Origin: Umezawaea tangerina
GTDB taxonomy: Bacteria > Actinomycetota > Actinomycetes > Mycobacteriales > Pseudonocardiaceae
Reading direction: 5' to 3'
NCBI RefSeq assembly: GCF_003002815.1
Contig: NZ_PVTF01000001.1
Coordinates: 124,001-188,000 of the forward strand
Length of the DNA stretch: 64,000 bases
Positions 1 through 64,000 of the stretch are shown one piece after another. Position numbers and translations under genes: made by a program. Every line of letters begins with the position of its first letter. Position 1 is the first letter of the stretch. Below the pieces are notes generated by a model that was not told the DNA's origin, ran no database searches, and was given only the letters and a program-made list of their open reading frames with translations.

Positions 1-2
1 GG

Positions 3-125
3 ACTGTGAACGCCCTCCTAGAAAGACAACTTAACTCCGCAACGGAAGAGCGCGAGTGGGCTCAGAGGAGGCTCCGCGCGCTGGGTGACGACGAAACGAC
101 TGAAATGCACCTCCAGCTCACCTAG
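3..125 (+). CDS. possible C-terminal end of an upstream gene (partial)
   Basis: A reading frame is open from the window edge to a TAG at 123-125 and ends in a charged, helix-prone tail (residues such as LERQLNSATEEREWAQRRL). It may be the 3' end of a gene that begins outside the window, or a short ORF starting at the GTG at 6. Its codon use (CTA, AGA, CTT) is less GC-biased than its neighbours. No family is recognised, and the stretch could equally be the untranslated leader of the LysR gene that follows. Confidence 0.25.
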   Translation, partial: TVNALLERQLNSATEEREWAQRRLRALGDDETTEMHLQLT

Positions 126-141
126 CGCCTATGTTGGGCGC

Positions 142-1005
142 GTGATCGATCCTCGGCGGTTGCCGGTGCTGCGCGCGTTGGCCGACCACGGCACGGTGAC
201 GGCGGCAGGGAAGGCGTTGCACCTGACGCCGTCGGCGGTGTCGCAGCAGCTCACGGCGTTGGAGGCGGAGACGGGGCAGGAGCTGTTGCGGCGGCGGGGG
301 CGGCGGGTGTCGTTGACGGCGGCCGGTGAGCTGCTGGTGGGGCACGCGAACGCGGTGGCGGCGGAGCTGGAGCGGGCGCAGGCGACGTTGGCGGCGTTCG
401 CCGAGGGGACGGCCGGGCAGATCAAGGTGGCCGGGTTCGCGTCGGCGATCAGCCAGGTGGTCGCGCCCGCGATCGCGGAGCTGCGCCGGACCGCGCCGGG
501 GCTGAAGGTGGTGGTGCGGGACGTGGAGGGGCACGCCAGCCTGCCGTTGCTGCTGGACGGGGAGATCGACCTCGCGATCACCGAGGAGGACCGGCCGGGT
601 GACCTGCGGGTGACGCGGTTCCCGCTGTACGCCGAGCCGTTCGACGTCGTCGTGCCGGCGGACCACCGTCTCGCTGAGCGGACGACGATCGACGTGCGCG
701 ACCTGTCCGACGACGACTGGGTGGCGCCGCTGCCCGGCAACCCGTGCCGCGACGTCGTGACGCTGGCCGTGCCGCACGCGCGGATCGTGCACACCTCGGA
801 CGACTTCCGGGCCGTGGTGGCGCTGGTCGCGGCGGGCGCCGGGGTGGCGCTGGTGCCGCGCAACGCGCTCGCGGACGTGCCGGGGGCGATCGTCGTGCCG
901 GTGCGGGGCACGCCGCCGTTGCGCCGGGTCTGCGCCGCGATCCGGCAGGGCAGCGAGGAGCACCCGCTGGTCAAGGCCGTGGTCGACGCGCTCGCGCGGG
1001 TCTAG
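142..1005 (+). CDS. LysR-family transcriptional regulator
   Basis: Typical LysR regulator of about 287 residues. The N-terminal winged helix-turn-helix (about residues 5-62) contains the characteristic TPSAVSQQL recognition-helix segment, and a periplasmic-binding-protein-like effector domain follows (about 85-280). I chose the GTG at 142 because the protein then begins VIDPRRLPVLRAL, where LysR proteins normally start; the frame is open further upstream but that part does not resemble the family. The stop codon overlaps that of the convergent HxlR gene. No divergent target gene is visible upstream, so the regulon and effector are unknown. Confidence 0.88.
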   Translation: MIDPRRLPVLRALADHGTVTAAGKALHLTPSAVSQQLTALEAETGQELLRRRGRRVSLTAAGELLVGHANAVAAELERAQATLAAFAEGTAGQIKVAGFASAISQVVAPAIAELRRTAPGLKVVVRDVEGHASLPLLLDGEIDLAITEEDRPGDLRVTRFPLYAEPFDVVVPADHRLAERTTIDVRDLSDDDWVAPLPGNPCRDVVTLAVPHARIVHTSDDFRAVVALVAAGAGVALVPRNALADVPGAIVVPVRGTPPLRRVCAAIRQGSEEHPLVKAVVDALARV

Positions 1006-1358
1006 CGGGCGTCGTAGGCGGCCTGGGCCTCGGTCACCTCGTCGATGTGGGTCTCCGCCCACAGCCGCAGGCCGTCGACCAGGGTGAGCAGGCTGCGGCC
1101 GAGCCCGGTCAGCTCGTAGTCGACCCGCGGCGGCACGACCGCGTGGACAGTGCGGGTGAGCAGTCCGTCCCGTTCCAGGGTCCGCAGGGTCTGGGTGAGC
1201 ATCTTGGGGCTCACGCCGCTGATGCGCCGCGCCAGCTCCGTGTAGCGCATCGGGCCGTCGGCCAGCGAGCCCACGACCATCACGCTCCAGGTGTCGCCGA
1301 TGCGGTCCAGCACCTTGCGACTCGGACACCCCTTGTCGGCGTACACGCTCGTCTCCAC
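1002..1358 (-). CDS. HxlR-family transcriptional regulator
   Basis: Small winged-helix regulator of the HxlR/DUF24 type, about 118 residues from the GTG at 1358. The N-terminus carries the conserved cysteine in a GCPSRKVLDRIGDTW segment, followed by the helix-turn-helix with SPKMLTQTLRTLERDGL. In this family the conserved cysteine often senses quinones, diamide or electrophiles. The gene is divergent from the NmrA-family gene at 1490, the usual arrangement of a QorR-type regulator with its NAD(P)H:quinone oxidoreductase target. The 131-bp intergenic region should hold the shared operator. A longer upstream start is open but would place coding sequence over that promoter. Confidence 0.87.
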   Translation of the reverse strand: METSVYADKGCPSRKVLDRIGDTWSVMVVGSLADGPMRYTELARRISGVSPKMLTQTLRTLERDGLLTRTVHAVVPPRVDYELTGLGRSLLTLVDGLRLWAETHIDEVTEAQAAYDAR

Positions 1359-1489
1359 CAGGACACTATCCCTCAGGTGCGTACTGCACTTCAAGGTGCT
1401 CACTCTCCATTGGGAACTTAGTTCTGACCTGCGTGGTTGTCCGAGGTGGCGGTCGGACGACCGCCTGTCACGCACGTGAGGAGCTACCA

Positions 1490-2335
1490 ATGACCATCGT
1501 CGTCACCGGCGCCACCGGACCGTTCGGCCGTCTCGCCGTCGAGAGCCTGCTGGCCCGCGGGGTCGCCGCCGACCGGATCGTCGGGGTCGGCCGGAGCGTC
1601 GGGAGGATCCAGGACCTCGCGGACCGCGGCGTCGTCGTGAGGCAGGCGGGGTACGAGGACCCGGACGCGCTGCGGGCGGCGTTCGAGGGTGCGGACAAGC
1701 TGCTCTTCGTCTCGGGCAGCGAGATCGGCAAGCGGGTCCAGCAGCACACCAACGTCGTCGTGGCGGCCAAGGACGCAGGCATCGGGCAGGTCGCCTACAC
1801 GTCCATCCCGCACGCCGACACCTCCACGATGGTCCTGGCGCGCGAGCACCTGTTCACCGAGCGCGCGCTGACCGACTCCGGCATCCCGTCGGTCTTCCTG
1901 CGCAACAGCTCCTACCTGGAGGTCTTCGACGTCAGGGGCGCCGTCGAACGCGGCCTGTTCGGCGCGGCGGGTGGCGGCAGGGTCAGCATCGCCACCAGGC
2001 CCGACCTGGCCGAGGCGGCGGCCGCGGCGATCCTCGCCGACCGGCACGACCAGCGGGCCTACGAGCTGGGAGGCGAGTCCGTGACGCTGGCGGAGCTGGC
2101 CGCCGAGGTGTCCCGGCAGTCCGGGCGCGAGGTCGTCTACACCGACCTGCCGCAGGACCGGTTCGTCGAGTTCCTGGTGGCAGGCGGCCTGCCCGAGGCG
2201 CACGCCGCAGTGATGGCCGACGCGCACCGGGGCGTGGCCGCCGGTGAGGCCGACACCGGCCCGAAGGACCTGGAGGAGCTGCTGGGCCGCCCGGTGACGC
2301 CGCTCGCCGACGCGATCCGCGCGGCACTCGCCTGA
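1490..2335 (+). CDS. NmrA-family NAD(P)-binding protein (QorB-like quinone oxidoreductase)
   Basis: Protein of 281 residues with an N-terminal Rossmann fold: VTGATGPFG at residues 4-12 matches the GxxGxxG dinucleotide-binding motif. The rest is an NmrA/SDR-a5-like atypical short-chain dehydrogenase. The ATG at 1490 is preceded by GAGGAG at 1478. Its divergent HxlR-family neighbour suggests quinone- or electrophile-induced expression and a role as NAD(P)H:quinone oxidoreductase. That function is inferred from family and context, since NmrA-type proteins also include non-catalytic redox sensors. Confidence 0.85.
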   Translation: MTIVVTGATGPFGRLAVESLLARGVAADRIVGVGRSVGRIQDLADRGVVVRQAGYEDPDALRAAFEGADKLLFVSGSEIGKRVQQHTNVVVAAKDAGIGQVAYTSIPHADTSTMVLAREHLFTERALTDSGIPSVFLRNSSYLEVFDVRGAVERGLFGAAGGGRVSIATRPDLAEAAAAAILADRHDQRAYELGGESVTLAELAAEVSRQSGREVVYTDLPQDRFVEFLVAGGLPEAHAAVMADAHRGVAAGEADTGPKDLEELLGRPVTPLADAIRAALA

Positions 2336-2340
2336 CGCGC

Positions 2341-2375
2341 CGAAGGGGGCCGCCCGGTCCGGACGGCCCCCTTCG
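2341..2375. terminator. bidirectional intrinsic terminator
   Basis: A 12-bp perfect inverted repeat (cgaagggggccg / cggcccccttcg) with an 11-nt loop lies between the 3' ends of the convergent NmrA and ptsI genes. There is no long T tract, as is usual in high-GC actinobacteria. Confidence 0.7.
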
Positions 2376-2383
2376 GTGAACAC

Positions 2384-4015
2384 CTAGTGCGGGGCGCGGG
2401 CCGCGATCTTCGCCGACGCCGGGTCGTGCGCGCCCACGGCGCCGCGGGCGGCGAGCTGGCAGACGTCGAGGCTGGTGGAGGCGAGCCTGGCGCCGACGGT
2501 GGCCAGCGCGGTGTGGTTCATCGACAGGCTGGTCACGCCCATGCCGGTGAGCACGCACGCGAGCAGCGGGTCCGCCGCCGCCTCGCCGCAGACGCCCACC
2601 GGGGTGCCGGTGGCGACACCGACCTCGCCGACGAGCTTGATCAGCCGGAGCAGGGCGGGCTGCCACGGGTCGTTGAGCGCGGCCACGGCGCCGAGCTGCC
2701 GGTCGGCCGCGAACAGGTACTGGGCCAGGTCGTTGGTGCCGAGCGACACGAAGTCGACGACGGCGGCGATCTCGCGGGCGGTCAGCGCGGCGGCCGGGAT
2801 CTCGATCATCACGCCCGCGCGGGCGATGCCCGCGGCACGGGCGCGCTTCACGAACCACGCGGCCTCGGCGGCGGTGGCGACCATGGGGGCCATGACCGAC
2901 ACGTCGGCGCCGGTGTCCTTGGCCGCGAGGGCGATGGCCTCCAGCTGGCGGTCGATGATCTCCGGCTGGTCGAACGCGACCCGAACCCCGCGCACGCCCA
3001 GCGCCGGGTTCGGCTCGGGCTCCGGGTCGAGGAACGCCAGCGGCTTGTCGGCGCCCGCGTCGAGGGTCCGCACGACGACGGGCTTGCCCGCGAACGGGGC
3101 GAGCACGGCCGCGTAGGCCTTGCGCTGCTCCTCGACCGTCGGCTCCTCGGTCGCGGACAGGAAGCAGAACTCGGTGCGGAACAGGCCGACGCCCTCGGCA
3201 CCGGCGGCGGCAGCGGCCGCCGCGTCGGCGGGGGAGCCGACGTTGCCGAGCACCTTCACCCGGTGGCCGTCGCGCAGGATGCCGACGCCGTTCCAGGTGG
3301 ACTTGCCGGTGTTGCCCGCGGCGCGCACGACGCCGTCGGACTCCCGCACGACGCCGGTGTCGCCGTCGACGGCGAGCGAGGACGGGTCGAGGGCGAGGAT
3401 CCCGCGGCACGCGACGACGGCGGGGATGCCGAGCGAGCGGGCCAGGATCGCGGTGTGCGAGGTGGGCCCGCCCTCCTCGGTGACCAGCGCGAGCACCTTG
3501 CTCGGGTCGAGGCCCGCGGTGTCGGCGGGGGCGAGGTCGCGGGCGACGAGCACGCTGGGCGAGGCGAGGTCGGGGACGCCGGGGGCGGCGAGGCCGAGCA
3601 GCTCGGCGACCAGCCGGTCGCGGACGTCCTGCACGTCGCGGGCGCGTTCGGCCATGTAGCCGCCCGCGTTCTGGAGCATGGTGATGAAGCCGCCCGCGGC
3701 CTGGTGAACCGCTCGCGCGGCGGGCAGGCCCTCGTCGGTGACGAGCTTCTCGGCCTGCGCCAGCAGGGACGGGTCCGCCGCCATGGCCGCGGTCGTCTCG
3801 AGCACCGCCTTCGCGTCGCCCTCGACCGTCGCGGCGCGCGCGGTCAGCCGCTGCGCCACCACGTCCGCGGCGGGGCGGATGCGCGCGGCCTCGGCCGCCG
3901 CGTCCGCGGGCGCCGGTGTGGCCGGGGGCTCGCCCAGTGGTTCGGCGACTCGGACAACGGGGCCGGAAGCCCGACCGGAACTGACACCGACACCGCTCAG
4001 GCGCGCGCTCGACAT
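2384..4015 (-). CDS. ptsI: phosphoenolpyruvate-protein phosphotransferase (PTS enzyme I)
   Basis: Cytosolic enzyme I of the sugar phosphotransferase system, which transfers phosphate from PEP to HPr. The 543-residue protein has an N-terminal HPr-binding domain, the mobile phosphohistidine domain with active-site His in GGPTSHTAILARSLGIPAV (about residue 180), and a C-terminal TIM-barrel PEP-binding domain with MIEIPAA and SLGTNDLAQY segments and the catalytic Cys in GVCGEAA (about 480). No HPr or EIIA gene is adjacent. The start ATG (4015) gives a normal family length. The GERMAN-like PTS residues rule out PEP synthase or PPDK. Confidence 0.93.
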   Translation of the reverse strand: MSSARLSGVGVSSGRASGPVVRVAEPLGEPPATPAPADAAAEAARIRPAADVVAQRLTARAATVEGDAKAVLETTAAMAADPSLLAQAEKLVTDEGLPAARAVHQAAGGFITMLQNAGGYMAERARDVQDVRDRLVAELLGLAAPGVPDLASPSVLVARDLAPADTAGLDPSKVLALVTEEGGPTSHTAILARSLGIPAVVACRGILALDPSSLAVDGDTGVVRESDGVVRAAGNTGKSTWNGVGILRDGHRVKVLGNVGSPADAAAAAAAGAEGVGLFRTEFCFLSATEEPTVEEQRKAYAAVLAPFAGKPVVVRTLDAGADKPLAFLDPEPEPNPALGVRGVRVAFDQPEIIDRQLEAIALAAKDTGADVSVMAPMVATAAEAAWFVKRARAAGIARAGVMIEIPAAALTAREIAAVVDFVSLGTNDLAQYLFAADRQLGAVAALNDPWQPALLRLIKLVGEVGVATGTPVGVCGEAAADPLLACVLTGMGVTSLSMNHTALATVGARLASTSLDVCQLAARGAVGAHDPASAKIAARAPH

Positions 4016-4123
4016 GGTCTAGACCATACCCTTCGGGTGGGTAGCGATTCCGCACAGTGTGACGTGGACACCAGGTGTCCGACAGCCAACACGGCGGGGC
4101 CGCCCGGCACCAGACACCTGCTG

Positions 4124-4999
4124 TTAACGATCGACCTCGGCGGGCAGCACGTCCGCCGCGAGCGGGTAGGACGGCTGGGCGCCCGCCTTCGTGACCGACG
4201 TGGCCGCGACGCGGGCCGCGTACCCGGCGGCCGCCACGAGGTCGTCGCCCCCGGCGAGCCGGGCGGCGAGCGCTCCCGCGAAGGCGTCACCGGCGCCGGT
4301 GGTGTCGACGGGGGTCACCGCGGGCGCGGGCACCTCGGTCAGGCCGTCCGGCGTGACGACCGCGGCCCCGCGCGCGCCCAGGGTCACCACCGCCGAACGC
4401 GGACCGAGGTCGAGCAGCGCCTCGAACGTCGGCGCGAGCTGGGCGGCCTCGTGCTCGTTCACGATCAGCGGGTCCAGCAGCGCCAGGGTCCCCGCCGACA
4501 GCTCGGCCACCGGGGAGAGGTTGAGCACCGGGCGGATCCCGTGCCGCGCGGCCCAGGCCACGGCGTGCTCGACGGTCGGCACGGGCACCTCCAGCGAGCA
4601 CACCAGCACCGCGAACCCGGCCGGGGGCACCGCGTCCACATCGGACGGCGCCACGTCTCCGTTCGCGCCGGGTGCCACCACGATCGCGTTCTCGCCGTCC
4701 GGCGTGACGGTGATGTAGGCGATCCCGGTCGGGCGGTCGGACGTGCGCACGAACGCCGTGCCGACGCCGGAGGAGGTGAGCGAGTCCCGCAGCAGCGCGC
4801 CGTGCTGGTCGGAGCCGACCGCGCCGAGCAGGTCGACCGACGCGCCGACCCGCGCCGCGGCGACCGCGGTGTTCGCGCCCTTGCCGCCGGGCAGCACCGC
4901 GGTGTCGCCGCCGAGCACGGTCTCACCGCCCCCCGGACGCCGGGAGACCTCGACGACGAGGTCCGCGTTGGCCGACCCGAGTACCAGTACGGAGCTCAT
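4124..4999 (-). CDS. rbsK: ribokinase (PfkB family carbohydrate kinase)
   Basis: Sugar kinase of 291 residues. The first PfkB signature (GGKGANTAVAAARVG, about residues 38-52) and the second with catalytic Asp (DTTGAGDAFAGALAARL, about 229-245) are both present. It would phosphorylate ribose or another pentose or nucleoside for entry into the pentose phosphate pathway. It lies 108 bp upstream of ptsI on the same strand, but no ribose transporter or LacI-type regulator is adjacent, so substrate specificity is inferred from family resemblance. Confidence 0.88.
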   Translation of the reverse strand: MSSVLVLGSANADLVVEVSRRPGGGETVLGGDTAVLPGGKGANTAVAAARVGASVDLLGAVGSDQHGALLRDSLTSSGVGTAFVRTSDRPTGIAYITVTPDGENAIVVAPGANGDVAPSDVDAVPPAGFAVLVCSLEVPVPTVEHAVAWAARHGIRPVLNLSPVAELSAGTLALLDPLIVNEHEAAQLAPTFEALLDLGPRSAVVTLGARGAAVVTPDGLTEVPAPAVTPVDTTGAGDAFAGALAARLAGGDDLVAAAGYAARVAATSVTKAGAQPSYPLAADVLPAEVDR

Positions 5000-5104
5000 C
5001 CACCCGAGGATGCCAGGCGTGCGAAGACCTCGGTGACCACATCGTCACGCGTGTTGAGTAGACGTACGGATCCAATTGGGACGCACAGGCCGCACCCTGG
5101 TCGC

Positions 5105-7060
5105 ATGACTGGAGCAGACCCGCTGTTGAGGCTCGCCGACGAGCTGGGCGAACTCGGCCGCAAGCTGGGTGACGTCGGCATGGAGCTGCGCAGGCTCCAG
5201 GTCGCACCGGTGCGACCGGCCGCGACCGCCGTGGCCGACCCCGCGCCCGCCCCGACGACGCCGCCCCAGCCGGTCGTGCCGGTGCAGCAGCCCGCCGCGC
5301 CGCAGGTCCAGCAGCCCGTGCCGGTGCAACCGGTCCAGCCGGTCCAGGCCCAGGCCCCGGTCCAGCCGGTGCAGGCGCCGGCCTTCGGTCCGGTCGCGCC
5401 GCAGCCGATGCCCGCTCATGTCCCCACACCCTGGCGCCCGCCGATCGCGCCGCCGCCCCAGCAGCACTGGCCGGTCGGGCCGGTGCAGCCGCCGGTGCCG
5501 CGCCGCACGCTGCTCGACCGGCTCGGCGAGGACGGCGCCGGCAGCAAGCTGCTGGCCTGGGTCGGCGGTGTGGTCACGCTGCTCGGCGTCGTGCTGCTGC
5601 TGGTCCTGGCCGTGCAGCGCGACTACCTCGGCCCGCTGCCCCGCGTGGTCGGCGGCGCCGTGCTGGCGCTCGTCCTCGTCGGGATCGGGCTGCGCCTGCA
5701 CCGCAGCGAGACCTCGCGGACCGGTGCGTTCGCGCTGGCCGCGACCGGTGTCGCCGCGCTCTACCTCGACGTGGTCGCGGCCACCAAGATCTACGACTAC
5801 CTGCCGGAGTGGGCCGGTCTCGGCGTCGGCCTCGCGGTCGCGCTCGGCGGTCTGCTGCTGGCCATGCGCTGGGACTCGCCGACGTTCGCCATCGGTGTCG
5901 TGCTCGCCTGCGCGGTCCTCGCGCCGATCCTGACCGGTGGCTTCACGCCGCTGCTGGTCGGCTTCCTGCTCGTGCTCAAGACCGCCGCGAGCCCGGTGCA
6001 GTGGCGCCGGAACTGGCCGTGGCTGGCCATCGCCGCCGGTGCCCCCGCGGTGCTCGGCTCCCTGCTGGCGATCGGGTTCGCGGTCGAGGCGGAGAACCAG
6101 GCCCCGACGGCGGCGATCATCCTGCTGACCGCGGTGGTCGGCGTGCTGGGTGCGCTGATCTCGGTGCGGCGGCGCCCCGACGACGTCGTGTCGGTGATCA
6201 TGGTCGCCGCGTCGCCGGTGCCCGCGCTGCTCGCGACCGGGCTGCTCGACCGCACGTGGGCGACCGCGATGACCGGTGCCATCGCGGTGCTGATGATCGC
6301 GCTGTGGGCCGTGGGCCGCCCGTCGCTGCCCAGGCGATTCGTGCTGGCCGCGGGTGTGGTGGGCGTGTTCGCGCTGTTCCAGACCACGGCCATCGCCCTG
6401 GACGGCAGCGCGCGGGCCGCGACCGTGCTCGCCGAGGCGTTGCTGCTGCTGTTCCTGGCCGACCGGATCGCCTCGCGCGGGCCGCTGCTGGGTGGCGCGG
6501 TGTTCGCCGGTCTCGGTCTGCTGCTGGCCGTGGAGGCCATCCCGCCGCGGCTGCTCGCGTACGCGCCGAGCCTGGAGATCCGCACCGCGGGCACGCTGGT
6601 CGGCGCGATGCTGACCGCGCTGGTCCTGGCGCTGGTCGCGGTCGCCCTGCCGTGGGTGGCCACCCGCCGCGGGGTGCTCGCCGAACCGGGCAAGAGCCCG
6701 GTCGCGCTGGTGGTCGCCGGTCTGGTGCTGCTCTACGCGGCGGCCGCGTTCGTGCTCTGCGCCGCCCTGCTGGTGTCGCAGACGCCGACCGGCTTCCTCT
6801 TCGGGCACACGGTCGTCACCGTGTCGTGGACGGTGGCCGCGCTGGTCCTGCTCGTCCGGGGGATCGACGTGCTGCCGCTGCGGATCGCCGGTCTGGTGCT
6901 GGTCGGTGCCGCCGTCGCGAAGCTGGTGCTGTTCGACCTCTCGGCGCTCGACGGGATCGCCAGGGTGGCCGCGTTCATCGGTGCGGGCCTGGTCCTGCTG
7001 ACAGCGGGCACCCGCTACGCCAAACTGGTGGCGATCCGCAGGAATTCGGCTGATTCGTAG
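5105..7060 (+). CDS. DUF2339 polytopic membrane protein
   Basis: Protein of about 651 residues with a short N-terminal amphipathic helix (LADELGELGRKLGDVGMELRRL). A long Pro/Gln/Val-rich low-complexity linker (about residues 40-130) follows, then at least 14 closely spaced hydrophobic helices to the C-terminus. This is the architecture of DUF2339 predicted membrane proteins, whose function is unknown. The ATG at 5105 follows a non-coding gap and is divergent from rbsK. The linker would face the cytoplasm if the N-terminus is inside. An open frame extends thousands of bases upstream as an artefact of high GC and is not coding. Confidence 0.8.
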   Translation: MTGADPLLRLADELGELGRKLGDVGMELRRLQVAPVRPAATAVADPAPAPTTPPQPVVPVQQPAAPQVQQPVPVQPVQPVQAQAPVQPVQAPAFGPVAPQPMPAHVPTPWRPPIAPPPQQHWPVGPVQPPVPRRTLLDRLGEDGAGSKLLAWVGGVVTLLGVVLLLVLAVQRDYLGPLPRVVGGAVLALVLVGIGLRLHRSETSRTGAFALAATGVAALYLDVVAATKIYDYLPEWAGLGVGLAVALGGLLLAMRWDSPTFAIGVVLACAVLAPILTGGFTPLLVGFLLVLKTAASPVQWRRNWPWLAIAAGAPAVLGSLLAIGFAVEAENQAPTAAIILLTAVVGVLGALISVRRRPDDVVSVIMVAASPVPALLATGLLDRTWATAMTGAIAVLMIALWAVGRPSLPRRFVLAAGVVGVFALFQTTAIALDGSARAATVLAEALLLLFLADRIASRGPLLGGAVFAGLGLLLAVEAIPPRLLAYAPSLEIRTAGTLVGAMLTALVLALVAVALPWVATRRGVLAEPGKSPVALVVAGLVLLYAAAAFVLCAALLVSQTPTGFLFGHTVVTVSWTVAALVLLVRGIDVLPLRIAGLVLVGAAVAKLVLFDLSALDGIARVAAFIGAGLVLLTAGTRYAKLVAIRRNSADS

Positions 7061-7302
7061 CGGCTGGACGTCGAAATGCCCCTCTTCCGGGACGTCTGGT
7101 GGTATGTCTCGTGCAGTCGGGGTTCGACCAACCGGTGCAACGCACCGGGAGGGGTCCGGCGTCGGTCGTTTCGCCCCCCGAGCGATCGACGCCGGGCACA
7201 CCGCTGCCAGTGGTGAACGCCTTCACTCGACCGGGTTGTGAAATCACCCGGTCGACGGACGGGAGTGGATAGCCCCGAGCCGCAGGTGGTCCCATTCGCG
7301 CC

Positions 7303-8385
7303 ATGTGGGCGCAGAGCACGGTCGGACCCCGCCGACTCGGTACGGCCTTCTTCTCCTTCGCCGCGCTGTTCGCGCTGTCCGCGGCCCCGGCGGCGCTGGC
7401 CGACGGCCCGCCACCCGCCGTCGACCCGGCGGCCAGCGGCCCCTCGCCCCAGGCGTACGTCGTCGGCCGCTCCGGTCAGGTGCAGGTCGTGGACACGGTG
7501 CGGGGCAAGGTCCTGGCGACGGCCAGGACCGGCGGCCGCACCACCGGTGTCGCGGTGGCCCCGGACGGCGGGCACGTCTACGTCGTCAACGGCTGGACCG
7601 GCGTCATCACGGCGATCGACCCCGCGACGGGCGCCGTCGTCGGCAGGCTGGAGACCGGCACGCAGCTCGCCCAGGCCGTGATGCACCCGGACGGGCAGCG
7701 GCTCTACGTCACCGGCAACTCCAGCCGCGGCGGCTCGGTCGTCGTGGTCGACCCGAGGACGTTCACGCTCGCCGCCGTGGTCCCGCTCGGCGGCCAGGTC
7801 CAGGGCGTCACCCTCAGCCCGGACGGGCGGATGCTCTACGTCGCGGGCGCCCAGGACGGCACGGTCGCGCTCGTGGACGCGCTGACCCTGACCCCGCAGG
7901 CAACCGTGGAGATCGGCGGGATGCCGCAGCACGTCGCGGTCAGCCCGGACGGGTCCACGCTCTACGCCAGCGTGCTGCACCTCGGCGCGCGGAAGGCGAG
8001 CGCCGGACTCGTGGTCGTGGACACCAAGCGCCGCACCCGGCTCGCGGAGGTCCCGGTCGGCACGGGCGCGGGCGGTGTCGCGGTCACCCCGGACGGGTCG
8101 CGGGTGTACGTGGCGCTCACCCGGCAGCGGGCGGTCGCGGTCGTGGACACGACGACCCGGACCCTGCTGCGGACACTGCCCTACGACGCGCGGGGGCTGT
8201 CGAACGCGCCCGGTGACCGGCGGATCTTCCTGGCCACCGGGTCCACGACGACGGTGCTGGACGGGTCCGACGACACCGAGCTGGCGAGGTTCGACCTGGA
8301 CGAGCTGGACCTGCCGGGGATCACCGGCAAGCCCACCGGGTTCGAGGCGACCATGGTCGCGTTCGCCCCGGACCCGAGCCACTAG
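7303..8385 (+). CDS. secreted YVTN-type beta-propeller protein
   Basis: Protein of 360 residues with an N-terminal signal peptide (basic stretch, hydrophobic core FFSFAALFALSAAPAALA, cleavage near residue 34). Six or seven repeated blade motifs follow, of the form VAVAPDGGHVYVVN / TLSPDGRMLYVAG / VAVTPDGSRVYVAL. Such YVTN/NHL-like propellers act as extracellular binding or surface-layer proteins; no catalytic residues are apparent. The stop codon overlaps the stop of the convergent VOC gene by 2 bp. The 242 bp upstream (7061-7302) shows no other gene. Confidence 0.8.
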   Translation: MWAQSTVGPRRLGTAFFSFAALFALSAAPAALADGPPPAVDPAASGPSPQAYVVGRSGQVQVVDTVRGKVLATARTGGRTTGVAVAPDGGHVYVVNGWTGVITAIDPATGAVVGRLETGTQLAQAVMHPDGQRLYVTGNSSRGGSVVVVDPRTFTLAAVVPLGGQVQGVTLSPDGRMLYVAGAQDGTVALVDALTLTPQATVEIGGMPQHVAVSPDGSTLYASVLHLGARKASAGLVVVDTKRRTRLAEVPVGTGAGGVAVTPDGSRVYVALTRQRAVAVVDTTTRTLLRTLPYDARGLSNAPGDRRIFLATGSTTTVLDGSDDTELARFDLDELDLPGITGKPTGFEATMVAFAPDPSH

Positions 8386-8897
8386 CCGAGCGCGGGTACC
8401 GACACCCCGACGCCGCCGCGCAGGTCGGCGCCGTAGAGCTCGGCCTCGGCGGCCAGGTCCAGTGGCCTGGAGCCGTTGACCGCGCGCAGGTCGTCGGTGA
8501 TCCGGTCGGCGGGCACCAGCCAGCAGACCTCGAACTCGATGCCGTCGACGTCGTGGGCGTAGAGCGCCTTGGTGGTGCCGTGGTCGGACTCGCCGACGAG
8601 GGCGCCGTGCTCGACCAGCCTGGCGCGGATGGCGGCGAGCTCGGCGAGCGTGTCGACCTCCCACGCCAGGTGGTAGAGGCCGACCGCGGTGCGGCCCGCG
8701 GGGGAGGGCGTCGCGTGCTCACCCATGGCGAACAGGCCGAGGTCGTGGTCGTTCGTCGAGCCCGCGGCCTGGAGGAACGCGGCCCGGCCGGGCATCTCGG
8801 TGATCGTCTTGAAGCCGAGCACGTCCCCGTAGAAGGCCACCGCCTTCGCGACGTCCCGGACGTACAGCACGGCGTGGTTCAGGCGCTGGATCGGCAT
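8382..8897 (-). CDS. VOC-family (glyoxalase / extradiol dioxygenase-like) protein
   Basis: About 171 residues with two beta-alpha-beta-beta-beta modules of the vicinal oxygen chelate fold. Candidate metal ligands are His in LNHAVLYV (about residue 8), His in GLYHLAWEV and Glu in GIEFEVCW, the His-His-Glu arrangement of CatE-like extradiol dioxygenases. I chose the ATG at 8897 because GGGGAG lies just upstream; a longer ORF would start inside the large palindrome. The palindromic operator candidate upstream suggests control by a MarR- or TetR-like repressor. The substrate is unknown. Confidence 0.82.
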   Translation of the reverse strand: MPIQRLNHAVLYVRDVAKAVAFYGDVLGFKTITEMPGRAAFLQAAGSTNDHDLGLFAMGEHATPSPAGRTAVGLYHLAWEVDTLAELAAIRARLVEHGALVGESDHGTTKALYAHDVDGIEFEVCWLVPADRITDDLRAVNGSRPLDLAAEAELYGADLRGGVGVSVPALG

Positions 8898-8914
8898 GGC
8901 GGGGCTCCCCAATA

Positions 8915-8962
8915 GTTGAATCCTCAACCATCACGATACGTCGTGATGGTTGAGGATTCAAC
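8915..8962. promoter_or_regulatory. 22-bp perfect inverted repeat, candidate operator
   Basis: Arms 8915-8936 and 8941-8962 are exact reverse complements separated by 4 bp (tacg). Each arm contains its own TTGA-N4-TCAA palindrome, so the site is in effect two phased operators. It lies directly upstream of the VOC gene start and 8 bp after the MMPL gene's stop. No T tract follows in either direction, which argues for a protein-binding site over a terminator. Confidence 0.65.
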
Positions 8963-8970
8963 CGGGAGTC

Positions 8971-11148
8971 CTAGTGCACCGTCTCCGGCGTGCGCTCCCT
9001 GGCGGCGGGCTCGTCCTCGTCGCCCGCGTCGCCGCCCTCGTGGATGGCCATCCGCTCCTGGACCCGGCGCAACGGGCCGGGAGCCCACCACGCCGCGTTG
9101 CCGAGCAGCCTGAGCACGGCGGGCACCAGCAGCATCCGGACGACCGTCGCGTCCAGCACCAGCGCCAGGATCATGCCGACGCCGACGAACCGCATGATCG
9201 TGATCTGCGAGAAAGCGAACGCGCCGATCACGACGCTGAGCAGCAGGGCGGCGGCGGTGATCACGCGGCCGGTCTTGGCCAGCCCGGTCGCGACGGCGTC
9301 CTGGCTGCTCGCGCCCTTGTTGCGGGCCTCGACCATGCGGGAGAGCAGGAAGATCTCGTAGTCCGTCGACAGGCCGAACACGATGGCCGCCATCAGCACG
9401 ACGATGCCGGACTCCAGCGGCGACGGCGTCACGCCGAGCAGCGAGGCGCCGTGGCCGTCCTGGAAGATCCAGACCAGCACGCCGAAGGTCGCCGACAGGC
9501 TCAGCGCGCTCATCACGATCGCCTTGAGCGGCAGCACGACCGACCCGAACGCCAGGAACATCAGCACGAACGTCGCCCCGACGAGCAGCAGCACCATCCA
9601 CGGCAGGTTCGCCGCGATGGCCTCCAGGCTGTCGGACACCAGCGCGGTGGGACCGCCGACCAGCACCTCCGAACCGCTGGGCACGTCCAGCGCGCGCACG
9701 TCCTTGAGCGCCTGCTTGGCCTCGTCGGAGTAGGCGTCACCGCCGTCGAGCCCCGCGGCGGCCGCCCACACGCCGTTCTTCGGCTCGGCGGTGGCCTGCG
9801 CGGTGTCGACGCCCGCCACGTCGGAGACCTTCGCGAGGTAGGCCTGCACGGCGGCCGGGTCGGGGTCGCCGGAGATCACGATCTTGAAGCCGTTGGCGGA
9901 CAGCGCCGTGAAGTCGGAGTTGATCGTCTCGGCGGCGATCCGCGCGGAGTTGCCCTCCGGCAGCACCTTCTCGGTGACCTGGCCGAACTTCACGCCCAGG
10001 AACGGCGCGCCGAGCGCGAGCAGGACACCGATGATCGGCACCGCGAACAGGATCGGGCGCTTCATGACGCGCCTGCCGAGCCGAGCCCAGCCGCGCCCCT
10101 CCTCGCCCTTGGCCGCGCGCTTGCGCCACGGCATCGCGAACTTGTCGACGCGGTGGCCGAGGATGCCGAGCAGCGCGGGCAGCAGTGTGAGCGAGACGAC
10201 CGCGGCGATGGCCACGGCCGACATGCCGCCGTAGCTCAGCGACTTGAGGAAGCCCTGCGGGAACAGCAGCAGCCCGGCGAGGGCGATGACCAGGATCGTC
10301 GAGGAGAACGCCACGGTCCGGCCCGCCGAGGTCACCGTGCGGCGCACGGCGTCCTCCACGCTGCGGCCCGCGGCGAGCTCCTCGCGGAACCGGCCGACCA
10401 TGAACAGGCCGTAGTCGATGGCCATGCCCAGGCCCAGCAGGCTGGCGACGTTGACGGCGAACGAGTTCACGTCGGCGCCGAGCGCCACGGCGTGCAGCAC
10501 GCCGAGCGAGCCCAGGATCGAGAGGCCGCCGACGAGCACCGGCAGCGAGGCCGCGATGAGACCGCCGAAGATGACGATGAGCAGGACCAGCACGATGGGC
10601 AGCGACACCGCCTCGGCCTTGGTCAGGTCCGACGCCGTGATGTCGTTGATGGCCTTCTGGGTGGGGGTGAGGCCGCCGACCTGCGACTCCACGCCGTCCA
10701 CGGCGAGCTTGTCCGAGATCTGCTGGAACTGCTTGATCTGCGCGTTCGAGTCACCGGCCTGCAGGGTGATCGCGGCGAGGCCCTTGGTCTTGTCCGCGTT
10801 CGCGAACGTCGGCAGCTGGGTGTTCCAGTAGGACGCGACCTGCTTGACCACGTCGTCGGGCAGCGCGTCCAGCTGCTTGGCGACCTTCGCCGCGAGCTCG
10901 GGGGAGTCGACGGTGGAGCCCTGCGGGGCGGTGTAGATGACGATGACGTCACCGCCCTGGCGGCCGAACGCGTCCTGCGCGACCTTGTTGGCGCGCGCCG
11001 CCTCGCTGCCCGGCGCGTCGTAGCCGCCCTGGCTCAGCTTGTCGAAGACGCCGAGTCCCCAGATGCCGCCACCGACGGACAGCAGCACGATCGCGATCAA
11101 CACCACCCATCGGCGGTGATAGGCCAGCGAGCCCCACTTCGCGAACAA
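8971..11148 (-). CDS. MMPL/RND-family exporter
   Basis: Membrane transporter of 725 residues with the two-fold MMPL architecture: one N-terminal membrane helix (about 15-35), a large extracellular loop, five helices (about 175-340), a central soluble loop, then a second set of helix, loop and five helices. GLGMAIDYGLFMVGRFREE in the first half and FGLSTDYEIFLLSRM in the second carry the conserved Asp-Tyr proton-relay motif. The start is an unusual TTG at 11148 with a strong AGGAGGA Shine-Dalgarno about 5 nt upstream. The divergent TetR regulator is the likely repressor. The substrate could be a lipid, drug or metabolite. Confidence 0.9.
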   Translation of the reverse strand: MFAKWGSLAYHRRWVVLIAIVLLSVGGGIWGLGVFDKLSQGGYDAPGSEAARANKVAQDAFGRQGGDVIVIYTAPQGSTVDSPELAAKVAKQLDALPDDVVKQVASYWNTQLPTFANADKTKGLAAITLQAGDSNAQIKQFQQISDKLAVDGVESQVGGLTPTQKAINDITASDLTKAEAVSLPIVLVLLIVIFGGLIAASLPVLVGGLSILGSLGVLHAVALGADVNSFAVNVASLLGLGMAIDYGLFMVGRFREELAAGRSVEDAVRRTVTSAGRTVAFSSTILVIALAGLLLFPQGFLKSLSYGGMSAVAIAAVVSLTLLPALLGILGHRVDKFAMPWRKRAAKGEEGRGWARLGRRVMKRPILFAVPIIGVLLALGAPFLGVKFGQVTEKVLPEGNSARIAAETINSDFTALSANGFKIVISGDPDPAAVQAYLAKVSDVAGVDTAQATAEPKNGVWAAAAGLDGGDAYSDEAKQALKDVRALDVPSGSEVLVGGPTALVSDSLEAIAANLPWMVLLLVGATFVLMFLAFGSVVLPLKAIVMSALSLSATFGVLVWIFQDGHGASLLGVTPSPLESGIVVLMAAIVFGLSTDYEIFLLSRMVEARNKGASSQDAVATGLAKTGRVITAAALLLSVVIGAFAFSQITIMRFVGVGMILALVLDATVVRMLLVPAVLRLLGNAAWWAPGPLRRVQERMAIHEGGDAGDEDEPAARERTPETVH

Positions 11149-11200
11149 CTCGTCCTCCTAGGCTGAATGGCGTTACGGTTCCGCAAACGGCGTCCACTTG

Positions 11201-11215
11201 GTAAACACCGTTCAC
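11201..11215. promoter_or_regulatory. candidate TetR operator
   Basis: GTAAAC-ACC-GTTCAC is an imperfect palindrome (5 of 6 half-site positions symmetric) in the 125-bp gap between the divergent MMPL and TetR genes, where an autoregulatory operator is expected. Confidence 0.45.
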
Positions 11216-11273
11216 TAAACTGGCACGACGGTACGCCGGCAGGACAGGCGTGAACAACCCGATGGGGTGACAT

Positions 11274-12014
11274 ATGACCCAGGCCACGCGCCGCGAACGG
11301 CTTCGCGCGGAGACCGAGCGCGACATCCGTCGGCAGGCACGCGCCTTGCTCGTGAACCACGGGCGCGAGGCCGTGACGCTGCGCGCCATCGCCCGCGAGG
11401 TCGGCATCACCGCCCCGGCGCTGTACCGGTACTACGACTCGCGCGAGGACCTGCTGCGCCACCTGTGCGACGACATCTGCCACGACCTGGAGGCCGAGCT
11501 GTACGCGGCGCTGGCCCCGTTGGGCGAGGACGCCGGGCACGAGCAGGTCTACGCGGTCTGCCGGGGCTTCCGGCGCTGGGCGCTGGCCCACCCGCAGGAG
11601 TTCTCGCTGGTGTTCGCCTCGCCCGAGAACGTCATCGGGTCGGTCGGCCCCGAGGACCTGCTCAAGGTCGGCGACCAGTTCGGGAAGGTGTTCCTGGAGG
11701 TCGCCAGCAGGCTGATCGCCAAGCACGACCACCCGCACGGCGAGGAGGTGGCCGAGCCCCCGGAGGTGCTGCACAACGACCTGCGGGCGTTCCAGCAGGT
11801 GATGATCAGGACGGTGACCGCGCGCGGTGTGCAGGTGGACGAGGAGTCGCTGCACCTGGGCGCGATCTTCCACATCCTCCAGGCGTGGGTGCGGCTCTAC
11901 GGGCACGTGGCGCTGGAGGTGTTCGGGCGCTTCCCGCTGGCCGTGTCCGACCCGGAGCCGATGTTCGACGCGATGCTCGCGAGCCTCCTCGTGCCGATGG
12001 GCATCGAGGAGTGA
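11274..12014 (+). CDS. TetR-family transcriptional regulator
   Basis: Regulator of 246 residues. The N-terminal TetR helix-turn-helix (about 15-62) contains TLRAIAREVGITAPALYRYYDSREDLL, and the C-terminal ligand-binding helical domain resembles the WHG/TetR_C_13 type seen in actinobacterial regulators (WALAHPQEFSLVFASP). It starts at the ATG within a GGTGACATATG context. Divergence from the MMPL exporter implies that it represses that exporter and itself through the intervening operator, a common drug- or metabolite-efflux module. Confidence 0.9.
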   Translation: MTQATRRERLRAETERDIRRQARALLVNHGREAVTLRAIAREVGITAPALYRYYDSREDLLRHLCDDICHDLEAELYAALAPLGEDAGHEQVYAVCRGFRRWALAHPQEFSLVFASPENVIGSVGPEDLLKVGDQFGKVFLEVASRLIAKHDHPHGEEVAEPPEVLHNDLRAFQQVMIRTVTARGVQVDEESLHLGAIFHILQAWVRLYGHVALEVFGRFPLAVSDPEPMFDAMLASLLVPMGIEE

Positions 12015-12020
12015 GCCCAC

Positions 12021-12047
12021 GGGTGTCCCGGACCTGCCGGGACACCC
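12021..12047. terminator. hairpin between convergent tetR and leuS
   Basis: An 11-bp perfect inverted repeat (gggtgtcccgg / ccgggacaccc) with a 5-nt loop lies between two 3' ends, so it is a likely bidirectional terminator without a T tract. Confidence 0.65.
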
Positions 12048-12059
12048 GCGTCCACGGGT

Positions 12060-14849
12060 CTACAGCACGATGTTCACCAGTCGGCCGGGCACGACGATCA
12101 CCTTGCGCGGGGTGCCGCCCGCGACCAGCTCGGCGATCTTCTCCTCGGCCAGCGCCGCGGCCTTGACCTCGTCCTGACCGGCCGCGGCGGGCACCGTGAT
12201 CCGGGCCCTGACCTTGCCGTTGACCTGGATCGGGTACTCGACCGAGTCCTCGACCAGGTACTTCTCGTCGGCCTTGGGGAACGGCCCGTGCGCCAGCGAC
12301 CGGTCGTGGCCCAGCTTGGCCCACAGCTCCTCGGCGACGTGCGGGCCCAGCGGTGCCAGCATCAGCACCATGGCCTCGGCCAGCACCCTCGGCGTGCCGG
12401 TCGCGCTGTAGGCCTTGGTGACGTGGTTGTTCAGCTCGATCAGCTTCGCGCCCGCCGTGTTGTAGCGCAGGTTCACGAAGTCGTCGTGCACGCCCGCGAT
12501 CGTCTTGTGCAGCAGCCGCAGCGACTCCTCGGGCGCGGCGTCCTCGACGACCCTCAGCTCACCGGTGTTCTCGTCGACCAGGTTGCGCCACAGCCGCTGC
12601 AGGAACCGCTGCGCGCCGACGACGTCCTTGGTCGCCCACGGACGGGACACGTCCATCGGGCCCATCGACATCTCGTACATCCGGAACGTGTCCGCGCCGT
12701 AGTTCTCGCACATCTCGTCCGGCGTGACGACGTTCTTCAGGCTCTTGCCCATCTTGCCGTACTCGCGCTTGACCTCCTCGCCGTTGAAGAAGAACTTCCC
12801 GTTCTCCTCCACGACCTCGTCGGCGGGCACGTACGTCTCGCGGGCGTCCTGGAACGCGTAGGCCTGGATGTAGCCCTGGTTGAACAGCTTGCGGTACGGC
12901 TCGTCGCCGGACACCTGGCCCAGGTCGAACAGCACCTTCTGCCAGAAGCGGGAGTACAGCAGGTGCAGCACCGCGTGCTCGACGCCGCCGATGTACAGGT
13001 CGACGCCACCGGGGTCGCCCGCGCCGTGCTCCGCGGTGCGCGGGCCCAGCCAGTACTGCTCGTTCTCGGCGTTGACGAACCGGTCGGACTCGGTCGGGTC
13101 GACGTAGCGCAGCTGGTACCAGCACGACCCGGCCCAGTTGGGCATGGTGTTGAAGTCGCGGCGGTACTTCTTCCTGCCCTCGCCCAGGTCCAGCTCGACC
13201 TCGGTCCAGTCGGTAGCGCGGGACAGCGGCGGCGACGGCTCGCTGTTCGCGTCCTCCGGCTCGAAGGTGCGCGGCGAGTAGTCGTCGACCTCGGGCAGCT
13301 CGACCGGCAGCATCTCCTCCGGCAGCGGGATCGGCGTGCCGTCCTCGTCGTAGACGATGGGGAACGGCTCGCCCCAGTACCGCTGGCGGGAGAACAGCCA
13401 GTCGCGCAGCTTGTACTGCACGGTGCCCTGGCCGAAGCCCTTCTCCTCCAGCCACGCGATCATCGTGGACTTGGCCTCGGTGACGCCCATGCCGTCCAGG
13501 AATCCCGAGTTGATCGCCGGACCGTCGCCGGTGAACGCCTCGCCGTCGAAGCCCTCGGACGGCTGCACGGTGCGGATGACCGGCAGGTCGTACGCGGTCG
13601 CGAAGTCCCAGTCGCGCTGGTCCTGGCCGGGGACGGCCATGATCGCGCCGGTGCCGTAGCCCATCAGCACGTAGTCGGCGATGTAGACCGGGATCCGCTC
13701 GCCGGTGGCCGGGTTCGTCGCGTGCGCGCCGGTGAAGACGCCGGTCTTCTCCTTGTTCTCCTGGCGGTCCAGTTCGGACTTCAGGGACGCGGCACGGCGG
13801 TACGCGGCGATGTCGGCGGCCTGCTCGGCGGTCGCGATCACGTCCACCAGCGCGTGCTCCGGCGCCAGCACCACGTAGGTCGCGCCGAACAGCGTGTCGG
13901 GGCGGGTCGTGAAGACCTCGATCTCCTGGTCGCCGACCGGGAAGCGCACGCGGGCGCCGTTGCTGCGCCCGATCCAGTTGCGCTGCATGGCCTTGACCTT
14001 CTCCGGCCAGTCCAGCCGGTCCAGGTCGTCGATCAGCCGGTCGGAGTACGCGGTGATCCGCATCATCCACTGGCGCAGGTTCCGCCGGAACACGGGGAAG
14101 TTGCCGCGCTCGCTGCGGCCGTCGGCGGTGACCTCCTCGTTGGCCAGCACCGTGCCCAGGCCGGGGCACCAGTTCACCGGCGCCTCGGACAGGTAGGCCA
14201 GGCGGTACTCGTTCAGCACCTTGCGCTGCTCGGCGCTGGTCAGCCCGGCCCACGGGCGGCCGTCCGGCGTCGGCCGGGAGCCGTCGGCGAACTGCGCCTC
14301 CAGCTCGGCGATCGGCCGCGCCTTGCCCGCGTCGGCGTCGTACCAGGAGTTGAAGATCTGCAGGAAGATCCACTGCGTCCACTTGTAGTACTCGACGTCG
14401 ATCGTGGAGATCCGGCGGCGCTCGTCGTGGCCCAGCCCCAGCCTGCGGATCTGCCGCAGGTAGGTGGCCATGTTGTCCTCGGTGGTCTTGCGCGGGTGCT
14501 GGCCGGTCTGCACCGCGTACTGCTCCGCGGGCAGGCCGAACGCGTCGAAGCCCATGGTGTGCAGCACGTTCCGGCCGTTCATCCGGTGGTACCGGGCGAA
14601 CACGTCGGTGCCGATGAAGCCCAGCGGGTGGCCGACGTGCAGCCCCGCGCCCGACGGGTACGGGAACATGTCCTGCACGAACAGCTTGTCCGCGGGCACC
14701 GGCTCACCGGTGGACAGCGGGCCGACCGGGTTCGGCGCGTGGAACGTGCCGTTGTCCTCCCAGTACTGCTGCCAGCGCTTCTCGATCCGACCTGCCAGCT
14801 CCGCCGTGTAGCGGAAGGCCGGGGTCTCCGCGGCCGCCTCCGTGCTCAT
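12060..14849 (-). CDS. leuS: leucyl-tRNA synthetase
   Basis: Cytosolic class I aminoacyl-tRNA synthetase of 929 residues that charges tRNA-Leu. The HIGH-type motif is HVGHP (about residues 71-75). A large CP1 editing insertion with [11 protein letters not shown] follows, and the KMSKS loop is present as KMGKSLKN (about 700). An anticodon-binding domain and a C-terminal domain ([14 protein letters not shown]) complete the normal length. The ATG at 14849 is preceded by GAGAGGGA. An upstream leader peptide with three consecutive Leu codons and a downstream terminator-like hairpin point to leucine-responsive attenuation. Confidence 0.97.
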
Positions 14850-14888
14850 CGAACGTCCCTCTCCATCGATTTCCTGCCCCTGACACGA

Positions 14889-14953
14889 CGAAACCCCCCA
14901 GCCCATCAGGGCGTGAGGGGTGGCCGCGCCGACCAGCTTGTCGGTCAGCGCGG
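14889..14953 (-). promoter_or_regulatory. leuS leader: pause hairpin and terminator-like hairpin
   Basis: Reading leftward, an 11-bp stem (14943-14953 with 14924-14934, one G-U pair) overlaps the leader-peptide stop codon. A second GC-rich stem-loop (14921-14889) ends in GGGGGTTT. This order (leader ORF, pause stem, terminator) is that of ribosome-mediated attenuators. I could not work out an unambiguous antiterminator pairing by eye. Confidence 0.6.
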
Positions 14954-14983
14954 CTGGATAAGGAGCAGGCAGGCCTTGCTCAT
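14945..14983 (-). CDS. leucine-rich leader peptide of leuS
   Basis: Short ORF encoding [12 protein letters not shown] (12 residues) with CTG-CTC-CTT, three successive Leu codons. The ATG lies 6 nt after a TACCGT -10-like hexamer and has no properly spaced Shine-Dalgarno, so the transcript may be leaderless and begin at the ATG. The stop codon lies in the 5' arm of the following hairpin. Its likely role is to sense charged tRNA-Leu by ribosome stalling, controlling read-through into leuS. This is inference from sequence layout. Confidence 0.6.
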
Positions 14984-14989
14984 GCTCCT

Positions 14990-15018
14990 ACGGTACCCGG
15001 TTGACCACGCTGGGCGAA
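14990..15018 (-). promoter_or_regulatory. leuS promoter
   Basis: A -10-like TACCGT (14995-14990) has a weak -35 candidate TTCGCC 17 bp upstream. The same TACCGT -10 is used by the rpmH promoter in this window. Transcription would start at or next to the leader-peptide ATG. Confidence 0.45.
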
Positions 15019-15116
15019 AAGGGTATCTACCGCGGTGAGACCGGGATGAGTGATCCGCGCGACTCCAAGCCGGGGGCGCTGGGACGCCGGGGAGGGGCAC
15101 ACCTACCCTCGGGGGC

Positions 15117-15521
15117 GTGAACATCGTGCTGCCTGTGGTGCTCGGCTTGGTCGGCGTCTTCCTCGGGCTGATCGGCTACCTCGGGTTGAGCGGGAAGCTG
15201 CCGCGCAACCGCTACGTCGGCGTCCGCACCGCTCCGGCGATGCGCGACGACGAGGCGTTCCTGCTCGCCAACCGGGTCGCGGGCCTGCCGAACGTCGTCG
15301 CCGCGGTCGTCGCGGTCGGCGCGGGCACGGCCGCCGTCGTCAACCCGGACGCCGCGCTGACCGTCGGCGTCGTCGGTGTCGTCGGCGCGGTCGCGATCAC
15401 CATCGCGGGCACGGCCGTCGGCCACCGCGCCGCCGAGGCCATGCCCGAGCCGGAGGCCCCCAAGGGCTGCGGTGGCTGCGCGTGCGCCGGTGGCGGGTGC
15501 AGCACGTTCTCGCGGGCCTGA
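15117..15521 (+). CDS. SdpI-like small membrane protein
   Basis: Protein of 134 residues from a GTG start with three hydrophobic helices (about 2-22, 55-75, 80-100). It contains the SdpI-family signature LPRNRYVGVRTAPAMRDDEAFLLANRVAG between the first two helices. The C-terminus is a Cys/Gly-rich tail with five cysteines (GCGGCACAGGGC), unusual for SdpI and possibly metal-binding. In Bacillus SdpI gives immunity to a killing factor; here no toxin gene is adjacent, so the role is unknown. Confidence 0.75.
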   Translation: MNIVLPVVLGLVGVFLGLIGYLGLSGKLPRNRYVGVRTAPAMRDDEAFLLANRVAGLPNVVAAVVAVGAGTAAVVNPDAALTVGVVGVVGAVAITIAGTAVGHRAAEAMPEPEAPKGCGGCACAGGGCSTFSRA

Positions 15522-15537
15522 TGTTCCATGTGAAACA
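15522..15537. other. degenerate parS-like site
   Basis: TGTTCCATGTGAAACA matches the parS consensus TGTTTCACGTGAAACA at 14 of 16 positions. It sits in the 16-bp gap between SdpI and YqgE, about 19 kb from the main parS cluster. Confidence 0.5.
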
Positions 15538-16116
15538 TCAGTTCCGGTGGACGTCCGCCGGGTAGGTCGCCAGCAGTGCCGTCGGCATGCCCTGGCGCCG
15601 CAGCACCCGGCCCCACAGGTCGACCCCGGACGGCGTGAGGACGTCGTCCGGCAGACCCGGCACCACGATCCAGTCGCCGCGCTCGATCTCACCGGCCAGC
15701 TGCCGCGACCCCCAGCCCGCGTAGCCCGCGAACACCCGCAGGCCCCGGACCTTCTCGACGAGCACGTCCGGGTCGGCGTCCAGGTCGACGAGCGCCACCG
15801 GTCCGCGCACGCCGACCACACCCTCCAACGTGGACAGGTCCTCGCCGGTCCGCAGCGCCGCCAGGCACAACGCGGTCTTCTGCTCCACCGGCCCACCGAT
15901 GTAGACGGCCTGCGGCCGCGTCACGTGCGGGCCCCAGGCGGGCAGCACGTCGTGCACCGCCACCTCGCTCGGCCGGTTCAACACCACCCCCAGCGTCCCC
16001 TCGCTGCGGTGGTCGATCAGGTAGACGACGGTCCGCTGGAAGTTCGAGTCCGTCAGCGTTGGCGCCGCCACGAGCAGGGAACCAGGTTCGACTTCTGCAT
16101 CAGGGCGCACCAGCAC
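15538..16116 (-). CDS. YqgE/AlgH family protein
   Basis: Protein of 192 residues matching the UPF0301/YqgE (AlgH) family throughout: GSLLVAAPTL-DSNFQRTVVYLI near the N-terminus, GVVLNRPS, YIGGPVE, FAGYAGWGSRQLAGEI and a C-terminal W-rich segment. The function is poorly defined; structures are known but no enzyme activity is established. GTG start at 16116. The stop codon abuts the parS-like site. Confidence 0.9.
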   Translation of the reverse strand: MLVRPDAEVEPGSLLVAAPTLTDSNFQRTVVYLIDHRSEGTLGVVLNRPSEVAVHDVLPAWGPHVTRPQAVYIGGPVEQKTALCLAALRTGEDLSTLEGVVGVRGPVALVDLDADPDVLVEKVRGLRVFAGYAGWGSRQLAGEIERGDWIVVPGLPDDVLTPSGVDLWGRVLRRQGMPTALLATYPADVHRN

Positions 16117-16306
16117 ATGATTTCACCCGAACCCCCGCGACGTGTGTCACACCTTGCGCGGAACATTCGCGCCCCCTCGGTCGTTGGAGTCCTCGTTGGA
16201 TGCCTTCGAGTCCCCCGGGCCCACTCCACTGCCTTCTCGGAATACCGGTTCGGCCGGAGCCGGGTTGTGCACCACGCCGAGAGGCGACCTGGGCATCCGA
16301 TCGACT

Positions 16307-16330
16307 AGGCCGGACCTCCGGGTTCGGCCT
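16307..16330 (+). terminator. terminator-like hairpin in the 317-bp YqgE-MFS gap
   Basis: The arms aggccggacc and ggttcggcct pair over 10 bp (one G-U) around a tccg loop, followed by ttgtc. No upstream rightward gene exists, so this could end a small RNA or act in the leader of the MFS gene. The rest of 16117-16433 shows no gene or recognised RNA. Confidence 0.35.
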
Positions 16331-16433
16331 TTGTCGTACCCGGACCAGGTCCTCCCCGGTGTTCGGCCACCCGCCGCCGGACGTTCGACTCGCGCGGGGT
16401 CGGGGTGAGTGCGGCTGGACGTAGGGTGTCGGC

Positions 16434-17717
16434 GTGACGACGGTCGGGAGTCCCGCGGCGAAGCACCACCTCGGTGTCCGCAGGCTGCTGGCCGTCGCCG
16501 GGTTCCGCAGGCTGCTGATCAGCAGGCTGGCCTCCCAGTGGGGCGACGGCCTGTTCCAGGCCGGGCTGGCCGGCGCGGTGCTGTTCAACCCCGAGCGCCA
16601 CGCCGACCCGGCCGCCGTGGCCGCGGGCTTCGCCGTGCTGCTGCTGCCGTACTCGATCGTCGGCCCGTTCGCGGGCGCGCTCCTGGACCGCTGGGACCGC
16701 CGCCGCGTCCTGGTGGTCGCGAACCTGACCCGCGGTGTCTTCGTCCTGCTCACCGCCGCCGCCGTCGGCTTCGGCCTGTCGGACGTCCCGCTGTACGCGG
16801 CCGCCCTGATGGTCACCGGCATCAGCCGGTTCGTCGGCTCCGGCCTGTCCGCCTCGCTCCCGCACGTCGTGGAGGAGGACCACCTCGTCGAGGCCAACGC
16901 GTTCGCCACCACGCTCGGCGCCCTCACCGCGGTGCTGGGCGCGGGCTCCGCCGTGGCGCTGCGCACGGTCCTCGGCGAAGGCGACGGGGGATCGGCGCGG
17001 ACGACGTGCGCGGCGGTCGTCGGCTCGCTGCTGGCCGCCTACGTGGCCAGCCGCTTCAAGGCGGGCGTGCTCGGCCCGGACGAGGTGGTCGAGCCGAACC
17101 GGACGGTCACCGCCGTCGCGATGGGGCTGCTGGACGGCGCGCGAGCGGCCTGGCGCACGCCGAGCGTCACCGGCGTCCTGGTCGCGCTGCTGGCGCACCG
17201 GGCCGCGTTCGGCATCTCGCTGCTGCTCACGCTCCTGCTGATGCGCCACAGCATCGACACCGGCATCGCCGGGCTCGGCCAGATCGCGGTCGCGGGCGGC
17301 GCGGGCATCCTGGTCGCCGGGGTCATCACCGACCGGGTCGTGGACGTGCTGGGACGCCGGACGACGGTATCCGCCGCGCTGCTCCTGGCCGCGGCGGCGC
17401 AGCTCGGCCTCGGGCTGCCGATGCTGCTGCCGACGATCCTGGCCGGGTCGTTCCTGCTGACGTTCGCGGGCCAGGTCGTGAAGCTGTGCGTGGACGCGGC
17501 GGTGCAGGGCGAGATCGGCGACGAGGTGCGCGGCCGGGTGTTCGCCCTCTACGACACGCTGTTCAACGCGACCCAGGTGGCCGCCGTGTCGGTGGCGGCC
17601 GCCGTCGTCCCGCTCGACGGCCGCTCACCCGGCCTCATCGTCTTCGCCACCGCGCTCTACCTCGTGGGCCTCGGCGGTTACCTGCTCATGCTGAAGCGGT
17701 CACCTCGGCAGCGGTAG
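16434..17717 (+). CDS. MFS transporter
   Basis: Protein of 427 residues with 11-12 hydrophobic segments and the loop 2-3 motif GALLDRWDRRRVLVVAN typical of major facilitator exporters. A second copy (ITDRVVDVLGRRTTVSAALLL) starts the C-terminal half. GTG start at 16434. It resembles actinobacterial efflux-type MFS proteins (MFS_3-like). The substrate is unknown. Its 3' end overlaps the convergent LuxR-type gene by 18 bp. Confidence 0.87.
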   Translation: MTTVGSPAAKHHLGVRRLLAVAGFRRLLISRLASQWGDGLFQAGLAGAVLFNPERHADPAAVAAGFAVLLLPYSIVGPFAGALLDRWDRRRVLVVANLTRGVFVLLTAAAVGFGLSDVPLYAAALMVTGISRFVGSGLSASLPHVVEEDHLVEANAFATTLGALTAVLGAGSAVALRTVLGEGDGGSARTTCAAVVGSLLAAYVASRFKAGVLGPDEVVEPNRTVTAVAMGLLDGARAAWRTPSVTGVLVALLAHRAAFGISLLLTLLLMRHSIDTGIAGLGQIAVAGGAGILVAGVITDRVVDVLGRRTTVSAALLLAAAAQLGLGLPMLLPTILAGSFLLTFAGQVVKLCVDAAVQGEIGDEVRGRVFALYDTLFNATQVAAVSVAAAVVPLDGRSPGLIVFATALYLVGLGGYLLMLKRSPRQR

Positions 17718-17960
17718 CCGGATGATGCCGGTCTCGTGGGCGAACACCACGGCGGCCATCCGGTCGCGCAGGTCGAGCGCCCGGAGGATGGCGACCACCT
17801 CCGCCGCGACCTGCTGCTGCGTGATCGCGAGCACGCGGGCTATCTCGTGGTCGGCCAGACCGCGCGCCAGGCAGCGCAGCACCGAGCGCTGCTGCTCGTT
17901 GAGCGCCGCGACCTCCTCGGTCGGGACACCGCTGTCCGCGGACAGTCCCCATGTGTTCAT
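17700..17960 (-). CDS. small LuxR-type helix-turn-helix protein
   Basis: Stand-alone GerE/LuxR DNA-binding domain of 86 residues (LNEQQRSVLRCLARGLADHEIARVLAITQQQVAAEVVAILRALDLRDR) with no receiver or ligand domain. The canonical conserved Lys/Thr-Val positions of the recognition helix are replaced by QQQVAAEV, so DNA contacts may differ from typical LuxR proteins. Targets are unknown. It is the only gene between the MFS exporter and pcnA, convergent with the former. Confidence 0.75.
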   Translation of the reverse strand: MNTWGLSADSGVPTEEVAALNEQQRSVLRCLARGLADHEIARVLAITQQQVAAEVVAILRALDLRDRMAAVVFAHETGIIRLPLPR

Positions 17961-18071
17961 CGGACTCCACCCCCCGTGGGCGCTTGGGCGCGCACAGCGT
18001 CATGGTGTCGCAACTCGCTGTCATCTCGCTAACGCGGTGGCACCGAGTCGCCACTGCGGGTCACCCGGCGG

Positions 18072-19517
18072 TCAGCGTTCGGGCAGCTCCACGCCCTCGG
18101 AGCGGGCCCACGCGAACAGCTCGGCGATGGCCTCGTCGTGGTCGAGGGGACCGCGGTCGAGCCTGAGCTCCTTGAGGAACTTCCACGCCTTGCCGACGAG
18201 CGGGCCGGGCGGCAGGCCGAGCAGCCGCATGATCTCGTTGCCGTCGAGGTCGGGCCGGACGCGCTTGAGGTCCTCCTCCGCCCCGATCCGGGCGATGCGC
18301 TCCTCCAGCTCGTCGTAGGTCCGCTGCAACGAGCTCGCCTTGCGCTTGTTGCGGGTCGTGCAGTCGGCGCGGACGAGCTTGTGCAGCCGGGTCAGCAGGT
18401 GCTCGGCGTCGGTCACGTACCGGCGCACCGCCGAGTCGGTCCACTCGCCCTTGCCGTAGCCGTGGAACCGCAGGTGGAGGTACACGAGCTGGGCGACGTC
18501 CTCGGTGATCTCCTTCGAGTACCGCAACGCCCGCAAACGCTTGCGCGCCATCTTCGCGCCGACCACCTCGTGGTGGTGGAACGACACCCCGCCGCCGTCC
18601 TCGAACCGGCGCGTGTCCGGCTTGCCGATGTCGTGCAGCAGCGCCGCCAGCCTCAGCACGAGGTCGGGGGAGAGCTCCGGGTCCTCCAGGTCGATGGCCT
18701 GCTCCAGCACGACGAGCGAGTGCTCGTACACGTCCTTGTGCTGGTGGTGCTCGTCGATCTCGAGCTTCATGGCGGTCAGCTCGGGCAGCACGAGGTCGGC
18801 CAGCCCGGTCCGCACCATCAGCTCCAGGCCCAGCCGCGGGTGCGCGCCGCAGAGCAGCTTCGACAGCTCGGCCTGCACCCGTTCGGGCGTGATCCGGGCG
18901 AGCTGGGGTGCCATCGCGGTCATGGCCTCGACCACGCGCGGCGCGGGCGTGAAGCCGAGCTGGGACACGAACCGGGCCGCGCGCAGCATCCGCAGCGGGT
19001 CGTCGGAGAACGACTCCTCGGGGGTGGCGGGCGTGTCGAGGACCTTCGCCGCGACGGCCGCCATGCCGCCGGTCGGGTCCACGAACGCGCGGGTGCTCAC
19101 CTCGAACGCCATCGCGTTGACGGTGAAGTCGCGGCGCACGAGGTCGCCGTCGATCGTGTCGCCGAAGGTGACCTCGGGGTTGCGGGTGACGCCGTCGTAG
19201 CTGTCGGCCCGGAACGTGGTGATCTCCACGGTCTCGCCGCGCTTGGTCGCGCCGAGGGTGCCGAACGCGATGCCGGTGTCCCAGACCGCGTCGGCCCACC
19301 CCTTGAGCAGGGCCTGGACCTGCGGGGGGCGGGCGTCGGTGGTGAAGTCGAGGTCGGTGGTCGGCCTGTCCAGCACGGCGTCCCGGACACTGCCCCCGAC
19401 CAGGTACAACCGGTGCCCGGCCGCGGCGAACCGCTCGGCGAGCTCGTCGACTACCGGGGGCACCTTCAGCAGTTCCACCACCGCATTGTCCTCGGTGGTG
19501 GGCGCGTTGTCGTTCAC
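18072..19517 (-). CDS. pcnA: CCA tRNA nucleotidyltransferase / poly(A) polymerase family
   Basis: Adds or repairs the 3'-CCA end of tRNAs. The class II nucleotidyltransferase head is clear: LVGGSVRDAVLDRPTTDLDFTTDA (about residues 35-60) with the catalytic DxD, then RRDFTVNAMAF and the (E/D)DPLRMLRAARF motif. A central HD phosphohydrolase-like domain (LAALLHDIGKPDTR ... HHEVVGAKMA) is present, as in the mycobacterial PcnA. The tRNAs in this window lack an encoded full CCA, consistent with need for this enzyme. The start is uncertain: GTG at 19517 fits the family, and an upstream ATG at 19553 overlaps a TATACC -10-like hexamer. Divergent from the Nudix gene, as in Mycobacterium. Confidence 0.92.
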   Translation of the reverse strand: MNDNAPTTEDNAVVELLKVPPVVDELAERFAAAGHRLYLVGGSVRDAVLDRPTTDLDFTTDARPPQVQALLKGWADAVWDTGIAFGTLGATKRGETVEITTFRADSYDGVTRNPEVTFGDTIDGDLVRRDFTVNAMAFEVSTRAFVDPTGGMAAVAAKVLDTPATPEESFSDDPLRMLRAARFVSQLGFTPAPRVVEAMTAMAPQLARITPERVQAELSKLLCGAHPRLGLELMVRTGLADLVLPELTAMKLEIDEHHQHKDVYEHSLVVLEQAIDLEDPELSPDLVLRLAALLHDIGKPDTRRFEDGGGVSFHHHEVVGAKMARKRLRALRYSKEITEDVAQLVYLHLRFHGYGKGEWTDSAVRRYVTDAEHLLTRLHKLVRADCTTRNKRKASSLQRTYDELEERIARIGAEEDLKRVRPDLDGNEIMRLLGLPPGPLVGKAWKFLKELRLDRGPLDHDEAIAELFAWARSEGVELPER

Positions 19518-19624
19518 GAGCGGTCGGGGCACGAGGAGCCAGGGTATAGGCATCCGGAGTTGATCACTCAGCGCATTTGCCGGGCAACGTCCTGTCACGT
19601 CACCTCGCCACTACCATCGGCACC

Positions 19625-20164
19625 ATGCCCCCGTCGTCCGGTCGTTCCGGCGGTACCAAGCCGGGGCGCCGGAACAGACGCCGGGGCCGCAGGCTCAAAA
19701 CTGTCGACGAAACCTCGGCTGGTGGTCTGGTGCTGGACGCCGACCACCGGAATGCTGCGGTGATCGGTCGTCTGGACCGGCGTGGTCGTCTGCTCTGGTC
19801 GTTGCCCAAGGGGCACATCGAGGCCGGTGAGACCGCCGAGCAGACCGCGGTGCGGGAAGTGGCCGAGGAGACCGGTATCCATAGCAGGGTGTTGCGGCCG
19901 CTCGGGGCGATCGACTACTGGTTCGTCGCCGAGGACCGCCGAGTGCACAAGACCGTCCACCACTTCCTTCTCGAGGCGTTGGGCGGAGAGCTATCCGATG
20001 AGGACGTGGAGGTCACCGAGGTGGCGTGGGTGCCCCTTGGCGAGTTGGACGGGAGGCTCGCCTACGCGGACGAGCGCCGTCTGGTCCGCCGAGCCGCAGA
20101 ACTGCTCGCCGAGGCGACCGGACCCCCGGTCGTGCTGAACCCGGACGGAGCGGAGTCGGCGTGA
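19625..20164 (+). CDS. Nudix hydrolase (MutT4-like)
   Basis: Hydrolase of 179 residues with a complete Nudix box, [23 protein letters not shown] (about residues 62-84, GX5EX7REUXEEXGU). The N-terminus is highly basic ([16 protein letters not shown]), which may bind nucleic acid or be disordered. By position (pcnA divergent, DUF6049 and murJ downstream) it is the counterpart of mycobacterial MutT4, which degrades oxidised or dinucleotide polyphosphate substrates. Its stop overlaps the GTG of the next gene, so the two are translationally coupled. Confidence 0.9.
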
Positions 20165-22449
20165 AGAGGCTGCTGTCCGCGCTCGCGGCGGCCGGTGTGC
20201 TGGTCGTCTCGGGTGCCGCCGCGGCGCCCGCCGCGGCCGCGCCGACCGACGGTGGCAGGCTGCCCGTCAAACCCGTCCCGGCGACCCAGGTGTGGACGAC
20301 GCGCCAGCTGTCGCAGCCCGGCACCCAGTCGCCGGTGTGGCTGCGCATGGAGGTCGACCAGCTGGTCCCGCGGGCGGTCATCGGCGGGACGCCGAACTCG
20401 GTCAAGGTCACCGGCAAGATCTTCAACGTCGGCGACCGCAAGATCACCGAGATCGACCTCCGGCTCGAGCGCGGCGACCCGCTCACCAAGGAGGAGGACG
20501 TGAAGAGCGCGCTGCGCGAACCCGTCCAGTCCGAGCTGGTGCGGCAGCCGACCTTCACCCCCATCAGCGAGTCGCTGGAGGCCGGGCAGAGCGCCGCGTT
20601 CAGCCTGGAGGTCCCGCTCAGCGGCGACGACCCCACGTCGTTGCAGATCACCGAGCCGGGCATCTACCCGATCCTCGCCAACGTGAACGGCAAGCCGGAC
20701 TTCGGCGGCCGGGCGCGGCTGGCCGCGTTGAGCACGCTGCTCCCGGTGCTGTCGGTGCCCGGCGGCGGCAGCGTGGCCGCGCCGCCGAACCCGGCGAAGG
20801 TCACCGTGCTGTGGCCGCTGGTCGACCGCCCCCGGCTGGTCACCTCCGGTCCGCCCGGCGAGGCGGTGCTGACCGACGACGACCTGGCGCAGTCCCTGTC
20901 GTTGGGCGGCAGGCTGCACAGCCTCCTCAAGGCCTACGACTCGGCCGTGACCAGCGGTCTCGCGTCGTCGGTCTGCGTGGCGGTCGACCCCGACCTGCTG
21001 CGGACCGTCGAGGCGATGAGCAAGGGCTACCGGGTGCGCGACCAGGGTCCCGGCCGCGGCCAGAACGAGGCCAAGCTCTGGCTCGACCAGATCAGCAGGC
21101 TGACCGCGGGCCGGTGCGTCATGGCCGTGCCGTACGCGGACGCCGACCTCGTCGCGCTGTCGCGGGCGAAGCTCGTCGACCTCGGGAAGCTCGCCGTGAC
21201 CGGCGCCGAGGTCGTGCAGGACGTGCTCGGCCAGGTCCAGGCGCTGCCCGGTGTCGTGTGGCCGGAGGACGGCCTGCTGGACAAGCAGACGATGGCCGAC
21301 CTCATGGCCCAGGGCGTGCGGTCGGTCGTGCTCGACCAGTCCGGTGTCGCCGACGCCCCCGGCACGCAGCCGGTGCGGTTGCAGGACGCCGACGCGGCTC
21401 CGGTCACCGCGGTGCGGATCGACTCGTTGGTGTCCGACGCGCTGCGCGGCGGCTCGGACGGCTCCGGCGGCCTCTCCGGCGTGAGCACGCCGACCGAGAC
21501 CAAGCCCGTGTCGGTGCAGAACGCGCTGGCCGCGCTGACGTTCCGCGCGGGCTTCCAGGGCAACGGCCAGAACGTGGTCATCGCCCCGCCGCGCCGGTGG
21601 AACGCCCCGGTCGGCGAGATGCAGGTCTTCCTGGACACGGTGAAGTCGCTGGTCGGAGGCGGTTACCTGGCTCCGGTCGGGCTGGACACCCTGGTGTCGG
21701 GCGCGACCGTGCCCGAACAGGTCGGCACGCTCTCCTACCCCGTCGAGGCCGGCGCGAAGGAGGTGCCGCCCGCGATCACCGCCGGTGTCGGCGCCTCGTG
21801 GGCGACTCTCCAGTCGATGTTCGAGTCGATGAGCCAGGAGGACAGCGGCGCCTCGCAGCCCGCGGACCTGGTCGACCCGCTGCGGCTGGAGCTGCTGCGC
21901 GGCGTGTCCGGTGCGTGGCGCGGCAACGACGCGGCCGCGCTCGGCTCGATCGCGATCGGCCAGGAGGAGATCGGGAAGCTCCAGGGCCAGGTCATGGTGA
22001 TCGAGCCGAACAGCCCGATCCTGCTCGGCTCCGGCGACAGCCCCGTGCCGGTGACCATCAAGAACAAGCTCGACGTGCGGATCAACGTCCGGATCGTCAT
22101 CGAGGACAAACCGGGCATCAAGGCCAAGCAGCTGGGCGACCTGGTGCTGCCCGCGCGCGGCGACCGCCTCGTGCGCGTCCCCGTCGAGGTCTTGCGCTCC
22201 GGCCGGTTCAGCGTGAACGTTCTCCTCACGACCCCGAACGGGGTCGTGCTGGGGGAGACCGTTCGACTCGAGGTCTCCTCCTCCGCCTACGGCACGATCA
22301 CCATCGTCATCACCGCCACGGCCGCGGCCGCGCTGGTGCTCCTGTCCGCCAGGAGGATCTACCGGCGGGTCAGGGCGTCACGCCTGCCCAAGGTCGAGGT
22401 ACCCGAAGACGCCAGCAGCGTCACACCAGAGAAGTCGAGTACGAGTTGA
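20161..22449 (+). CDS. DUF6049 secreted/membrane-anchored protein
   Basis: Protein of about 762 residues with an N-terminal signal peptide ([24 protein letters not shown]), a long extracytoplasmic region and one C-terminal membrane helix (about 715-738) followed by a basic cytoplasmic tail. It matches DUF6049, the mycobacterial Rv3909 family found directly upstream of murJ in actinobacteria. The function is unknown, but constant linkage to the lipid II flippase suggests a role at the cell wall. It overlaps the Nudix gene (GTGA) and murJ (TTGA). Confidence 0.85.
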
Positions 22450-24083
22450 GCGACACTGCAACAGTGGTAATCGAACCGGTGTCCACCGGCCCCTCCGTGG
22501 CCAAGGCCAGCGGGTCGATGGCGATCGCCACGATCGTCAGCCGGGTCTCGGGCCTGCTGTCCAAGCTGATGCTGATCGCGATCATCGGTTCGGACGTCCT
22601 CAACGACTCCTACCAGGCGGCGACCACGCTGCCGACGATGATCAACGAGCTGCTGCTCGGCGGCGTGCTCACGAGCGTCGCGATCCCGCTGCTGGTCAGG
22701 GCCGAGAAGGAGGACCCGGACGGCGGCGAGTCGTACGCGCAGTGGCTGGTGACGATGTCGGCGGTCCTGCTCGGTGTCGGCACCATCGTCGCGGTCGCCT
22801 GCGCCCCGCTGCTCACCTCGGCGCTGACCAGCGGTTCCGAGAAGGCGAACCCGGCGCTGGTCACGGCGTTCGCCTACCTGGTCCTGCCGGGCATCATCTT
22901 CTACGGCATGTCCGCGCTGATCGGCGCGATCCTGAACACCAAGGGCGTGTTCGGCCTGCCCACGTGGGCGCCGGTGCTGAACAACGTGGTCGTCATCCTC
23001 ACGCTGGGGATCTACTGGCTGCTGCCCGGCCAGATCTCGCTGAACCCGGTCGAGATGGGCAGCACGAAGCTCCTCGTGCTCGGTCTGGGGACGATGGCCG
23101 GTGTCGCGCTCCAGGCGCTGATCATGGTGCCCGCGATGAAGCGCACCGGCTTCAAGTTCAAGTGGCGCTGGGGCTGGGACCGGCGGCTCGCCGACTTCGG
23201 CGCGCTCGGCTTCTGGGTGCTGCTCTACGTCGGGCTCGGCCTGGTGAGCATGTTCGTGCTGACCAGGGTGGCGCTCAACGGCAAGGGCGCGCTGGTCGCC
23301 TACAACTACCAGTGGCTGGTCTCGCAGATGCCCTACGGCGTCCTCGGTGTCTCGCTGCTGACCGCGCTGATGCCGAAGATGAGCCGGGCCGCGGCCGCGA
23401 AGGACACCGACGGGCTCGTCGGCGACCTGTCGTTCGGCAACCGGATGTCGTCGATCATGCTCATGCCTTTCAGCGCGCTGCTGACCGTCGCGGGCCTGGC
23501 GATCGGCATCGGCGTGTTCTCGCTCGGCGCCTCCGGCATGGAGGGCGGCACCCGGATCGGCATGGCGCTCGCGCTGTCGGCGTTCGGCCTGGTGCCCTAC
23601 GCGATCACGCTGCTCCAGCTCCGGGTCTTCTACGCCATGAAGGACGCCCGCACGCCGACGCTGATCCAGGCGATCATCGTGGTGGTCCGGATCGGGCTGC
23701 TGTACGCGTTCCTGGCGATCTCCCCGTCGGAGAAGCTCGCGGTCGGCGTGTCGATCGCCATGTCGCTGAGCTTCGTCGTCGGCGCGGTCGTCGGCCAGGT
23801 GTGGCTGCGGATCCGGCTCGGCAGGCTGCGCACCGGTTTCACCCTGTGGACGGTGTGCCTGACCGTGGTCGCCTCGGCGATCGGCTGCGCGGTGGGGGTC
23901 GGCGTCTCGATGCTCGTGAACAAGGTGCTGGGCGTCGAGTCGGAGCGGATCGGGGCCTGGGTGGAGATCGTCTCCCAGACCGTTGTCGGATTGCCGCTCA
24001 GTTTCGGTTTGCTCGCCGCGTTCCGGGTACCCGAGATGAAGCCGGCAGTGGACAAGATCATCCGTCTGGTGCGGCGACGATGA
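22446..24083 (+). CDS. murJ: lipid II flippase MurJ (MviN family)
   Basis: Polytopic membrane protein of 545 residues with about 14 hydrophobic helices. Hallmarks are ATIVSRVSGLLSKLMLIAIIGS at the N-terminus, YQAATTLPTMINELLLGGVL, and VAYNYQWLVSQMPYGVLGVSLLTALMPKMSR in the middle, where conserved arginines line the flippase cavity. It moves lipid II across the membrane for peptidoglycan synthesis. A TTG at 22446 overlaps the previous stop; a GTG at 22464 is the alternative start. In Mycobacterium the same function is fused to a C-terminal pseudokinase, whereas here that part is a separate gene. Confidence 0.92.
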   Translation: MSDTATVVIEPVSTGPSVAKASGSMAIATIVSRVSGLLSKLMLIAIIGSDVLNDSYQAATTLPTMINELLLGGVLTSVAIPLLVRAEKEDPDGGESYAQWLVTMSAVLLGVGTIVAVACAPLLTSALTSGSEKANPALVTAFAYLVLPGIIFYGMSALIGAILNTKGVFGLPTWAPVLNNVVVILTLGIYWLLPGQISLNPVEMGSTKLLVLGLGTMAGVALQALIMVPAMKRTGFKFKWRWGWDRRLADFGALGFWVLLYVGLGLVSMFVLTRVALNGKGALVAYNYQWLVSQMPYGVLGVSLLTALMPKMSRAAAAKDTDGLVGDLSFGNRMSSIMLMPFSALLTVAGLAIGIGVFSLGASGMEGGTRIGMALALSAFGLVPYAITLLQLRVFYAMKDARTPTLIQAIIVVVRIGLLYAFLAISPSEKLAVGVSIAMSLSFVVGAVVGQVWLRIRLGRLRTGFTLWTVCLTVVASAIGCAVGVGVSMLVNKVLGVESERIGAWVEIVSQTVVGLPLSFGLLAAFRVPEMKPAVDKIIRLVRRR

Positions 24084-24169
24084 CCACGGAGTGCTAGCTC
24101 GGTCCCGTACCCTCGGTCACGACACTTGAGGGACACGCCTTGGGGGGATCGCGGACAGGGGAAGGTCGC

Positions 24170-25714
24170 GTGAGTAGCGGGCCGAAACTGGGGAACAGCC
24201 CCGGTGCGAACAACGCCTCGCTGGTACCCGGCGGGGTGCTCGGCGACGGCCGCTACCGGCTGCTCGCGCAGTCGGGAGCCGACGACCGCGGCGCCGCGCA
24301 GCTGTGGCGTGCCAGGGACGGGCAGCTCAACCGGGACGTGGCGCTGACCATCCTGGTGGGCGACCTCTCCGACATCCAGGCCGTCGCCAGGGCGCGGCGG
24401 ACCACCGAACGCGCGATGCACGCGTCGAGCTTCACCCACCCCGGCGTGTCCAGGGTGATCGACGTGCTGACGCCCGGCTCCGGACTCCGCATGGAGGAAG
24501 GGGTGCTCGGCGTCGTCGTGGCCGAGTGGACCCAGGGCACCGACCTGATGGACCTGATCACCGAGGGCCCGCTGCCCGCGGGTGCGGCGACCAGGCTGCT
24601 CGAACCGCTCGGCGCCGCCATCGAGGGCGCGCACCACGCCGGCCTCGTGCTGGGCGCGGACCACCCGCAGCGCATCCGGGTCACCCCGGACGGCAGGCTG
24701 CGGCTCGCGTTCCCCGGCGCCCGGCCGGAGGCCATCGCCCGCGACGACGTCAAGGGCCTCGGCGCGATCCTCTACCTGCTGCTCACCGGCAAGTGGGCGC
24801 TGCCGGGCGGGCCTTCGGGCGTGCCCGTGGCGCCGACCGGTCCGGACGGCGCGGTCCTCGCGCCCAGCACGTTGCAGCCGTACGTGCCGCACGAGCTGTC
24901 GTCGGTCGCGGTCCGCAGCCTCGAGGACACCAGCGTGGGCGGCATCCGCACCAGCGCCGCGATCCTCCAGGTGCTGGACCAGATCGCGGAGGAGGAGGCG
25001 CAGACCGCGCTGATCGCCCCGATCTCCGACGACGACGACGGCGACCGCGCGGTGTGGACCACGCAGAAGCCGCTCAGCGGCCGCGGCCACCGGCGCAAGC
25101 TGATGGTCAGCGTCGCCCTGCTCGCCGTCGCCACGATCGCGGTCATCGCGTGGCTCGGGTTCCAGATCGTCGGCTTCTTCAGCGACGAGCCGACCCACAA
25201 CACCGGCCCGACCGTCGTGATCGGCCAGTCGACCTCACCGGGCCAGAGCCAGGCGCCCACGGCCCCCGTGCCCGCCGGGCCGATCGCGCCGGGCGCGGTC
25301 GGCGTGTACGACGTGACCAACAACCCGGACAACGCCAACCGCGCCAACCGGGCCGTCGACAGCAACCCCGACACCGCCTGGAACACCGACAGCTACTTCC
25401 AGCCGTTCCCCACCCTCAAGCCCGGCATCGGCCTCATGGCCTCCTTCGCCGAGCCGGTGAAGCTGGCCTCGGTCACGATCACGTCCAAGAGCGCGGGCAC
25501 CGTCGTCGAGATCCGCATCGCCGCGGCCGAGGACTCGCCCATCGACGAGACCAAGGTCATCGCCACCGCCACCCTGTCCGCGGGCCAGACCCAGATCCAG
25601 CTCAACGACCACGACGCCACCCAGCACGTCCTGGTGTGGATCACCAAGCTCGCGGGCAGCGGCAAGGACAACCAAAGCGAAATCGGCGAACTCGTATTTA
25701 CCCGCGCGCAGTAA
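24170..25714 (+). CDS. membrane pseudokinase with extracellular discoidin-like domain
   Basis: Protein of 514 residues: a kinase-like N-domain (about 25-280), one membrane helix (SVALLAVATIAVIAWLGFQIV, about 320-340), a Pro/Ala-rich linker and a C-terminal beta-sandwich resembling F5/8-type C sugar-binding domains (AVDSNPDTAWNTDSYFQ). The catalytic HRD and DFG motifs are absent (LGADHP and AFPG stand in their places), so no kinase activity is expected. This matches the C-terminal half of mycobacterial MviN/Rv3910, whose pseudokinase is phosphorylated by PknB and recruits FhaA. The GTG at 24170 has GGGGAAGG upstream. Confidence 0.88.
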   Translation: MSSGPKLGNSPGANNASLVPGGVLGDGRYRLLAQSGADDRGAAQLWRARDGQLNRDVALTILVGDLSDIQAVARARRTTERAMHASSFTHPGVSRVIDVLTPGSGLRMEEGVLGVVVAEWTQGTDLMDLITEGPLPAGAATRLLEPLGAAIEGAHHAGLVLGADHPQRIRVTPDGRLRLAFPGARPEAIARDDVKGLGAILYLLLTGKWALPGGPSGVPVAPTGPDGAVLAPSTLQPYVPHELSSVAVRSLEDTSVGGIRTSAAILQVLDQIAEEEAQTALIAPISDDDDGDRAVWTTQKPLSGRGHRRKLMVSVALLAVATIAVIAWLGFQIVGFFSDEPTHNTGPTVVIGQSTSPGQSQAPTAPVPAGPIAPGAVGVYDVTNNPDNANRANRAVDSNPDTAWNTDSYFQPFPTLKPGIGLMASFAEPVKLASVTITSKSAGTVVEIRIAAAEDSPIDETKVIATATLSAGQTQIQLNDHDATQHVLVWITKLAGSGKDNQSEIGELVFTRAQ

Positions 25715-25727
25715 CACCGACCCACCC

Positions 25728-25832
25728 GCGAGGCCGCGTCGGTAGGTCGGCCCCGATTTCTCGGCGCCGGGCGACGAAGTCCCCCGACGTCGACAAATCG
25801 GGGCCGAACTGCCGACTCCCCGGCGGCCTCGC
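25728..25832. repeat. extended imperfect inverted repeat
   Basis: The left arm 25728-25759 and right arm 25795-25832 are near-complementary, including a 13-bp perfect inner segment (tcggccccgattt) and a 10-bp perfect outer segment (gcgaggccgc), with a 6-nt insertion in the right arm. The loop is 35 nt. It could be the terminator of the murJ-pseudokinase operon, a folded leader for sigM, or a small mobile repeat. Confidence 0.6.
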
Positions 25833-25914
25833 CCGCCGTCTGCGTAGCAGCGGCCATCAACACTGAGTAGAGACACCCTGGGGAGTGTGTGGGCGAGCTA
25901 GATACGCTCATCAG

Positions 25915-26532
25915 GTGACGGCCGCAGCCAGTACGGACGCAGATCTCATCACGGCGCATGCCGCGGGTGACCCGCACGCATTCCCGGAGCTCGTGCGACG
26001 ACACCGGGACCGGTTGTGGGCGGTGGCGTTGCGCACGTTGCGCGATCCGGAAGAGGCAGCCGACGCCTTGCAGGAGGCGTTCATCTCGGCGTTCCGCGCG
26101 GCGGGCTCGTTCCGGGCCGAGTCGCAGGTGACGACGTGGCTGCACCGGATCGTGGTCAACGCGTGCCTGGACCGGATGAGACGGCGGCAGACGAGACCGA
26201 CCGTGCCGTTACCGGAGGCAGGCCCCGGCGAACCGGTGGCGCCGCGCGACCAGATGGCCGAGCGGGAGACCAGGCTCGTGGTCGCGGCAGCTCTCGCGGA
26301 GTTGCCCGAAGAGCAGCGGGCACCCATCGTTCTCGTCGACGTAGAGGGCTATTCAGTGGCGGAAACCGCCCAGATGCTGGGCATCGCCGAAGGCACGGTG
26401 AAGAGCAGGTGTGCTCGTGGACGGGCCAAGCTGGCCAAAAGTCTGGGGCACCTCCGGAACCGAAGTGCAGATGCGAACGTCCCAGATGACGGTGTGAATG
26501 TGCAGCAGCAACGTCAGCGGGAGGCACGATGA
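25915..26532 (+). CDS. sigM: ECF RNA polymerase sigma factor SigM
   Basis: Extracytoplasmic-function sigma factor of 205 residues. Region 2 (AFPELVRRHRDRLWAVALRTLRDPEEAADALQEAFISAF) is followed by TTWLHRIVVNACLDRMRRR. Region 4 (LPEEQRAPIVLVDVEGYSVAETAQMLGIAEGTVKSRCARGRAKL) is intact. The GTG at 25915 is chosen because it gives the family N-terminus; a GATACGCT element just upstream may be a -10, making the mRNA nearly leaderless. The ATGA overlap with its anti-sigma gene and the synteny (murJ, sigM, rsmA, trxB, trxA) identify it as the SigM orthologue. Confidence 0.93.
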   Translation: MTAAASTDADLITAHAAGDPHAFPELVRRHRDRLWAVALRTLRDPEEAADALQEAFISAFRAAGSFRAESQVTTWLHRIVVNACLDRMRRRQTRPTVPLPEAGPGEPVAPRDQMAERETRLVVAAALAELPEEQRAPIVLVDVEGYSVAETAQMLGIAEGTVKSRCARGRAKLAKSLGHLRNRSADANVPDDGVNVQQQRQREAR

Positions 26533-27302
26533 GCGGCAGTGATGGGCGTCAGGGGACGCCGATCGATCCGCCGTGGTCCGTGGATCTGCTGGCCGACTTG
26601 CACGCGGGTGTGCTGGACGCCGAGACGGAGGCCGCGCTGCGGCCGCGGATCGAGTCCGACCCGGAGGCACTGGCGGTGCTGGAGGCGCTCGACGCCACCC
26701 TGGCCGACCTGTCGTCGTTGCCGCCGATCCCGATGCCGCGGGACGTGGCCGAGCGGATCGACGCGGCCATCGCGGCCGAGGCTCAGGGGGCTCGGCCCCC
26801 GGTCGTCAGCCTGAACGACGCGCGCAAGCGCAAGAACAAGCGGGTCGGGTGGGGCGCGAGCGTGCTCGTGGCGGCCGCCGCGGCGATCGGGGTGGCCGTG
26901 GTGACCCTGCCCGGCGGCGCCGACAAGAACACCAGCGACGTGGCCGCGCCACCGGTCAAGACCAGCGCGGCCCCCGGCCAGGCGGCGCCCACCGCGGCGC
27001 CTCCGCTGGCCGTGACGGGGCAGAACTTCGGCCCGGTCATCGGCGACGTCCTCAAGGCGCAGAACTACGGGCCCCTGGAGAACCAGGAGACGCTCGTAGG
27101 GTGCCTCAAGGGCGGCAAAATCCCCGCCTCGAAACCGCTCGGCGTGAGCCCCATCCAGCTGGACGACAAGGCGGCCGTGATGGCGATCCTGCCCGGCGGC
27201 GGTCCGAAGCCCGGCACGTTCCGGATCGTGGTGCTCGACCCGAAGACCTGCGGCCCCGACAACCCCAACGGAGTGCTGGCCGACTCGCCCGTCACGCCCT
27301 AG
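26529..27302 (+). CDS. anti-sigma-M factor, single-pass membrane protein
   Basis: Protein of 257 residues with a cytoplasmic N-domain (about 1-105, WSVDLLADLHAGVLDAETEAALRPRIESDPEAL, the anti-sigma zinc-finger-like fold but without the HxxxCxxC ligands). One membrane helix (about 112-132) and an extracellular domain with two cysteines (about 195-240) follow. The start overlaps the sigM stop (ATGA). It should hold SigM at the membrane; the missing zinc ligands suggest release by proteolysis or conformational change instead of direct thiol oxidation. Trx genes follow. Confidence 0.85.
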   Translation: MSGSDGRQGTPIDPPWSVDLLADLHAGVLDAETEAALRPRIESDPEALAVLEALDATLADLSSLPPIPMPRDVAERIDAAIAAEAQGARPPVVSLNDARKRKNKRVGWGASVLVAAAAAIGVAVVTLPGGADKNTSDVAAPPVKTSAAPGQAAPTAAPPLAVTGQNFGPVIGDVLKAQNYGPLENQETLVGCLKGGKIPASKPLGVSPIQLDDKAAVMAILPGGGPKPGTFRIVVLDPKTCGPDNPNGVLADSPVTP

Positions 27303-27338
27303 CGAACCGGCTGGTCCGGGAGTAGCGAACCTCACCTC

Positions 27339-27361
27339 GGGGGTCCGGAATTCCGGCCCCC
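27339..27361 (+). terminator. hairpin after the sigM operon
   Basis: GGGGG-T-CCGG-AATT-CCGG-CCCCC forms a GC-rich stem with one bulge, 37 bp after the anti-sigma stop and before trxB. No T tract is present. Confidence 0.5.
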
Positions 27362-27437
27362 TACGATCGCGTTGAAGCAGAGTGCGCGGCCGGGATCCCG
27401 TCCCGGCCCCACGCGACGACTTAATCGGAGGTCGAGG

Positions 27438-28436
27438 GTGTCGGACGTTCGGAACCTGATCATCGTGGGATCCGGGCCCGCCGGGTACACCGCGGCGGTG
27501 TACGCGGCACGAGCCCAGCTCGAACCACTCGTGTTCGAGGGCAGCCAGTACGGCGGCGCCCTGATGACGACGACCGAGGTCGAGAACTACCCCGGCTTCC
27601 GCGACGGCATCATGGGCCCCGAGCTCATGGACCAGATGCGGGAGCAGGCGAAGCGCTTCGGCGCCGAGCTGCGCTCCGAGGACGTCGAGTCGGTCGAGCT
27701 GGCGGGCGACGTGAAGCACGTGACCGCGAACGGCGTGCGGTACGCGGCGAAGGCCGTCGTGCTGGCGATGGGCGCGGCTGCCCGCTACCTCCACGTGCCG
27801 GGTGAGCAGGAGCTGCTCGGCCGTGGCGTGTCCGCGTGCGCGACCTGCGACGGCTTCTTCTTCCGCGACCAGGACATCGCCGTCGTCGGCGGCGGTGACT
27901 CGGCCATGGAGGAGGCGACGTTCCTGACCAAGTTCGCGCGGTCGGTGACGATCATCCACCGGCGCGAGGAGTTCCGCTCGTCGCGGATCATGCTGGACCG
28001 CGCCCGCGCGAACGACAAGATCAAGTGGCTGCTGAACACCGAGGTCCTCGAAGTGCTGGGCGAGGGCACCGTCAGCGGCGTCAAGGTGGCCGACACGGTC
28101 ACCGGTGAGACCTCGGAGAAGCCCTTCACGGGTGTCTTCATGGCGATCGGCCACGACCCGCGCAGCGAGCTCGTGCGGGGCCAGGTCGACGTCGACGAGG
28201 ACGGGTACGTGCGGACCAAGGCTCCGACCACGTACACGAACCTCGACGGCGTGTTCGCCGCCGGAGACCTCGTCGACCGCACCTACCGCCAGGCCATCAC
28301 CGCGTCCGGCTCCGGCTGCGCCGCGGCGATCGACGCCGAGCGCTGGCTCGCCGAGCACGGCGAGGAGCACGCGGCACTGGCGTCGGAGCAGGTCGGTGGC
28401 GGGTACGCCGCCGCCGAGGCCGTCACCACCAGCTGA
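27438..28436 (+). CDS. trxB: thioredoxin-disulfide reductase
   Basis: Flavoenzyme of 332 residues that reduces thioredoxin with NADPH. The FAD-binding [16 protein letters not shown] is at about residues 11-26, the redox-active CATC at 134-137, the NADPH-binding [10 protein letters not shown] at about 155, and [10 protein letters not shown] near the C-terminus. GTG start at 27438 with GGAGGTCGAGG upstream. It lies 50 bp from trxA and probably forms an operon with it. Members of SigM/SigR-type regulons often include trxBA, but no clear ECF promoter is visible here. Confidence 0.96.
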
Positions 28437-28486
28437 CAGTCCGTCCCCCCGCGTACGACGTCCGACCCGAGTTAGGGAGTAGTTAC

Positions 28487-28816
28487 ATGGCTGGCAACAC
28501 AGTGGTCGTGACCGACAAGAGCTTCGCCGACGACGTCCTGACCAGCGAGAAGCCGGTTCTCGTCGACTTCTGGGCGACCTGGTGCGGCCCGTGCAAGATG
28601 GTTGCCCCCGTCCTCGAGGAGATCGCGGCCGAGCACGCCGAGAAGATCACCGTCGCGAAGCTCGACATCGACGCCAACCCCGGCATCGCCCGCGACTACC
28701 AGATCATGTCGGTCCCGACGCTGATCCTCTTCCAGGGCGGCCGCCCGGTGAAGCAGATCGTCGGCGCGAAGCCCAAGGCGGCTCTGCTGAACGACCTCTC
28801 CGAGGTTCTTGCCTGA
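28487..28816 (+). CDS. trxA: thioredoxin
   Basis: Cytosolic thioredoxin of 109 residues with the canonical WCGPCK active site (residues 32-37) and the cis-proline segment MSVPTLILF. It is the substrate of the adjacent reductase. Start ATG with AGGGAG upstream. A strong hairpin follows the stop. Confidence 0.96.
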   Translation: MAGNTVVVTDKSFADDVLTSEKPVLVDFWATWCGPCKMVAPVLEEIAAEHAEKITVAKLDIDANPGIARDYQIMSVPTLILFQGGRPVKQIVGAKPKAALLNDLSEVLA

Positions 28817-28835
28817 AATCGGCCTGCAACGCATA

Positions 28836-28876
28836 ACGTGGCCCGTCCGTCATTCGATAAGACGGACGGGCCACGT
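28836..28876 (+). terminator. trxBA terminator
   Basis: A 16-bp perfect inverted repeat (acgtggcccgtccgtc and its complement) with a 9-nt AT-rich loop lies 20 bp after trxA. No T tract follows. Confidence 0.75.
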
Positions 28877-29019
28877 CCGTTCGGAGGAACGCCCGTCCGC
28901 CAACGTGGTCGATCGGCCACTGCGAGTAGCCCTGCGTAGAGCTACTGGCGGAGCAGGGCACAATAGGGGCTTCAAGTCAGCGTCGACCTCGGTCGGCGCC
29001 CTAGTCGAGCGAGGGGTGC

Positions 29020-30153
29020 ATGCTGCTACTCCGCCGCGGGGATGTCGGGCCGGACGTTGCCGACATCAGGTCCACACTGACCAAGATCGGTCTTCTGTCG
29101 GATCCGCAGGCATCACCGGTGTTCGACCTCTCCGTCGAGCACGCCGTGCGTGCCTTCCAGCAGCAGCGGGGCCTCATCACCGATGGCATCGTCGGCCCGG
29201 CCACCTATCGTGCGCTGCGCGATGCGACCTTCCGCCTCGGCGACCGGCCGTTGGCGTACCTGATCGCCCAGCCGGTGACGGGTGACGACGTCTTCGCGTT
29301 GCAGGAGCGCCTGCTGGAGATGGGGTACGACGCGGGTCGTGCCAACGGTGAGTTCGGCCAGCAGACCGAGCAGGCGTTGCGCAGCTTCCAGCGCGACTAC
29401 GGCCTGACGATCGACGGGATGTGCGGGCCGAACACGGTCCGCGCGCTGCGCCAGCTGCAGCCGAAGGTCCGCGGCGGCCGTCCGGTCTTCCTGCGCGAGC
29501 AGGAGCGGGTCCGCAAGGCCGGTCCGAGGCTGTCCGGGAAGCGGATCATCATCGATCCCGGCCACGGCGGTGACGACCTCGGTGTCGTCGTCGACCACCT
29601 GAACGAGGCCAGGCTCATGCTCGACCTGGCCCGCAGGCTGGAGGGCAAGATGGCCGCCACGGGCATGGAGGCCCTGCTCACCAGGGGGCCGGGGAACTGC
29701 CCCGACGAGGCCGAACGGGCCAAGTTCGCCAACGAGGCGGGGGCGGACCTGATCCTTTCCCTGCACACCGACGGCAACTCCTCCCCGAAGGCTTCCGGTG
29801 TCGCGAGCTTCCACTACGGCACCGGCAACGGCACCAGCTCCACGGTCGGCGAGGCACTCGCGGGCTTCATCCAGCGCGAGATCACGGCCAGGACGGGCAT
29901 GCCGGACTGCGGCACCCACCCCAAGTCCTGGGACGTGCTCCGGATGACCAGGTGCACGGCCGTGCGGGTCGAGGTCGGCTACCTGACCAACGAGCAGGAC
30001 CGCAGGCGCCTGGCCGACCCCGCCTTCCGCGACGTCGTCGCCGAGGGCATCCTGGTCGCCGTCAAGCGCCTGTACCTGCTGGGCAAGGACGACCAGCCCA
30101 CCGGCACGTTCACCATGGACGACCTGATGAAGCGCGAGCTCTCCAAGTTTTGA
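29020..30153 (+). CDS. cwlM: CwlM-type amidase-fold peptidoglycan regulator
   Basis: Protein of 377 residues: two PG_binding_1 domains (about 1-70 and 80-150, each with a DGIVGPAT / DGMCGPNT repeat core) and a C-terminal Amidase_3 domain (about 175-360). Zinc ligands are visible as His in DPGHGG, Glu in HLNEA and His in SLHTDGN, with catalytic Glu in VRVEVGY. There is no signal peptide, so it acts in the cytoplasm. In mycobacteria phosphorylated CwlM activates MurA, and synteny supports orthology. The ATG follows GAGGGG. Whether the amidase centre is active here is not known. Confidence 0.92.
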   Translation: MLLLRRGDVGPDVADIRSTLTKIGLLSDPQASPVFDLSVEHAVRAFQQQRGLITDGIVGPATYRALRDATFRLGDRPLAYLIAQPVTGDDVFALQERLLEMGYDAGRANGEFGQQTEQALRSFQRDYGLTIDGMCGPNTVRALRQLQPKVRGGRPVFLREQERVRKAGPRLSGKRIIIDPGHGGDDLGVVVDHLNEARLMLDLARRLEGKMAATGMEALLTRGPGNCPDEAERAKFANEAGADLILSLHTDGNSSPKASGVASFHYGTGNGTSSTVGEALAGFIQREITARTGMPDCGTHPKSWDVLRMTRCTAVRVEVGYLTNEQDRRRLADPAFRDVVAEGILVAVKRLYLLGKDDQPTGTFTMDDLMKRELSKF

Positions 30154-30182
30154 CCGCCGGGCACATCTCTTGACGTGGTGAT

Positions 30183-30229
30183 CCCTTGGAGTGGAAAACA
30201 GCTCTGACCAGTGTTTTCCGCTCCAAGGG
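30183..30229. promoter_or_regulatory. inverted repeat upstream of XRE regulator, candidate operator
   Basis: Arms cccttggagtggaaaaca (30183-30200) and tgttttccgctccaaggg (30212-30229) match at 17 of 18 positions around an 11-nt spacer. A TTGACG -35-like hexamer at 30170-30175 lies just upstream. It is positioned to be an autoregulatory operator of the XRE gene or a terminator for cwlM. Confidence 0.5.
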
Positions 30230-30247
30230 GCACTAGTTTCGGTCGCC

Positions 30248-31210
30248 ATGGAAGACCTGGGCGAAGAGCACCTGGCACGGATGACGACCGCGCGCACCAG
30301 AGAGCTGGGGCACGAGCTGCACCTGGCCCGGAAGCGCGCGAACCTCAAGGCGACCACGGTCGCCGAGGAGCTGGGGTGGTCGCCGGGCAAGCTCAGCAAG
30401 CTGGAACGCGGCTGGCGCCAGACCAGCGACTGGGACTACGGCACCCTGCTCGGGAAGCTGGGAGTGGATCCGCAGACCCGAGCCCGCATCCACCGAATAG
30501 CTGCTGAGCAGGACATCGGCCACTTCCTCCGGGAACATGACCGGCGGCTCTCGGACAACCTGCTCTGCCTGATCATCCACGAGCGGGCTGCACTGACCAT
30601 GTGCACCTACGAGCCGATGATCATCCCCGGACTGTTGCAGACGGAGGCCTACGCCAGGGCGGTGACCAACGCCGACGGCACCTCCACCTCGGATGAGCAC
30701 GAATTCGATCTAGCCGCGCGGATGGACCGCCAATCGATGCTCAGCGTTGTCAGATCTCCGGAGTCGGTCTTCTACATCCATGAGATCGCCTTGCAGGCGG
30801 TGGTCGGCAACGGCCGGATCATGCATGACCAGATGATGCGGCTCGCCTTCATGTGCGAGTGGGAGCGCTTGTCTCCTCGGGTCATCCCCCTGGCCAGCAC
30901 TGGGCACCCGCACCTGGTCCACTCCTTCACCTTGATGACCTTCGCGAGGCCGGTGAAACCGGTTGCCTACAGCGAGACGGATGTGGTGACCGTCTTCAGC
31001 GAGGAGGAGCGGTCGATCAAGGTGTTCGAGCGCAAGCGGAAGCTACTCGCAGATCTCGCGCTGAGTGCGGAACAATCGCGGTCGGTGTTCGCTCGCTGGG
31101 CGGACTTCTACGACCGTCGAGGAGACCGCGATGACGATGGAGCCGACCTGGCGCAAGAGCACCTACAGCGGCCAAGGGCAGAGCAACTGCGTCGAGATCG
31201 CATGGCGTAA
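30248..31210 (+). CDS. XRE-family regulator with DUF5753 (WhiJ-like)
   Basis: Protein of 320 residues with an N-terminal XRE helix-turn-helix (about 15-70, LARKRANLKATTVAEELGWSPGKLSKLERG) and a C-terminal DUF5753 domain (about 100-285) beginning with the typical YEPMIIPGLLQTEAYARA. Such proteins pair with small DUF397 proteins in the WhiJ/AbaA-like loci of Streptomyces and relatives, which control development and antibiotic production. The last about 25 residues run 80 nt into the DUF397 gene and are highly polar, so the natural C-terminus may have been extended by a frameshift or stop loss. The pair interrupts the otherwise conserved cwlM-GNAT neighbourhood. Confidence 0.85.
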   Translation: MEDLGEEHLARMTTARTRELGHELHLARKRANLKATTVAEELGWSPGKLSKLERGWRQTSDWDYGTLLGKLGVDPQTRARIHRIAAEQDIGHFLREHDRRLSDNLLCLIIHERAALTMCTYEPMIIPGLLQTEAYARAVTNADGTSTSDEHEFDLAARMDRQSMLSVVRSPESVFYIHEIALQAVVGNGRIMHDQMMRLAFMCEWERLSPRVIPLASTGHPHLVHSFTLMTFARPVKPVAYSETDVVTVFSEEERSIKVFERKRKLLADLALSAEQSRSVFARWADFYDRRGDRDDDGADLAQEHLQRPRAEQLRRDRMA

Positions 31211-31358
31211 GAGCACCTACAGCACCAGTGGCAACAGTGCCTGCGTCGAGGTCGCTTTCCCGGCCGTGGGTGTGGCTGTGCGGGACTCCAAGAACACCAC
31301 CGGACCAGAGCTTGCTTTCCCACTGGTCCAGTGGCGGTTGTTCCTGGCGCGCGTCTAG
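31131..31358 (+). CDS. DUF397 small protein with duplicated N-terminal motif
   Basis: Protein of 75 residues. The DUF397 signature WRKSTYS...NCVEIA occurs twice in tandem (residues 7-24 and 25-42), followed by the usual VAVRDSK segment once. The start ATG has GAGGAG 6 nt upstream. It overlaps the 3' end of the XRE gene by 80 nt and its stop overlaps that of the convergent GNAT gene. DUF397 proteins are thought to act as partners or antagonists of the cognate XRE-DUF5753 regulator. Confidence 0.8.
   Translation: MTMEPTWRKSTYSGQGQSNCVEIAWRKSTYSTSGNSACVEVAFPAVGVAVRDSKNTTGPELAFPLVQWRLFLARV
31149..31256 (+). repeat. 54-bp in-frame tandem duplication
   Basis: Two 54-bp units (31149-31202 and 31203-31256) each encode the 18-residue motif starting WRKSTYS. 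The flanking DNA is not repeated, so the duplication is confined to the DUF397 signature. The units have diverged mainly in the middle, so it is not very recent. Confidence 0.8.
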
Positions 31359-31999
31359 ATCTTGGCTGAAGCGGGCCGGAAGCTCGGTTCGGCGGTGGAC
31401 ACCGTGACGGTGTTGAGCAGCCGTTCCAGCGCCGCCTCGACGTCTTCCTTCCACCCCAGCGCGGTCCGCAGCTCAAGGCGGAGCCTCGGCCAGCGGTGGT
31501 GGGGGCGGACGGTCTTGAAGCCCACTTGGAGCAGGAAGTCGGCCGGGATGACGCAGCCGGGGGCGTCCGGGTCGGGCTGGTTGTCGCCGAAGGCCTCGAT
31601 GGCCTTCACACCGCGCTTGGTGAGGTCCTTCGCGACCGACTGCACCAGGACCCGGCCGAGGCCGCCGCCGCGGAACTCGGGCAGCACCTCCAGCGAGGTC
31701 ATGAGCACGGCGTCGGCGCTGACCGGTGACGTGGGGAAGGCGATGGCGCGCGGGACCGCGGCGGGCGGGGCGTAGAACGCCGAGCCCGCGGGGATGCCGT
31801 CGCAGTAGATGATGCGGCCGCACGAACCCCATTCGAGCAGGACGCTGGAGACCCAGGCTTCCTTCTCGAACTCGGTGTCGCCGTACTCCTCGGCCTGCTC
31901 CTTCAAGTGGGGGGCCAGCTCCCAGAAGACGCACGTTCTGCTGTGCTTCGAGAGGTGCTCCAGGTTGTCAAGCGTGACGCCCACAACGCGTCGCGACAC
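31355..31999 (-). CDS. GNAT-family N-acetyltransferase
   Basis: Protein of 214 residues with a GNAT core: beta-strand MTSLEVLPEFRGGGLGRVLVQSVAKDL contains the acetyl-CoA pyrophosphate-binding loop (R/Q-x-x-G-x-G/A, here RGGGLG). A C-terminal region follows with FLLQVGFKTVRPHHRWPRLRLEL. It corresponds by position to mycobacterial Rv3916c, lying between cwlM and parB. The acceptor substrate is unknown. The GTG at 31999 has GGAGG upstream; the TTG at 32011 is an in-frame alternative. Confidence 0.85.
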   Translation of the reverse strand: MSRRVVGVTLDNLEHLSKHSRTCVFWELAPHLKEQAEEYGDTEFEKEAWVSSVLLEWGSCGRIIYCDGIPAGSAFYAPPAAVPRAIAFPTSPVSADAVLMTSLEVLPEFRGGGLGRVLVQSVAKDLTKRGVKAIEAFGDNQPDPDAPGCVIPADFLLQVGFKTVRPHHRWPRLRLELRTALGWKEDVEAALERLLNTVTVSTAEPSFRPASAKI

Positions 32000-32153
32000 C
32001 CCGACCTCCAAACCCAGTTTTCGGAACCTCCACGAGGATAGGCGGCGTAGACCGATGCCGGAAGGCGGATGCCACTAACGGGACGACGGTTACACTCGCC
32101 CGGTACCAACCCGCAGGTAATCATCACTCCCAGCGCGAGTGCAGGAGTCCACC

Positions 32154-33470
32154 GTGACCAGTCCCGGACAGCCCGCGAAGCAGGGCCCCAGAAGTCTCGA
32201 TCCCCACGTGCGCCGGTACGCGGCACGCACGGCGGGGATGACGGCGTCGGAGATCCGGGCACTCTTCGCAGTCGCCAGCCGGCCGGAGGTGGTGTCCCTC
32301 GCGGGTGGGATGCCGCACCTGGCAGCACTGCCGCTGGACGGGCTGGCGCGCGAGGTCGGCGAGATGATGGCCACCGACGGCCTGGTCGCCCTCCAGTACG
32401 GCTCCGCGCACGGGCTCCCCGAGCTGCGCGAGCAGATCTGCGACGTGATGGCCCTGGAGGGCATCAACGCGCACCCGGACGACGTGGTGGTGACGGTCGG
32501 GTCCCAGATGGGGCTGGACATGGTCACCCGGATCTTCGTCGACCCCGGTGACGTCGTGCTGGCCGAAGGCCCCTCGTACGTGGGCGCGCTCGGCTCGTTC
32601 GCCGCCTACCAGGCGCAGGTCGTGCACGTGGCCATGGACGCGCACGGGCTGGTGCCGGAGGCGCTGCGCGAGGCGCTGGCCGCGGTCGAGCGGTCCGGTC
32701 GGCGGGTCAAGTTCCTGTACACGATCCCGAACTTCCACAACCCCGCCGGCGTGACGCTGGCGGTCAACCGCCGCGCCGAGGTCCTGGAGATCTGCCGCCA
32801 GGCGGGCGTCCTGGTCGTCGAGGACAACCCGTACGGCCTCCTGGGCTTCGACGGCCAGACGTACCCGGCGCTGCGGTCCACCGACCCGGACAACGTCGTG
32901 TACCTCGGGTCGTTCTCGAAGACGTTCGCGCCCGGTCTGCGCGTCGGCTGGGTGCTCGCGCCGCACGCCGTGCGCGAGAAGCTCGTCCTGGCCGCCGAGT
33001 CGGCCACGCTGTGCCCGCCCACGCTGAACCAGATGATCGTGTCCCGGTACCTGTCGACGCACGACTGGAAGGGCCAGATCAAGATCTACCGCGAGGCCTA
33101 CCGGGAACGCCGGGACGCGGCGATCTCGGCGCTGGAGCAGCACATGCCCGAGGGCTGCTCGTGGAACCGGCCGGACGGCGGGTTCTACGTGTGGCTGACG
33201 GTGCCGGAGGGCATCGACACCAAGGCGATGCTCCCGCGCGCGGTCACCCAGCGGGTGGCGTACGCGTCGGGCACCGGGTTCTACGCGGACCGGCTCGGCA
33301 GCAGGCAGCTGCGGATCTCGTACTGCTACCCGACGCCGGAGCGGATCCGCGAGGGCATCCGGCGGCTGGCCAACGTCCTGGAGGACGAGGCCCAGCTGCA
33401 CGCCACGTTCGGTCCGACCACCAGCCGCGAGGTCGGTGGTCCGCAGAGCCCGTCACCGGACACCGCCTAG
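32154..33470 (+). CDS. PLP-dependent aminotransferase (class I/II, MocR/LysN-like)
   Basis: Fold-type I aminotransferase of 438 residues. The PLP-binding lysine lies in YLGSFSKTFAPGLRVGW (about 260). NFHNPAGVTL and EDNPYGLLGFDG (cofactor-binding Asn and Asp-x-x-Tyr) and a C-terminal RISYCYPTPERIREGI are also clear. It resembles 2-aminoadipate or valine-pyruvate type enzymes without a GntR domain. I chose the GTG at 32154 because AGGAG is 6 nt upstream. A -10-like TACACT occurs at 32091-32096. It is 114 bp upstream of the ddl-like gene on the same strand; the substrate cannot be read from sequence. Confidence 0.88.
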   Translation: MTSPGQPAKQGPRSLDPHVRRYAARTAGMTASEIRALFAVASRPEVVSLAGGMPHLAALPLDGLAREVGEMMATDGLVALQYGSAHGLPELREQICDVMALEGINAHPDDVVVTVGSQMGLDMVTRIFVDPGDVVLAEGPSYVGALGSFAAYQAQVVHVAMDAHGLVPEALREALAAVERSGRRVKFLYTIPNFHNPAGVTLAVNRRAEVLEICRQAGVLVVEDNPYGLLGFDGQTYPALRSTDPDNVVYLGSFSKTFAPGLRVGWVLAPHAVREKLVLAAESATLCPPTLNQMIVSRYLSTHDWKGQIKIYREAYRERRDAAISALEQHMPEGCSWNRPDGGFYVWLTVPEGIDTKAMLPRAVTQRVAYASGTGFYADRLGSRQLRISYCYPTPERIREGIRRLANVLEDEAQLHATFGPTTSREVGGPQSPSPDTA

Positions 33471-33493
33471 CGAGCGTCCGGCAAGCTCTTCGC

Positions 33494-33540
33494 TGGGGCC
33501 ATCCACGTATCGTCCGACCGGACGGCACCTGGATGGCCCC
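33494..33540 (+). terminator. nested hairpin between aminotransferase and ddl-like genes
   Basis: The outer perfect 11-bp arms ggggccatcca (33494-33504) and tggatggcccc (33530-33540) enclose a smaller cgtcc/ggacg stem, followed by gttggttttc. This is a likely terminator, or an attenuator ahead of the ligase gene whose start lies 44 bp further on. Confidence 0.6.
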
Positions 33541-33584
33541 GTTGGTTTTCCAGTGGACCCGTAGTCGAGTTGGGGAGATGTGTC

Positions 33585-34532
33585 GTGTCGGAGCGTTGGG
33601 TAGCGGTACTCGCCGGTGGGCTGTCGCACGAGCGCGAGGTGTCGCTGCGGTCCGGCCGCAGGCTGTCGGCCGCGTTGCGCTCGGTCGGCGTGACGGTGGA
33701 GGAGTGGGACACCGACCGCGGTCTGCTGACCCGGTTGCAGGAGCACCGGCCGGACGCGGTCGTCGTCGCCCTGCACGGGGGTGAGGGCGAGAACGGGTCG
33801 GTGCAGGCGATCCTGGAGATGTTCGGCGTCCCGTACGTCGGCACGGACTCGCGCGCCTGCCGCCGGGCGTGGGACAAGCCGATCGCGAAGGCCGAGCTGG
33901 CCCGTGCGGGCCTGACGACGCCGGAGTGGGTGGTGCTGCCGCACGCGACGTTCCGGGAGCTCGGCGCGCAGCCGGTGCTCGACTCGATGGTGCGCAGCCT
34001 CGGGCTGCCGCTGATGCTCAAGCCGGACCAGGGTGGGTCCGCGCTGGGCGCCCAGGTCGTCCGGGACGCCTCGGAGCTGCCGACCGCGATGGTGGGCTGC
34101 CTGGCGTACGGCGAGACCGTCCTGGCCGAGCAGTACATCGAGGGCACGGAGGTGGCGGTCGTCGTCATCGACGGACCAGACGGTCCGTACGCGCTGCCGC
34201 CCGTGGAGATCGTTCCGGAGAACGGCGAGATCTACGACTACACCTCGCGGTACACCGCCGGGCTGACCGACTTCCACGCGCCCGCCCGGTTGGACGCCGC
34301 CGCGGCCAAGTCGGTGGGGGAGCTGGCGGTCGCCGCGCACCGGCTGCTCGGTCTGCGGGACGTGTCGCGCACCGACGCGATCGTGACGGCCGACGGCACC
34401 GTCCAGTTCCTCGAAGTGAACGTGTCGCCGGGGCTGACCGAGACCTCGCTGCTGCCGATGGCGGTCGAGGCGGCGGGCGAGTCGCTCGGGGAGATCTACG
34501 CCGGGCTCATCGAGCGCGCCGTTTCACGCTGA
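33585..34532 (+). CDS. D-alanine--D-alanine ligase family protein
   Basis: ATP-grasp ligase of 315 residues. The N-domain starts VAVLAGGLSHEREVSLRSG, the central part has LPLMLKPDQGGSALGAQVV, and the C-domain has VQFLEVNVSPGLTETSLLPMA with the magnesium-binding Glu and Asn. It would join two D-Ala residues for peptidoglycan precursors, or may be a second, specialised copy; the main ddl is usually elsewhere in actinobacterial genomes, linked to leuCD or recG. GTG start at 33585 with GGGGAG upstream. Confidence 0.88.
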   Translation: MSERWVAVLAGGLSHEREVSLRSGRRLSAALRSVGVTVEEWDTDRGLLTRLQEHRPDAVVVALHGGEGENGSVQAILEMFGVPYVGTDSRACRRAWDKPIAKAELARAGLTTPEWVVLPHATFRELGAQPVLDSMVRSLGLPLMLKPDQGGSALGAQVVRDASELPTAMVGCLAYGETVLAEQYIEGTEVAVVVIDGPDGPYALPPVEIVPENGEIYDYTSRYTAGLTDFHAPARLDAAAAKSVGELAVAAHRLLGLRDVSRTDAIVTADGTVQFLEVNVSPGLTETSLLPMAVEAAGESLGEIYAGLIERAVSR

Positions 34533-34541
34533 CTTTCGCGT

Positions 34542-34557
34542 CGTTTCACGTGGAACA
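34542..34557. other. parS site
   Basis: CGTTTCACGTGGAACA (14 of 16 to the parS consensus) lies in the ddl-parB intergenic region. Confidence 0.8.
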
Positions 34558-34559
34558 TG

Positions 34560-34599
34560 CGATTGCCCTCCGTGTTCTTTCGAACGCGGAGGGCAATCG
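34560..34599. terminator. bidirectional terminator between ddl-like gene and parB
   Basis: A 13-bp perfect stem (cgattgccctccg / cggagggcaatcg) with a 14-nt loop lies between convergent 3' ends, immediately next to a parS site. Confidence 0.75.
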
Positions 34600-34630
34600 T
34601 CACCGTGACAAAGCGACCTGGTGGGATACC

Positions 34631-35617
34631 CTAGGCCTCCAACGATGTCCGATTTGTCGCTTCTGGCGCCATCAGCTGGATGATCCGTTCAAGATCGTCA
34701 ACTGACCCGAATTCGACGACGATCCGGCCTTTTCGCTGCCCCAACTCGACCTTCACGCGGGTGTCGAAGTTGTCCGAGAGCCGTTCGGCGAGATCTTGGA
34801 GACCCGGCGCGTGGATCGCCTTCCGGCGGACCACCTTCGCCTTGGCGGGCTCCGCGTTCTTCGCGAGCGTCACCGCCTCCTCGGTCGCGCGGACCGACAT
34901 CCCCTCCGCGACGATCTTCGTCGCCAGCTCCTCCTGGGCGCCGGGGTTCTCCAACCCGAGCAACGCGCGCGCGTGCCCGGCCGACAGGACACCCGCCGCC
35001 ACCCGCCGCTGCACGGGGAGGGGGAGCTTCAGCAAGCGGATCGTGTTCGTCACGACCGGGCGGCTGCGACCGATCTTGTCGGCCAGCTCCTCGTGCGTGA
35101 CGCCGAACTCCTGGAGCAGCTGCTGGTACGCCGCCGCCTCTTCGAGCGGGTTCAGCTGCACCCGGTGGATGTTCTCCAGCAGGGCGTCGCGAAGCATCAC
35201 GTCGTCGTGCGTCTGCCGCACGATCGCCGGGATCGTCTTCAGCCCGGCCTGCTGGGTGGCGCGCCAACGGCGCTCACCCATGACCAGTTCGTAGGTGTCC
35301 CCGCCGAGCTCGCGCACGACGATCGGCTGCATGAGGCCGAACTCGCGGATCGAGTGCTCGAGCTCGTTGAGCGCCTCTTCGTCGAAGACGTGCCGCGGCT
35401 GCTTCGGGTTGGTCTTGATCGCGTTGACCGGCAGCTCCCGGTACACCGCACCCGCGACCGAGCCGCCGTGGTCCGCCACGTCGGTGTCGGAACGCGCAGG
35501 GGCGGAGCCGTTGCCGTTCGTGGCGTGCGGCCGCACTGGGCCGGACCCCGGCGGCGGCCCGCTCGGAATCAAGGCGGCGAGCCCTCGTCCGAGTCCACCC
35601 TTGCGCTGCTCCGTCAT
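34631..35617 (-). CDS. parB: chromosome partitioning protein ParB
   Basis: CTP-dependent DNA clamp of 328 residues that loads at parS. The N-terminal ParA-interacting peptide ([14 protein letters not shown]), the CTP-binding domain with GERRWRA (about 115-121) and [14 protein letters not shown], the helix-turn-helix ([26 protein letters not shown], about 165-190) and a C-terminal dimerisation domain are all present. The start ATG overlaps the parA stop (ATGA). Its cognate parS sites are abundant within 4 kb. Confidence 0.97.
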
Positions 35618-36666
35618 GCCAACCCCATCCTCGCGCCGAACTCGGCGATCTCGCGTGCTGCGTCCAGGTAGCTCATCGCACCCCGTGAGCCGGGATCGTA
35701 GGTGAGCACCGTCTGAGCGAATCCGGGTGCCTCGGACACCTTCACGCTACGGGGGATGACCGTCCGCAGAACCGTGTCGCCGAAGTGGCCCCGCACCTCG
35801 CTGGTCACCTGGTCGGCCAGCTTGGTCCGGCCGTCGTACATGGTGAGCAGGATGGTCGAGACGTTCAGCGTCGGGTTCAGGTGCGCCTGCACCAGCTCGA
35901 TGTTGCGGAGCAGCTGCCCGAGCCCCTCCAGCGCGTAGTACTCGCACTGGATCGGGATCAGCACCTCCTGCGCGGCGACCATCGCGTTGACGGTCAGCAG
36001 ACCGAGCGACGGCGGGCAGTCGATGAAGATGTAGTCCGGGTCGATCCCCTCCAGCGCCTCCGGGCTCAGCGCCTCCTTCAGCCGCGACTCGCGCGCCACC
36101 ATCGAGACGAGCTCGATCTCGGCACCTGCGAGGTCGATCGTCGCGGGCACGCAGTAGAGGTTGGGGGACTGGTTGCTGACCTGAGCGGCCTCCGACACCG
36201 AGATCTCACCGATCAGCACCTCGTACACCGAGGGGGTGCCGGAGCGGTGCTCGATCGCCAACGCGGTGCTCGCGTTGCCCTGCGGGTCGAGGTCGATGAC
36301 GAGGACCTTGAGCCCGGCGATCGCCAGACCGGCGGCGAGGTTGACCGTGCTGGTGGTCTTGCCGACGCCGCCCTTCTGGTTGGCGACGGTCAGGATGCGG
36401 CGGCGCGTGGGGCGGGGGAGTTTGAGGTTGTCGGGGTGCAGCACGCGGGTTGCGCGGGCGGCTTCTTCGGCGATCGGTGTCCACACGGCGCTGTCTCCTG
36501 CCGTTCCAGTCTGCGGGGTGGTGATCGGGGGGAGCGCTTGGTCGACTCCGACAGCGCCGTCGGGAGCGGCCGGGCGCTCGGTTTCACGTGGAACATCAGC
36601 CGCCCGGAACAGCGGCTGCAGAGCTTCGTTGCCGGGTCGTGCTACCGGATCCGGATACACGCTCAC
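35614..36666 (-). CDS. parA: chromosome partitioning ATPase ParA
   Basis: Deviant Walker ATPase of 350 residues. A long, poorly conserved N-terminal extension (about 1-85) precedes the core, with Walker [16 protein letters not shown] (about 97-111), Walker A' [11 protein letters not shown] and Walker [10 protein letters not shown]. It moves ParB-parS complexes along the nucleoid. GTG start at 36666 with AAGGA upstream, overlapping the rsmG stop. A parS site is embedded in codons for DVPRETE in the N-terminal extension. Confidence 0.97.
36580..36595. other. parS site inside parA
   Basis: GGTTTCACGTGGAACA lies within the 5' coding part of parA. Confidence 0.8.
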
Positions 36667-37340
36667 CGATCCTTCCTTCGTCGACGTGCTCCGTCACGAC
36701 GACCACTCAGCTCGGAACGTTCCACGAGCACGACCGTGGTCGGCACTTCGAGTACATCGGCGCCGCAGGACACCACGCGTTGCCGGGAACCCCCGGCTCG
36801 GCGCACCGCCTCGGCGTCGCGCTCCATCTCCTCCAGCGCACTCTCGCCCTTGAGAGCCACCAGCTGGCCACCCGGCTTCAGCAGCGGCATGCACCACCGC
36901 GCCAGCCGTTCCAGCGGAGCCACCGCGCGCGCTGTCACGACGTCGATGTCGAACAGCTGCTCCCGCACGGACGCCTCCTCAGCTCGACCTCGGATCACCG
37001 TCACCGACAGGTCCAACGTCTCCACGACCTCGTCCAGCCACGCCACCCGGCGGGCCATCGGCTCCAGGAGGGTGAGCTTCAGATCCGGCCGGGCGATCGC
37101 CAGGGGGATGCCCGGCAGTCCCGCGCCCGAGCCTACGTCCACCACCCGACAATTCTCCGGAAGCAGCTCCGCGATGACCGCGGAGTTGAGCAGGTGGCGT
37201 TCCCACAGGCGTTCGACCTCGCGTGGCCCGATCAGTCCGCGCTCGACCCCGTGGTCGGTGAGCAGTTGAGCGAACGCGACCGCTTGGTCGAGGTGGTCGC
37301 CGAAGACTCGCTTCGCGCGGTCTTCCATGTCTCCGACCAT
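36663..37340 (-). CDS. rsmG: 16S rRNA (guanine-527-N7) methyltransferase
   Basis: Methyltransferase of 225 residues, also called GidB, that modifies G527 (E. coli numbering) of 16S rRNA; its loss gives low-level streptomycin resistance. The SAM-binding motif VVDVGSGAGLPGIPLAI (about 66-82) and WERHLLNSAVIAELL are typical. It is the first gene of the rsmG-parA-parB operon (overlapping ATGA/GTGA junctions). A basic C-terminal tail ([12 protein letters not shown]) is present. In Mycobacterium it directly follows khpB; here it is separated from it by a phosphatase gene and IS remnant. Confidence 0.96.
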   Translation of the reverse strand: MVGDMEDRAKRVFGDHLDQAVAFAQLLTDHGVERGLIGPREVERLWERHLLNSAVIAELLPENCRVVDVGSGAGLPGIPLAIARPDLKLTLLEPMARRVAWLDEVVETLDLSVTVIRGRAEEASVREQLFDIDVVTARAVAPLERLARWCMPLLKPGGQLVALKGESALEEMERDAEAVRRAGGSRQRVVSCGADVLEVPTTVVLVERSELSGRRDGARRRRKDR

Positions 37341-37354
37341 GTCTCCATCCGTGA

Positions 37355-37370
37355 CGTTTCACGTGAAACC
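37355..37370. other. parS site
   Basis: The perfect palindromic core GTTTCACGTGAAAC lies 15 bp upstream of the rsmG start. Confidence 0.85.
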
Positions 37371-37496
37371 ACGCGGGCCACGTTGTGGCGGCCGGGTGGT
37401 GGGTAGGTGGGCGTCCGCAGAATCCGCGAAAACTGCCGCTGTACATGATGGCGGATGAATCGTCCGACACGCTAATGCCGGCACGAAGATCAGTGG

Positions 37497-37512
37497 TGTT
37501 TCACGTGAAACG
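37497..37512. other. parS site
   Basis: TGTTTCACGTGAAACG lies 12 bp upstream of the phosphatase start codon. It matches 15 of 16 consensus positions. Confidence 0.88.
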
Positions 37513-37523
37513 AGGGCCAAATC

Positions 37524-38003
37524 ATGCACCCACCCGTGACCTACCCGACGACCCGCACCTTTCCAGGCCGACTCAGCACGATGGCGCATCCACCCGGAGG
37601 TGCCGAGCTCCCCGCCTTCCTGACGGCACTGAGGACGTCCGGTGTGGACATCCTCGTCTCCGCGCTGACGCTAGGGGAGGAGGAGCTGTTGGACCTGACC
37701 GACGAGCGCTCCTCCGCCGAGTCCGCCGGGATGGAGTTCCGCTCGCTGCCGATCGACGACTTCGGCGTCCCCGACCGCGCCACCGTCACCCCGGCGCTCA
37801 CCGCTCTCGTGGCGGAGCTGCGCGGGGGAGCGAACGTCGTCGTCCACTGCCGGGGCGGCGTCGGTCGCTCCTCGTTGCTCGCAGCCGGCCTCCTCGTCCT
37901 GGACGGCGTCGAGCCCGACGAGGCGTGGCGGCTCATCTCCGCGGCGCGCGGCCGGACCGTGCCCGAGACCGACGAGCAGCGCGAGTGGATCCGTTTCACG
38001 TGA
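37524..38003 (+). CDS. dual-specificity/tyrosine phosphatase-like protein
   Basis: Protein of 159 residues with the Cys-based phosphatase signature VVHCRGGVGRSSLLAAGLLV (about 110-129; HCxxGxxRS) and a candidate general acid Asp in LPIDDFGVPD (about 75-84). It would dephosphorylate Tyr/Ser/Thr phosphoproteins or small phosphates in the cytoplasm. It is encoded opposite to its neighbours, between rsmG and khpB. A parS site lies just before its start and another overlaps its stop codon (final residues IRFT are encoded by parS). Its role near the origin is unknown. Confidence 0.85.
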   Translation: MHPPVTYPTTRTFPGRLSTMAHPPGGAELPAFLTALRTSGVDILVSALTLGEEELLDLTDERSSAESAGMEFRSLPIDDFGVPDRATVTPALTALVAELRGGANVVVHCRGGVGRSSLLAAGLLVLDGVEPDEAWRLISAARGRTVPETDEQREWIRFT

Positions 38004-38007
38004 AACA
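37992..38007. other. parS site overlapping phosphatase stop
   Basis: CGTTTCACGTGAAACA has a perfect 14-bp palindromic core. The phosphatase TGA stop is inside the site. Confidence 0.88.
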
Positions 38008-38035
38008 CGACGGCCGGCTCCCGCCACCGGTCACG

Positions 38036-38051
38036 CGTTTCACGTGAAACG
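38036..38051. other. parS site
   Basis: CGTTTCACGTGAAACG is a perfect 16-bp palindrome 44 bp (centre to centre) from the preceding parS. Confidence 0.88.
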
Positions 38052-38057
38052 TGCCGA

Positions 38058-38400
38058 CTAGCTGTGCTGACCTGAGAGGTCAGGGACACGGCTGGCGGGT
38101 GCGAGGCCTGCGAGTGCGGTGTGACCGCGGTGGTGATTGCAGTCGTGCAGCCACCGCGGGAACGCCCCGCGGCGTTCGGTCTCCGACCGGCACGGCCGGG
38201 CGCAGGCCCATTCGTCGAGCAGGGTGCGGTTGCAGCGTTCGACCTTGCCGTTGGTCTGCGGCCGGTAGGGGCGGGTGCGTTTGTGGGTGATCCCGGCGGT
38301 CGTGAGGGTGTCGCGCCAGAGGTGGGGGCGGTGGCAGGACCCGTTGTCGGTGAGCACCCGTGCGACGATGATTCCGTTGGCGGTGAAGCAGGTCTGCGCC
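38058..38400 (-). pseudogene. IS481-family transposase remnant (3' part)
   Basis: About 110 codons of the C-terminal DDE integrase core remain: VLTDNGSCHRPHLWRDTL (second catalytic Asp), THKRTRPYRPQTNGKVERCNRTLLDEWA (catalytic Glu) and NHHRGHTALAGLAPASRV. The N-terminal helix-turn-helix and the first catalytic Asp are missing, and sequence upstream of about 38400 does not continue the family. It is therefore non-functional. TGT-initiated DNA near 38063 may be a leftover terminal repeat. Confidence 0.8.
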
Positions 38401-38484
38401 CTGGACCTTGGTCTCAAGAGCGAACCGCCGCAGCGGTTGCCGGCTGCGGTGGATCCGGCCGACCGAGCCGCCCGGATCGCGGGC

Positions 38485-38528
38485 AACAAAAAAGCGCGGC
38501 CCGCTCCACGGGGGAGCGGGCCGCGCTT
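38485..38528 (-). terminator. rho-independent terminator of the rpmH-khpB operon
   Basis: A 16-bp perfect GC-rich stem (38492-38507 with 38513-38528) around acggg is followed on the leftward transcript by TTTTTGTT. It is one of the few hairpins in this window with a real T tract. It lies 16 bp after the khpB stop. Confidence 0.88.
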
Positions 38529-38543
38529 CGGGTTACGGCGGAG

Positions 38544-39104
38544 TCAGGCCTGCGGCAGGATCACCACTCGGCGCTGGGGCTCCTCGCCCTCGCTCTCGCT
38601 GTGCACACCCGCGACGGCCGCCACGGCGTCGTGGACGACCTTGCGCTCGAACGGGGTCATCGGGTGGAGGCGGATGCGCTCACCCGAGGACAGCACCTTC
38701 TCGGCCGTGGTGCGGCCGAGTTCGGCGAGCTCGGCTCGGCGGCCCGCCCGCCAGCCCGCCACGTCCAGCATGAGCCTGCTGCGCACGCCGGTCTCCTGCT
38801 GGACGGCCAGGCGGGTCAGCTCCTGCAGCGACTCGAGCACGGTGCCGCGGGTGCCGACGAGCTTCTCCAGGTCCTCACCGCCGTCGATGCTGACGATGGC
38901 CCGACCCGCTTCGACGTCCAGGTCGATGTCGCCGTCGTAGTCGAGCAGGTCGAGCAGGCGCTCCAGGTAGTCGCCCGCGATGTCGCCCTCCTGGACGAGC
39001 AGGTCCTCCGAACTGCCACGCGTCTTCGGCTCAGCCTCGACGGTGTCCTCAGCCGCCTCCACCTCGGTCGCGTCCACTTCGGCCGCCTGCAACGTCTCCG
39101 ACAC
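38544..39104 (-). CDS. khpB: KhpB/Jag RNA-binding protein
   Basis: Protein of 186 residues with an acidic N-terminal segment, a KH-type RNA-binding domain (about 50-115, DGGEDLEKLVGTRGTVLESLQEL) and an R3H domain (about 120-180, RAELAELGRTTAEKVLSSGERIRLHPMTPFERKVVHDAV). It binds RNA and in other bacteria influences cell elongation and division. The GTG at 39104 has GAGGAGA upstream. It is the last gene of the rpmH-rnpA-yidD-yidC operon. The Jag-N domain of Firmicutes is absent. Confidence 0.92.
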   Translation of the reverse strand: MSETLQAAEVDATEVEAAEDTVEAEPKTRGSSEDLLVQEGDIAGDYLERLLDLLDYDGDIDLDVEAGRAIVSIDGGEDLEKLVGTRGTVLESLQELTRLAVQQETGVRSRLMLDVAGWRAGRRAELAELGRTTAEKVLSSGERIRLHPMTPFERKVVHDAVAAVAGVHSESEGEEPQRRVVILPQA

Positions 39105-39133
39105 GATGTCTCCTCTCCAGGGCAAGCGCCCGG

Positions 39134-40255
39134 TCAACGACGCTTCTTGTTGCCCTGCTTCTTGCCAGGGGATCGACCTGTGATCAGGCCGGGGATCTCG
39201 GTGTTGGCCGCGGGGTCGTCGCCGTTGGTCCCGGACGTCTTCGGCGTCGACTCGACGACCGCCGGAGGCGTGCCCTGGGTGGGGGAGACGGGCCGCTTGG
39301 CCTTGGCGCTGCCTGCCGGCTTGGCGGTGCCCGCGGCCTTGGCGCTCGTGGTGGTGCGCACGCCCGGGGTGGGCTTCTGGACCTGGGCGGGCTTCTGGCC
39401 GGGCCGGGGGGAGATGGGCTTGGCACCGGGCTTGGGGGCGAGGGCGGAGCGGGCGTTGACCGCCTCGACCTTCTTCGTCTCCTCCTCGCGGTCGATGGCC
39501 CGGTACACGAAGTGCTGCTGCGCGAGCGTCCAGCCGTTGTTGCTCAGCCAGTAGAGCAGGATCGCGATCGGGAAGAAGAGACCACCGACGAGGACGCCCA
39601 GCGGGAAGATGTAGAGCGTCAGCTTGTTCATGATGGCGGTCTGCGGGTTGTCCGTCGCCGCCTGCTTCTGCCGGGCCACCGAGTGGCGCGCGGTGAAGTG
39701 GGTCGCGATGCTCGCCACGATCATCATGGGGATCGCGACGATGATGACCGACGAGCGCTCGGTGAGGAACGTGGCCAGCTGGTCGGCGGGCATCGTGATG
39801 AACGTCGACAGGTTCGCGCCGAACAGCTTCGCCTGGACGAACGACTCCACGCCCTTGGCGTCGAAGAAGTAGACCTCGCCCCAGCCGGGCTTGAACGAGC
39901 GCAGCACGTGGAACAGGCCGATGAACACCGGGATCTGGACCAGCATCGGCAGGCAGCCGCCGAGCGGGTTCACGCCGTGCTCGGACTGCAGCTTCTGCAT
40001 CTCCGCGGCCTGGCGCTGCTTGTCGTTCGCGTACTTCTTCTTGATCTTCTGCAGCTCGGGCGCGAACTCCTGCATCTTCCGCATGGAGCGCACCTGGCCG
40101 ACGAACGGCTTGAACAGCAGTGCGCGGAGGGTGAAGACCAGGAAGACCACCGCCAGCGCCCACGCGATTCCGCTGGACTCACCGAAGACGTGGCCGAAAA
40201 CCCAGTGCCAACACCAGAGGATGAATGACACCGGGTAGTAGATGAAGTTGAGCAC
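39134..40255 (-). CDS. yidC: membrane protein insertase YidC
   Basis: Insertase of 373 residues of the YidC/Oxa1 family without the large periplasmic domain of Proteobacteria. Five hydrophobic helices are visible (about 2-22, 32-50, 100-120, 165-185, 215-240). The conserved hydrophilic-groove arginine falls in VFTLRALLFKPF, and a coiled-coil KKKYANDKQRQAAEMQKLQSEHG follows. The C-terminus is a long Ala/Pro/Lys-rich basic tail (about 260-373), longer than usual, likely for ribosome contact. GTG start. Lies 4 bp after yidD. Confidence 0.95.
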   Translation of the reverse strand: MLNFIYYPVSFILWCWHWVFGHVFGESSGIAWALAVVFLVFTLRALLFKPFVGQVRSMRKMQEFAPELQKIKKKYANDKQRQAAEMQKLQSEHGVNPLGGCLPMLVQIPVFIGLFHVLRSFKPGWGEVYFFDAKGVESFVQAKLFGANLSTFITMPADQLATFLTERSSVIIVAIPMMIVASIATHFTARHSVARQKQAATDNPQTAIMNKLTLYIFPLGVLVGGLFFPIAILLYWLSNNGWTLAQQHFVYRAIDREEETKKVEAVNARSALAPKPGAKPISPRPGQKPAQVQKPTPGVRTTTSAKAAGTAKPAGSAKAKRPVSPTQGTPPAVVESTPKTSGTNGDDPAANTEIPGLITGRSPGKKQGNKKRR

Positions 40256-40259
40256 GGAG

Positions 40260-40541
40260 CTACTCCTCGGCGGGGATGTCGGGGACCGGTTCCTGGCTCG
40301 GTCGCCTCGGTGGAACTGGGTCCAGGCCTCCAGGGTGCCAGGGTCCGCAGCGGGCCAGCCGGCGAAGCGTCAGCCAGGAGCCCCGCAGCGCACCGTGGAC
40401 GGTCAACGCCTCTACCGCGTAGACACTGCAACTCGGGTAGAAGCGACAGCTCGGTGGCAGGTAGGGGGAGATGAACCTCTGGTACAGCCGCACCGGCAGG
40501 ATCAGCACCCGCGCCAGTGGACTCGACTGCGTGGCGGTCAT
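40260..40541 (-). CDS. yidD: membrane protein insertion efficiency factor YidD
   Basis: Protein of 93 residues with the family core [30 protein letters not shown] and a C-terminal [17 protein letters not shown]. It carries the conserved cysteines and an amphipathic N-terminal helix that sits at the inner face of the membrane. The ATG overlaps the rnpA stop (ATGA). Confidence 0.95.
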
Positions 40542-40912
40542 CGCAACAGCCTGCGCAAGGCGGCGTCGAAGTCGCCCGCGAGCTCCGCGCTGGACGCCTC
40601 GGCTGAGGCGGGCAGGGCGCGCACGACGAGCGAGGTGCCTTCGGGCAACAGCGCCAACCGGTCGCGGACGACGTGGCGCAACTTGCGGCTCACCCGGTGG
40701 CGGACCACCGAGTTGCCCACTGCTTTGCTCACGACGAAGCCCACCTTGGACATGTCCAAGGTGGGCCGCGCCGACGATTCAGTAGATGTCTGCCGCCCCG
40801 CTGACGGCATCAGGGCATGCACGACCAGCCGGGGCCGTCCTGCACGGCGGCCTCGGCGAACCACCAGGCCGAAGTCCTGGCTGCGGGTCAGCCGGGCGGC
40901 CGCGGGAAGCAC
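40538..40912 (-). CDS. rnpA: ribonuclease P protein component
   Basis: Basic protein of 124 residues that assists RNase P RNA in tRNA 5' processing. The start segment [13 protein letters not shown] and the RNR-type motif [23 protein letters not shown] (about 67-89) are diagnostic. I chose the GTG at 40912 over a longer frame because the latter would overlap rpmH, and LPAAARL is the family N-terminus. An insertion rich in Ser/Thr lies between the first strands. Confidence 0.93.
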
Positions 40913-40925
40913 GGCGCTGCGGTCG

Positions 40926-41069
40926 TCAGGCGGACAGGCGGTCGCGGCCCTTGGTGCGCCGCGCGGCGAGGATGGCCCGGCCGGCACGGGTGCGCATGCG
41001 CAGCCGGAACCCGTGCGTCTTGGCGCGGCGGCGGTTGTTGGGCTGGAAGGTGCGCTTACCCTTGCTCAC
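40926..41069 (-). CDS. rpmH: 50S ribosomal protein L34
   Basis: Highly conserved protein of 47 residues, beginning [17 protein letters not shown] and ending TKGRDRLSA, with GTG start at 41069. It is first in the leftward operon and divergent from dnaA, the universal arrangement at bacterial origins. Its length (47 residues) is typical for actinobacteria. Confidence 0.97.
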
Positions 41070-41209
41070 GGCTGGATCTCCCGGTGCTGACTACCAAGCA
41101 GGTCTGTGGGTGTCCCCAGCCGATACATCCGGCGCCGTCCGGCACCTGGGCAGGACGGTCGCGGCAAGAGCGCGCCAAACGCACCCGTCGCTCGCGGGAG
41201 ACTTAACCT

Positions 41210-41239
41210 ACGGTACGCAGGCGGGTGCCCTGTTCTCAA
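41210..41239 (-). promoter_or_regulatory. rpmH operon promoter
   Basis: The leftward -35 TTGAGA (41239-41234) and -10 TACCGT (41215-41210) are separated by 18 bp, about 140 bp upstream of rpmH. The remaining rpmH-dnaA gap holds no other gene. Confidence 0.55.
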
Positions 41240-41434
41240 ATCGGGGTGGTCACCGCCACGTCGGGTCACCGGCGGTCGACGGGTGCGCGCACCGCCTTGT
41301 GAGGAGCGCTCCGGCTTGTTAACGTGCACGCTCCGCGGATTTCGAGGCGCACCTGGATGTCGCCGAAACGGGCCGCACGGTGCGCTGATACCGCCGTCGG
41401 TACCCGCCGCGCCCCGACGCACCTTCGTGCACAG

Positions 41435-41465
41435 TTGTGGATAACTCTGTGGATGCCTCTATTCT
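41435..41465 (+). promoter_or_regulatory. dnaA promoter with DnaA boxes
   Basis: TTGTGGATA (41435-41443) and CTGTGGATG (41446-41454) are DnaA-box-like and overlap the -35 region of a candidate promoter with -10 TATTCT (41460-41465). This suggests autorepression of dnaA by DnaA. The start codon is 66 bp downstream. Confidence 0.55.
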
Positions 41466-41530
41466 CCGAGTCCACACCGTGAAGCGGGTAGCTCCGCGGG
41501 GGAGCACGTCGAGGGGAGGGGAGCGCGGAG

Positions 41531-43174
41531 GTGTCCAACCACCAGACCGATCTCGGTCTTGTGTGGGAGCAGGTGGTCGCGGAACTGGCCGCCAGCACCT
41601 TGTCCCCGCAGCAACGAGCTTGGATGCGGGTGACCAGGCCCATCGGTCTGCTCGACGGGACCGCGCTGCTGGCGGCGCCGAGCGACTTCGCGAAGGAGGC
41701 GATCGAGCGCGCGTTGCGCGAGCCGATCACCGCCGCGTTGTCCCGCAGGCTCGGCCGGGCGGTGTCACTCGCCGTGAAGGTCGACTCGCCGGAGCCGGTG
41801 AACACCCCGACGACCCCGATCCAGGTCGCGCACGGCGTCCCCGGCGGCAACGGGATCAGCCAGCCCATCGGGCTGCTCGACCAGCCGATGCCGGGGCAGC
41901 AGATGCCCGGCCAGCCGATGCCGGGTCCGGCCATGCCGGGTCAGCAGATGTCGATGCCGGGCATGCCCGTCGTCGGCGAGGACGGCGACGGCGAGTCCGA
42001 CAGCGATGAGGTGGACGAGGAGCGCGAGGCCCGCGAGGCGCTCGCGACCGTCCACGAGATCTGGCCGACGTTCAGCGGCAGCGCCCCGGTCAGCGGCACG
42101 CCGTTCACCCGGCCCGCGAACCCGCCGACGTCGCAGACCCGGCTGAACGAGAAGTACAACTTCGACACCTTCGTGATCGGCGCCTCGAACCGGTTCGCCC
42201 ACGCGGCCGCGGTCGCGGTGGCCGAGGCGCCCGCCCGCGCGTACAACCCGCTGTTCATCTGGGGCGAGTCCGGGCTCGGCAAGACGCACCTGCTGCACGC
42301 GGTCGGGCACTACGCCCAGCGGCTGTTCCCCGGCATGCGGGTGCGGTACGTGTCGACCGAGGAGTTCACGAACGACTTCATCAACTCGCTCCGGGACGAC
42401 CGCAAGGTCGCCTTCCAGCGCCGGTACCGGGACATCGACGTGCTGCTCGTCGACGACATCCAGTTCCTGGAGGGCAAGGAAGGCACCCAGGAGGAGTTCT
42501 TCCACACCTTCAACACGCTGCACAACTCGAACAAGCAGATCGTCGTGTCCTCCGACCGGCCGCCCAAGCGGCTGGAGACGCTGGAGGACCGGCTGCGGAC
42601 GCGGTTCGAGTGGGGCCTGATCACCGACATCCAGCCGCCCGAGCTGGAGACCCGGATCGCGATCCTGCGCAAGAAGGCGGCGCAGGACCGGTTGGCCGCG
42701 CCCGCCGAGGTGCTGGAGTTCATCGCGGCCAGGATCGAGCGGAACATCCGCGAGCTCGAGGGCGCGCTGATCCGGGTGACGGCGTTCGCGTCGCTCAACC
42801 GGCAGCCGGTCGACGTGCAGCTGGCGGAGATCGTGCTGCGGGACCTGATCCCGGACTCGCACGCGCCCGAGGTGACCGCGCCGACGATCATGGCCGTCAC
42901 GGCGGAGTACTTCGGCGTGACGATCGACGACCTGTGCGGCAAGGGCAAGACGAAAGCGCTTGCGAACGCCCGGCAGATCTCCATGTACCTGTGCCGCGAG
43001 CTGACCGACCTGTCGCTGCCGAAGATCGGCCAGACGTTCGGCGGCCGCGACCACACCACGGTGATGCACGCGGACAAGAAGATCCGCAAGGAGATGGCCG
43101 AGCGCCGCCGGATCTACGACCAGGTCCAGGAGCTCACGTCCCGGATCAAGCAGAGGTCCCGGCACACCATCTAG
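41531..43174 (+). CDS. dnaA: chromosomal replication initiator DnaA
   Basis: Replication initiator of 547 residues. Domain I is about 1-90. An enlarged, low-complexity domain II (about 91-190) contains MPGQ-type repeats and an acidic run. The AAA+ domain III has Walker [12 protein letters not shown] (about 244-254) and Walker [10 protein letters not shown] (about 305). Domain IV ends in the DNA-binding helix [15 protein letters not shown] (about 502-516). GTG start at 41531. The MPGQ repeats are a lineage feature of the disordered linker and may tune spacing between self-association and DNA-binding domains. Confidence 0.98.
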
Positions 43175-43345
43175 TGGTGGGCGGCTCCCGCTGCCGGGAG
43201 TCCGCGGCCCCCCTTCTTCTCACTGCCCACCCCCGCGCGGGGGTGGGCAGTTCTGGTTCCGGCGGTCGAGCCGAGTCGCGGGTCGGCCGTCCGGGAGGCG
43301 CGGGGGCAACGACCGGCTCGGTGCGTTCCGGTCCGCGCACTGAGT

Positions 43346-43395
43346 AGTACTGAGTCGAAGGCGGCCGAGGAGTACTGAGCCGAAGGCGGCCGGGA
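43346..43395 (+). repeat. 2 x 25-bp tandem repeat downstream of dnaA
   Basis: The units agtactgagtcgaaggcggc... (43346-43370) and agtactgagccgaaggcggc... (43371-43395) differ at three positions. Between them and dnaA is a ccgcgcggggg hairpin region. The function is unknown. Confidence 0.75.
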
Positions 43396-43685
43396 TCACC
43401 GGGCGGGTGGGGTCCGCGCGCCCGTTCCCGTGGGACCCTTACCGCGCCCCTCCCGTCGGACGCGGCCCTCGTTCTGAAGACGCCCCCGACCCGTGGCGCG
43501 CGTCCGACCAGAAACCCCGGCGGCCCCCGAACCGCACCCGCGGACCCCTCCGCGACCTTTCGCAGTGCCCCCGGACCACGACTCCGGACCGCCGTCGAGC
43601 ACCGCCGAGGGGTCGGGGTGGCGGCCCGTCGCGGCATCTTTTCTGGTGGACCAACGGGATCGGCCTGTGTACAACCTCAGAAAAG

Positions 43686-43995
43686 TTGTCCGAACGGGGG
43701 AGTTTTCGGCTCCGGACCCTGTGCAGCACCCGGGGACAACCGCACCTGCACCCGGGGACGCACCCGGGGACAAGTCGGCCTTCCTGTGGACCAAACGGAG
43801 CAGTCCACGAGTTGTCCCCGGGTGCCCCGAGTTGTCCCCGGGTGGCACCCCCCAGTTGCCCACAGGTTCGAAGGGGCTCCGACCTGCGAGGACAGCTGTT
43901 GTCCACACAATCCACAGCCCTTACTACTACTGCTGTTGTTCTCTCTTGAAGAGAAGAACAAAAGAAAAACAGGGGGTGGCGAAACCCGGGGACAA
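43686..43995. other. oriC: origin of replication oriC
   Basis: The 1046-bp dnaA-dnaN gap (43175-44220) contains no gene. It holds at least eight DnaA-box-like 9-mers on both strands: TTGTCCGAA 43686, CGGGGACAA 43731, 43765 and 43987, TTGTCCCCG 43812 and 43832, TTGCCCACA 43856, and the perfect TTGTCCACA 43899 with a degenerate CAATCCACA directly after it. An AT-rich stretch follows at 43921-43972. The position matches known actinobacterial origins. Confidence 0.9.
43921..43935. other. DnaA-trio-like element and start of the unwinding region
   Basis: ttactactactgctg follows the perfect box 43899 by 13 bp. On the lower strand, read 3' to 5', it gives AAT-GAT-GAT-GAC-GAC, the trinucleotide register bound by DnaA filaments in Bacillus. 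It leads directly into the AT-rich, purine-biased run to 43972. Confidence 0.6.
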
Positions 43996-44220
43996 GCGCT
44001 CGGACGGCGCTCCCGCACTCGCCGCCCCGAGATGACGTGGAGGCTCCGGACGCTCTACGGTGGAGCAACTGCGCCAGGAGGTTGGAGCCGAGCTCGACCC
44101 ACCTGAGGCGAACGCGGTCCGCTTCCCAGCGGCTCCCCACCCCACACAGCTCCCCAACGCTCCGCCACGTTGGACCGACCGTCCCCTCGGTCGGTCATGC
44201 CGACTTGAGGAAGGACGCTC

Positions 44221-45360
44221 ATGAAGATCCGCGTCGAGCGAGATGGCTTGGCCGACGCCGTGGCCTGGGTCGCGCGCAGCCTGCCGTCGAGGCCGCCCGT
44301 TCCGGTCCTCGGTGGCGTCATGCTCGACGCCGGGTCGTCGGACGGCGACGGTGGCGACTCGCTCACGGTCTCCGGGTTCGACTACGAGGTCTCGGCGACG
44401 GTCGGCGTGCCCGCCACGGTGGCCGACGGCGGCAAGGCGCTCGTCTCCGGTCGCCTCCTCGCCGACATCACCAAGGCGCTGCCGAACCACCCGGTCGAGA
44501 TCGCGGTCGACGGCTCCCGGATGACGATCACTTGCGGCAGCGCCAAGTTCAGCCTCCCGACGATGCCGGTCGAGGACTACCCCGCGCTGCCGAACATGCC
44601 GCAGCTCGCGGGTGAGCTGGCGGGCGAGATCTTCGGCGAGGCCGTCGCCCAGGTCGCCGTCGCGGCGGGCAAGGACGACACGCTCCCGATGCTGACCGGT
44701 GTCCGGCTGGAGATCGGCGAGGGCAAGCTGACCCTCGTCGCGACCGACCGCTTCCGGCTGGCGATGCGCGAGTTCGCCTGGGAGCCCAACGAGACCCTGA
44801 GCGAGACCGCGGTCCTGGTCCCCGCGAAGACGCTCGCCGACGCGGCGAAGACCCTCGGCGGGGCGGGCAACAAGGTCGAGCTGTCGCTCGCGGCGAACGA
44901 CGGGCTGCTGGGCCTGTCCGGCAACGGCAGGCGAACCACCACCCGGCTCCTCGACGCGGACTTCCCCAAGTACCGCCAGCTCCTCCCGAGCGAGCACTCG
45001 GCCGCGGCGATCATCGAGGTCGACTCCCTCGTCCAGGCCATCAAGCGCGTGTCGCTGGTCGCCGAGCGGGGCACCCAGGTGCGGCTGGAGTTCGTCGACG
45101 GCGGCCTGCGCCTGTCCGCCGGTGGCGACGACGAGGGCAGCGCCGAGGAAGAGCTCCCGGTCGAGTACACCGGCGAGCCGGTGACGATCGCGTTCAACCC
45201 CACGTACCTCCTGGAGGGCGTGCACGCCGTGCGCACTCCCAAGGCCCACCTGTCCTTCACCACCCCCAGCAGGCCAGCGCTGTTGAAGCCGGTCGATGAT
45301 GATGGCGGCGTGGCGCCGGGCTACCTGTACCTGCTTATGCCCGTACGCCTGCCCGGCTAA
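44221..45360 (+). CDS. dnaN: DNA polymerase III beta sliding clamp
   Basis: Protein of 379 residues with three repeated clamp domains (about 1-120, 125-250, 255-379) and a C-terminal LMPVRLPG, the conserved end that lines the client-binding cleft. It encircles DNA and tethers polymerase III. The ATG follows GAGGAAGG. The 5' flank carries oriC and no overlapping gene. Confidence 0.97.
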
Positions 45361-45390
45361 ACGTCAACTCGAAACAGGGGAGCTAGAACC

Positions 45391-46305
45391 GTGCAGCTCG
45401 GACTTGTGGGCCTCGGCAAGATGGGCTTCAACATGCGCGAGCGGATTCGCCGCGCGGGCCACGAGGTTGTCGGTTACGACCGCAACCCCGAGGTCACCGA
45501 CGCGAGTTCGCTCGCCGACCTGGTCGACAAGCTGGCAGCACCGCGCGTGGTGTGGGTGATGGTGCCCTCCGGCGACATCACCCGTAACACGATCGCCGAG
45601 CTGGGCGGGCTGCTGGCCCCCGGTGACCTCGTCATCGACGGCGGCAACTCCCGCTACACCGACGACAAGGTGAACGCCGAAGCGTTGGCGGACAAGGGGA
45701 TCGGCTACCTCGACGCCGGCGTGTCCGGTGGCGTGTGGGGCCTCGACAACGGCTACGGCCTGATGGTCGGCGGCGCCGCGGAGCACGTCGAGCTGGCGAT
45801 GCCGATCTTCGACGCGCTGCGCCCGGAGGGGCCGCGCGAGGAGGGCTTCGCGCACGCGGGAACCGTCGGCGCGGGCCACTTCGCGAAGATGATCCACAAC
45901 GGCATCGAGTACGGCCTGATGCAGGCGTACGCGGAGGGCTTCGAGCTCCTCGAGGCGTCCAAGCTCGTGGAGAACGTGCCCGCGACCATCAAGGCGTGGC
46001 AGCGCGGCACCGTCGTCCGGTCCTGGCTGCTCGACCTCCTGGTCCGCGCGCTCGACTCCGACCCCGAGCTGGACGACCTGCGCGGCCACGTCGAGGACTC
46101 CGGCGAAGGCCGGTGGACCGTCGAGGAGGCGATCAACCTCGCGGTGCCCGCGCCGGTGATCTCCGCCGCGCTGTTCGCCCGGTTCGCCTCCCGTCAGGAC
46201 GACTCGCCCGCCATGCGCGCGGTCGCCGCACTGCGCAACCAGTTCGGTGGCCACGCCGTCACCGCCGCCGGGCCGTCGTCCGGCAGCGGCAGCACGCAGG
46301 GCTGA
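45391..46305 (+). CDS. gnd: 6-phosphogluconate dehydrogenase (decarboxylating, short NAD-type)
   Basis: Protein of 304 residues with an N-terminal Rossmann fold ([17 protein letters not shown], about 3-19), the [21 protein letters not shown] substrate loop (about 110-130) and the catalytic Lys/Asn in [21 protein letters not shown] (about 165-186). At about 300 residues it belongs to the shorter GntZ/YqeC-like class that usually prefers NAD. It oxidises 6-phosphogluconate to ribulose-5-phosphate and CO2. GTG start. Its location between dnaN and recF is conserved in many actinobacteria. Confidence 0.93.
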
Positions 46306-46313
46306 CACCCCCG

Positions 46314-47465
46314 TTGTACGTCAGGCACCTCCAGGTCAGCGACTTCCGCTCGTGGGAGCGCGCGGACCTGGCGTTCGAGCCGGGGGTCAGCGTGCTGGTC
46401 GGGCCGAACGGCCAGGGCAAGACGAACCTGGTCGAAGCGCTCGGCTACGTGGCCACGCTCGGGTCGCACCGGGTGGCCACCGACCTGCCGCTGATCCGGC
46501 ACGGCAGCCCCCGCGCGGTCGTGCGGACCGCTGTCGTCAACGACGGCCGCGAACTGCTGGTCGAACTGGAGATCACGGCGGGCAAGGCCAACCGGGCGCG
46601 GGTCAACCGCGGCCCGGTGCCCCGCCCCCGTGACGTGCTGGGCATCCTGCGCACCGTGCTGTTCGCGCCGGAGGACCTGGCGCTGGTGCGCGGCGACCCC
46701 GGCGAACGCCGCAGGTTCCTCGACGACATGCTCGTGGCGCGCGCACCCCGGTACGCCGGGGTGCGCAGCGACTACGAACGGGTGCTCAAGCAGCGCGGCG
46801 CACTGCTGAAGACCGCGGGAGCCGCCCGCCGGGCCGGGCGGTCCGGTGACATCAGCACCCTCGACGTGTGGGACGGGCACCTCGCCAAGCACGGCGCCGA
46901 ACTGCTCGCGGCCCGGCTCGACCTGGTCGCGGACATCGCACCGCACGTCGCCGCCTCCTACGCGGAAGTGGCACCGGAGTCCCGCCCCGCGCGGATCGGC
47001 TACCGGTCGAGCCTCGGCGAGTCGCAACCCGAGGGCTTCGGCAGACCGGACGGACCGCGCGCCGACCGCGAAGCGCTGGAGGCCGCGATGCTCACCGAGC
47101 TGCACCGGGTCCGCCCCCAGGAGATCGACCGCGGCGTCTGCCTGGTCGGCCCGCACCGCGACGAGCTCGAACTGGCCCTCGGTGAACTGCCTGCGAAGGG
47201 TTACGCCAGTCACGGAGAGTCGTGGTCGTTCGCGCTGGCGCTCCGCCTCGGCGGCTACGAGCTGCTGCGGGGCGACGGCGCCGAACCGGTCCTCGTGCTG
47301 GACGACGTGTTCGCCGAGCTGGACCGCGGCCGCCGACGGCAGCTGGCCAAGGTCGCGGCCGCCGCGGAGCAGGTGCTCATCACCGCGGCCGTGGCGGAGG
47401 ACGTTCCCGAAGAGCTCGACGGTGCTCGGTTCGAGGTCCGCCACGGGGAGGTGCACAGTGCCTGA
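46314..47465 (+). CDS. recF: DNA replication and repair protein RecF
   Basis: SMC-like ATPase of 383 residues acting in gap repair with RecO and RecR. Walker [17 protein letters not shown] (about 31-46), signature [18 protein letters not shown] (about 302-319) and Walker [18 protein letters not shown] (about 323-339) are present. The protein begins [13 protein letters not shown]; the only suitable start is TTG at 46314, 8 bp after gnd, with a poor Shine-Dalgarno. That is consistent with translational coupling and low expression. Confidence 0.95.
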
Positions 47466-48105
47466 GGACGTCCCTCGAACGGGTGTGACAAGTCGCACAA
47501 CTGGGGACAACCCTGTGGATGGTGTGGATAACTCGCCACAAAATGCGGACATATCCACAGCCGGAGTCACTCCAGAGGGTGTTCTGTCCCCAGCTGACGG
47601 TGAAACCCTCAAGGGGTCGGACCTCGCGCGGGCGGCACTGGAGGCGGCGCGCGCCTCGGCGAAGGCCCGTGGCAAGCAGGGCGGACGGCGGACGACGGGT
47701 GGCGCGAACCGGTCGAAGCGACGCCGCTGGTCGGGAGCGGGCCCGGACGACCGGGACCCCCAGCCGCTGGGCAGGCTGGCCTCGCGCGTCGCGGCCGACC
47801 ACGGGTGGGCCGAACGCCTCGCGGGCGGCAACGTGTTCGGGAAGTGGGCCAAGCTGGTCGGCGAGGACGTCGCCGAACACGCCAAACCGATCACGCTGAG
47901 CGACGGCGAGCTGACGGTGCAGGCGGACTCCACGGCATGGGCCACGCAGCTGCGGTTGTTGCAGCGCGAGCTCATCAAGCGCATCGCGGCGGGGGTCGGC
48001 GACGGCGTGGTGAAGAAGCTGAAGGTGCAAGGTCCCCAGGCTCCCAACTGGCGATTCGGCCCCAGGCACGCTCCAGGGCGCGGCCCACGTGATACCTACG
48101 GCTGA
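47458..48105 (+). CDS. dciA: DciA-family (DUF721) helicase-loader protein
   Basis: Protein of 215 residues with a disordered N-terminal region (about 1-95) and the C-terminal DUF721/DciA domain (about 100-190, [51 protein letters not shown]). DciA interacts with the replicative helicase in bacteria lacking DnaC. The GTG at 47458 overlaps the recF 3' end by 8 bp. Codons about 15-34 overlie a cluster of DnaA-box-like sequences. Confidence 0.9.
47502..47559. promoter_or_regulatory. DnaA-box cluster in the 5' part of dciA
   Basis: Four 9-mers lie within 58 bp: TGGGGACAA 47502, TGTGGATGG 47514, TGTGGATAA 47523 (complement of the classic TTATCCACA) and ATATCCACA 47551. The middle two are directly adjacent. 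Confidence 0.55.
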
Positions 48106-48262
48106 GGCGCGATAATCGTTCAGCGGCGATCCTGTGGCGCACTGAGCGCTCACCAGCCGATTCGACCCCCATGGTCGGCCGATCGCCACGTCCGGGTCAA
48201 GTTGAGAGCCTCTGCGAGCAAACCAGGGGTGTCCTTGGCGCATCCTGGCTCGATCCGACCGG

Positions 48263-48268
48263 TAGAAT
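48263..48268 (+). promoter_or_regulatory. -10 element of the gyrBA promoter
   Basis: TAGAAT is followed by a short leader to the gyrB start at 48343. No convincing -35 is visible at 16-19 bp, so the promoter may be supercoiling-sensitive or use an activator. The 237-bp gap 48106-48342 otherwise shows nothing. Confidence 0.4.
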
Positions 48269-48270
48269 AA

Positions 48271-50310
<2,040 letters not shown>

Positions 50311-50363
50311 CGCCGCCCGTCCACCTGTAGACCTGCTCGCCTGGCGAAGAGGAAAGAAGAACC

Positions 50364-52889
<2,526 letters not shown>

Positions 52890-52915
52890 CGCGGACGAGA
52901 GGTTGAGGACAGCTC

Positions 52916-54052
52916 GTGACTTCATCCGAGAACCCGGACGGTCGGGACGCGGACAAGACGGCGGTGATCACCAAACCCGTGCTCCAGGGTGGTGATCAGG
53001 GAACCAAGGCCAAGGACGCCGACAAGGCGACCAAGCCGGGCGGTGCGGACAAGGCCGTCGAACCGCCGGTACCCGATGGAGCGACCGTCTCCCTCGCGAA
53101 GCCGAACCTGACCTCGACACCGGCGGCGGGGCAGCCCGCTGCCAAGCAGCCGGAGGCCCCGAAGCAGGCCGCGTCGAAGCCCGCCGCCACCCCGGCCAAG
53201 CCGGAGGCCAAGGCCCCGGCGCAGCCCGAGGCGAAGGCGGCGACCCCGGCGCAGGCTCCGGCTCCCGCGAAGGCTCCAGCTCCTGCAAAGGCTCCAGCTC
53301 AAGCACCGGCGAAGGCCCAGGCACCGGCGAAGCCGGAGGCCAAGCCCGAACCGAAGGCGGAGGCACCCACCGTGGTGACCCCGCCGGAGGGGTTGGACCT
53401 GGTCGCGGCCGCGCCGCCGCCCTGGCAGCGGGTCACCAGCGACCAGCAGTACGCCGAGGCGCAAACGGTTGGCTACCCGACGAGCGACGACGTCGCACCG
53501 GTCGAGTCGGCCCCCGCCGAGCCCCAGCCCGCCTACCCGGCGCAGGACCCGGACACGATCGCGGTCGCGCGCCCGGTCGTCACGGGGACGGCGGCACCGC
53601 AGTCGGCGGGCAACCGCACCTCGGTGAACCTCGGTTCGTCGAGCGCGCGCCAGACCGCCGCGGCGCCCAGCGCCAGGCGACCCGGCCGCGGACCGCGTCG
53701 GGCGAGCTTGCAGGTCAAGCGCGTCGACCCGTGGTCGGTGCTGAAGCTCGCGCTCGTGCTGAGCGTGGCGCTGTTCTTCGTGTGGCTGGTGGCCATCGGC
53801 GTGCTGTACGGCGTGCTGAACGGCATGGGCGTGTGGGACAAGATCAACAACACCGCCCAGGACCTGCTGTCCGGCAGCGACCAGGCAGGCGACCCGCTCA
53901 TCAGCGCGGGGCGAGTGTTCGGCGTCGCGGCGATCGTCGGCGCGGTGAACATCGTGTTGTTCACGGCGTTGGCCACGGTCAGCGCGTTCGTCTACAACGT
54001 GTCCGCGGACCTCGCGGGTGGCCTGGAGGTCACGCTCTCCGAGCGCGAATGA
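52916..54052 (+). CDS. DUF3566 membrane protein
   Basis: Protein of 378 residues downstream of gyrA, equivalent in position to mycobacterial Rv0007. The N-terminal two-thirds (about 1-255) is Ala/Pro/Lys low-complexity with PAKAPA-type repeats. The C-terminal DUF3566 domain (about 260-375) has two membrane helices (LALVLSVALFFVWLVAIGVLYGVL and FGVAAIVGAVNIVLFTALATVSAFVYNV) joined by a conserved GVWDKINNTAQDL segment. GTG start 26 bp after gyrA. Function unknown. Confidence 0.9.
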   Translation: MTSSENPDGRDADKTAVITKPVLQGGDQGTKAKDADKATKPGGADKAVEPPVPDGATVSLAKPNLTSTPAAGQPAAKQPEAPKQAASKPAATPAKPEAKAPAQPEAKAATPAQAPAPAKAPAPAKAPAQAPAKAQAPAKPEAKPEPKAEAPTVVTPPEGLDLVAAAPPPWQRVTSDQQYAEAQTVGYPTSDDVAPVESAPAEPQPAYPAQDPDTIAVARPVVTGTAAPQSAGNRTSVNLGSSSARQTAAAPSARRPGRGPRRASLQVKRVDPWSVLKLALVLSVALFFVWLVAIGVLYGVLNGMGVWDKINNTAQDLLSGSDQAGDPLISAGRVFGVAAIVGAVNIVLFTALATVSAFVYNVSADLAGGLEVTLSERE

Positions 54053-54129
54053 TCAGCGTGAGTTGATCTAGGCACCCCCGATTTGGGGCAGCGACAGGCA
54101 GTGCGGTAATCTTCCTGTCGTTGCACCAA

Positions 54130-54203
54130 GGGCCTATAGCTCAGACGGTTAGAGCACTTCGCTGATAACGAAGGGGTCGGAGGTTCGAGTCCTCCTAGGC
54201 CCA
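54130..54203 (+). tRNA. tRNA-Ile (GAT)
   Basis: The 74-nt cloverleaf has acceptor GGGCCTA/TAGGCCC, D-arm with TAGCTCAGACGGTTAGAGC, anticodon loop CTGATAA (anticodon GAT) closed by CTTCG/CGAAG, and T-arm GGAGG-TTCGAGT-CCTCC. Discriminator A. CCA is not encoded. Confidence 0.97.
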
Positions 54204-54346
54204 CGATCGATCACGTGAGAGCGGCTGGTTCCGCGCCAGCCACCTCCGATCGTTATAACATTGGGGATCGCCCCACTCCATCTGGGAAATCTGTTTCCCG
54301 GACCTCCCGGCGGGCAGCCGGAACCTTCGAAGGGGAGCTTTCGAAC

Positions 54347-54466
54347 ATGAAGAAGATCATCGCTCTGGTTGCGGTCGCAGGTGCCGTGCTGCTGTTCGTG
54401 AAGCGCAGCAAGGCCGCCAAGGCCGACGCCGACCTCTGGCGCGAGGCCACCGCCCCCACGGACTGA
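54347..54466 (+). CDS. DLW-39 family micro-protein
   Basis: Protein of 39 residues starting MKKIIALVAVAGAVLLF, a single membrane helix, then a basic stretch and the family signature ADLWREAT. The ATG has AAGGGGAG upstream. DLW-39 proteins are conserved next to tRNA-Ile/Ala near the origin in actinobacteria. Function unknown. Confidence 0.88.
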   Translation: MKKIIALVAVAGAVLLFVKRSKAAKADADLWREATAPTD

Positions 54467-54502
54467 ACCCTGCGAGGGCGGGCGAACTGCCGGCCCCCGA
54501 AA

Positions 54503-54575
54503 GGGGACGTAGCTCAATTGGCAGAGCACCGCCTTTGCAAGGCGGGGGTTAGGGGTTCGATTCCCCTCGTCTCCA
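54503..54575 (+). tRNA. tRNA-Ala (TGC)
   Basis: The 73-nt cloverleaf has acceptor GGGGACG/CGTCTCC, D-arm TAGCTCAATTGGCAGAGC, anticodon loop TTTGCAA (anticodon TGC) closed by CGCCT/AGGCG, and T-arm AGGGG-TTCGATT-CCCCT. Discriminator A is followed by CCG, so CCA is not fully encoded. Confidence 0.97.
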
Positions 54576-54589
54576 CCGAAGTACTCACG

Positions 54590-54630
54590 AACAAGCCCCT
54601 ACTCGCCACGCTGCGAGGAGGGGCTTGTTT
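54590..54630. terminator. bidirectional terminator after tRNA-Ala and doxX
   Basis: The stem aacaagcccct/aggggcttgtt is extended by ctcgc/gcgag with one mismatch between, around cacgct. TTT follows on the right. Confidence 0.82.
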
Positions 54631-54649
54631 GCGCTTGCGGTCGTGCAGA

Positions 54650-55066
54650 TCAAGCGGTCTGGAGCTCCGGCGTGGACCGCCGGGAAGCCAACACCTTGTC
54701 CAGCGCCCAAGCACCGGAACCGGTGAAGACCAGCAGCAGGAACACCCACGAGTACACCGCGGCGAGCTCACCCGAGTTCTCGATGGGGAGCAGACCCTTC
54801 GGCTGGTGCACGGTGAAGTACGCGTACGCCATGGAACCCGAAGTGATCAGCGCGGCGACCCTGGTCCACAGACCCAGCAGGATCAAGGACCCGCCGACGA
54901 GCTCGATCACACCAGCGGGCCCGCTGGGCCAGGTGGTGATCGGAACGGCGGGCTTCGTGGTGAACAAGCCGAACACGTGCTGGAGTCCGTGGCACGTGAA
55001 CAACAGGCCCACGACGATCCTGAACAGAGCCAGTGCGTGGTCTCGACCTCGGTCGATAAAGCTCAT
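54650..55066 (-). CDS. DoxX-family membrane protein
   Basis: Protein of 138 residues with four hydrophobic helices and DoxX signatures (ALALFRIVVGLLFTCHGLQHVFG at the start; GVIELVGGSLILLGLWTRVAAL in the middle). Actinobacterial DoxX proteins link radical-detoxifying enzymes at the membrane (MRC complex in Mycobacterium: SodA-DoxX-SseA), but no partner is adjacent here. ATG start; convergent with tRNA-Ala across a shared terminator. Confidence 0.87.
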   Translation of the reverse strand: MSFIDRGRDHALALFRIVVGLLFTCHGLQHVFGLFTTKPAVPITTWPSGPAGVIELVGGSLILLGLWTRVAALITSGSMAYAYFTVHQPKGLLPIENSGELAAVYSWVFLLLVFTGSGAWALDKVLASRRSTPELQTA

Positions 55067-55186
55067 GTCTTGTCCTCACTAGCAGGGCGACCGGCAGGGT
55101 ATGGATCAAGCTAACGCTGCTGACATTGCGTGACTAGGTCGCCAACCTGTCGATCGTCGACAGCAAACTGATTGGATTCAGCTAAC

Positions 55187-55738
55187 TTGAACCGCCTGTT
55201 GACATCCGCAGTACCGACCCTGCTGCTGTTCGGCGTATTGGCTGGTTGCAGCACGGAGCAAGTGGCTGGGTCGCCGACTACCGTCAGCAAAAACAGTGTT
55301 GTGGTTACGACGACGACTACTCCATCCGAGATTCCAGGGGTACCCCAGCCGACTACGGATGGTGAATGCCCCTATCTTTCGTCCCCGGACGTCGCCCAGG
55401 CCAACGGGCAGCTCGTCCGCAAGGTCCGCCTGTCCGCGGACAAGCCGAACCCGGCCTGCTTCTTCTACGCGAACGCGACCGACGTCCAGCTCAGCGTCTG
55501 GGTCTACACCGGTGACCCGAAGACCGCGAAGGCGATCGTCGACCGGGCCGCCCCCATCGCCCAGTCCAGTCCCGCCACGTCGCCCGAGGGCTGGAACGGC
55601 GGCTCGCTCGTGTCCCCCGACGGAGCGGTGTACGCCGTGGCCAAGGGCGCGAACGCGGTCATCGTGACCAGCAACCAGGAGCAGACGATCAAGGCCCGCC
55701 GCATCACCGAGTCCGTCGTGCAGAAACTCGGCCTCTGA
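55187..55738 (+). CDS. putative lipoprotein (DUF2020-like)
   Basis: Protein of about 183 residues with a lipoprotein signal: NRLLTSAVPTLLLFGVLAGC, lipobox LAGC with the modified Cys at about residue 20. A Thr-rich linker and a domain starting DGECPYLSSPDVAQANGQ with a second Cys in NPACFFY follow. The pattern resembles actinobacterial DUF2020 lipoproteins, with moderate certainty. The start is uncertain: TTG at 55187 is preferred for signal-peptide shape, while TTG at 55172 is an in-frame alternative. Codon use near the start is less GC-rich than downstream. Confidence 0.72.
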   Translation: MNRLLTSAVPTLLLFGVLAGCSTEQVAGSPTTVSKNSVVVTTTTTPSEIPGVPQPTTDGECPYLSSPDVAQANGQLVRKVRLSADKPNPACFFYANATDVQLSVWVYTGDPKTAKAIVDRAAPIAQSSPATSPEGWNGGSLVSPDGAVYAVAKGANAVIVTSNQEQTIKARRITESVVQKLGL

Positions 55739-55755
55739 CCGACGCGGCGCAGGAC

Positions 55756-55782
55756 TTGCGCCTCCCACCGGGGGAGGCGCAA
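55756..55782 (+). terminator. hairpin between lipoprotein and MerR genes
   Basis: ttgcgcctccc / gggaggcgcaa is an 11-bp perfect stem with a 5-nt loop, 17 bp after the lipoprotein stop and just before the merR start. Confidence 0.65.
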
Positions 55783-55792
55783 GAGTGGCGGC

Positions 55793-56680
55793 GTGCTCCT
55801 AGCCATCGGTGAACTGGCCCGTCGAACCGGTCTCACGGTCAAGGCCGTCCGCTTCTACGCCGACCGCGGCCTCGTCCCACCGACCAGCCGCGACCCCAAC
55901 GGCCACCGCCTCTTCCCCGAGGACGCCATCGTCCGATTGGGGCTAGTGCGAACGCTGCGGGACCTCGGCGTCGACCTCCCGACCATCCGGGAAATTTTGC
56001 ACCGCCAAGTCGCACTCGCCGACCTCGCCACGACCCACGCCGATGCGCTAGAGGCACGAATCCGCTCACTCCGCCGCCACCAGGCGGTGCTCCGCCTCAC
56101 CGCCAAGCACCACCTCACACCCACGGAGCTCAGCCTCGTGCACAAGCTGGCGACCCTGTCCGAAACCGAACGCCACCACCTCGTCGCCGACTTCCTCGCC
56201 ACCACCCTCCCCGACGTCGACCCCGGCATCCACCGCTCCCTGACCCCGGAGCTCCCCGCCGACCCGACCACCGCCCAGCTGGAGGCGTGGCTAGAACTCG
56301 CCGACCTCACCCAGGACCTGGACTTCCGCAGCACCTTGCGCAAGTTGGCGACCAACCACTCCGAGGACGCCAAGCCCCTGCAACGAGACCTGGTCGCCAC
56401 CATCCGCGACGAAACCGCCCACGCCCTCGCGACCGGACTGGACCCGACCTCCGCGGAAGCGGCAGAGGTCGTCTCGACCGTCATCGCCCACTACGCGAAG
56501 GCCACCGGCCACCCCGACGACCTCCAGCACCGCCTCGCCGACCGCCTGCGAACCGCCTGCGACCCCCGCCGCGAGCGCTACCAAGAACTCCTGGCCACCA
56601 TCAACAACTGGCCGGAACCCCACAGCACCATCCCCGCCCTGACCTGGTTCACCACAGCCCTGCAAGCCCAGGCCGCTTGA
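55793..56680 (+). CDS. MerR-family transcriptional regulator
   Basis: Protein of 295 residues. The N-terminal MerR winged helix (about 1-75, IGELARRTGLTVKAVRFYADRGLVPPTSRDPNGHRLF) is followed by a long helical domain (about 80-290) without cysteine clusters, so it is not a metal sensor. The size fits TipA/effector-type or antibiotic-responsive MerR proteins. GTG start at 55793. Its target is unknown; the following space is occupied by a MITE-like repeat. Confidence 0.86.
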   Translation: MLLAIGELARRTGLTVKAVRFYADRGLVPPTSRDPNGHRLFPEDAIVRLGLVRTLRDLGVDLPTIREILHRQVALADLATTHADALEARIRSLRRHQAVLRLTAKHHLTPTELSLVHKLATLSETERHHLVADFLATTLPDVDPGIHRSLTPELPADPTTAQLEAWLELADLTQDLDFRSTLRKLATNHSEDAKPLQRDLVATIRDETAHALATGLDPTSAEAAEVVSTVIAHYAKATGHPDDLQHRLADRLRTACDPRRERYQELLATINNWPEPHSTIPALTWFTTALQAQAA

Positions 56681-56791
56681 TAGCAGCAACGGGGCAGCTG
56701 CGACAACACCCCCGGACACGTCTCAGCCCCGATCCCGGCGAACCGGTATCGGGGCTGTCGACGAGCTGTCACACAGCTGCAAGCACAACTA

Positions 56792-56954
56792 GGGCGTGTA
56801 TCGAAGTCCGTGTTCGCGGTAGCCGGGCCTGAGGCGGCCCCTGGGGGCACGGCCTGGTGGTCCGCATACAACAGCGGTATGCGGACCACCAGGCCGCACC
56901 GCCAGGAACCACCTCAGGCGCGACTCCCATCGAACGAGACTTCGATACACGCCC
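56792..56954. mobile_element. 163-bp nested inverted-repeat element (MITE-like)
   Basis: Perfect 17-bp termini (gggcgtgtatcgaagtc at 56792, its complement ending at 56954) enclose a second, 20-bp perfect inverted repeat (56850-56869 with 56877-56896, loop aacagcg) and a nearly perfect 11-bp pair (gcctgaggcgg / ccacctcaggc). The element has no coding capacity and lies between convergent genes. The ends resemble terminal repeats of actinobacterial IS elements. No clear target duplication is seen. Confidence 0.65.
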
Positions 56955-56979
56955 CAGGAGAAGCGCTCACCGAAAGGCG

Positions 56980-57729
56980 TCACACCTTCCGGTCAGCCAC
57001 CTGCCCGTTCCGCGCGTGCTCGGCATCCGCCGACCGACTCGCGAAATCCGTCGGCTTCGGCGTGGGCGTCGTCCCGGTGGCCGTGCCGGGCGTCGTGTCC
57101 GTCTTCGTCACCGGCTCGGGAACCGGGACCGGCTCCTCGTGCAGTTGGACCTCCTCCGGGCGACGGGTGAGCGCCACGTACCCGGCGACCGCGGCCGCGG
57201 TCAGCACGCCGAGGACCCAGGGCCAGCGGCGCCTGGTCTTCGGGGTCTCGCGGGCGAAGTCCTTGCGGGCCTGCTTGGCGGCCTTGCGCACGTCCTTCGC
57301 CCGGACCTTCGCGTCCTTGCGGGCGCGGTCGGCGGCCTTCGCGACCTCCTTGCGGACGCCGTCGGCCTTGACCATCAGGTCGGCGCGGGCCTTGCCGCTG
57401 CGCTTGGCCAGCTGCTTGCGCTGCTTGGCCAGCTTCTTCCGGGTGCGCCGCGTCGACTTCTCGACTTCCTCGACCTTGCCCGCGAGCGTGTCGGCGGTCT
57501 CGGCGAACACACCGCGGAGCTGGTCGGCGGTGACGCCGCGCTCGGCGAGCTTGGTCTCCGCCTTGCCCGCGAGCTGCACCGCCGCGTCCGCACCCGCGTG
57601 GCCTGCGCGGACCGCGCCGCGACGCGCCGCACGCAAACCGGTTCCGACGGCCTTGCCGACCGACTCACCGGCTCGGGTCATGGCCTGCACCTCGTCCATA
57701 TCGCGCTCCAGAAGCTGTCGGTCAGTCAT
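56980..57729 (-). CDS. CwsA-like coiled-coil membrane protein
   Basis: Protein of 249 residues: helical N-domain (about 1-75), a long Lys/Arg/Ala-rich coiled-coil (about 80-165), one membrane helix (RWPWVLGVLTAAAVAGYVAL, about 170-190) and an extracellular Pro/Thr-rich tail. It sits between the tRNA/doxX region and ppiA, the position of Mycobacterium cwsA (Rv0008c), which interacts with Wag31 and CrgA in polar growth. Identity is inferred from position and topology; sequence similarity cannot be judged by eye. Confidence 0.7.
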   Translation of the reverse strand: MTDRQLLERDMDEVQAMTRAGESVGKAVGTGLRAARRGAVRAGHAGADAAVQLAGKAETKLAERGVTADQLRGVFAETADTLAGKVEEVEKSTRRTRKKLAKQRKQLAKRSGKARADLMVKADGVRKEVAKAADRARKDAKVRAKDVRKAAKQARKDFARETPKTRRRWPWVLGVLTAAAVAGYVALTRRPEEVQLHEEPVPVPEPVTKTDTTPGTATGTTPTPKPTDFASRSADAEHARNGQVADRKV

Positions 57730-57792
57730 GCACTAGGCATACCCATCCTGCCCGTTCCTGAACATTCGCGCCCGGGATGGCACGATGGTGTG

Positions 57793-58341
57793 GTGGCTGA
57801 CAGCAACGAATCCTTCGTCGGGACCAAGGTGACCGCGACTCTGCACACCTCGCAGGGCGACATCCGGATCAACCTCTTCCCCGACCACGCCCCCAAGACG
57901 GTGGCCAACTTCGTCGGTTTGGCCGAAGGCACGAAGCAGTACACCGACGCCAACGCGAGTGGCACCAAGTCCGGGCCCTTCTACGACGGCTCGATCTTCC
58001 ACCGCGTGATCTCCGGCTTCATGCTGCAGGGCGGTGACCCCACCGGCACCGGCCGCGGCGGTCCCGGCTACAAGTTCGCGGACGAGTTCCACCCGGAGCT
58101 GCAGTTCACGAAGCCGTACCTGCTGGCGATGGCGAACGCCGGGCCGAACACCAACGGCTCGCAGTTCTTCATCACCGTGGGCCCGACCACGTGGCTCAAC
58201 TTCAAGCACACCATCTTCGGCGAGGTGGCCGACGCCGAGTCGCAGGCCGTGGTGGACAAGATCGGCGCCACGCCGACCGTCGCGGGCGACCGCCCCGCCA
58301 CCGACGTGGTGATCGAAAAGGTCGCCATCGAGCGGGCCTGA
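57793..58341 (+). CDS. ppiA: peptidyl-prolyl cis-trans isomerase, cyclophilin type
   Basis: Cytosolic cyclophilin of 182 residues. FHRVISGFMLQGGDPTGTGRGGPGYKF contains the catalytic Arg and Gln, and LLAMANAGPNTNGSQFFITVGPTTWLNFKHTIFGEV contains the binding-pocket Phe, Trp and His. GTG start at 57793, with an adjacent in-frame GTG at 57790. Lies 10 bp upstream of the rhomboid gene on the same strand; synteny matches mycobacterial ppiA. Confidence 0.94.
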   Translation: MADSNESFVGTKVTATLHTSQGDIRINLFPDHAPKTVANFVGLAEGTKQYTDANASGTKSGPFYDGSIFHRVISGFMLQGGDPTGTGRGGPGYKFADEFHPELQFTKPYLLAMANAGPNTNGSQFFITVGPTTWLNFKHTIFGEVADAESQAVVDKIGATPTVAGDRPATDVVIEKVAIERA

Positions 58342-58351
58342 TCCCACTCCG

Positions 58352-59236
58352 GTGACGAACTCCCCAGTGCCGCCGCCACCTGGTGGGCCGATCGGTGCGC
58401 AGCCGGAAGTCCCGGTCTGCGCGAGACACCCCGATCGGCAGACCAGGTTGCGCTGCGTCCGGTGCGAACGGCCCGCGTGTCCGGAGTGCCTCCGCGACGC
58501 GTCGGTCGGTTACCAGTGCGTCGACTGCGTCCGCGAGGCGCGGGGGACGGTCCGTCGACCTCGCACCTTCGTGGGTGCCGAGATCGGCGGCCGCCCGCTG
58601 GTGACACCGATCCTCATCGTGCTGAACGTGCTGGTCTTCGTCCTCACGGCCGTCCAGGCGAGCAGTGTGGCGAACAACCAGAACTCCGAGGTCTTCACGG
58701 ACTTCAAGCTGGTACCGGCCGCGGTGTACCTGGGTGACTGGTGGAGGTTGCTCACCTCGGGCTTCCTGCACATCGGCCCGGCGCACCTGGCGCTGAACAT
58801 GCTCGCGCTCTACGTGCTCGGCCGGGACCTCGAACCGGCTTTCGGCCGGGTGCGGTTCCTCGCGCTCTACCTGGTGTCCCTGTTCGGCGGTGGCGTCGCC
58901 ATCTACCTGTTCGGCAACGTCCTCACGCCGGTCGCGGGTGCGTCCGGCGCGGTGTACGGCCTGATGGGCGCCATGCTCGTCGCCGTGCTGCGGCTGAAGC
59001 TCAACCCCAGTTCGGCGCTGGCCGTCATCGGCCTGAACGTGGTCATCAGCTTCACGCTGCCGGGGATCTCGCTGCTCGGGCACCTCGGCGGCCTGGTGGT
59101 CGGCGCGGCGGTCGCCGCGGGCATGGTCTACGCCCCGCAGGAGCGCCGCGACGTGTGGCAGGCGGCGATGGTCGTCGCCACGGTCGTCGTCCTCATCGGC
59201 CTGGTGGTCGTGCGCACCGCGCAGCTGGGCGGCTGA
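58352..59236 (+). CDS. rhomboid-family intramembrane serine protease
   Basis: Protein of 294 residues with an N-terminal B-box-like zinc finger (CARHPDRQTRLRCVRCERPACPECL, about 22-46) and a six-helix rhomboid domain (about 85-290). The catalytic Ser is in GASGAVYGL (about 197) and the catalytic His in LLGHLGGLVVG (about 248); HIGPAHLALNM precedes them. It cleaves transmembrane substrates. GTG start. It converges with the PH-domain gene with 8 bp between stops. Confidence 0.92.
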   Translation: MTNSPVPPPPGGPIGAQPEVPVCARHPDRQTRLRCVRCERPACPECLRDASVGYQCVDCVREARGTVRRPRTFVGAEIGGRPLVTPILIVLNVLVFVLTAVQASSVANNQNSEVFTDFKLVPAAVYLGDWWRLLTSGFLHIGPAHLALNMLALYVLGRDLEPAFGRVRFLALYLVSLFGGGVAIYLFGNVLTPVAGASGAVYGLMGAMLVAVLRLKLNPSSALAVIGLNVVISFTLPGISLLGHLGGLVVGAAVAAGMVYAPQERRDVWQAAMVVATVVVLIGLVVVRTAQLGG

Positions 59237-59244
59237 CCAGGGCC

Positions 59245-59679
59245 TCAGGGCCTCAACGCGTGCAGGACCTCGGCGACGTCCCTCGGGTCGACGCCGAGGT
59301 CCAGCCACGTCAGCACCACCAGGTGCTCGTCCTCGCCGCGCTCCCAGTCGAGTTCCAGCGTGTGCGAGTCCCTCCCCAACCTGCGCGTCCGCACGGGCCG
59401 GATCTTGACCTCGTGCCACGGGAAGTTGTGCACACCCCGGAGCGTCCGCACGTGCAGACCCGTGTCGTCCACGCTCAGCCGCGGCCGCACGATCGTTCCG
59501 TAGGCGCCGAGCGCGACCCCCACGACGACCGCCACGCCCATCAGCAGCCGGGCGGTGTTCTCGTCGCTCCACAGCGCCGCGAGCAGTGCGAGAGCGGCCA
59601 ATCCCCAGGCCAGCGCGACGACGCCGGGTAGCGGGGCCCAGCTCCTGGTGGTCGGCTCGGCCGACGGAAGTGGTGTCAC
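59245..59679 (-). CDS. PH-domain membrane protein
   Basis: Protein of about 144 residues with two hydrophobic helices (about 20-60) and a bacterial PH-like domain (about 62-135, RPRLSVDDTGLHVRTLRGVHNFPWHEVKIRPV). It corresponds to mycobacterial Rv0010c by position. The GTG at 59679 is preferred because the frame further upstream runs through a DnaA-box cluster and has no family similarity. Function unknown. Confidence 0.82.
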   Translation of the reverse strand: MTPLPSAEPTTRSWAPLPGVVALAWGLAALALLAALWSDENTARLLMGVAVVVGVALGAYGTIVRPRLSVDDTGLHVRTLRGVHNFPWHEVKIRPVRTRRLGRDSHTLELDWERGEDEHLVVLTWLDLGVDPRDVAEVLHALRP

Positions 59680-59724
59680 GCCGTCGAGTGTCCCGTACGG
59701 GTGGTCCAGCTGGCGTGGGGAACC

Positions 59725-59795
59725 TGTGGACAACTGGAGCCCGCTACCGGCGCTTGTGCAAAATGGCGCAAAGTTGTCCACAGGAGTTGTCCCCA
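59725..59795. promoter_or_regulatory. cluster of three DnaA boxes
   Basis: Two perfect boxes (TGTGGACAA 59725-59733, TTGTCCACA 59774-59782) and TTGTCCCCA (59787-59795) lie in the gap between crgA and the PH-domain gene. They sit 45-115 bp upstream of the latter's start and 16 kb from oriC. Confidence 0.6.
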
Positions 59796-59885
59796 CTGGG
59801 GATTACTTTTGGGTGTGGACGGGCGCCGCCACTCGACGACCGCCACCGAAACGCGGTGACGCCGGGTGAACGACAGGCGGACACG

Positions 59886-59918
59886 CGCCAGCCCGGACGG
59901 GTCAGGTCCGGGCTGGCG
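59886..59918 (-). terminator. crgA terminator
   Basis: A 13-bp perfect stem (cgccagcccggac / gtccgggctggcg) with a 7-nt loop lies 21 bp past the crgA stop. Confidence 0.72.
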
Positions 59919-59939
59919 GGAACGCGGAGTGAGGTGTGG

Positions 59940-60206
59940 TCAGCGCCACTTCATGGTCATGAGCAGCCCGACGATCATCAGCGCGAAACCGATGCCGAAG
60001 TTCCAGGACCCCAGGTCCATCATCACCGGGATCTTCTCACCGGCGATGTAGTTGACCACCAGCCAAGCCAGGCCGAGCAGCATCACGCCCAGCATGACGG
60101 CGATGTAGAGGGGGTGCGAAGGCCCGGCTGCCTTGACCTTCACCGGCGTGCGGCGATCGGCAGGCGCGGTGTAAACGGCCTTCTTTCGGACCTTGGACTT
60201 CGGCAT
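59940..60206 (-). CDS. crgA: cell division protein CrgA
   Basis: Protein of 88 residues with a basic N-terminus ([19 protein letters not shown]) and two membrane helices ([21 protein letters not shown] and [20 protein letters not shown]) joined by the conserved [11 protein letters not shown] loop. CrgA coordinates FtsZ, FtsI and peptidoglycan enzymes at the division site in actinobacteria. It is divergent from the sortase gene; ACGTTAACGT at 60269-60278 is a palindrome in the shared promoter region. Confidence 0.95.
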
Positions 60207-60350
60207 GCTGTCCTCGCCTGGTGTATTGCCTTCCAGTGGCGCGAGTTTACGTCCACTGCTGGGGGAACACGTTAACGTAACCGAGCAGGTCCGCGAAGTG
60301 CTGTGCGGATCCGCTCGTTCGCATTCACACCCGGCTCGGGAGGTTTCTCG

Positions 60351-61466
60351 GTGAGCTACGACCCGCCACCGCCGCACAGCGGCCGTCCGGGCCAGCCGCC
60401 ACACGCGCCCCGCCCCAGGCCTTACCCGGCCTCTCCGGAGCCATTTCGCGGTAGGCCCGGCCCTGGTCAACGCCCGTCCTCGGCTGAAGCTACGCAGATC
60501 ATCGGCCGGGTCCCGGCCGCCCCCGCGCCCCGGCGGCCACCGCCCCGGCCGCTGCCCGCGGAGGGTGCCACTGAGGTCATCCCCAGGGTGGTCGACCGCG
60601 TCGACGACGAGCCGGAGACGGTCCGCGTGCAGCGGCCGACGCCCGTCCCGGTCGACGGTCCGCTCCGCAAGGCCGTGCGCGGCTTCGGCGAGCTGATGAT
60701 CACGGCCGGTCTGGTGATCCTGCTGTTCGTCGTCTACGAGGTGTACGTCACCGACATCCTCTCGGCGGAGAAGCAGGACGAGGCGACCACGGCGCTGGAC
60801 GACAAGTGGAACTCCAACACCGTCGAACCGGTCGACCCGCAGCGCCAGGTGCAGTACGACCTGATCGACGGCCAGGCGTTCGCGAAGATGTACATCCCGG
60901 TCTTCGGCCCGGACTACCACTTCTCGATCGTCGAGGGCACGACCGACAAGAACCTCGAGGTCGGTCCCGGCCACTACATCGGCACCGCGCTGCCCGGCAA
61001 CCCCGGCAACTTCTCCGTGGCGGGCCACCGGGTCGGCAAGGGCGCCCCGTTCAACGACCTCGACCTGCTCAGCTCGTGCGACGCCATCGTGGTGGAGACG
61101 CAGACCACCTGGGTCGTCTACCGGATGCTGCCCACCACGGGCGAGGAGGCCGGGTGGGCCGAGGGCAAGGCGAAGAACCCGAAGTGCGCCAAGGTCGCCC
61201 CGCTCAAGGACCTGGCCAACACCGGCGCCAGCCCGTACGCGAAGACCGTCGGCCAGGAGATCGTCACCCCGGCGCAGGGCGAGGTGATCAGCCCCGTGCC
61301 GCACTTCGCCGGTGAGGTGCCCGTCGCCCAGCAGGCGGCGCTGATGACCCTGACGACCTGCCACCCCCGGTTCTCGGACAAGCAGCGGCTGATCGTGCAC
61401 GCCGTGCTGACCATGAGCTACCCCAAGGCGAACGGCTTCGTGCCGCCCGAGCTGAAGGAGCAGTGA
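60351..61466 (+). CDS. class E sortase
   Basis: Protein of 371 residues with a Pro/Arg-rich cytoplasmic N-terminus (about 1-120), one membrane helix (about 125-147) and a sortase domain (about 180-365). Catalytic residues are His in [10 protein letters not shown] (about 226), Cys in [14 protein letters not shown] (about 337) and the downstream Arg. Class E sortases anchor LAXTG-type proteins to the cell wall. The GTG at 60351 has GGGAGG upstream. It overlaps the following micro-gene (TGATG). Confidence 0.9.
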
Positions 61467-61624
61467 TGTACGGCTGGATCTGGCGCCACCTGCCGGGGCC
61501 CACGCCGGTCCGCGTGCTCGAGGCGCTCGTGCTGGCCCTCGCGATCATCGCGCTGCTGATGTTCGTGGTGTTCCCGTGGGCCGAGCCGCTGCTCCCGTTC
61601 AACAACGTCACGACACCCTCGTAG
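61466..61624 (+). CDS. small single-pass membrane protein downstream of sortase
   Basis: Protein of 52 residues beginning [21 protein letters not shown], with one hydrophobic helix ([18 protein letters not shown]) and a short extracytoplasmic tail. The ATG overlaps the sortase stop, so it is translationally coupled. Similar small proteins accompany class E sortases in actinobacteria; the function is unknown. Confidence 0.8.
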
Positions 61625-61629
61625 GACGC

Positions 61630-61667
61630 ACGAGACCCCCTGGCGCGGGTTCGCCAGGGGGTCTCGT
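61630..61667. terminator. bidirectional terminator
   Basis: A 16-bp perfect inverted repeat (acgagaccccctggcg and complement) with loop cgggtt lies between convergent 3' ends. Confidence 0.78.
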
Positions 61668-61677
61668 GCCGTCTTGC

Positions 61678-63021
61678 TCAGCCGCGCGAGACGGCCACCA
61701 TCGTGTGCCGGTCGACGACCTTCACCCGGTCGCGGCCCGCGTCGGCGCCGAGCGCGACCTCGTGCCGGTCGAGCCGCCGCCAGCCGTCGAACGTCGTGTA
61801 CTCGACCTTCCGCTGCTCCAGGAACCGCACGACCGCGTCCGGGTCGGGTGTGCTCGCGGTGGCCAGCAGCGGGGCGTCGGCGAGCAGGCTCGTCACGGTC
61901 TCCAGCGCGTCGCCCTTGGTGTGGCCGATGAGGCCGACCGGGCCGCGCTTGATCCACCCCGTCACGTACACGCCGGGGATCGCCTGCTCGTCGAGGTCCA
62001 GCACGCGGCCCGCCTGGTGCGGCACCGTGCCGGAGGCGTGGTCGAACGGCAGGTCGGCGAGGTGGGTGCCGAGGTAGCCGACCGCGCGGTAGACCGCCTG
62101 CACGGGCCAGTCGGTGAACTCGCCGGTGCCGCGGACGCCGCCGTCGCCGGTCAGCTCCATCGTCTCGGTGCGCAGCCCGGTCACCTCGCCGTCGCCGAGC
62201 ACCTCGACCGGCGCCTGCAGGAAGTGGAGGTGCAGTCGGCGCGGACGGTCGCGGGTGTCCCGAACGGCCCATTCCTGGAGTGTTTTCACGACCATTTCGA
62301 CCTGCTTGTTCGACCGGATCAGCGCCATGCTCGCCGCGCAGAACTCGATCCCCTCGGGGTGCACGACCACCTCGACGTTCGGCGAGTGGTCTAGCTCGCG
62401 CAGCTCCAACGGGGTGAACTTGGCCTGCGCCGGACCGCGCCTGCCGAACACGTGGACGTCGGTCACCGGACTGGACGCGAGGCCCTGGTGGACGTTGTCG
62501 GGGATGTCGGTGGTGAGCAGTTCGTCGGCGGTCTTCGCGAGGATGCGGGCGACGTCGACGGCGACGTTGCCGACCCCCAGGACGGCGACGCTGGAGGCGG
62601 TCAGCGGCCAGGTGCGCGGGACGTCGGGGTGGCCGTCGTACCAGGACACGAAGTCGGCCGCGCCGAAGCTCCCGCGCTGGTCGATGCCGGGGATGTCGAG
62701 GTCGCGGTCCTTCTCGGCGCCGGTGGAGAAGATCACCGCGTCGTACATCTCGCGGAGGTCGTCGAGCTTGAGGTCGACGCCGTACTCGACGTTGCCGAAC
62801 AGCCGGATGTCCGGTCGTTCGAGCACCCGCTGCAACGCGGTGACGATGCCCTTGATGCGCGGGTGGTCGGGCGCGACGCCGTACCGGATGAGGCCGTAGG
62901 GAGCGGGCAACCGCTCGAACAGGTCGATGCTCACGTCGGCGTCGGACTTGGCAAGGAGGTCGGCGGCGTAGATGCCCGCCGGGCCCGCGCCGACGACCGC
63001 GACTCGTGGAGAACGGCTCAT
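61678..63021 (-). CDS. fprA: FprA-type ferredoxin/NADP reductase
   Basis: Adrenodoxin-reductase-like flavoenzyme of 447 residues. The FAD-binding motif VAVVGAGPAGIYAADLLAK (about 7-25), RLPAPYGLIRYGVAPDHPRIK (about 38-58), NADP-binding VLGVGNVAVDVARIL (about 148-162) and TGWIKRGPVGLIGHTKGDA (about 358-376) are diagnostic. It transfers electrons between NADPH and ferredoxin. An iron-box-like sequence 11 bp upstream of the ATG suggests repression by a DtxR/IdeR regulator under iron sufficiency. Confidence 0.93.
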   Translation of the reverse strand: MSRSPRVAVVGAGPAGIYAADLLAKSDADVSIDLFERLPAPYGLIRYGVAPDHPRIKGIVTALQRVLERPDIRLFGNVEYGVDLKLDDLREMYDAVIFSTGAEKDRDLDIPGIDQRGSFGAADFVSWYDGHPDVPRTWPLTASSVAVLGVGNVAVDVARILAKTADELLTTDIPDNVHQGLASSPVTDVHVFGRRGPAQAKFTPLELRELDHSPNVEVVVHPEGIEFCAASMALIRSNKQVEMVVKTLQEWAVRDTRDRPRRLHLHFLQAPVEVLGDGEVTGLRTETMELTGDGGVRGTGEFTDWPVQAVYRAVGYLGTHLADLPFDHASGTVPHQAGRVLDLDEQAIPGVYVTGWIKRGPVGLIGHTKGDALETVTSLLADAPLLATASTPDPDAVVRFLEQRKVEYTTFDGWRRLDRHEVALGADAGRDRVKVVDRHTMVAVSRG

Positions 63022-63031
63022 ATCCCGAAGT

Positions 63032-63050
63032 TTAGGTGAGCCTAACCTCA
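63032..63050. promoter_or_regulatory. iron box (DtxR/IdeR operator)
   Basis: TTAGGTGAGCCTAACCTCA matches the consensus TTAGGTTAGGCTAACCTAA at 16 of 19 positions and is palindromic in its core. It lies between the divergent fprA and pabA genes. Confidence 0.78.
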
Positions 63051-63087
63051 CTTCTAACGAGAGGTTTGTCACCGCTACGCTGCTGAC

Positions 63088-63732
63088 ATGCGCGTGCTCG
63101 TGGTCGACAACTACGACAGCTTCGTCTACAACCTGGTCCAGTACCTGGCCCAGCTCGACGTGGAATGCGTGGTCCGGCGCAACGACGAGGTGGACTTCGA
63201 CGAGATCGCTACCGTCGGCGGAGTCCTCGTCAGCCCCGGTCCGAGCACTCCCGACCGAGCCGGTTCCAGCATGGACGTGATCCGGCACTGCGCCGCCAAC
63301 GGCGTCCCGGTGCTCGGCGTCTGCCTGGGGCACCAGGCCATCGGAGCCGTCTGGGGCGGCACCGTGGACCTGGCCCCCGAACTGCTGCACGGCAAGACCA
63401 GCATCGTGCACCACACCGGGAAAGGCGTGCTCAAGGGCGTGCCGAACCCGTTCATCGCCACCCGCTACCACTCGTTGACGGTGCTGCCGGACACGATCCC
63501 CGCCGAGTTCGAGGTGACGGCGACGACCGACACCGGCGTGGTCATGGGCATCCGCCACCGCGAGCTCCCGGTCGAGGGCGTCCAGTTCCACCCGGAGTCC
63601 GTGCTCACCGAGGGCGGCCACCGGATGCTGGCCAACTGGCTCGCCGTGTGCGGCCACGAGGTGCCCGAGGCCAAGGTCGCCACCCTGGAGAACGGGATGC
63701 GCACGCTGGCCGCGGCCGCCCGCAACGCCTGA
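63088..63732 (+). CDS. pabA: aminodeoxychorismate/anthranilate synthase component II (glutamine amidotransferase)
   Basis: Class I amidotransferase of 214 residues that supplies ammonia for 4-amino-4-deoxychorismate (folate) or anthranilate (tryptophan) synthesis. It begins VLVVDNYDSFVYNLVQYL, the nucleophile Cys lies in GVCLGHQAIG (about 80), and the His-Glu pair is in VQFHPESVLTEGG. The position upstream of pknB matches mycobacterial trpG/pabA. No component I gene is in the window. Confidence 0.94.
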   Translation: MRVLVVDNYDSFVYNLVQYLAQLDVECVVRRNDEVDFDEIATVGGVLVSPGPSTPDRAGSSMDVIRHCAANGVPVLGVCLGHQAIGAVWGGTVDLAPELLHGKTSIVHHTGKGVLKGVPNPFIATRYHSLTVLPDTIPAEFEVTATTDTGVVMGIRHRELPVEGVQFHPESVLTEGGHRMLANWLAVCGHEVPEAKVATLENGMRTLAAAARNA

Positions 63733-63746
63733 CCCCACGCACGGAC

Positions 63747-63778
63747 GAGGCCCTCACCGCGGACGCGGTGAGGGCCTC
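63747..63778. terminator. terminator after pabA
   Basis: The 14-bp perfect stem gaggccctcaccgc / gcggtgagggcctc has loop ggac. Confidence 0.78.
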
Positions 63779-63837
63779 CCTATGCGGTTGTCCGAACCCG
63801 GACCCGACCCGGACCGACCGCTCCGGGTGACGCGAAA

Positions 63838-63866
63838 GGGCCCTCGCGACGATCCCGCGAGGGCCC
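63838..63866. terminator. second terminator, before pknB 3' end
   Basis: The 11-bp stem gggccctcgcg / cgcgagggccc lies between the first terminator and the pknB stop. The same 14-bp tgcggttgtccgaa follows both stems (63783 and 63872). Confidence 0.72.
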
Positions 63867-63886
63867 CTCCGTGCGGTTGTCCGAAG

Positions 63887-64000
63887 CTAGTTCGACGGCG
63901 GTGCGCCGGAACCGCCGATCTTGAACTCGCCGATGGTCACGTTCACCCGCTGGTTCTTGGTGAGCTGCGTGCCCGACTTCGGGTCCTGGGTCTGCACCTT
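63887..64000 (-). CDS. pknB: serine/threonine kinase PknB, C-terminal PASTA end (partial)
   Basis: The last 37 codons of a leftward gene cut by the window edge. The sequence resembles the end of a PASTA repeat (PKSGTQLTKNQRVNVTIGEF) followed by a Gly/Pro tail. The position next to pabA is that of pknB in mycobacteria and relatives. Only the extracellular end is visible, so kinase identity rests on synteny and the PASTA fragment. Confidence 0.75.
   Translation of the reverse strand, partial: KVQTQDPKSGTQLTKNQRVNVTIGEFKIGGSGAPPSN

Follow-up and report, generated by a model that had tools for sequence, protein, structure and literature searches.

The leuS leader locus

The window, a 64,000-nucleotide stretch of actinobacterial DNA, carries on its minus strand the gene for leucine--tRNA ligase, leuS (12060–14849, ATG at 14849), identified by its match to NCBIfam TIGR00396. 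A Shine-Dalgarno-like GGAGAGGG (14857–14864, minus strand), read by eye, precedes the leuS start codon. Direct reading of the sequence places a short leader on the minus strand, between leuS and a divergent ORF. The leader ORF (14983–14945, minus strand) consists of 12 codons and a TGA at 14947–14945 (ATG AGC AAG GCC TGC CTG CTC CTT ATC CAG CCG CGC TGA), with a start that is predicted from promoter spacing. Its putative regulatory Leu codons, CTG CTC CTT (14968–14960, minus strand), end on the rare codon CTT. A -10 box, TACCGT (14995–14990, minus strand), recognized both by reading the sequence and by pattern search, lies 6 nt ahead of the ATG at 14983, which we predict to be the transcription start as well. 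The composite pattern TANNNT-N6-RTG-N12-CTNCTNCTT has a single match in the 64 kb and none in 100 shuffles. A generic promoter scan found no sigma-70-type promoter at the leader.

An AGGAG ends just 1 nt 5' of the leader ATG in the window. Because two relatives from the same genus carry AAGGCC and AAGAGC at the same spot, this AGGAG is neither a usable nor a conserved Shine-Dalgarno sequence. The initial annotation of this DNA had described a 12-codon ORF with three Leu codons, 6 nt past TACCGT and lacking a usable Shine-Dalgarno; direct reading of the locus bears out the first part of this description, and the position of AGGAG and its absence from the two relatives bear out the second.

The divergent ORF (15117–15521, plus strand) has 134 codons, adjoins the leuS promoter and looks membrane-protein-like by eye.

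Conservation of the leader among relatives

In the GTDB family to which the window belongs, leuS was found in 144 of the 150 genomes sampled. These were scanned for a short ORF, 6–29 codons long up to the stop, that contains two or more Leu codons and has a TANNNT 6–8 nt before the start; the criteria were fixed after the first leaders had been seen, and scans of the reverse strand and of shuffled sequence served as the control. A leaderless Leu ORF was present in 124/144 leuS-bearing genomes, covering 42 of 45 genera, against 0/144 on the reverse strand and a mean of 0.8/144 over ten rounds of dinucleotide shuffling, none of which gave more than 2. When an LL run was added to the criteria, the count was 123/144, against 0 for both the reverse strand and the shuffles. 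The 124 leaders start with ATG (81) or GTG (43), and in 123 of them two or more Leu codons stand in a row. Between -10 box and start codon lie 6 nt in 59 leaders, 7 nt in 60 and 8 nt in 5, these being the only spacings that the scan admitted. The initial annotation had named beforehand, as an outcome that would refute it, homologous leaders that lack the Leu codons or stems, and the homologues do keep both the Leu codons and the stems, save in lineages without a detectable leader.

The family scan found no leader in 20/144 genomes. Three genera (g26, g42 and g46) are wholly negative, at 0/6, 0/5 and 0/5, and g5 is positive in 2/6. By eye, leuS itself appears to be leaderless in g26, with a TACCAT shortly 5' of its GTG, and some g5 genomes without a leader apparently retain remnants of the stems.

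A second sample comprised 80 named leuS loci. A first scan of these for LLL-containing short ORFs yielded 31 credible leaders, in 23/23 Streptomycetaceae and 8/13 Pseudonocardiales; a 37-aa ORF with LLL at one further locus (L029) is not leader-like and was left uncounted, and that locus has no leader with the -10 spacing. The remaining five Pseudonocardiales (Kibdelosporangium, Saccharomonospora and Actinopolyspora) contain the module with two adjacent Leu codons. Requiring an LL run and a TANNNT 6–8 nt before the start, we recovered 13/13 Pseudonocardiales, 23/23 Streptomycetaceae and 0/44 of the other named loci (Nocardia, Rhodococcus, Gordonia, Mycobacterium and others). It follows from the 20/144 family genomes and the 44/44 other named loci in which none was found that leuS can do without such a leader.

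One genome (G358) has two leuS-like genes of different type (L263 and L264), which are 72% and 41% identical to that of the window over the matched part, and each is preceded by a leaderless Leu leader of its own.

The putative sensor codon and its distance from the stem

CTT closes the Leu run in 120 of 123 leaders, one of the 124 having no LL run. Among the 2404 Leu codons in leuS parts from 43 loci, CTT occurs 9 times, and the leuS gene of the window uses CTG for 71/71 leucines. CTT and CTC are presumably read by one tRNA with a GAG anticodon. The position of the run is also nearly fixed: among the 120 of 124 leaders in which all anchors were located, which are those used for the spacing, pairing and ribosome-mask analyses, in 116/120 genomes the stem (CCGC) starts 6 nt past the end of the Leu run, and the CCCC of the terminator follows 2–3 nt past the stem, again in 116/120, with a highly variable loop in between.

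For E. coli attenuators, Elf and Ehrenberg explain codon choice by selective charging of isoacceptors and not by rarity alone (PMC1183508). The CTT rule fits this idea, which is not to say that it proves selective charging, and the preference for CTT may instead have an RNA-level cause. With its near-invariant rare codon set at a constant distance from a stem, the leader offers a clean way of testing, in bacteria other than E. coli, whether attenuators rely on the isoacceptor whose charging is most sensitive.

Two abutting hairpins and their covariation

The RNA from 14983 to 14869 has a predicted folding energy of -64.6 kcal/mol, compared with -47.9 +/- 3.9 for shuffles (z -4.3; 0/200 as good). 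Two minus-strand hairpins are indicated by the fold and by covariation: a 13-bp stop-codon stem (14923–14954; arms 14954–14942 and 14935–14923) and a 12-bp terminator-like hairpin (14893–14921; 5' arm 14921–14909, 3' arm 14904–14893). In the predicted fold the two are 1 nt apart and have no bases in common. The tail of the terminator-like hairpin is a U-tract (14892–14881) that is weak, with only UUUCGUCGUGUC, and a generic terminator scan found no terminator at the leader that satisfies its T-run rule.

Covariation was assessed in an alignment of 42 rows, made up of 40 genus representatives out of 42, two being omitted for their long loops, and two Streptomyces sequences, whose terminator ends are misaligned. 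Both-sided changes affect 10 of the 24 pairs in this alignment and include compensatory changes in both hairpins. Cells with a both-sided change number 27, compared with 5.9 in shuffles and 5–12 when the partners are slid, and 92.5% of cells pair, compared with 38–47% for slid partners. A region-pair test over 36 pairs detected strong covariation in the stop-codon stem only (z 6.6). Pairing of the terminator exceeds shuffles in 41/42 genera with a permutation z of 0.7, the hairpin being too conserved to covary; the pair formed by the 5' arm and the U-tract reached z 2.1, yet does not rise above shuffles. The terminator anchor is missing in 2/124 leaders, and among the other 122 a single one (G072) failed, by eye, to fold as a terminator.

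In 21 genomes from 8 genera, the stop codon is a TAG one codon past the Leu run, and the downstream strand of the stem persists untranslated; one of these genomes (G060) belongs to the window's own genus. Because the stop moves and the stem strand remains, it is the RNA pairing, and not the C-terminus of the peptide, that is maintained. A peptide-level role for the C-terminal PR was considered and is ruled out, as the stop precedes PR in 8 genera in which the stem strand persists.

The initial annotation had posited a pause-type stem at the stop codon and, before leuS, a terminator-like stem. Fold and covariation uphold both stems. As to role, the stop-codon stem is a candidate antiterminator or pause hairpin, and it may be the former rather than the latter.

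A proposed mechanism for leuS attenuation

We propose, with good though not full confidence, that the leader is a ribosome-mediated transcription attenuator through which leucyl-tRNA charging sets the expression of leuS. That a leaderless Leu leader peptide attenuates leuS is supported at the level of sequence, and ribosome-mediated attenuation from a leaderless mRNA, as the initial annotation had suggested, is favored by the -10 box in 124/144 genomes, the Leu run in 123/124 leaders and the covariation of the stems. The related leaders with Ile or Val/Leu codons before cimA and ilvB, and the leaderless transcription reported for the S. lividans homologue (PMC8079986), also speak for it.

Judging from the promoter spacing, transcription would start at or next to the ATG, and the first ribosome would initiate on a leaderless mRNA that has no Shine-Dalgarno. 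This ribosome would then decode CTG-CTC-CTT, of which CTT lies 6 nt ahead of the GC-rich stem that takes in the last ORF codons and the stop. When Leu-tRNA is ample, the ribosome should reach the stop codon and cover the 5' arm of the stem, and the abutting terminator should end transcription before leuS. When Leu-tRNA is scarce, the ribosome would stall on the Leu codons, the stop-codon stem would form or partly persist, and RNA polymerase would read through into leuS. This stall and read-through logic is modelled on published actinobacterial ilvB attenuators and is extended here by analogy.

In this scheme the stop-codon stem would have to counteract a terminator with which it has no bases in common. 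Among the leaders with all anchors (120/124), we found no conserved pairing that could serve as an antiterminator by competing for bases of the terminator. The classical antiterminator, in which the 3' arm of the stop-codon stem and the loop pair with the 5' arm of the terminator, scored below shuffles (3.98 vs 4.32) and also not above partners from other genera. Pairing of the stop-stem loop with the 3' arm of the terminator, as in the Corynebacterium ilvB-II type, did not exceed shuffles (9.58 vs 9.69). The complementarity of the Leu run to the 3' arm of the terminator is above shuffles in 30/42 genera but shows no covariation, and for this reason, and because its logic would be reversed, we have not adopted this pairing. 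For the ORF segment ahead of the Leu run, pairing with the 5' arm of the terminator averages 0.19 and exceeds 0.5 in 7% of the 120 leaders.

Following practice for M. tuberculosis ilvB1 (PMC13236596), we modelled the ribosome as a mask of 26 nt centred on a codon and folded the remainder at equilibrium. With the mask on the third-from-last, second-from-last or last codon of the run, 11.1, 8.1 and 3.9 of the 12 stop-stem pairs are left on average, respectively, and with the mask at the stop codon none is left; the terminator retains ~11 pairs in every modelled ribosome state. Because a mask on the last Leu codon removes most of the stop-codon stem, the published actinobacterial logic best suits a ribosome that stalls near the beginning of the run, and this does not square easily with CTT as the most conserved codon. 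Because the terminator is intact in all of the modelled states, its exclusion would need kinetic or steric means. Abutting hairpins that do not overlap, with no visible antiterminator, pose a testable question about how attenuators switch.

It is also conceivable, but in our estimation unlikely, that the leader acts on translation. In the full-length mRNA, the Leu run would pair with AGGGGCAGG near the leuS ribosome-binding site and close a three-way junction, and a stalled ribosome would open this pairing, somewhat as in the leuA LEU elements, for which a stem between Leu codons and Shine-Dalgarno has been proposed. The segment in question (14873–14881, minus strand) forms a 9-bp helix with the Leu run in the predicted minimum-energy fold, where it sits upstream of the leuS Shine-Dalgarno, and it belongs to a G-rich motif that many genera keep at a fixed distance past the terminator. 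Complementarity between run and motif exceeds shuffles in 34/42 genera (permutation p 0.02), and the duplex energy exceeds shuffles in 37/42 and partners from other genera in 25/42 (p 0.027). Against this, the permutation p is 0.25 under other window limits, the motif is not the Shine-Dalgarno, a purine-rich stretch readily pairs with CTCCTT in any case, and the terminator is more strongly conserved. Because these tests disagree, we treat the pairing of the Leu run with the G-rich motif as a lead only.

We give still less credence to a scheme in which the stop-codon stem does no more than pause or insulate and the terminator works constitutively, so that promoter strength and partial termination would set leuS expression with no sensing of leucine. 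Such a scheme agrees with the formation of the terminator in all modelled ribosome states and with the negative antiterminator search, but would leave unexplained why the Leu run is conserved, why CTT ends it, why the stem follows at a fixed 6 nt and why codons for the matching amino acids stand ahead of ilvB and cimA. Short ORFs are common in any DNA, but the view that this ORF arose by chance between two divergent genes, and that the terminator serves unrelated transcription, merits practically no belief, as it is refuted by the conservation of the leader across 42 genera with reverse-strand and shuffle controls near zero, by a pattern that is unique in the window (0/100 shuffles) and by the covariation.

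Relation to known attenuators

The attenuator that we favor is of a kind already known from Streptomyces, and it proves here to be widespread and of unusually rigid build. Attenuators of leuS were predicted in 2005 in S. avermitilis and S. coelicolor (PMC1262725), and leuL2-leuS of S. lividans TK24 was reported in 2021 as leaderless, with a hairpin and a U-rich stretch (PMC8079986). As described there, leuL2 (MRAVRLLLSEPR) resembles the leader of the window in being a leaderless 12-residue peptide with LLL upstream of leuS. The window accordingly presents the traits of a Streptomyces leuL2-type leader, namely an LLL ORF of ~12 codons with leaderless -10 spacing, upstream of leuS and followed by a hairpin and a putative terminator. 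The Streptomyces leuS loci that were fetched are likewise similar, with the same -10 spacing, a ...PR-stop over the stem and a terminator 2 nt beyond. The body of the peptide differs, being MSKAC or MSTAR here and MRAVR in the Streptomyces leuS leader, and the terminator here has a longer stem, a one-base bulge and a U-tract that is weaker than the AUUUUU of Streptomyces. A Streptomyces feature is in this way extended to most of the sampled genera of another large actinobacterial family. Searches of an open-access library yielded no report of a leuS leader in Pseudonocardiaceae, nor of an Ile leader before cimA.

T-boxes control synthetase genes through tRNA charging. A T-box match was found neither in the window nor in its genome of origin, and among Rfam families only tRNAs scored over the gathering threshold, with weak, chance-level matches at the leader. 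The initial annotation had set the attenuator apart from the T-box control of Firmicutes; the lack of a T-box match agrees with this, but the contrast is beside the point because the host is an actinobacterium and leuS attenuators had already been predicted in Streptomyces (PMC1262725) and reported as leaderless in S. lividans (PMC8079986).

Published attenuators of actinobacterial ilvB are similar in architecture, with a uORF of branched-chain codons, an overlapping hairpin and a terminator (PMC11857589, PMC13236596, PMC10272879), and they differ from the window leader in the gene and the amino acid concerned. In the description of C. glutamicum ilvBNC, the start codon lies one nucleotide from the 5' end and the antiterminator and terminator hairpins, which are adjacent, share a GCC trinucleotide (PMC11857589), whereas the helices of the leuS leader are 1 nt apart with no common bases. 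Nor is the loop/terminator pairing described for Corynebacterium ilvB-II (PMC10272879) supported in the leuS leader. The leuA LEU element, as presented in PMC1262725, is comparable in its Leu-codon uORF and in that its Leu run may pair with a G-rich segment further downstream; the leuS leader is unlike it in having a terminator and in that its pairing partner is not a Shine-Dalgarno. Mycobacterial leaderless polycysteine uORFs, which are described as acting by translation attenuation (Canestrari 2020, as cited in PMC13236596), are leaderless amino-acid gauges like the leuS leader, but for cysteine.

Similar leaders upstream of ilvB, cimA and leuA

A covariance model, R1, was built on the leuS leader. 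At E <= 0.001, R1 has matches in 139/246 genomes of the class and in 68/104 genera, and not all of them are at leuS; its matches in Streptomyces are not independent because the model contains two Streptomyces rows. In the window's own genome R1 recovers the leuS leader only, two other matches (E 1.8 and 6.6) being noise. Among the best 30 matches, leuS lies within the fetched stretch of ~3.1 kb in 29, and one is unassigned. Forty of the matches listed were fetched, chosen non-randomly for double-match genomes and for many families, and these precede leuS (21), ilvB (10), cimA (6) and leuA (2), with one unassigned. Gene identities come from tblastn, together with NCBIfam best matches for 8/18 of the assigned non-leuS cases; the five cimA fragments tested have NCBIfam scores under the curated cut-off.

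The window's own genome also contains leaders before ilvB (MQRTLVLVLPRRVDA) and cimA (VASNTVIIIDERAG), which were missed by R1 and found by direct inspection. The ilvB leader (L303), ~261 nt ahead of the gene match, has GTA CTT immediately before the stop-codon stem and a terminator with a long T-run. The gene matched as cimA, citramalate synthase-like at 65% to the query, has its leader (L305) ~161 nt upstream; this leader has the Ile codons ATC ATT ATT, a stop stem and an abutting terminator. Its -10-like hexamer is CACGAT, not TANNNT. Because several ilvB, cimA and leuA leaders elsewhere are also without a TANNNT at the tested spacing, a leaderless start is less certain for these leaders. 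Six more cimA-type leaders occur in other members of the class. The leuS leader is in this way linked, within a single genome, to ilvB and cimA, which are branched-chain genes.

The sensor codons of these leaders are rare as well. GTA is present in 11/11 ilvB leaders and ATT in 7/7 cimA leaders, own genome included; in the coding parts, GTA accounts for 6/272 Val codons of ilvB and ATT for 0/40 Ile codons of cimA.

We tentatively suggest that the leaders of leuS, ilvB, cimA and leuA in Actinomycetes could represent one exchangeable attenuator that switches without base-pair competition, for example through contacts that the helices make at the junction with each other or with RNA polymerase, though we would not yet bet on it. 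The shared design, offered with the same reserve, might comprise a leaderless ORF in which a rare codon acting as sensor (CTT, GTA or ATT) lies ~5–6 nt before a stop-codon hairpin. That hairpin would abut the terminator, and here too we can speak only of a possible common rule, usually with 0–1 nt between helices that have no bases in common.

The gap between the helices was measured in 39 of the 40 fetched leaders (L302 was omitted) and three own-genome leaders; one of these 42 could not be parsed. Regulatory runs were defined by pattern, and because the pattern took in an adjoining Ile or Val codon in a few rows, the stem distances in those rows are too short. The helices are 0–1 nt apart in 40/41 parsed leaders, the one exception being the window genome's own ilvB leader, with a gap of 6 nt.
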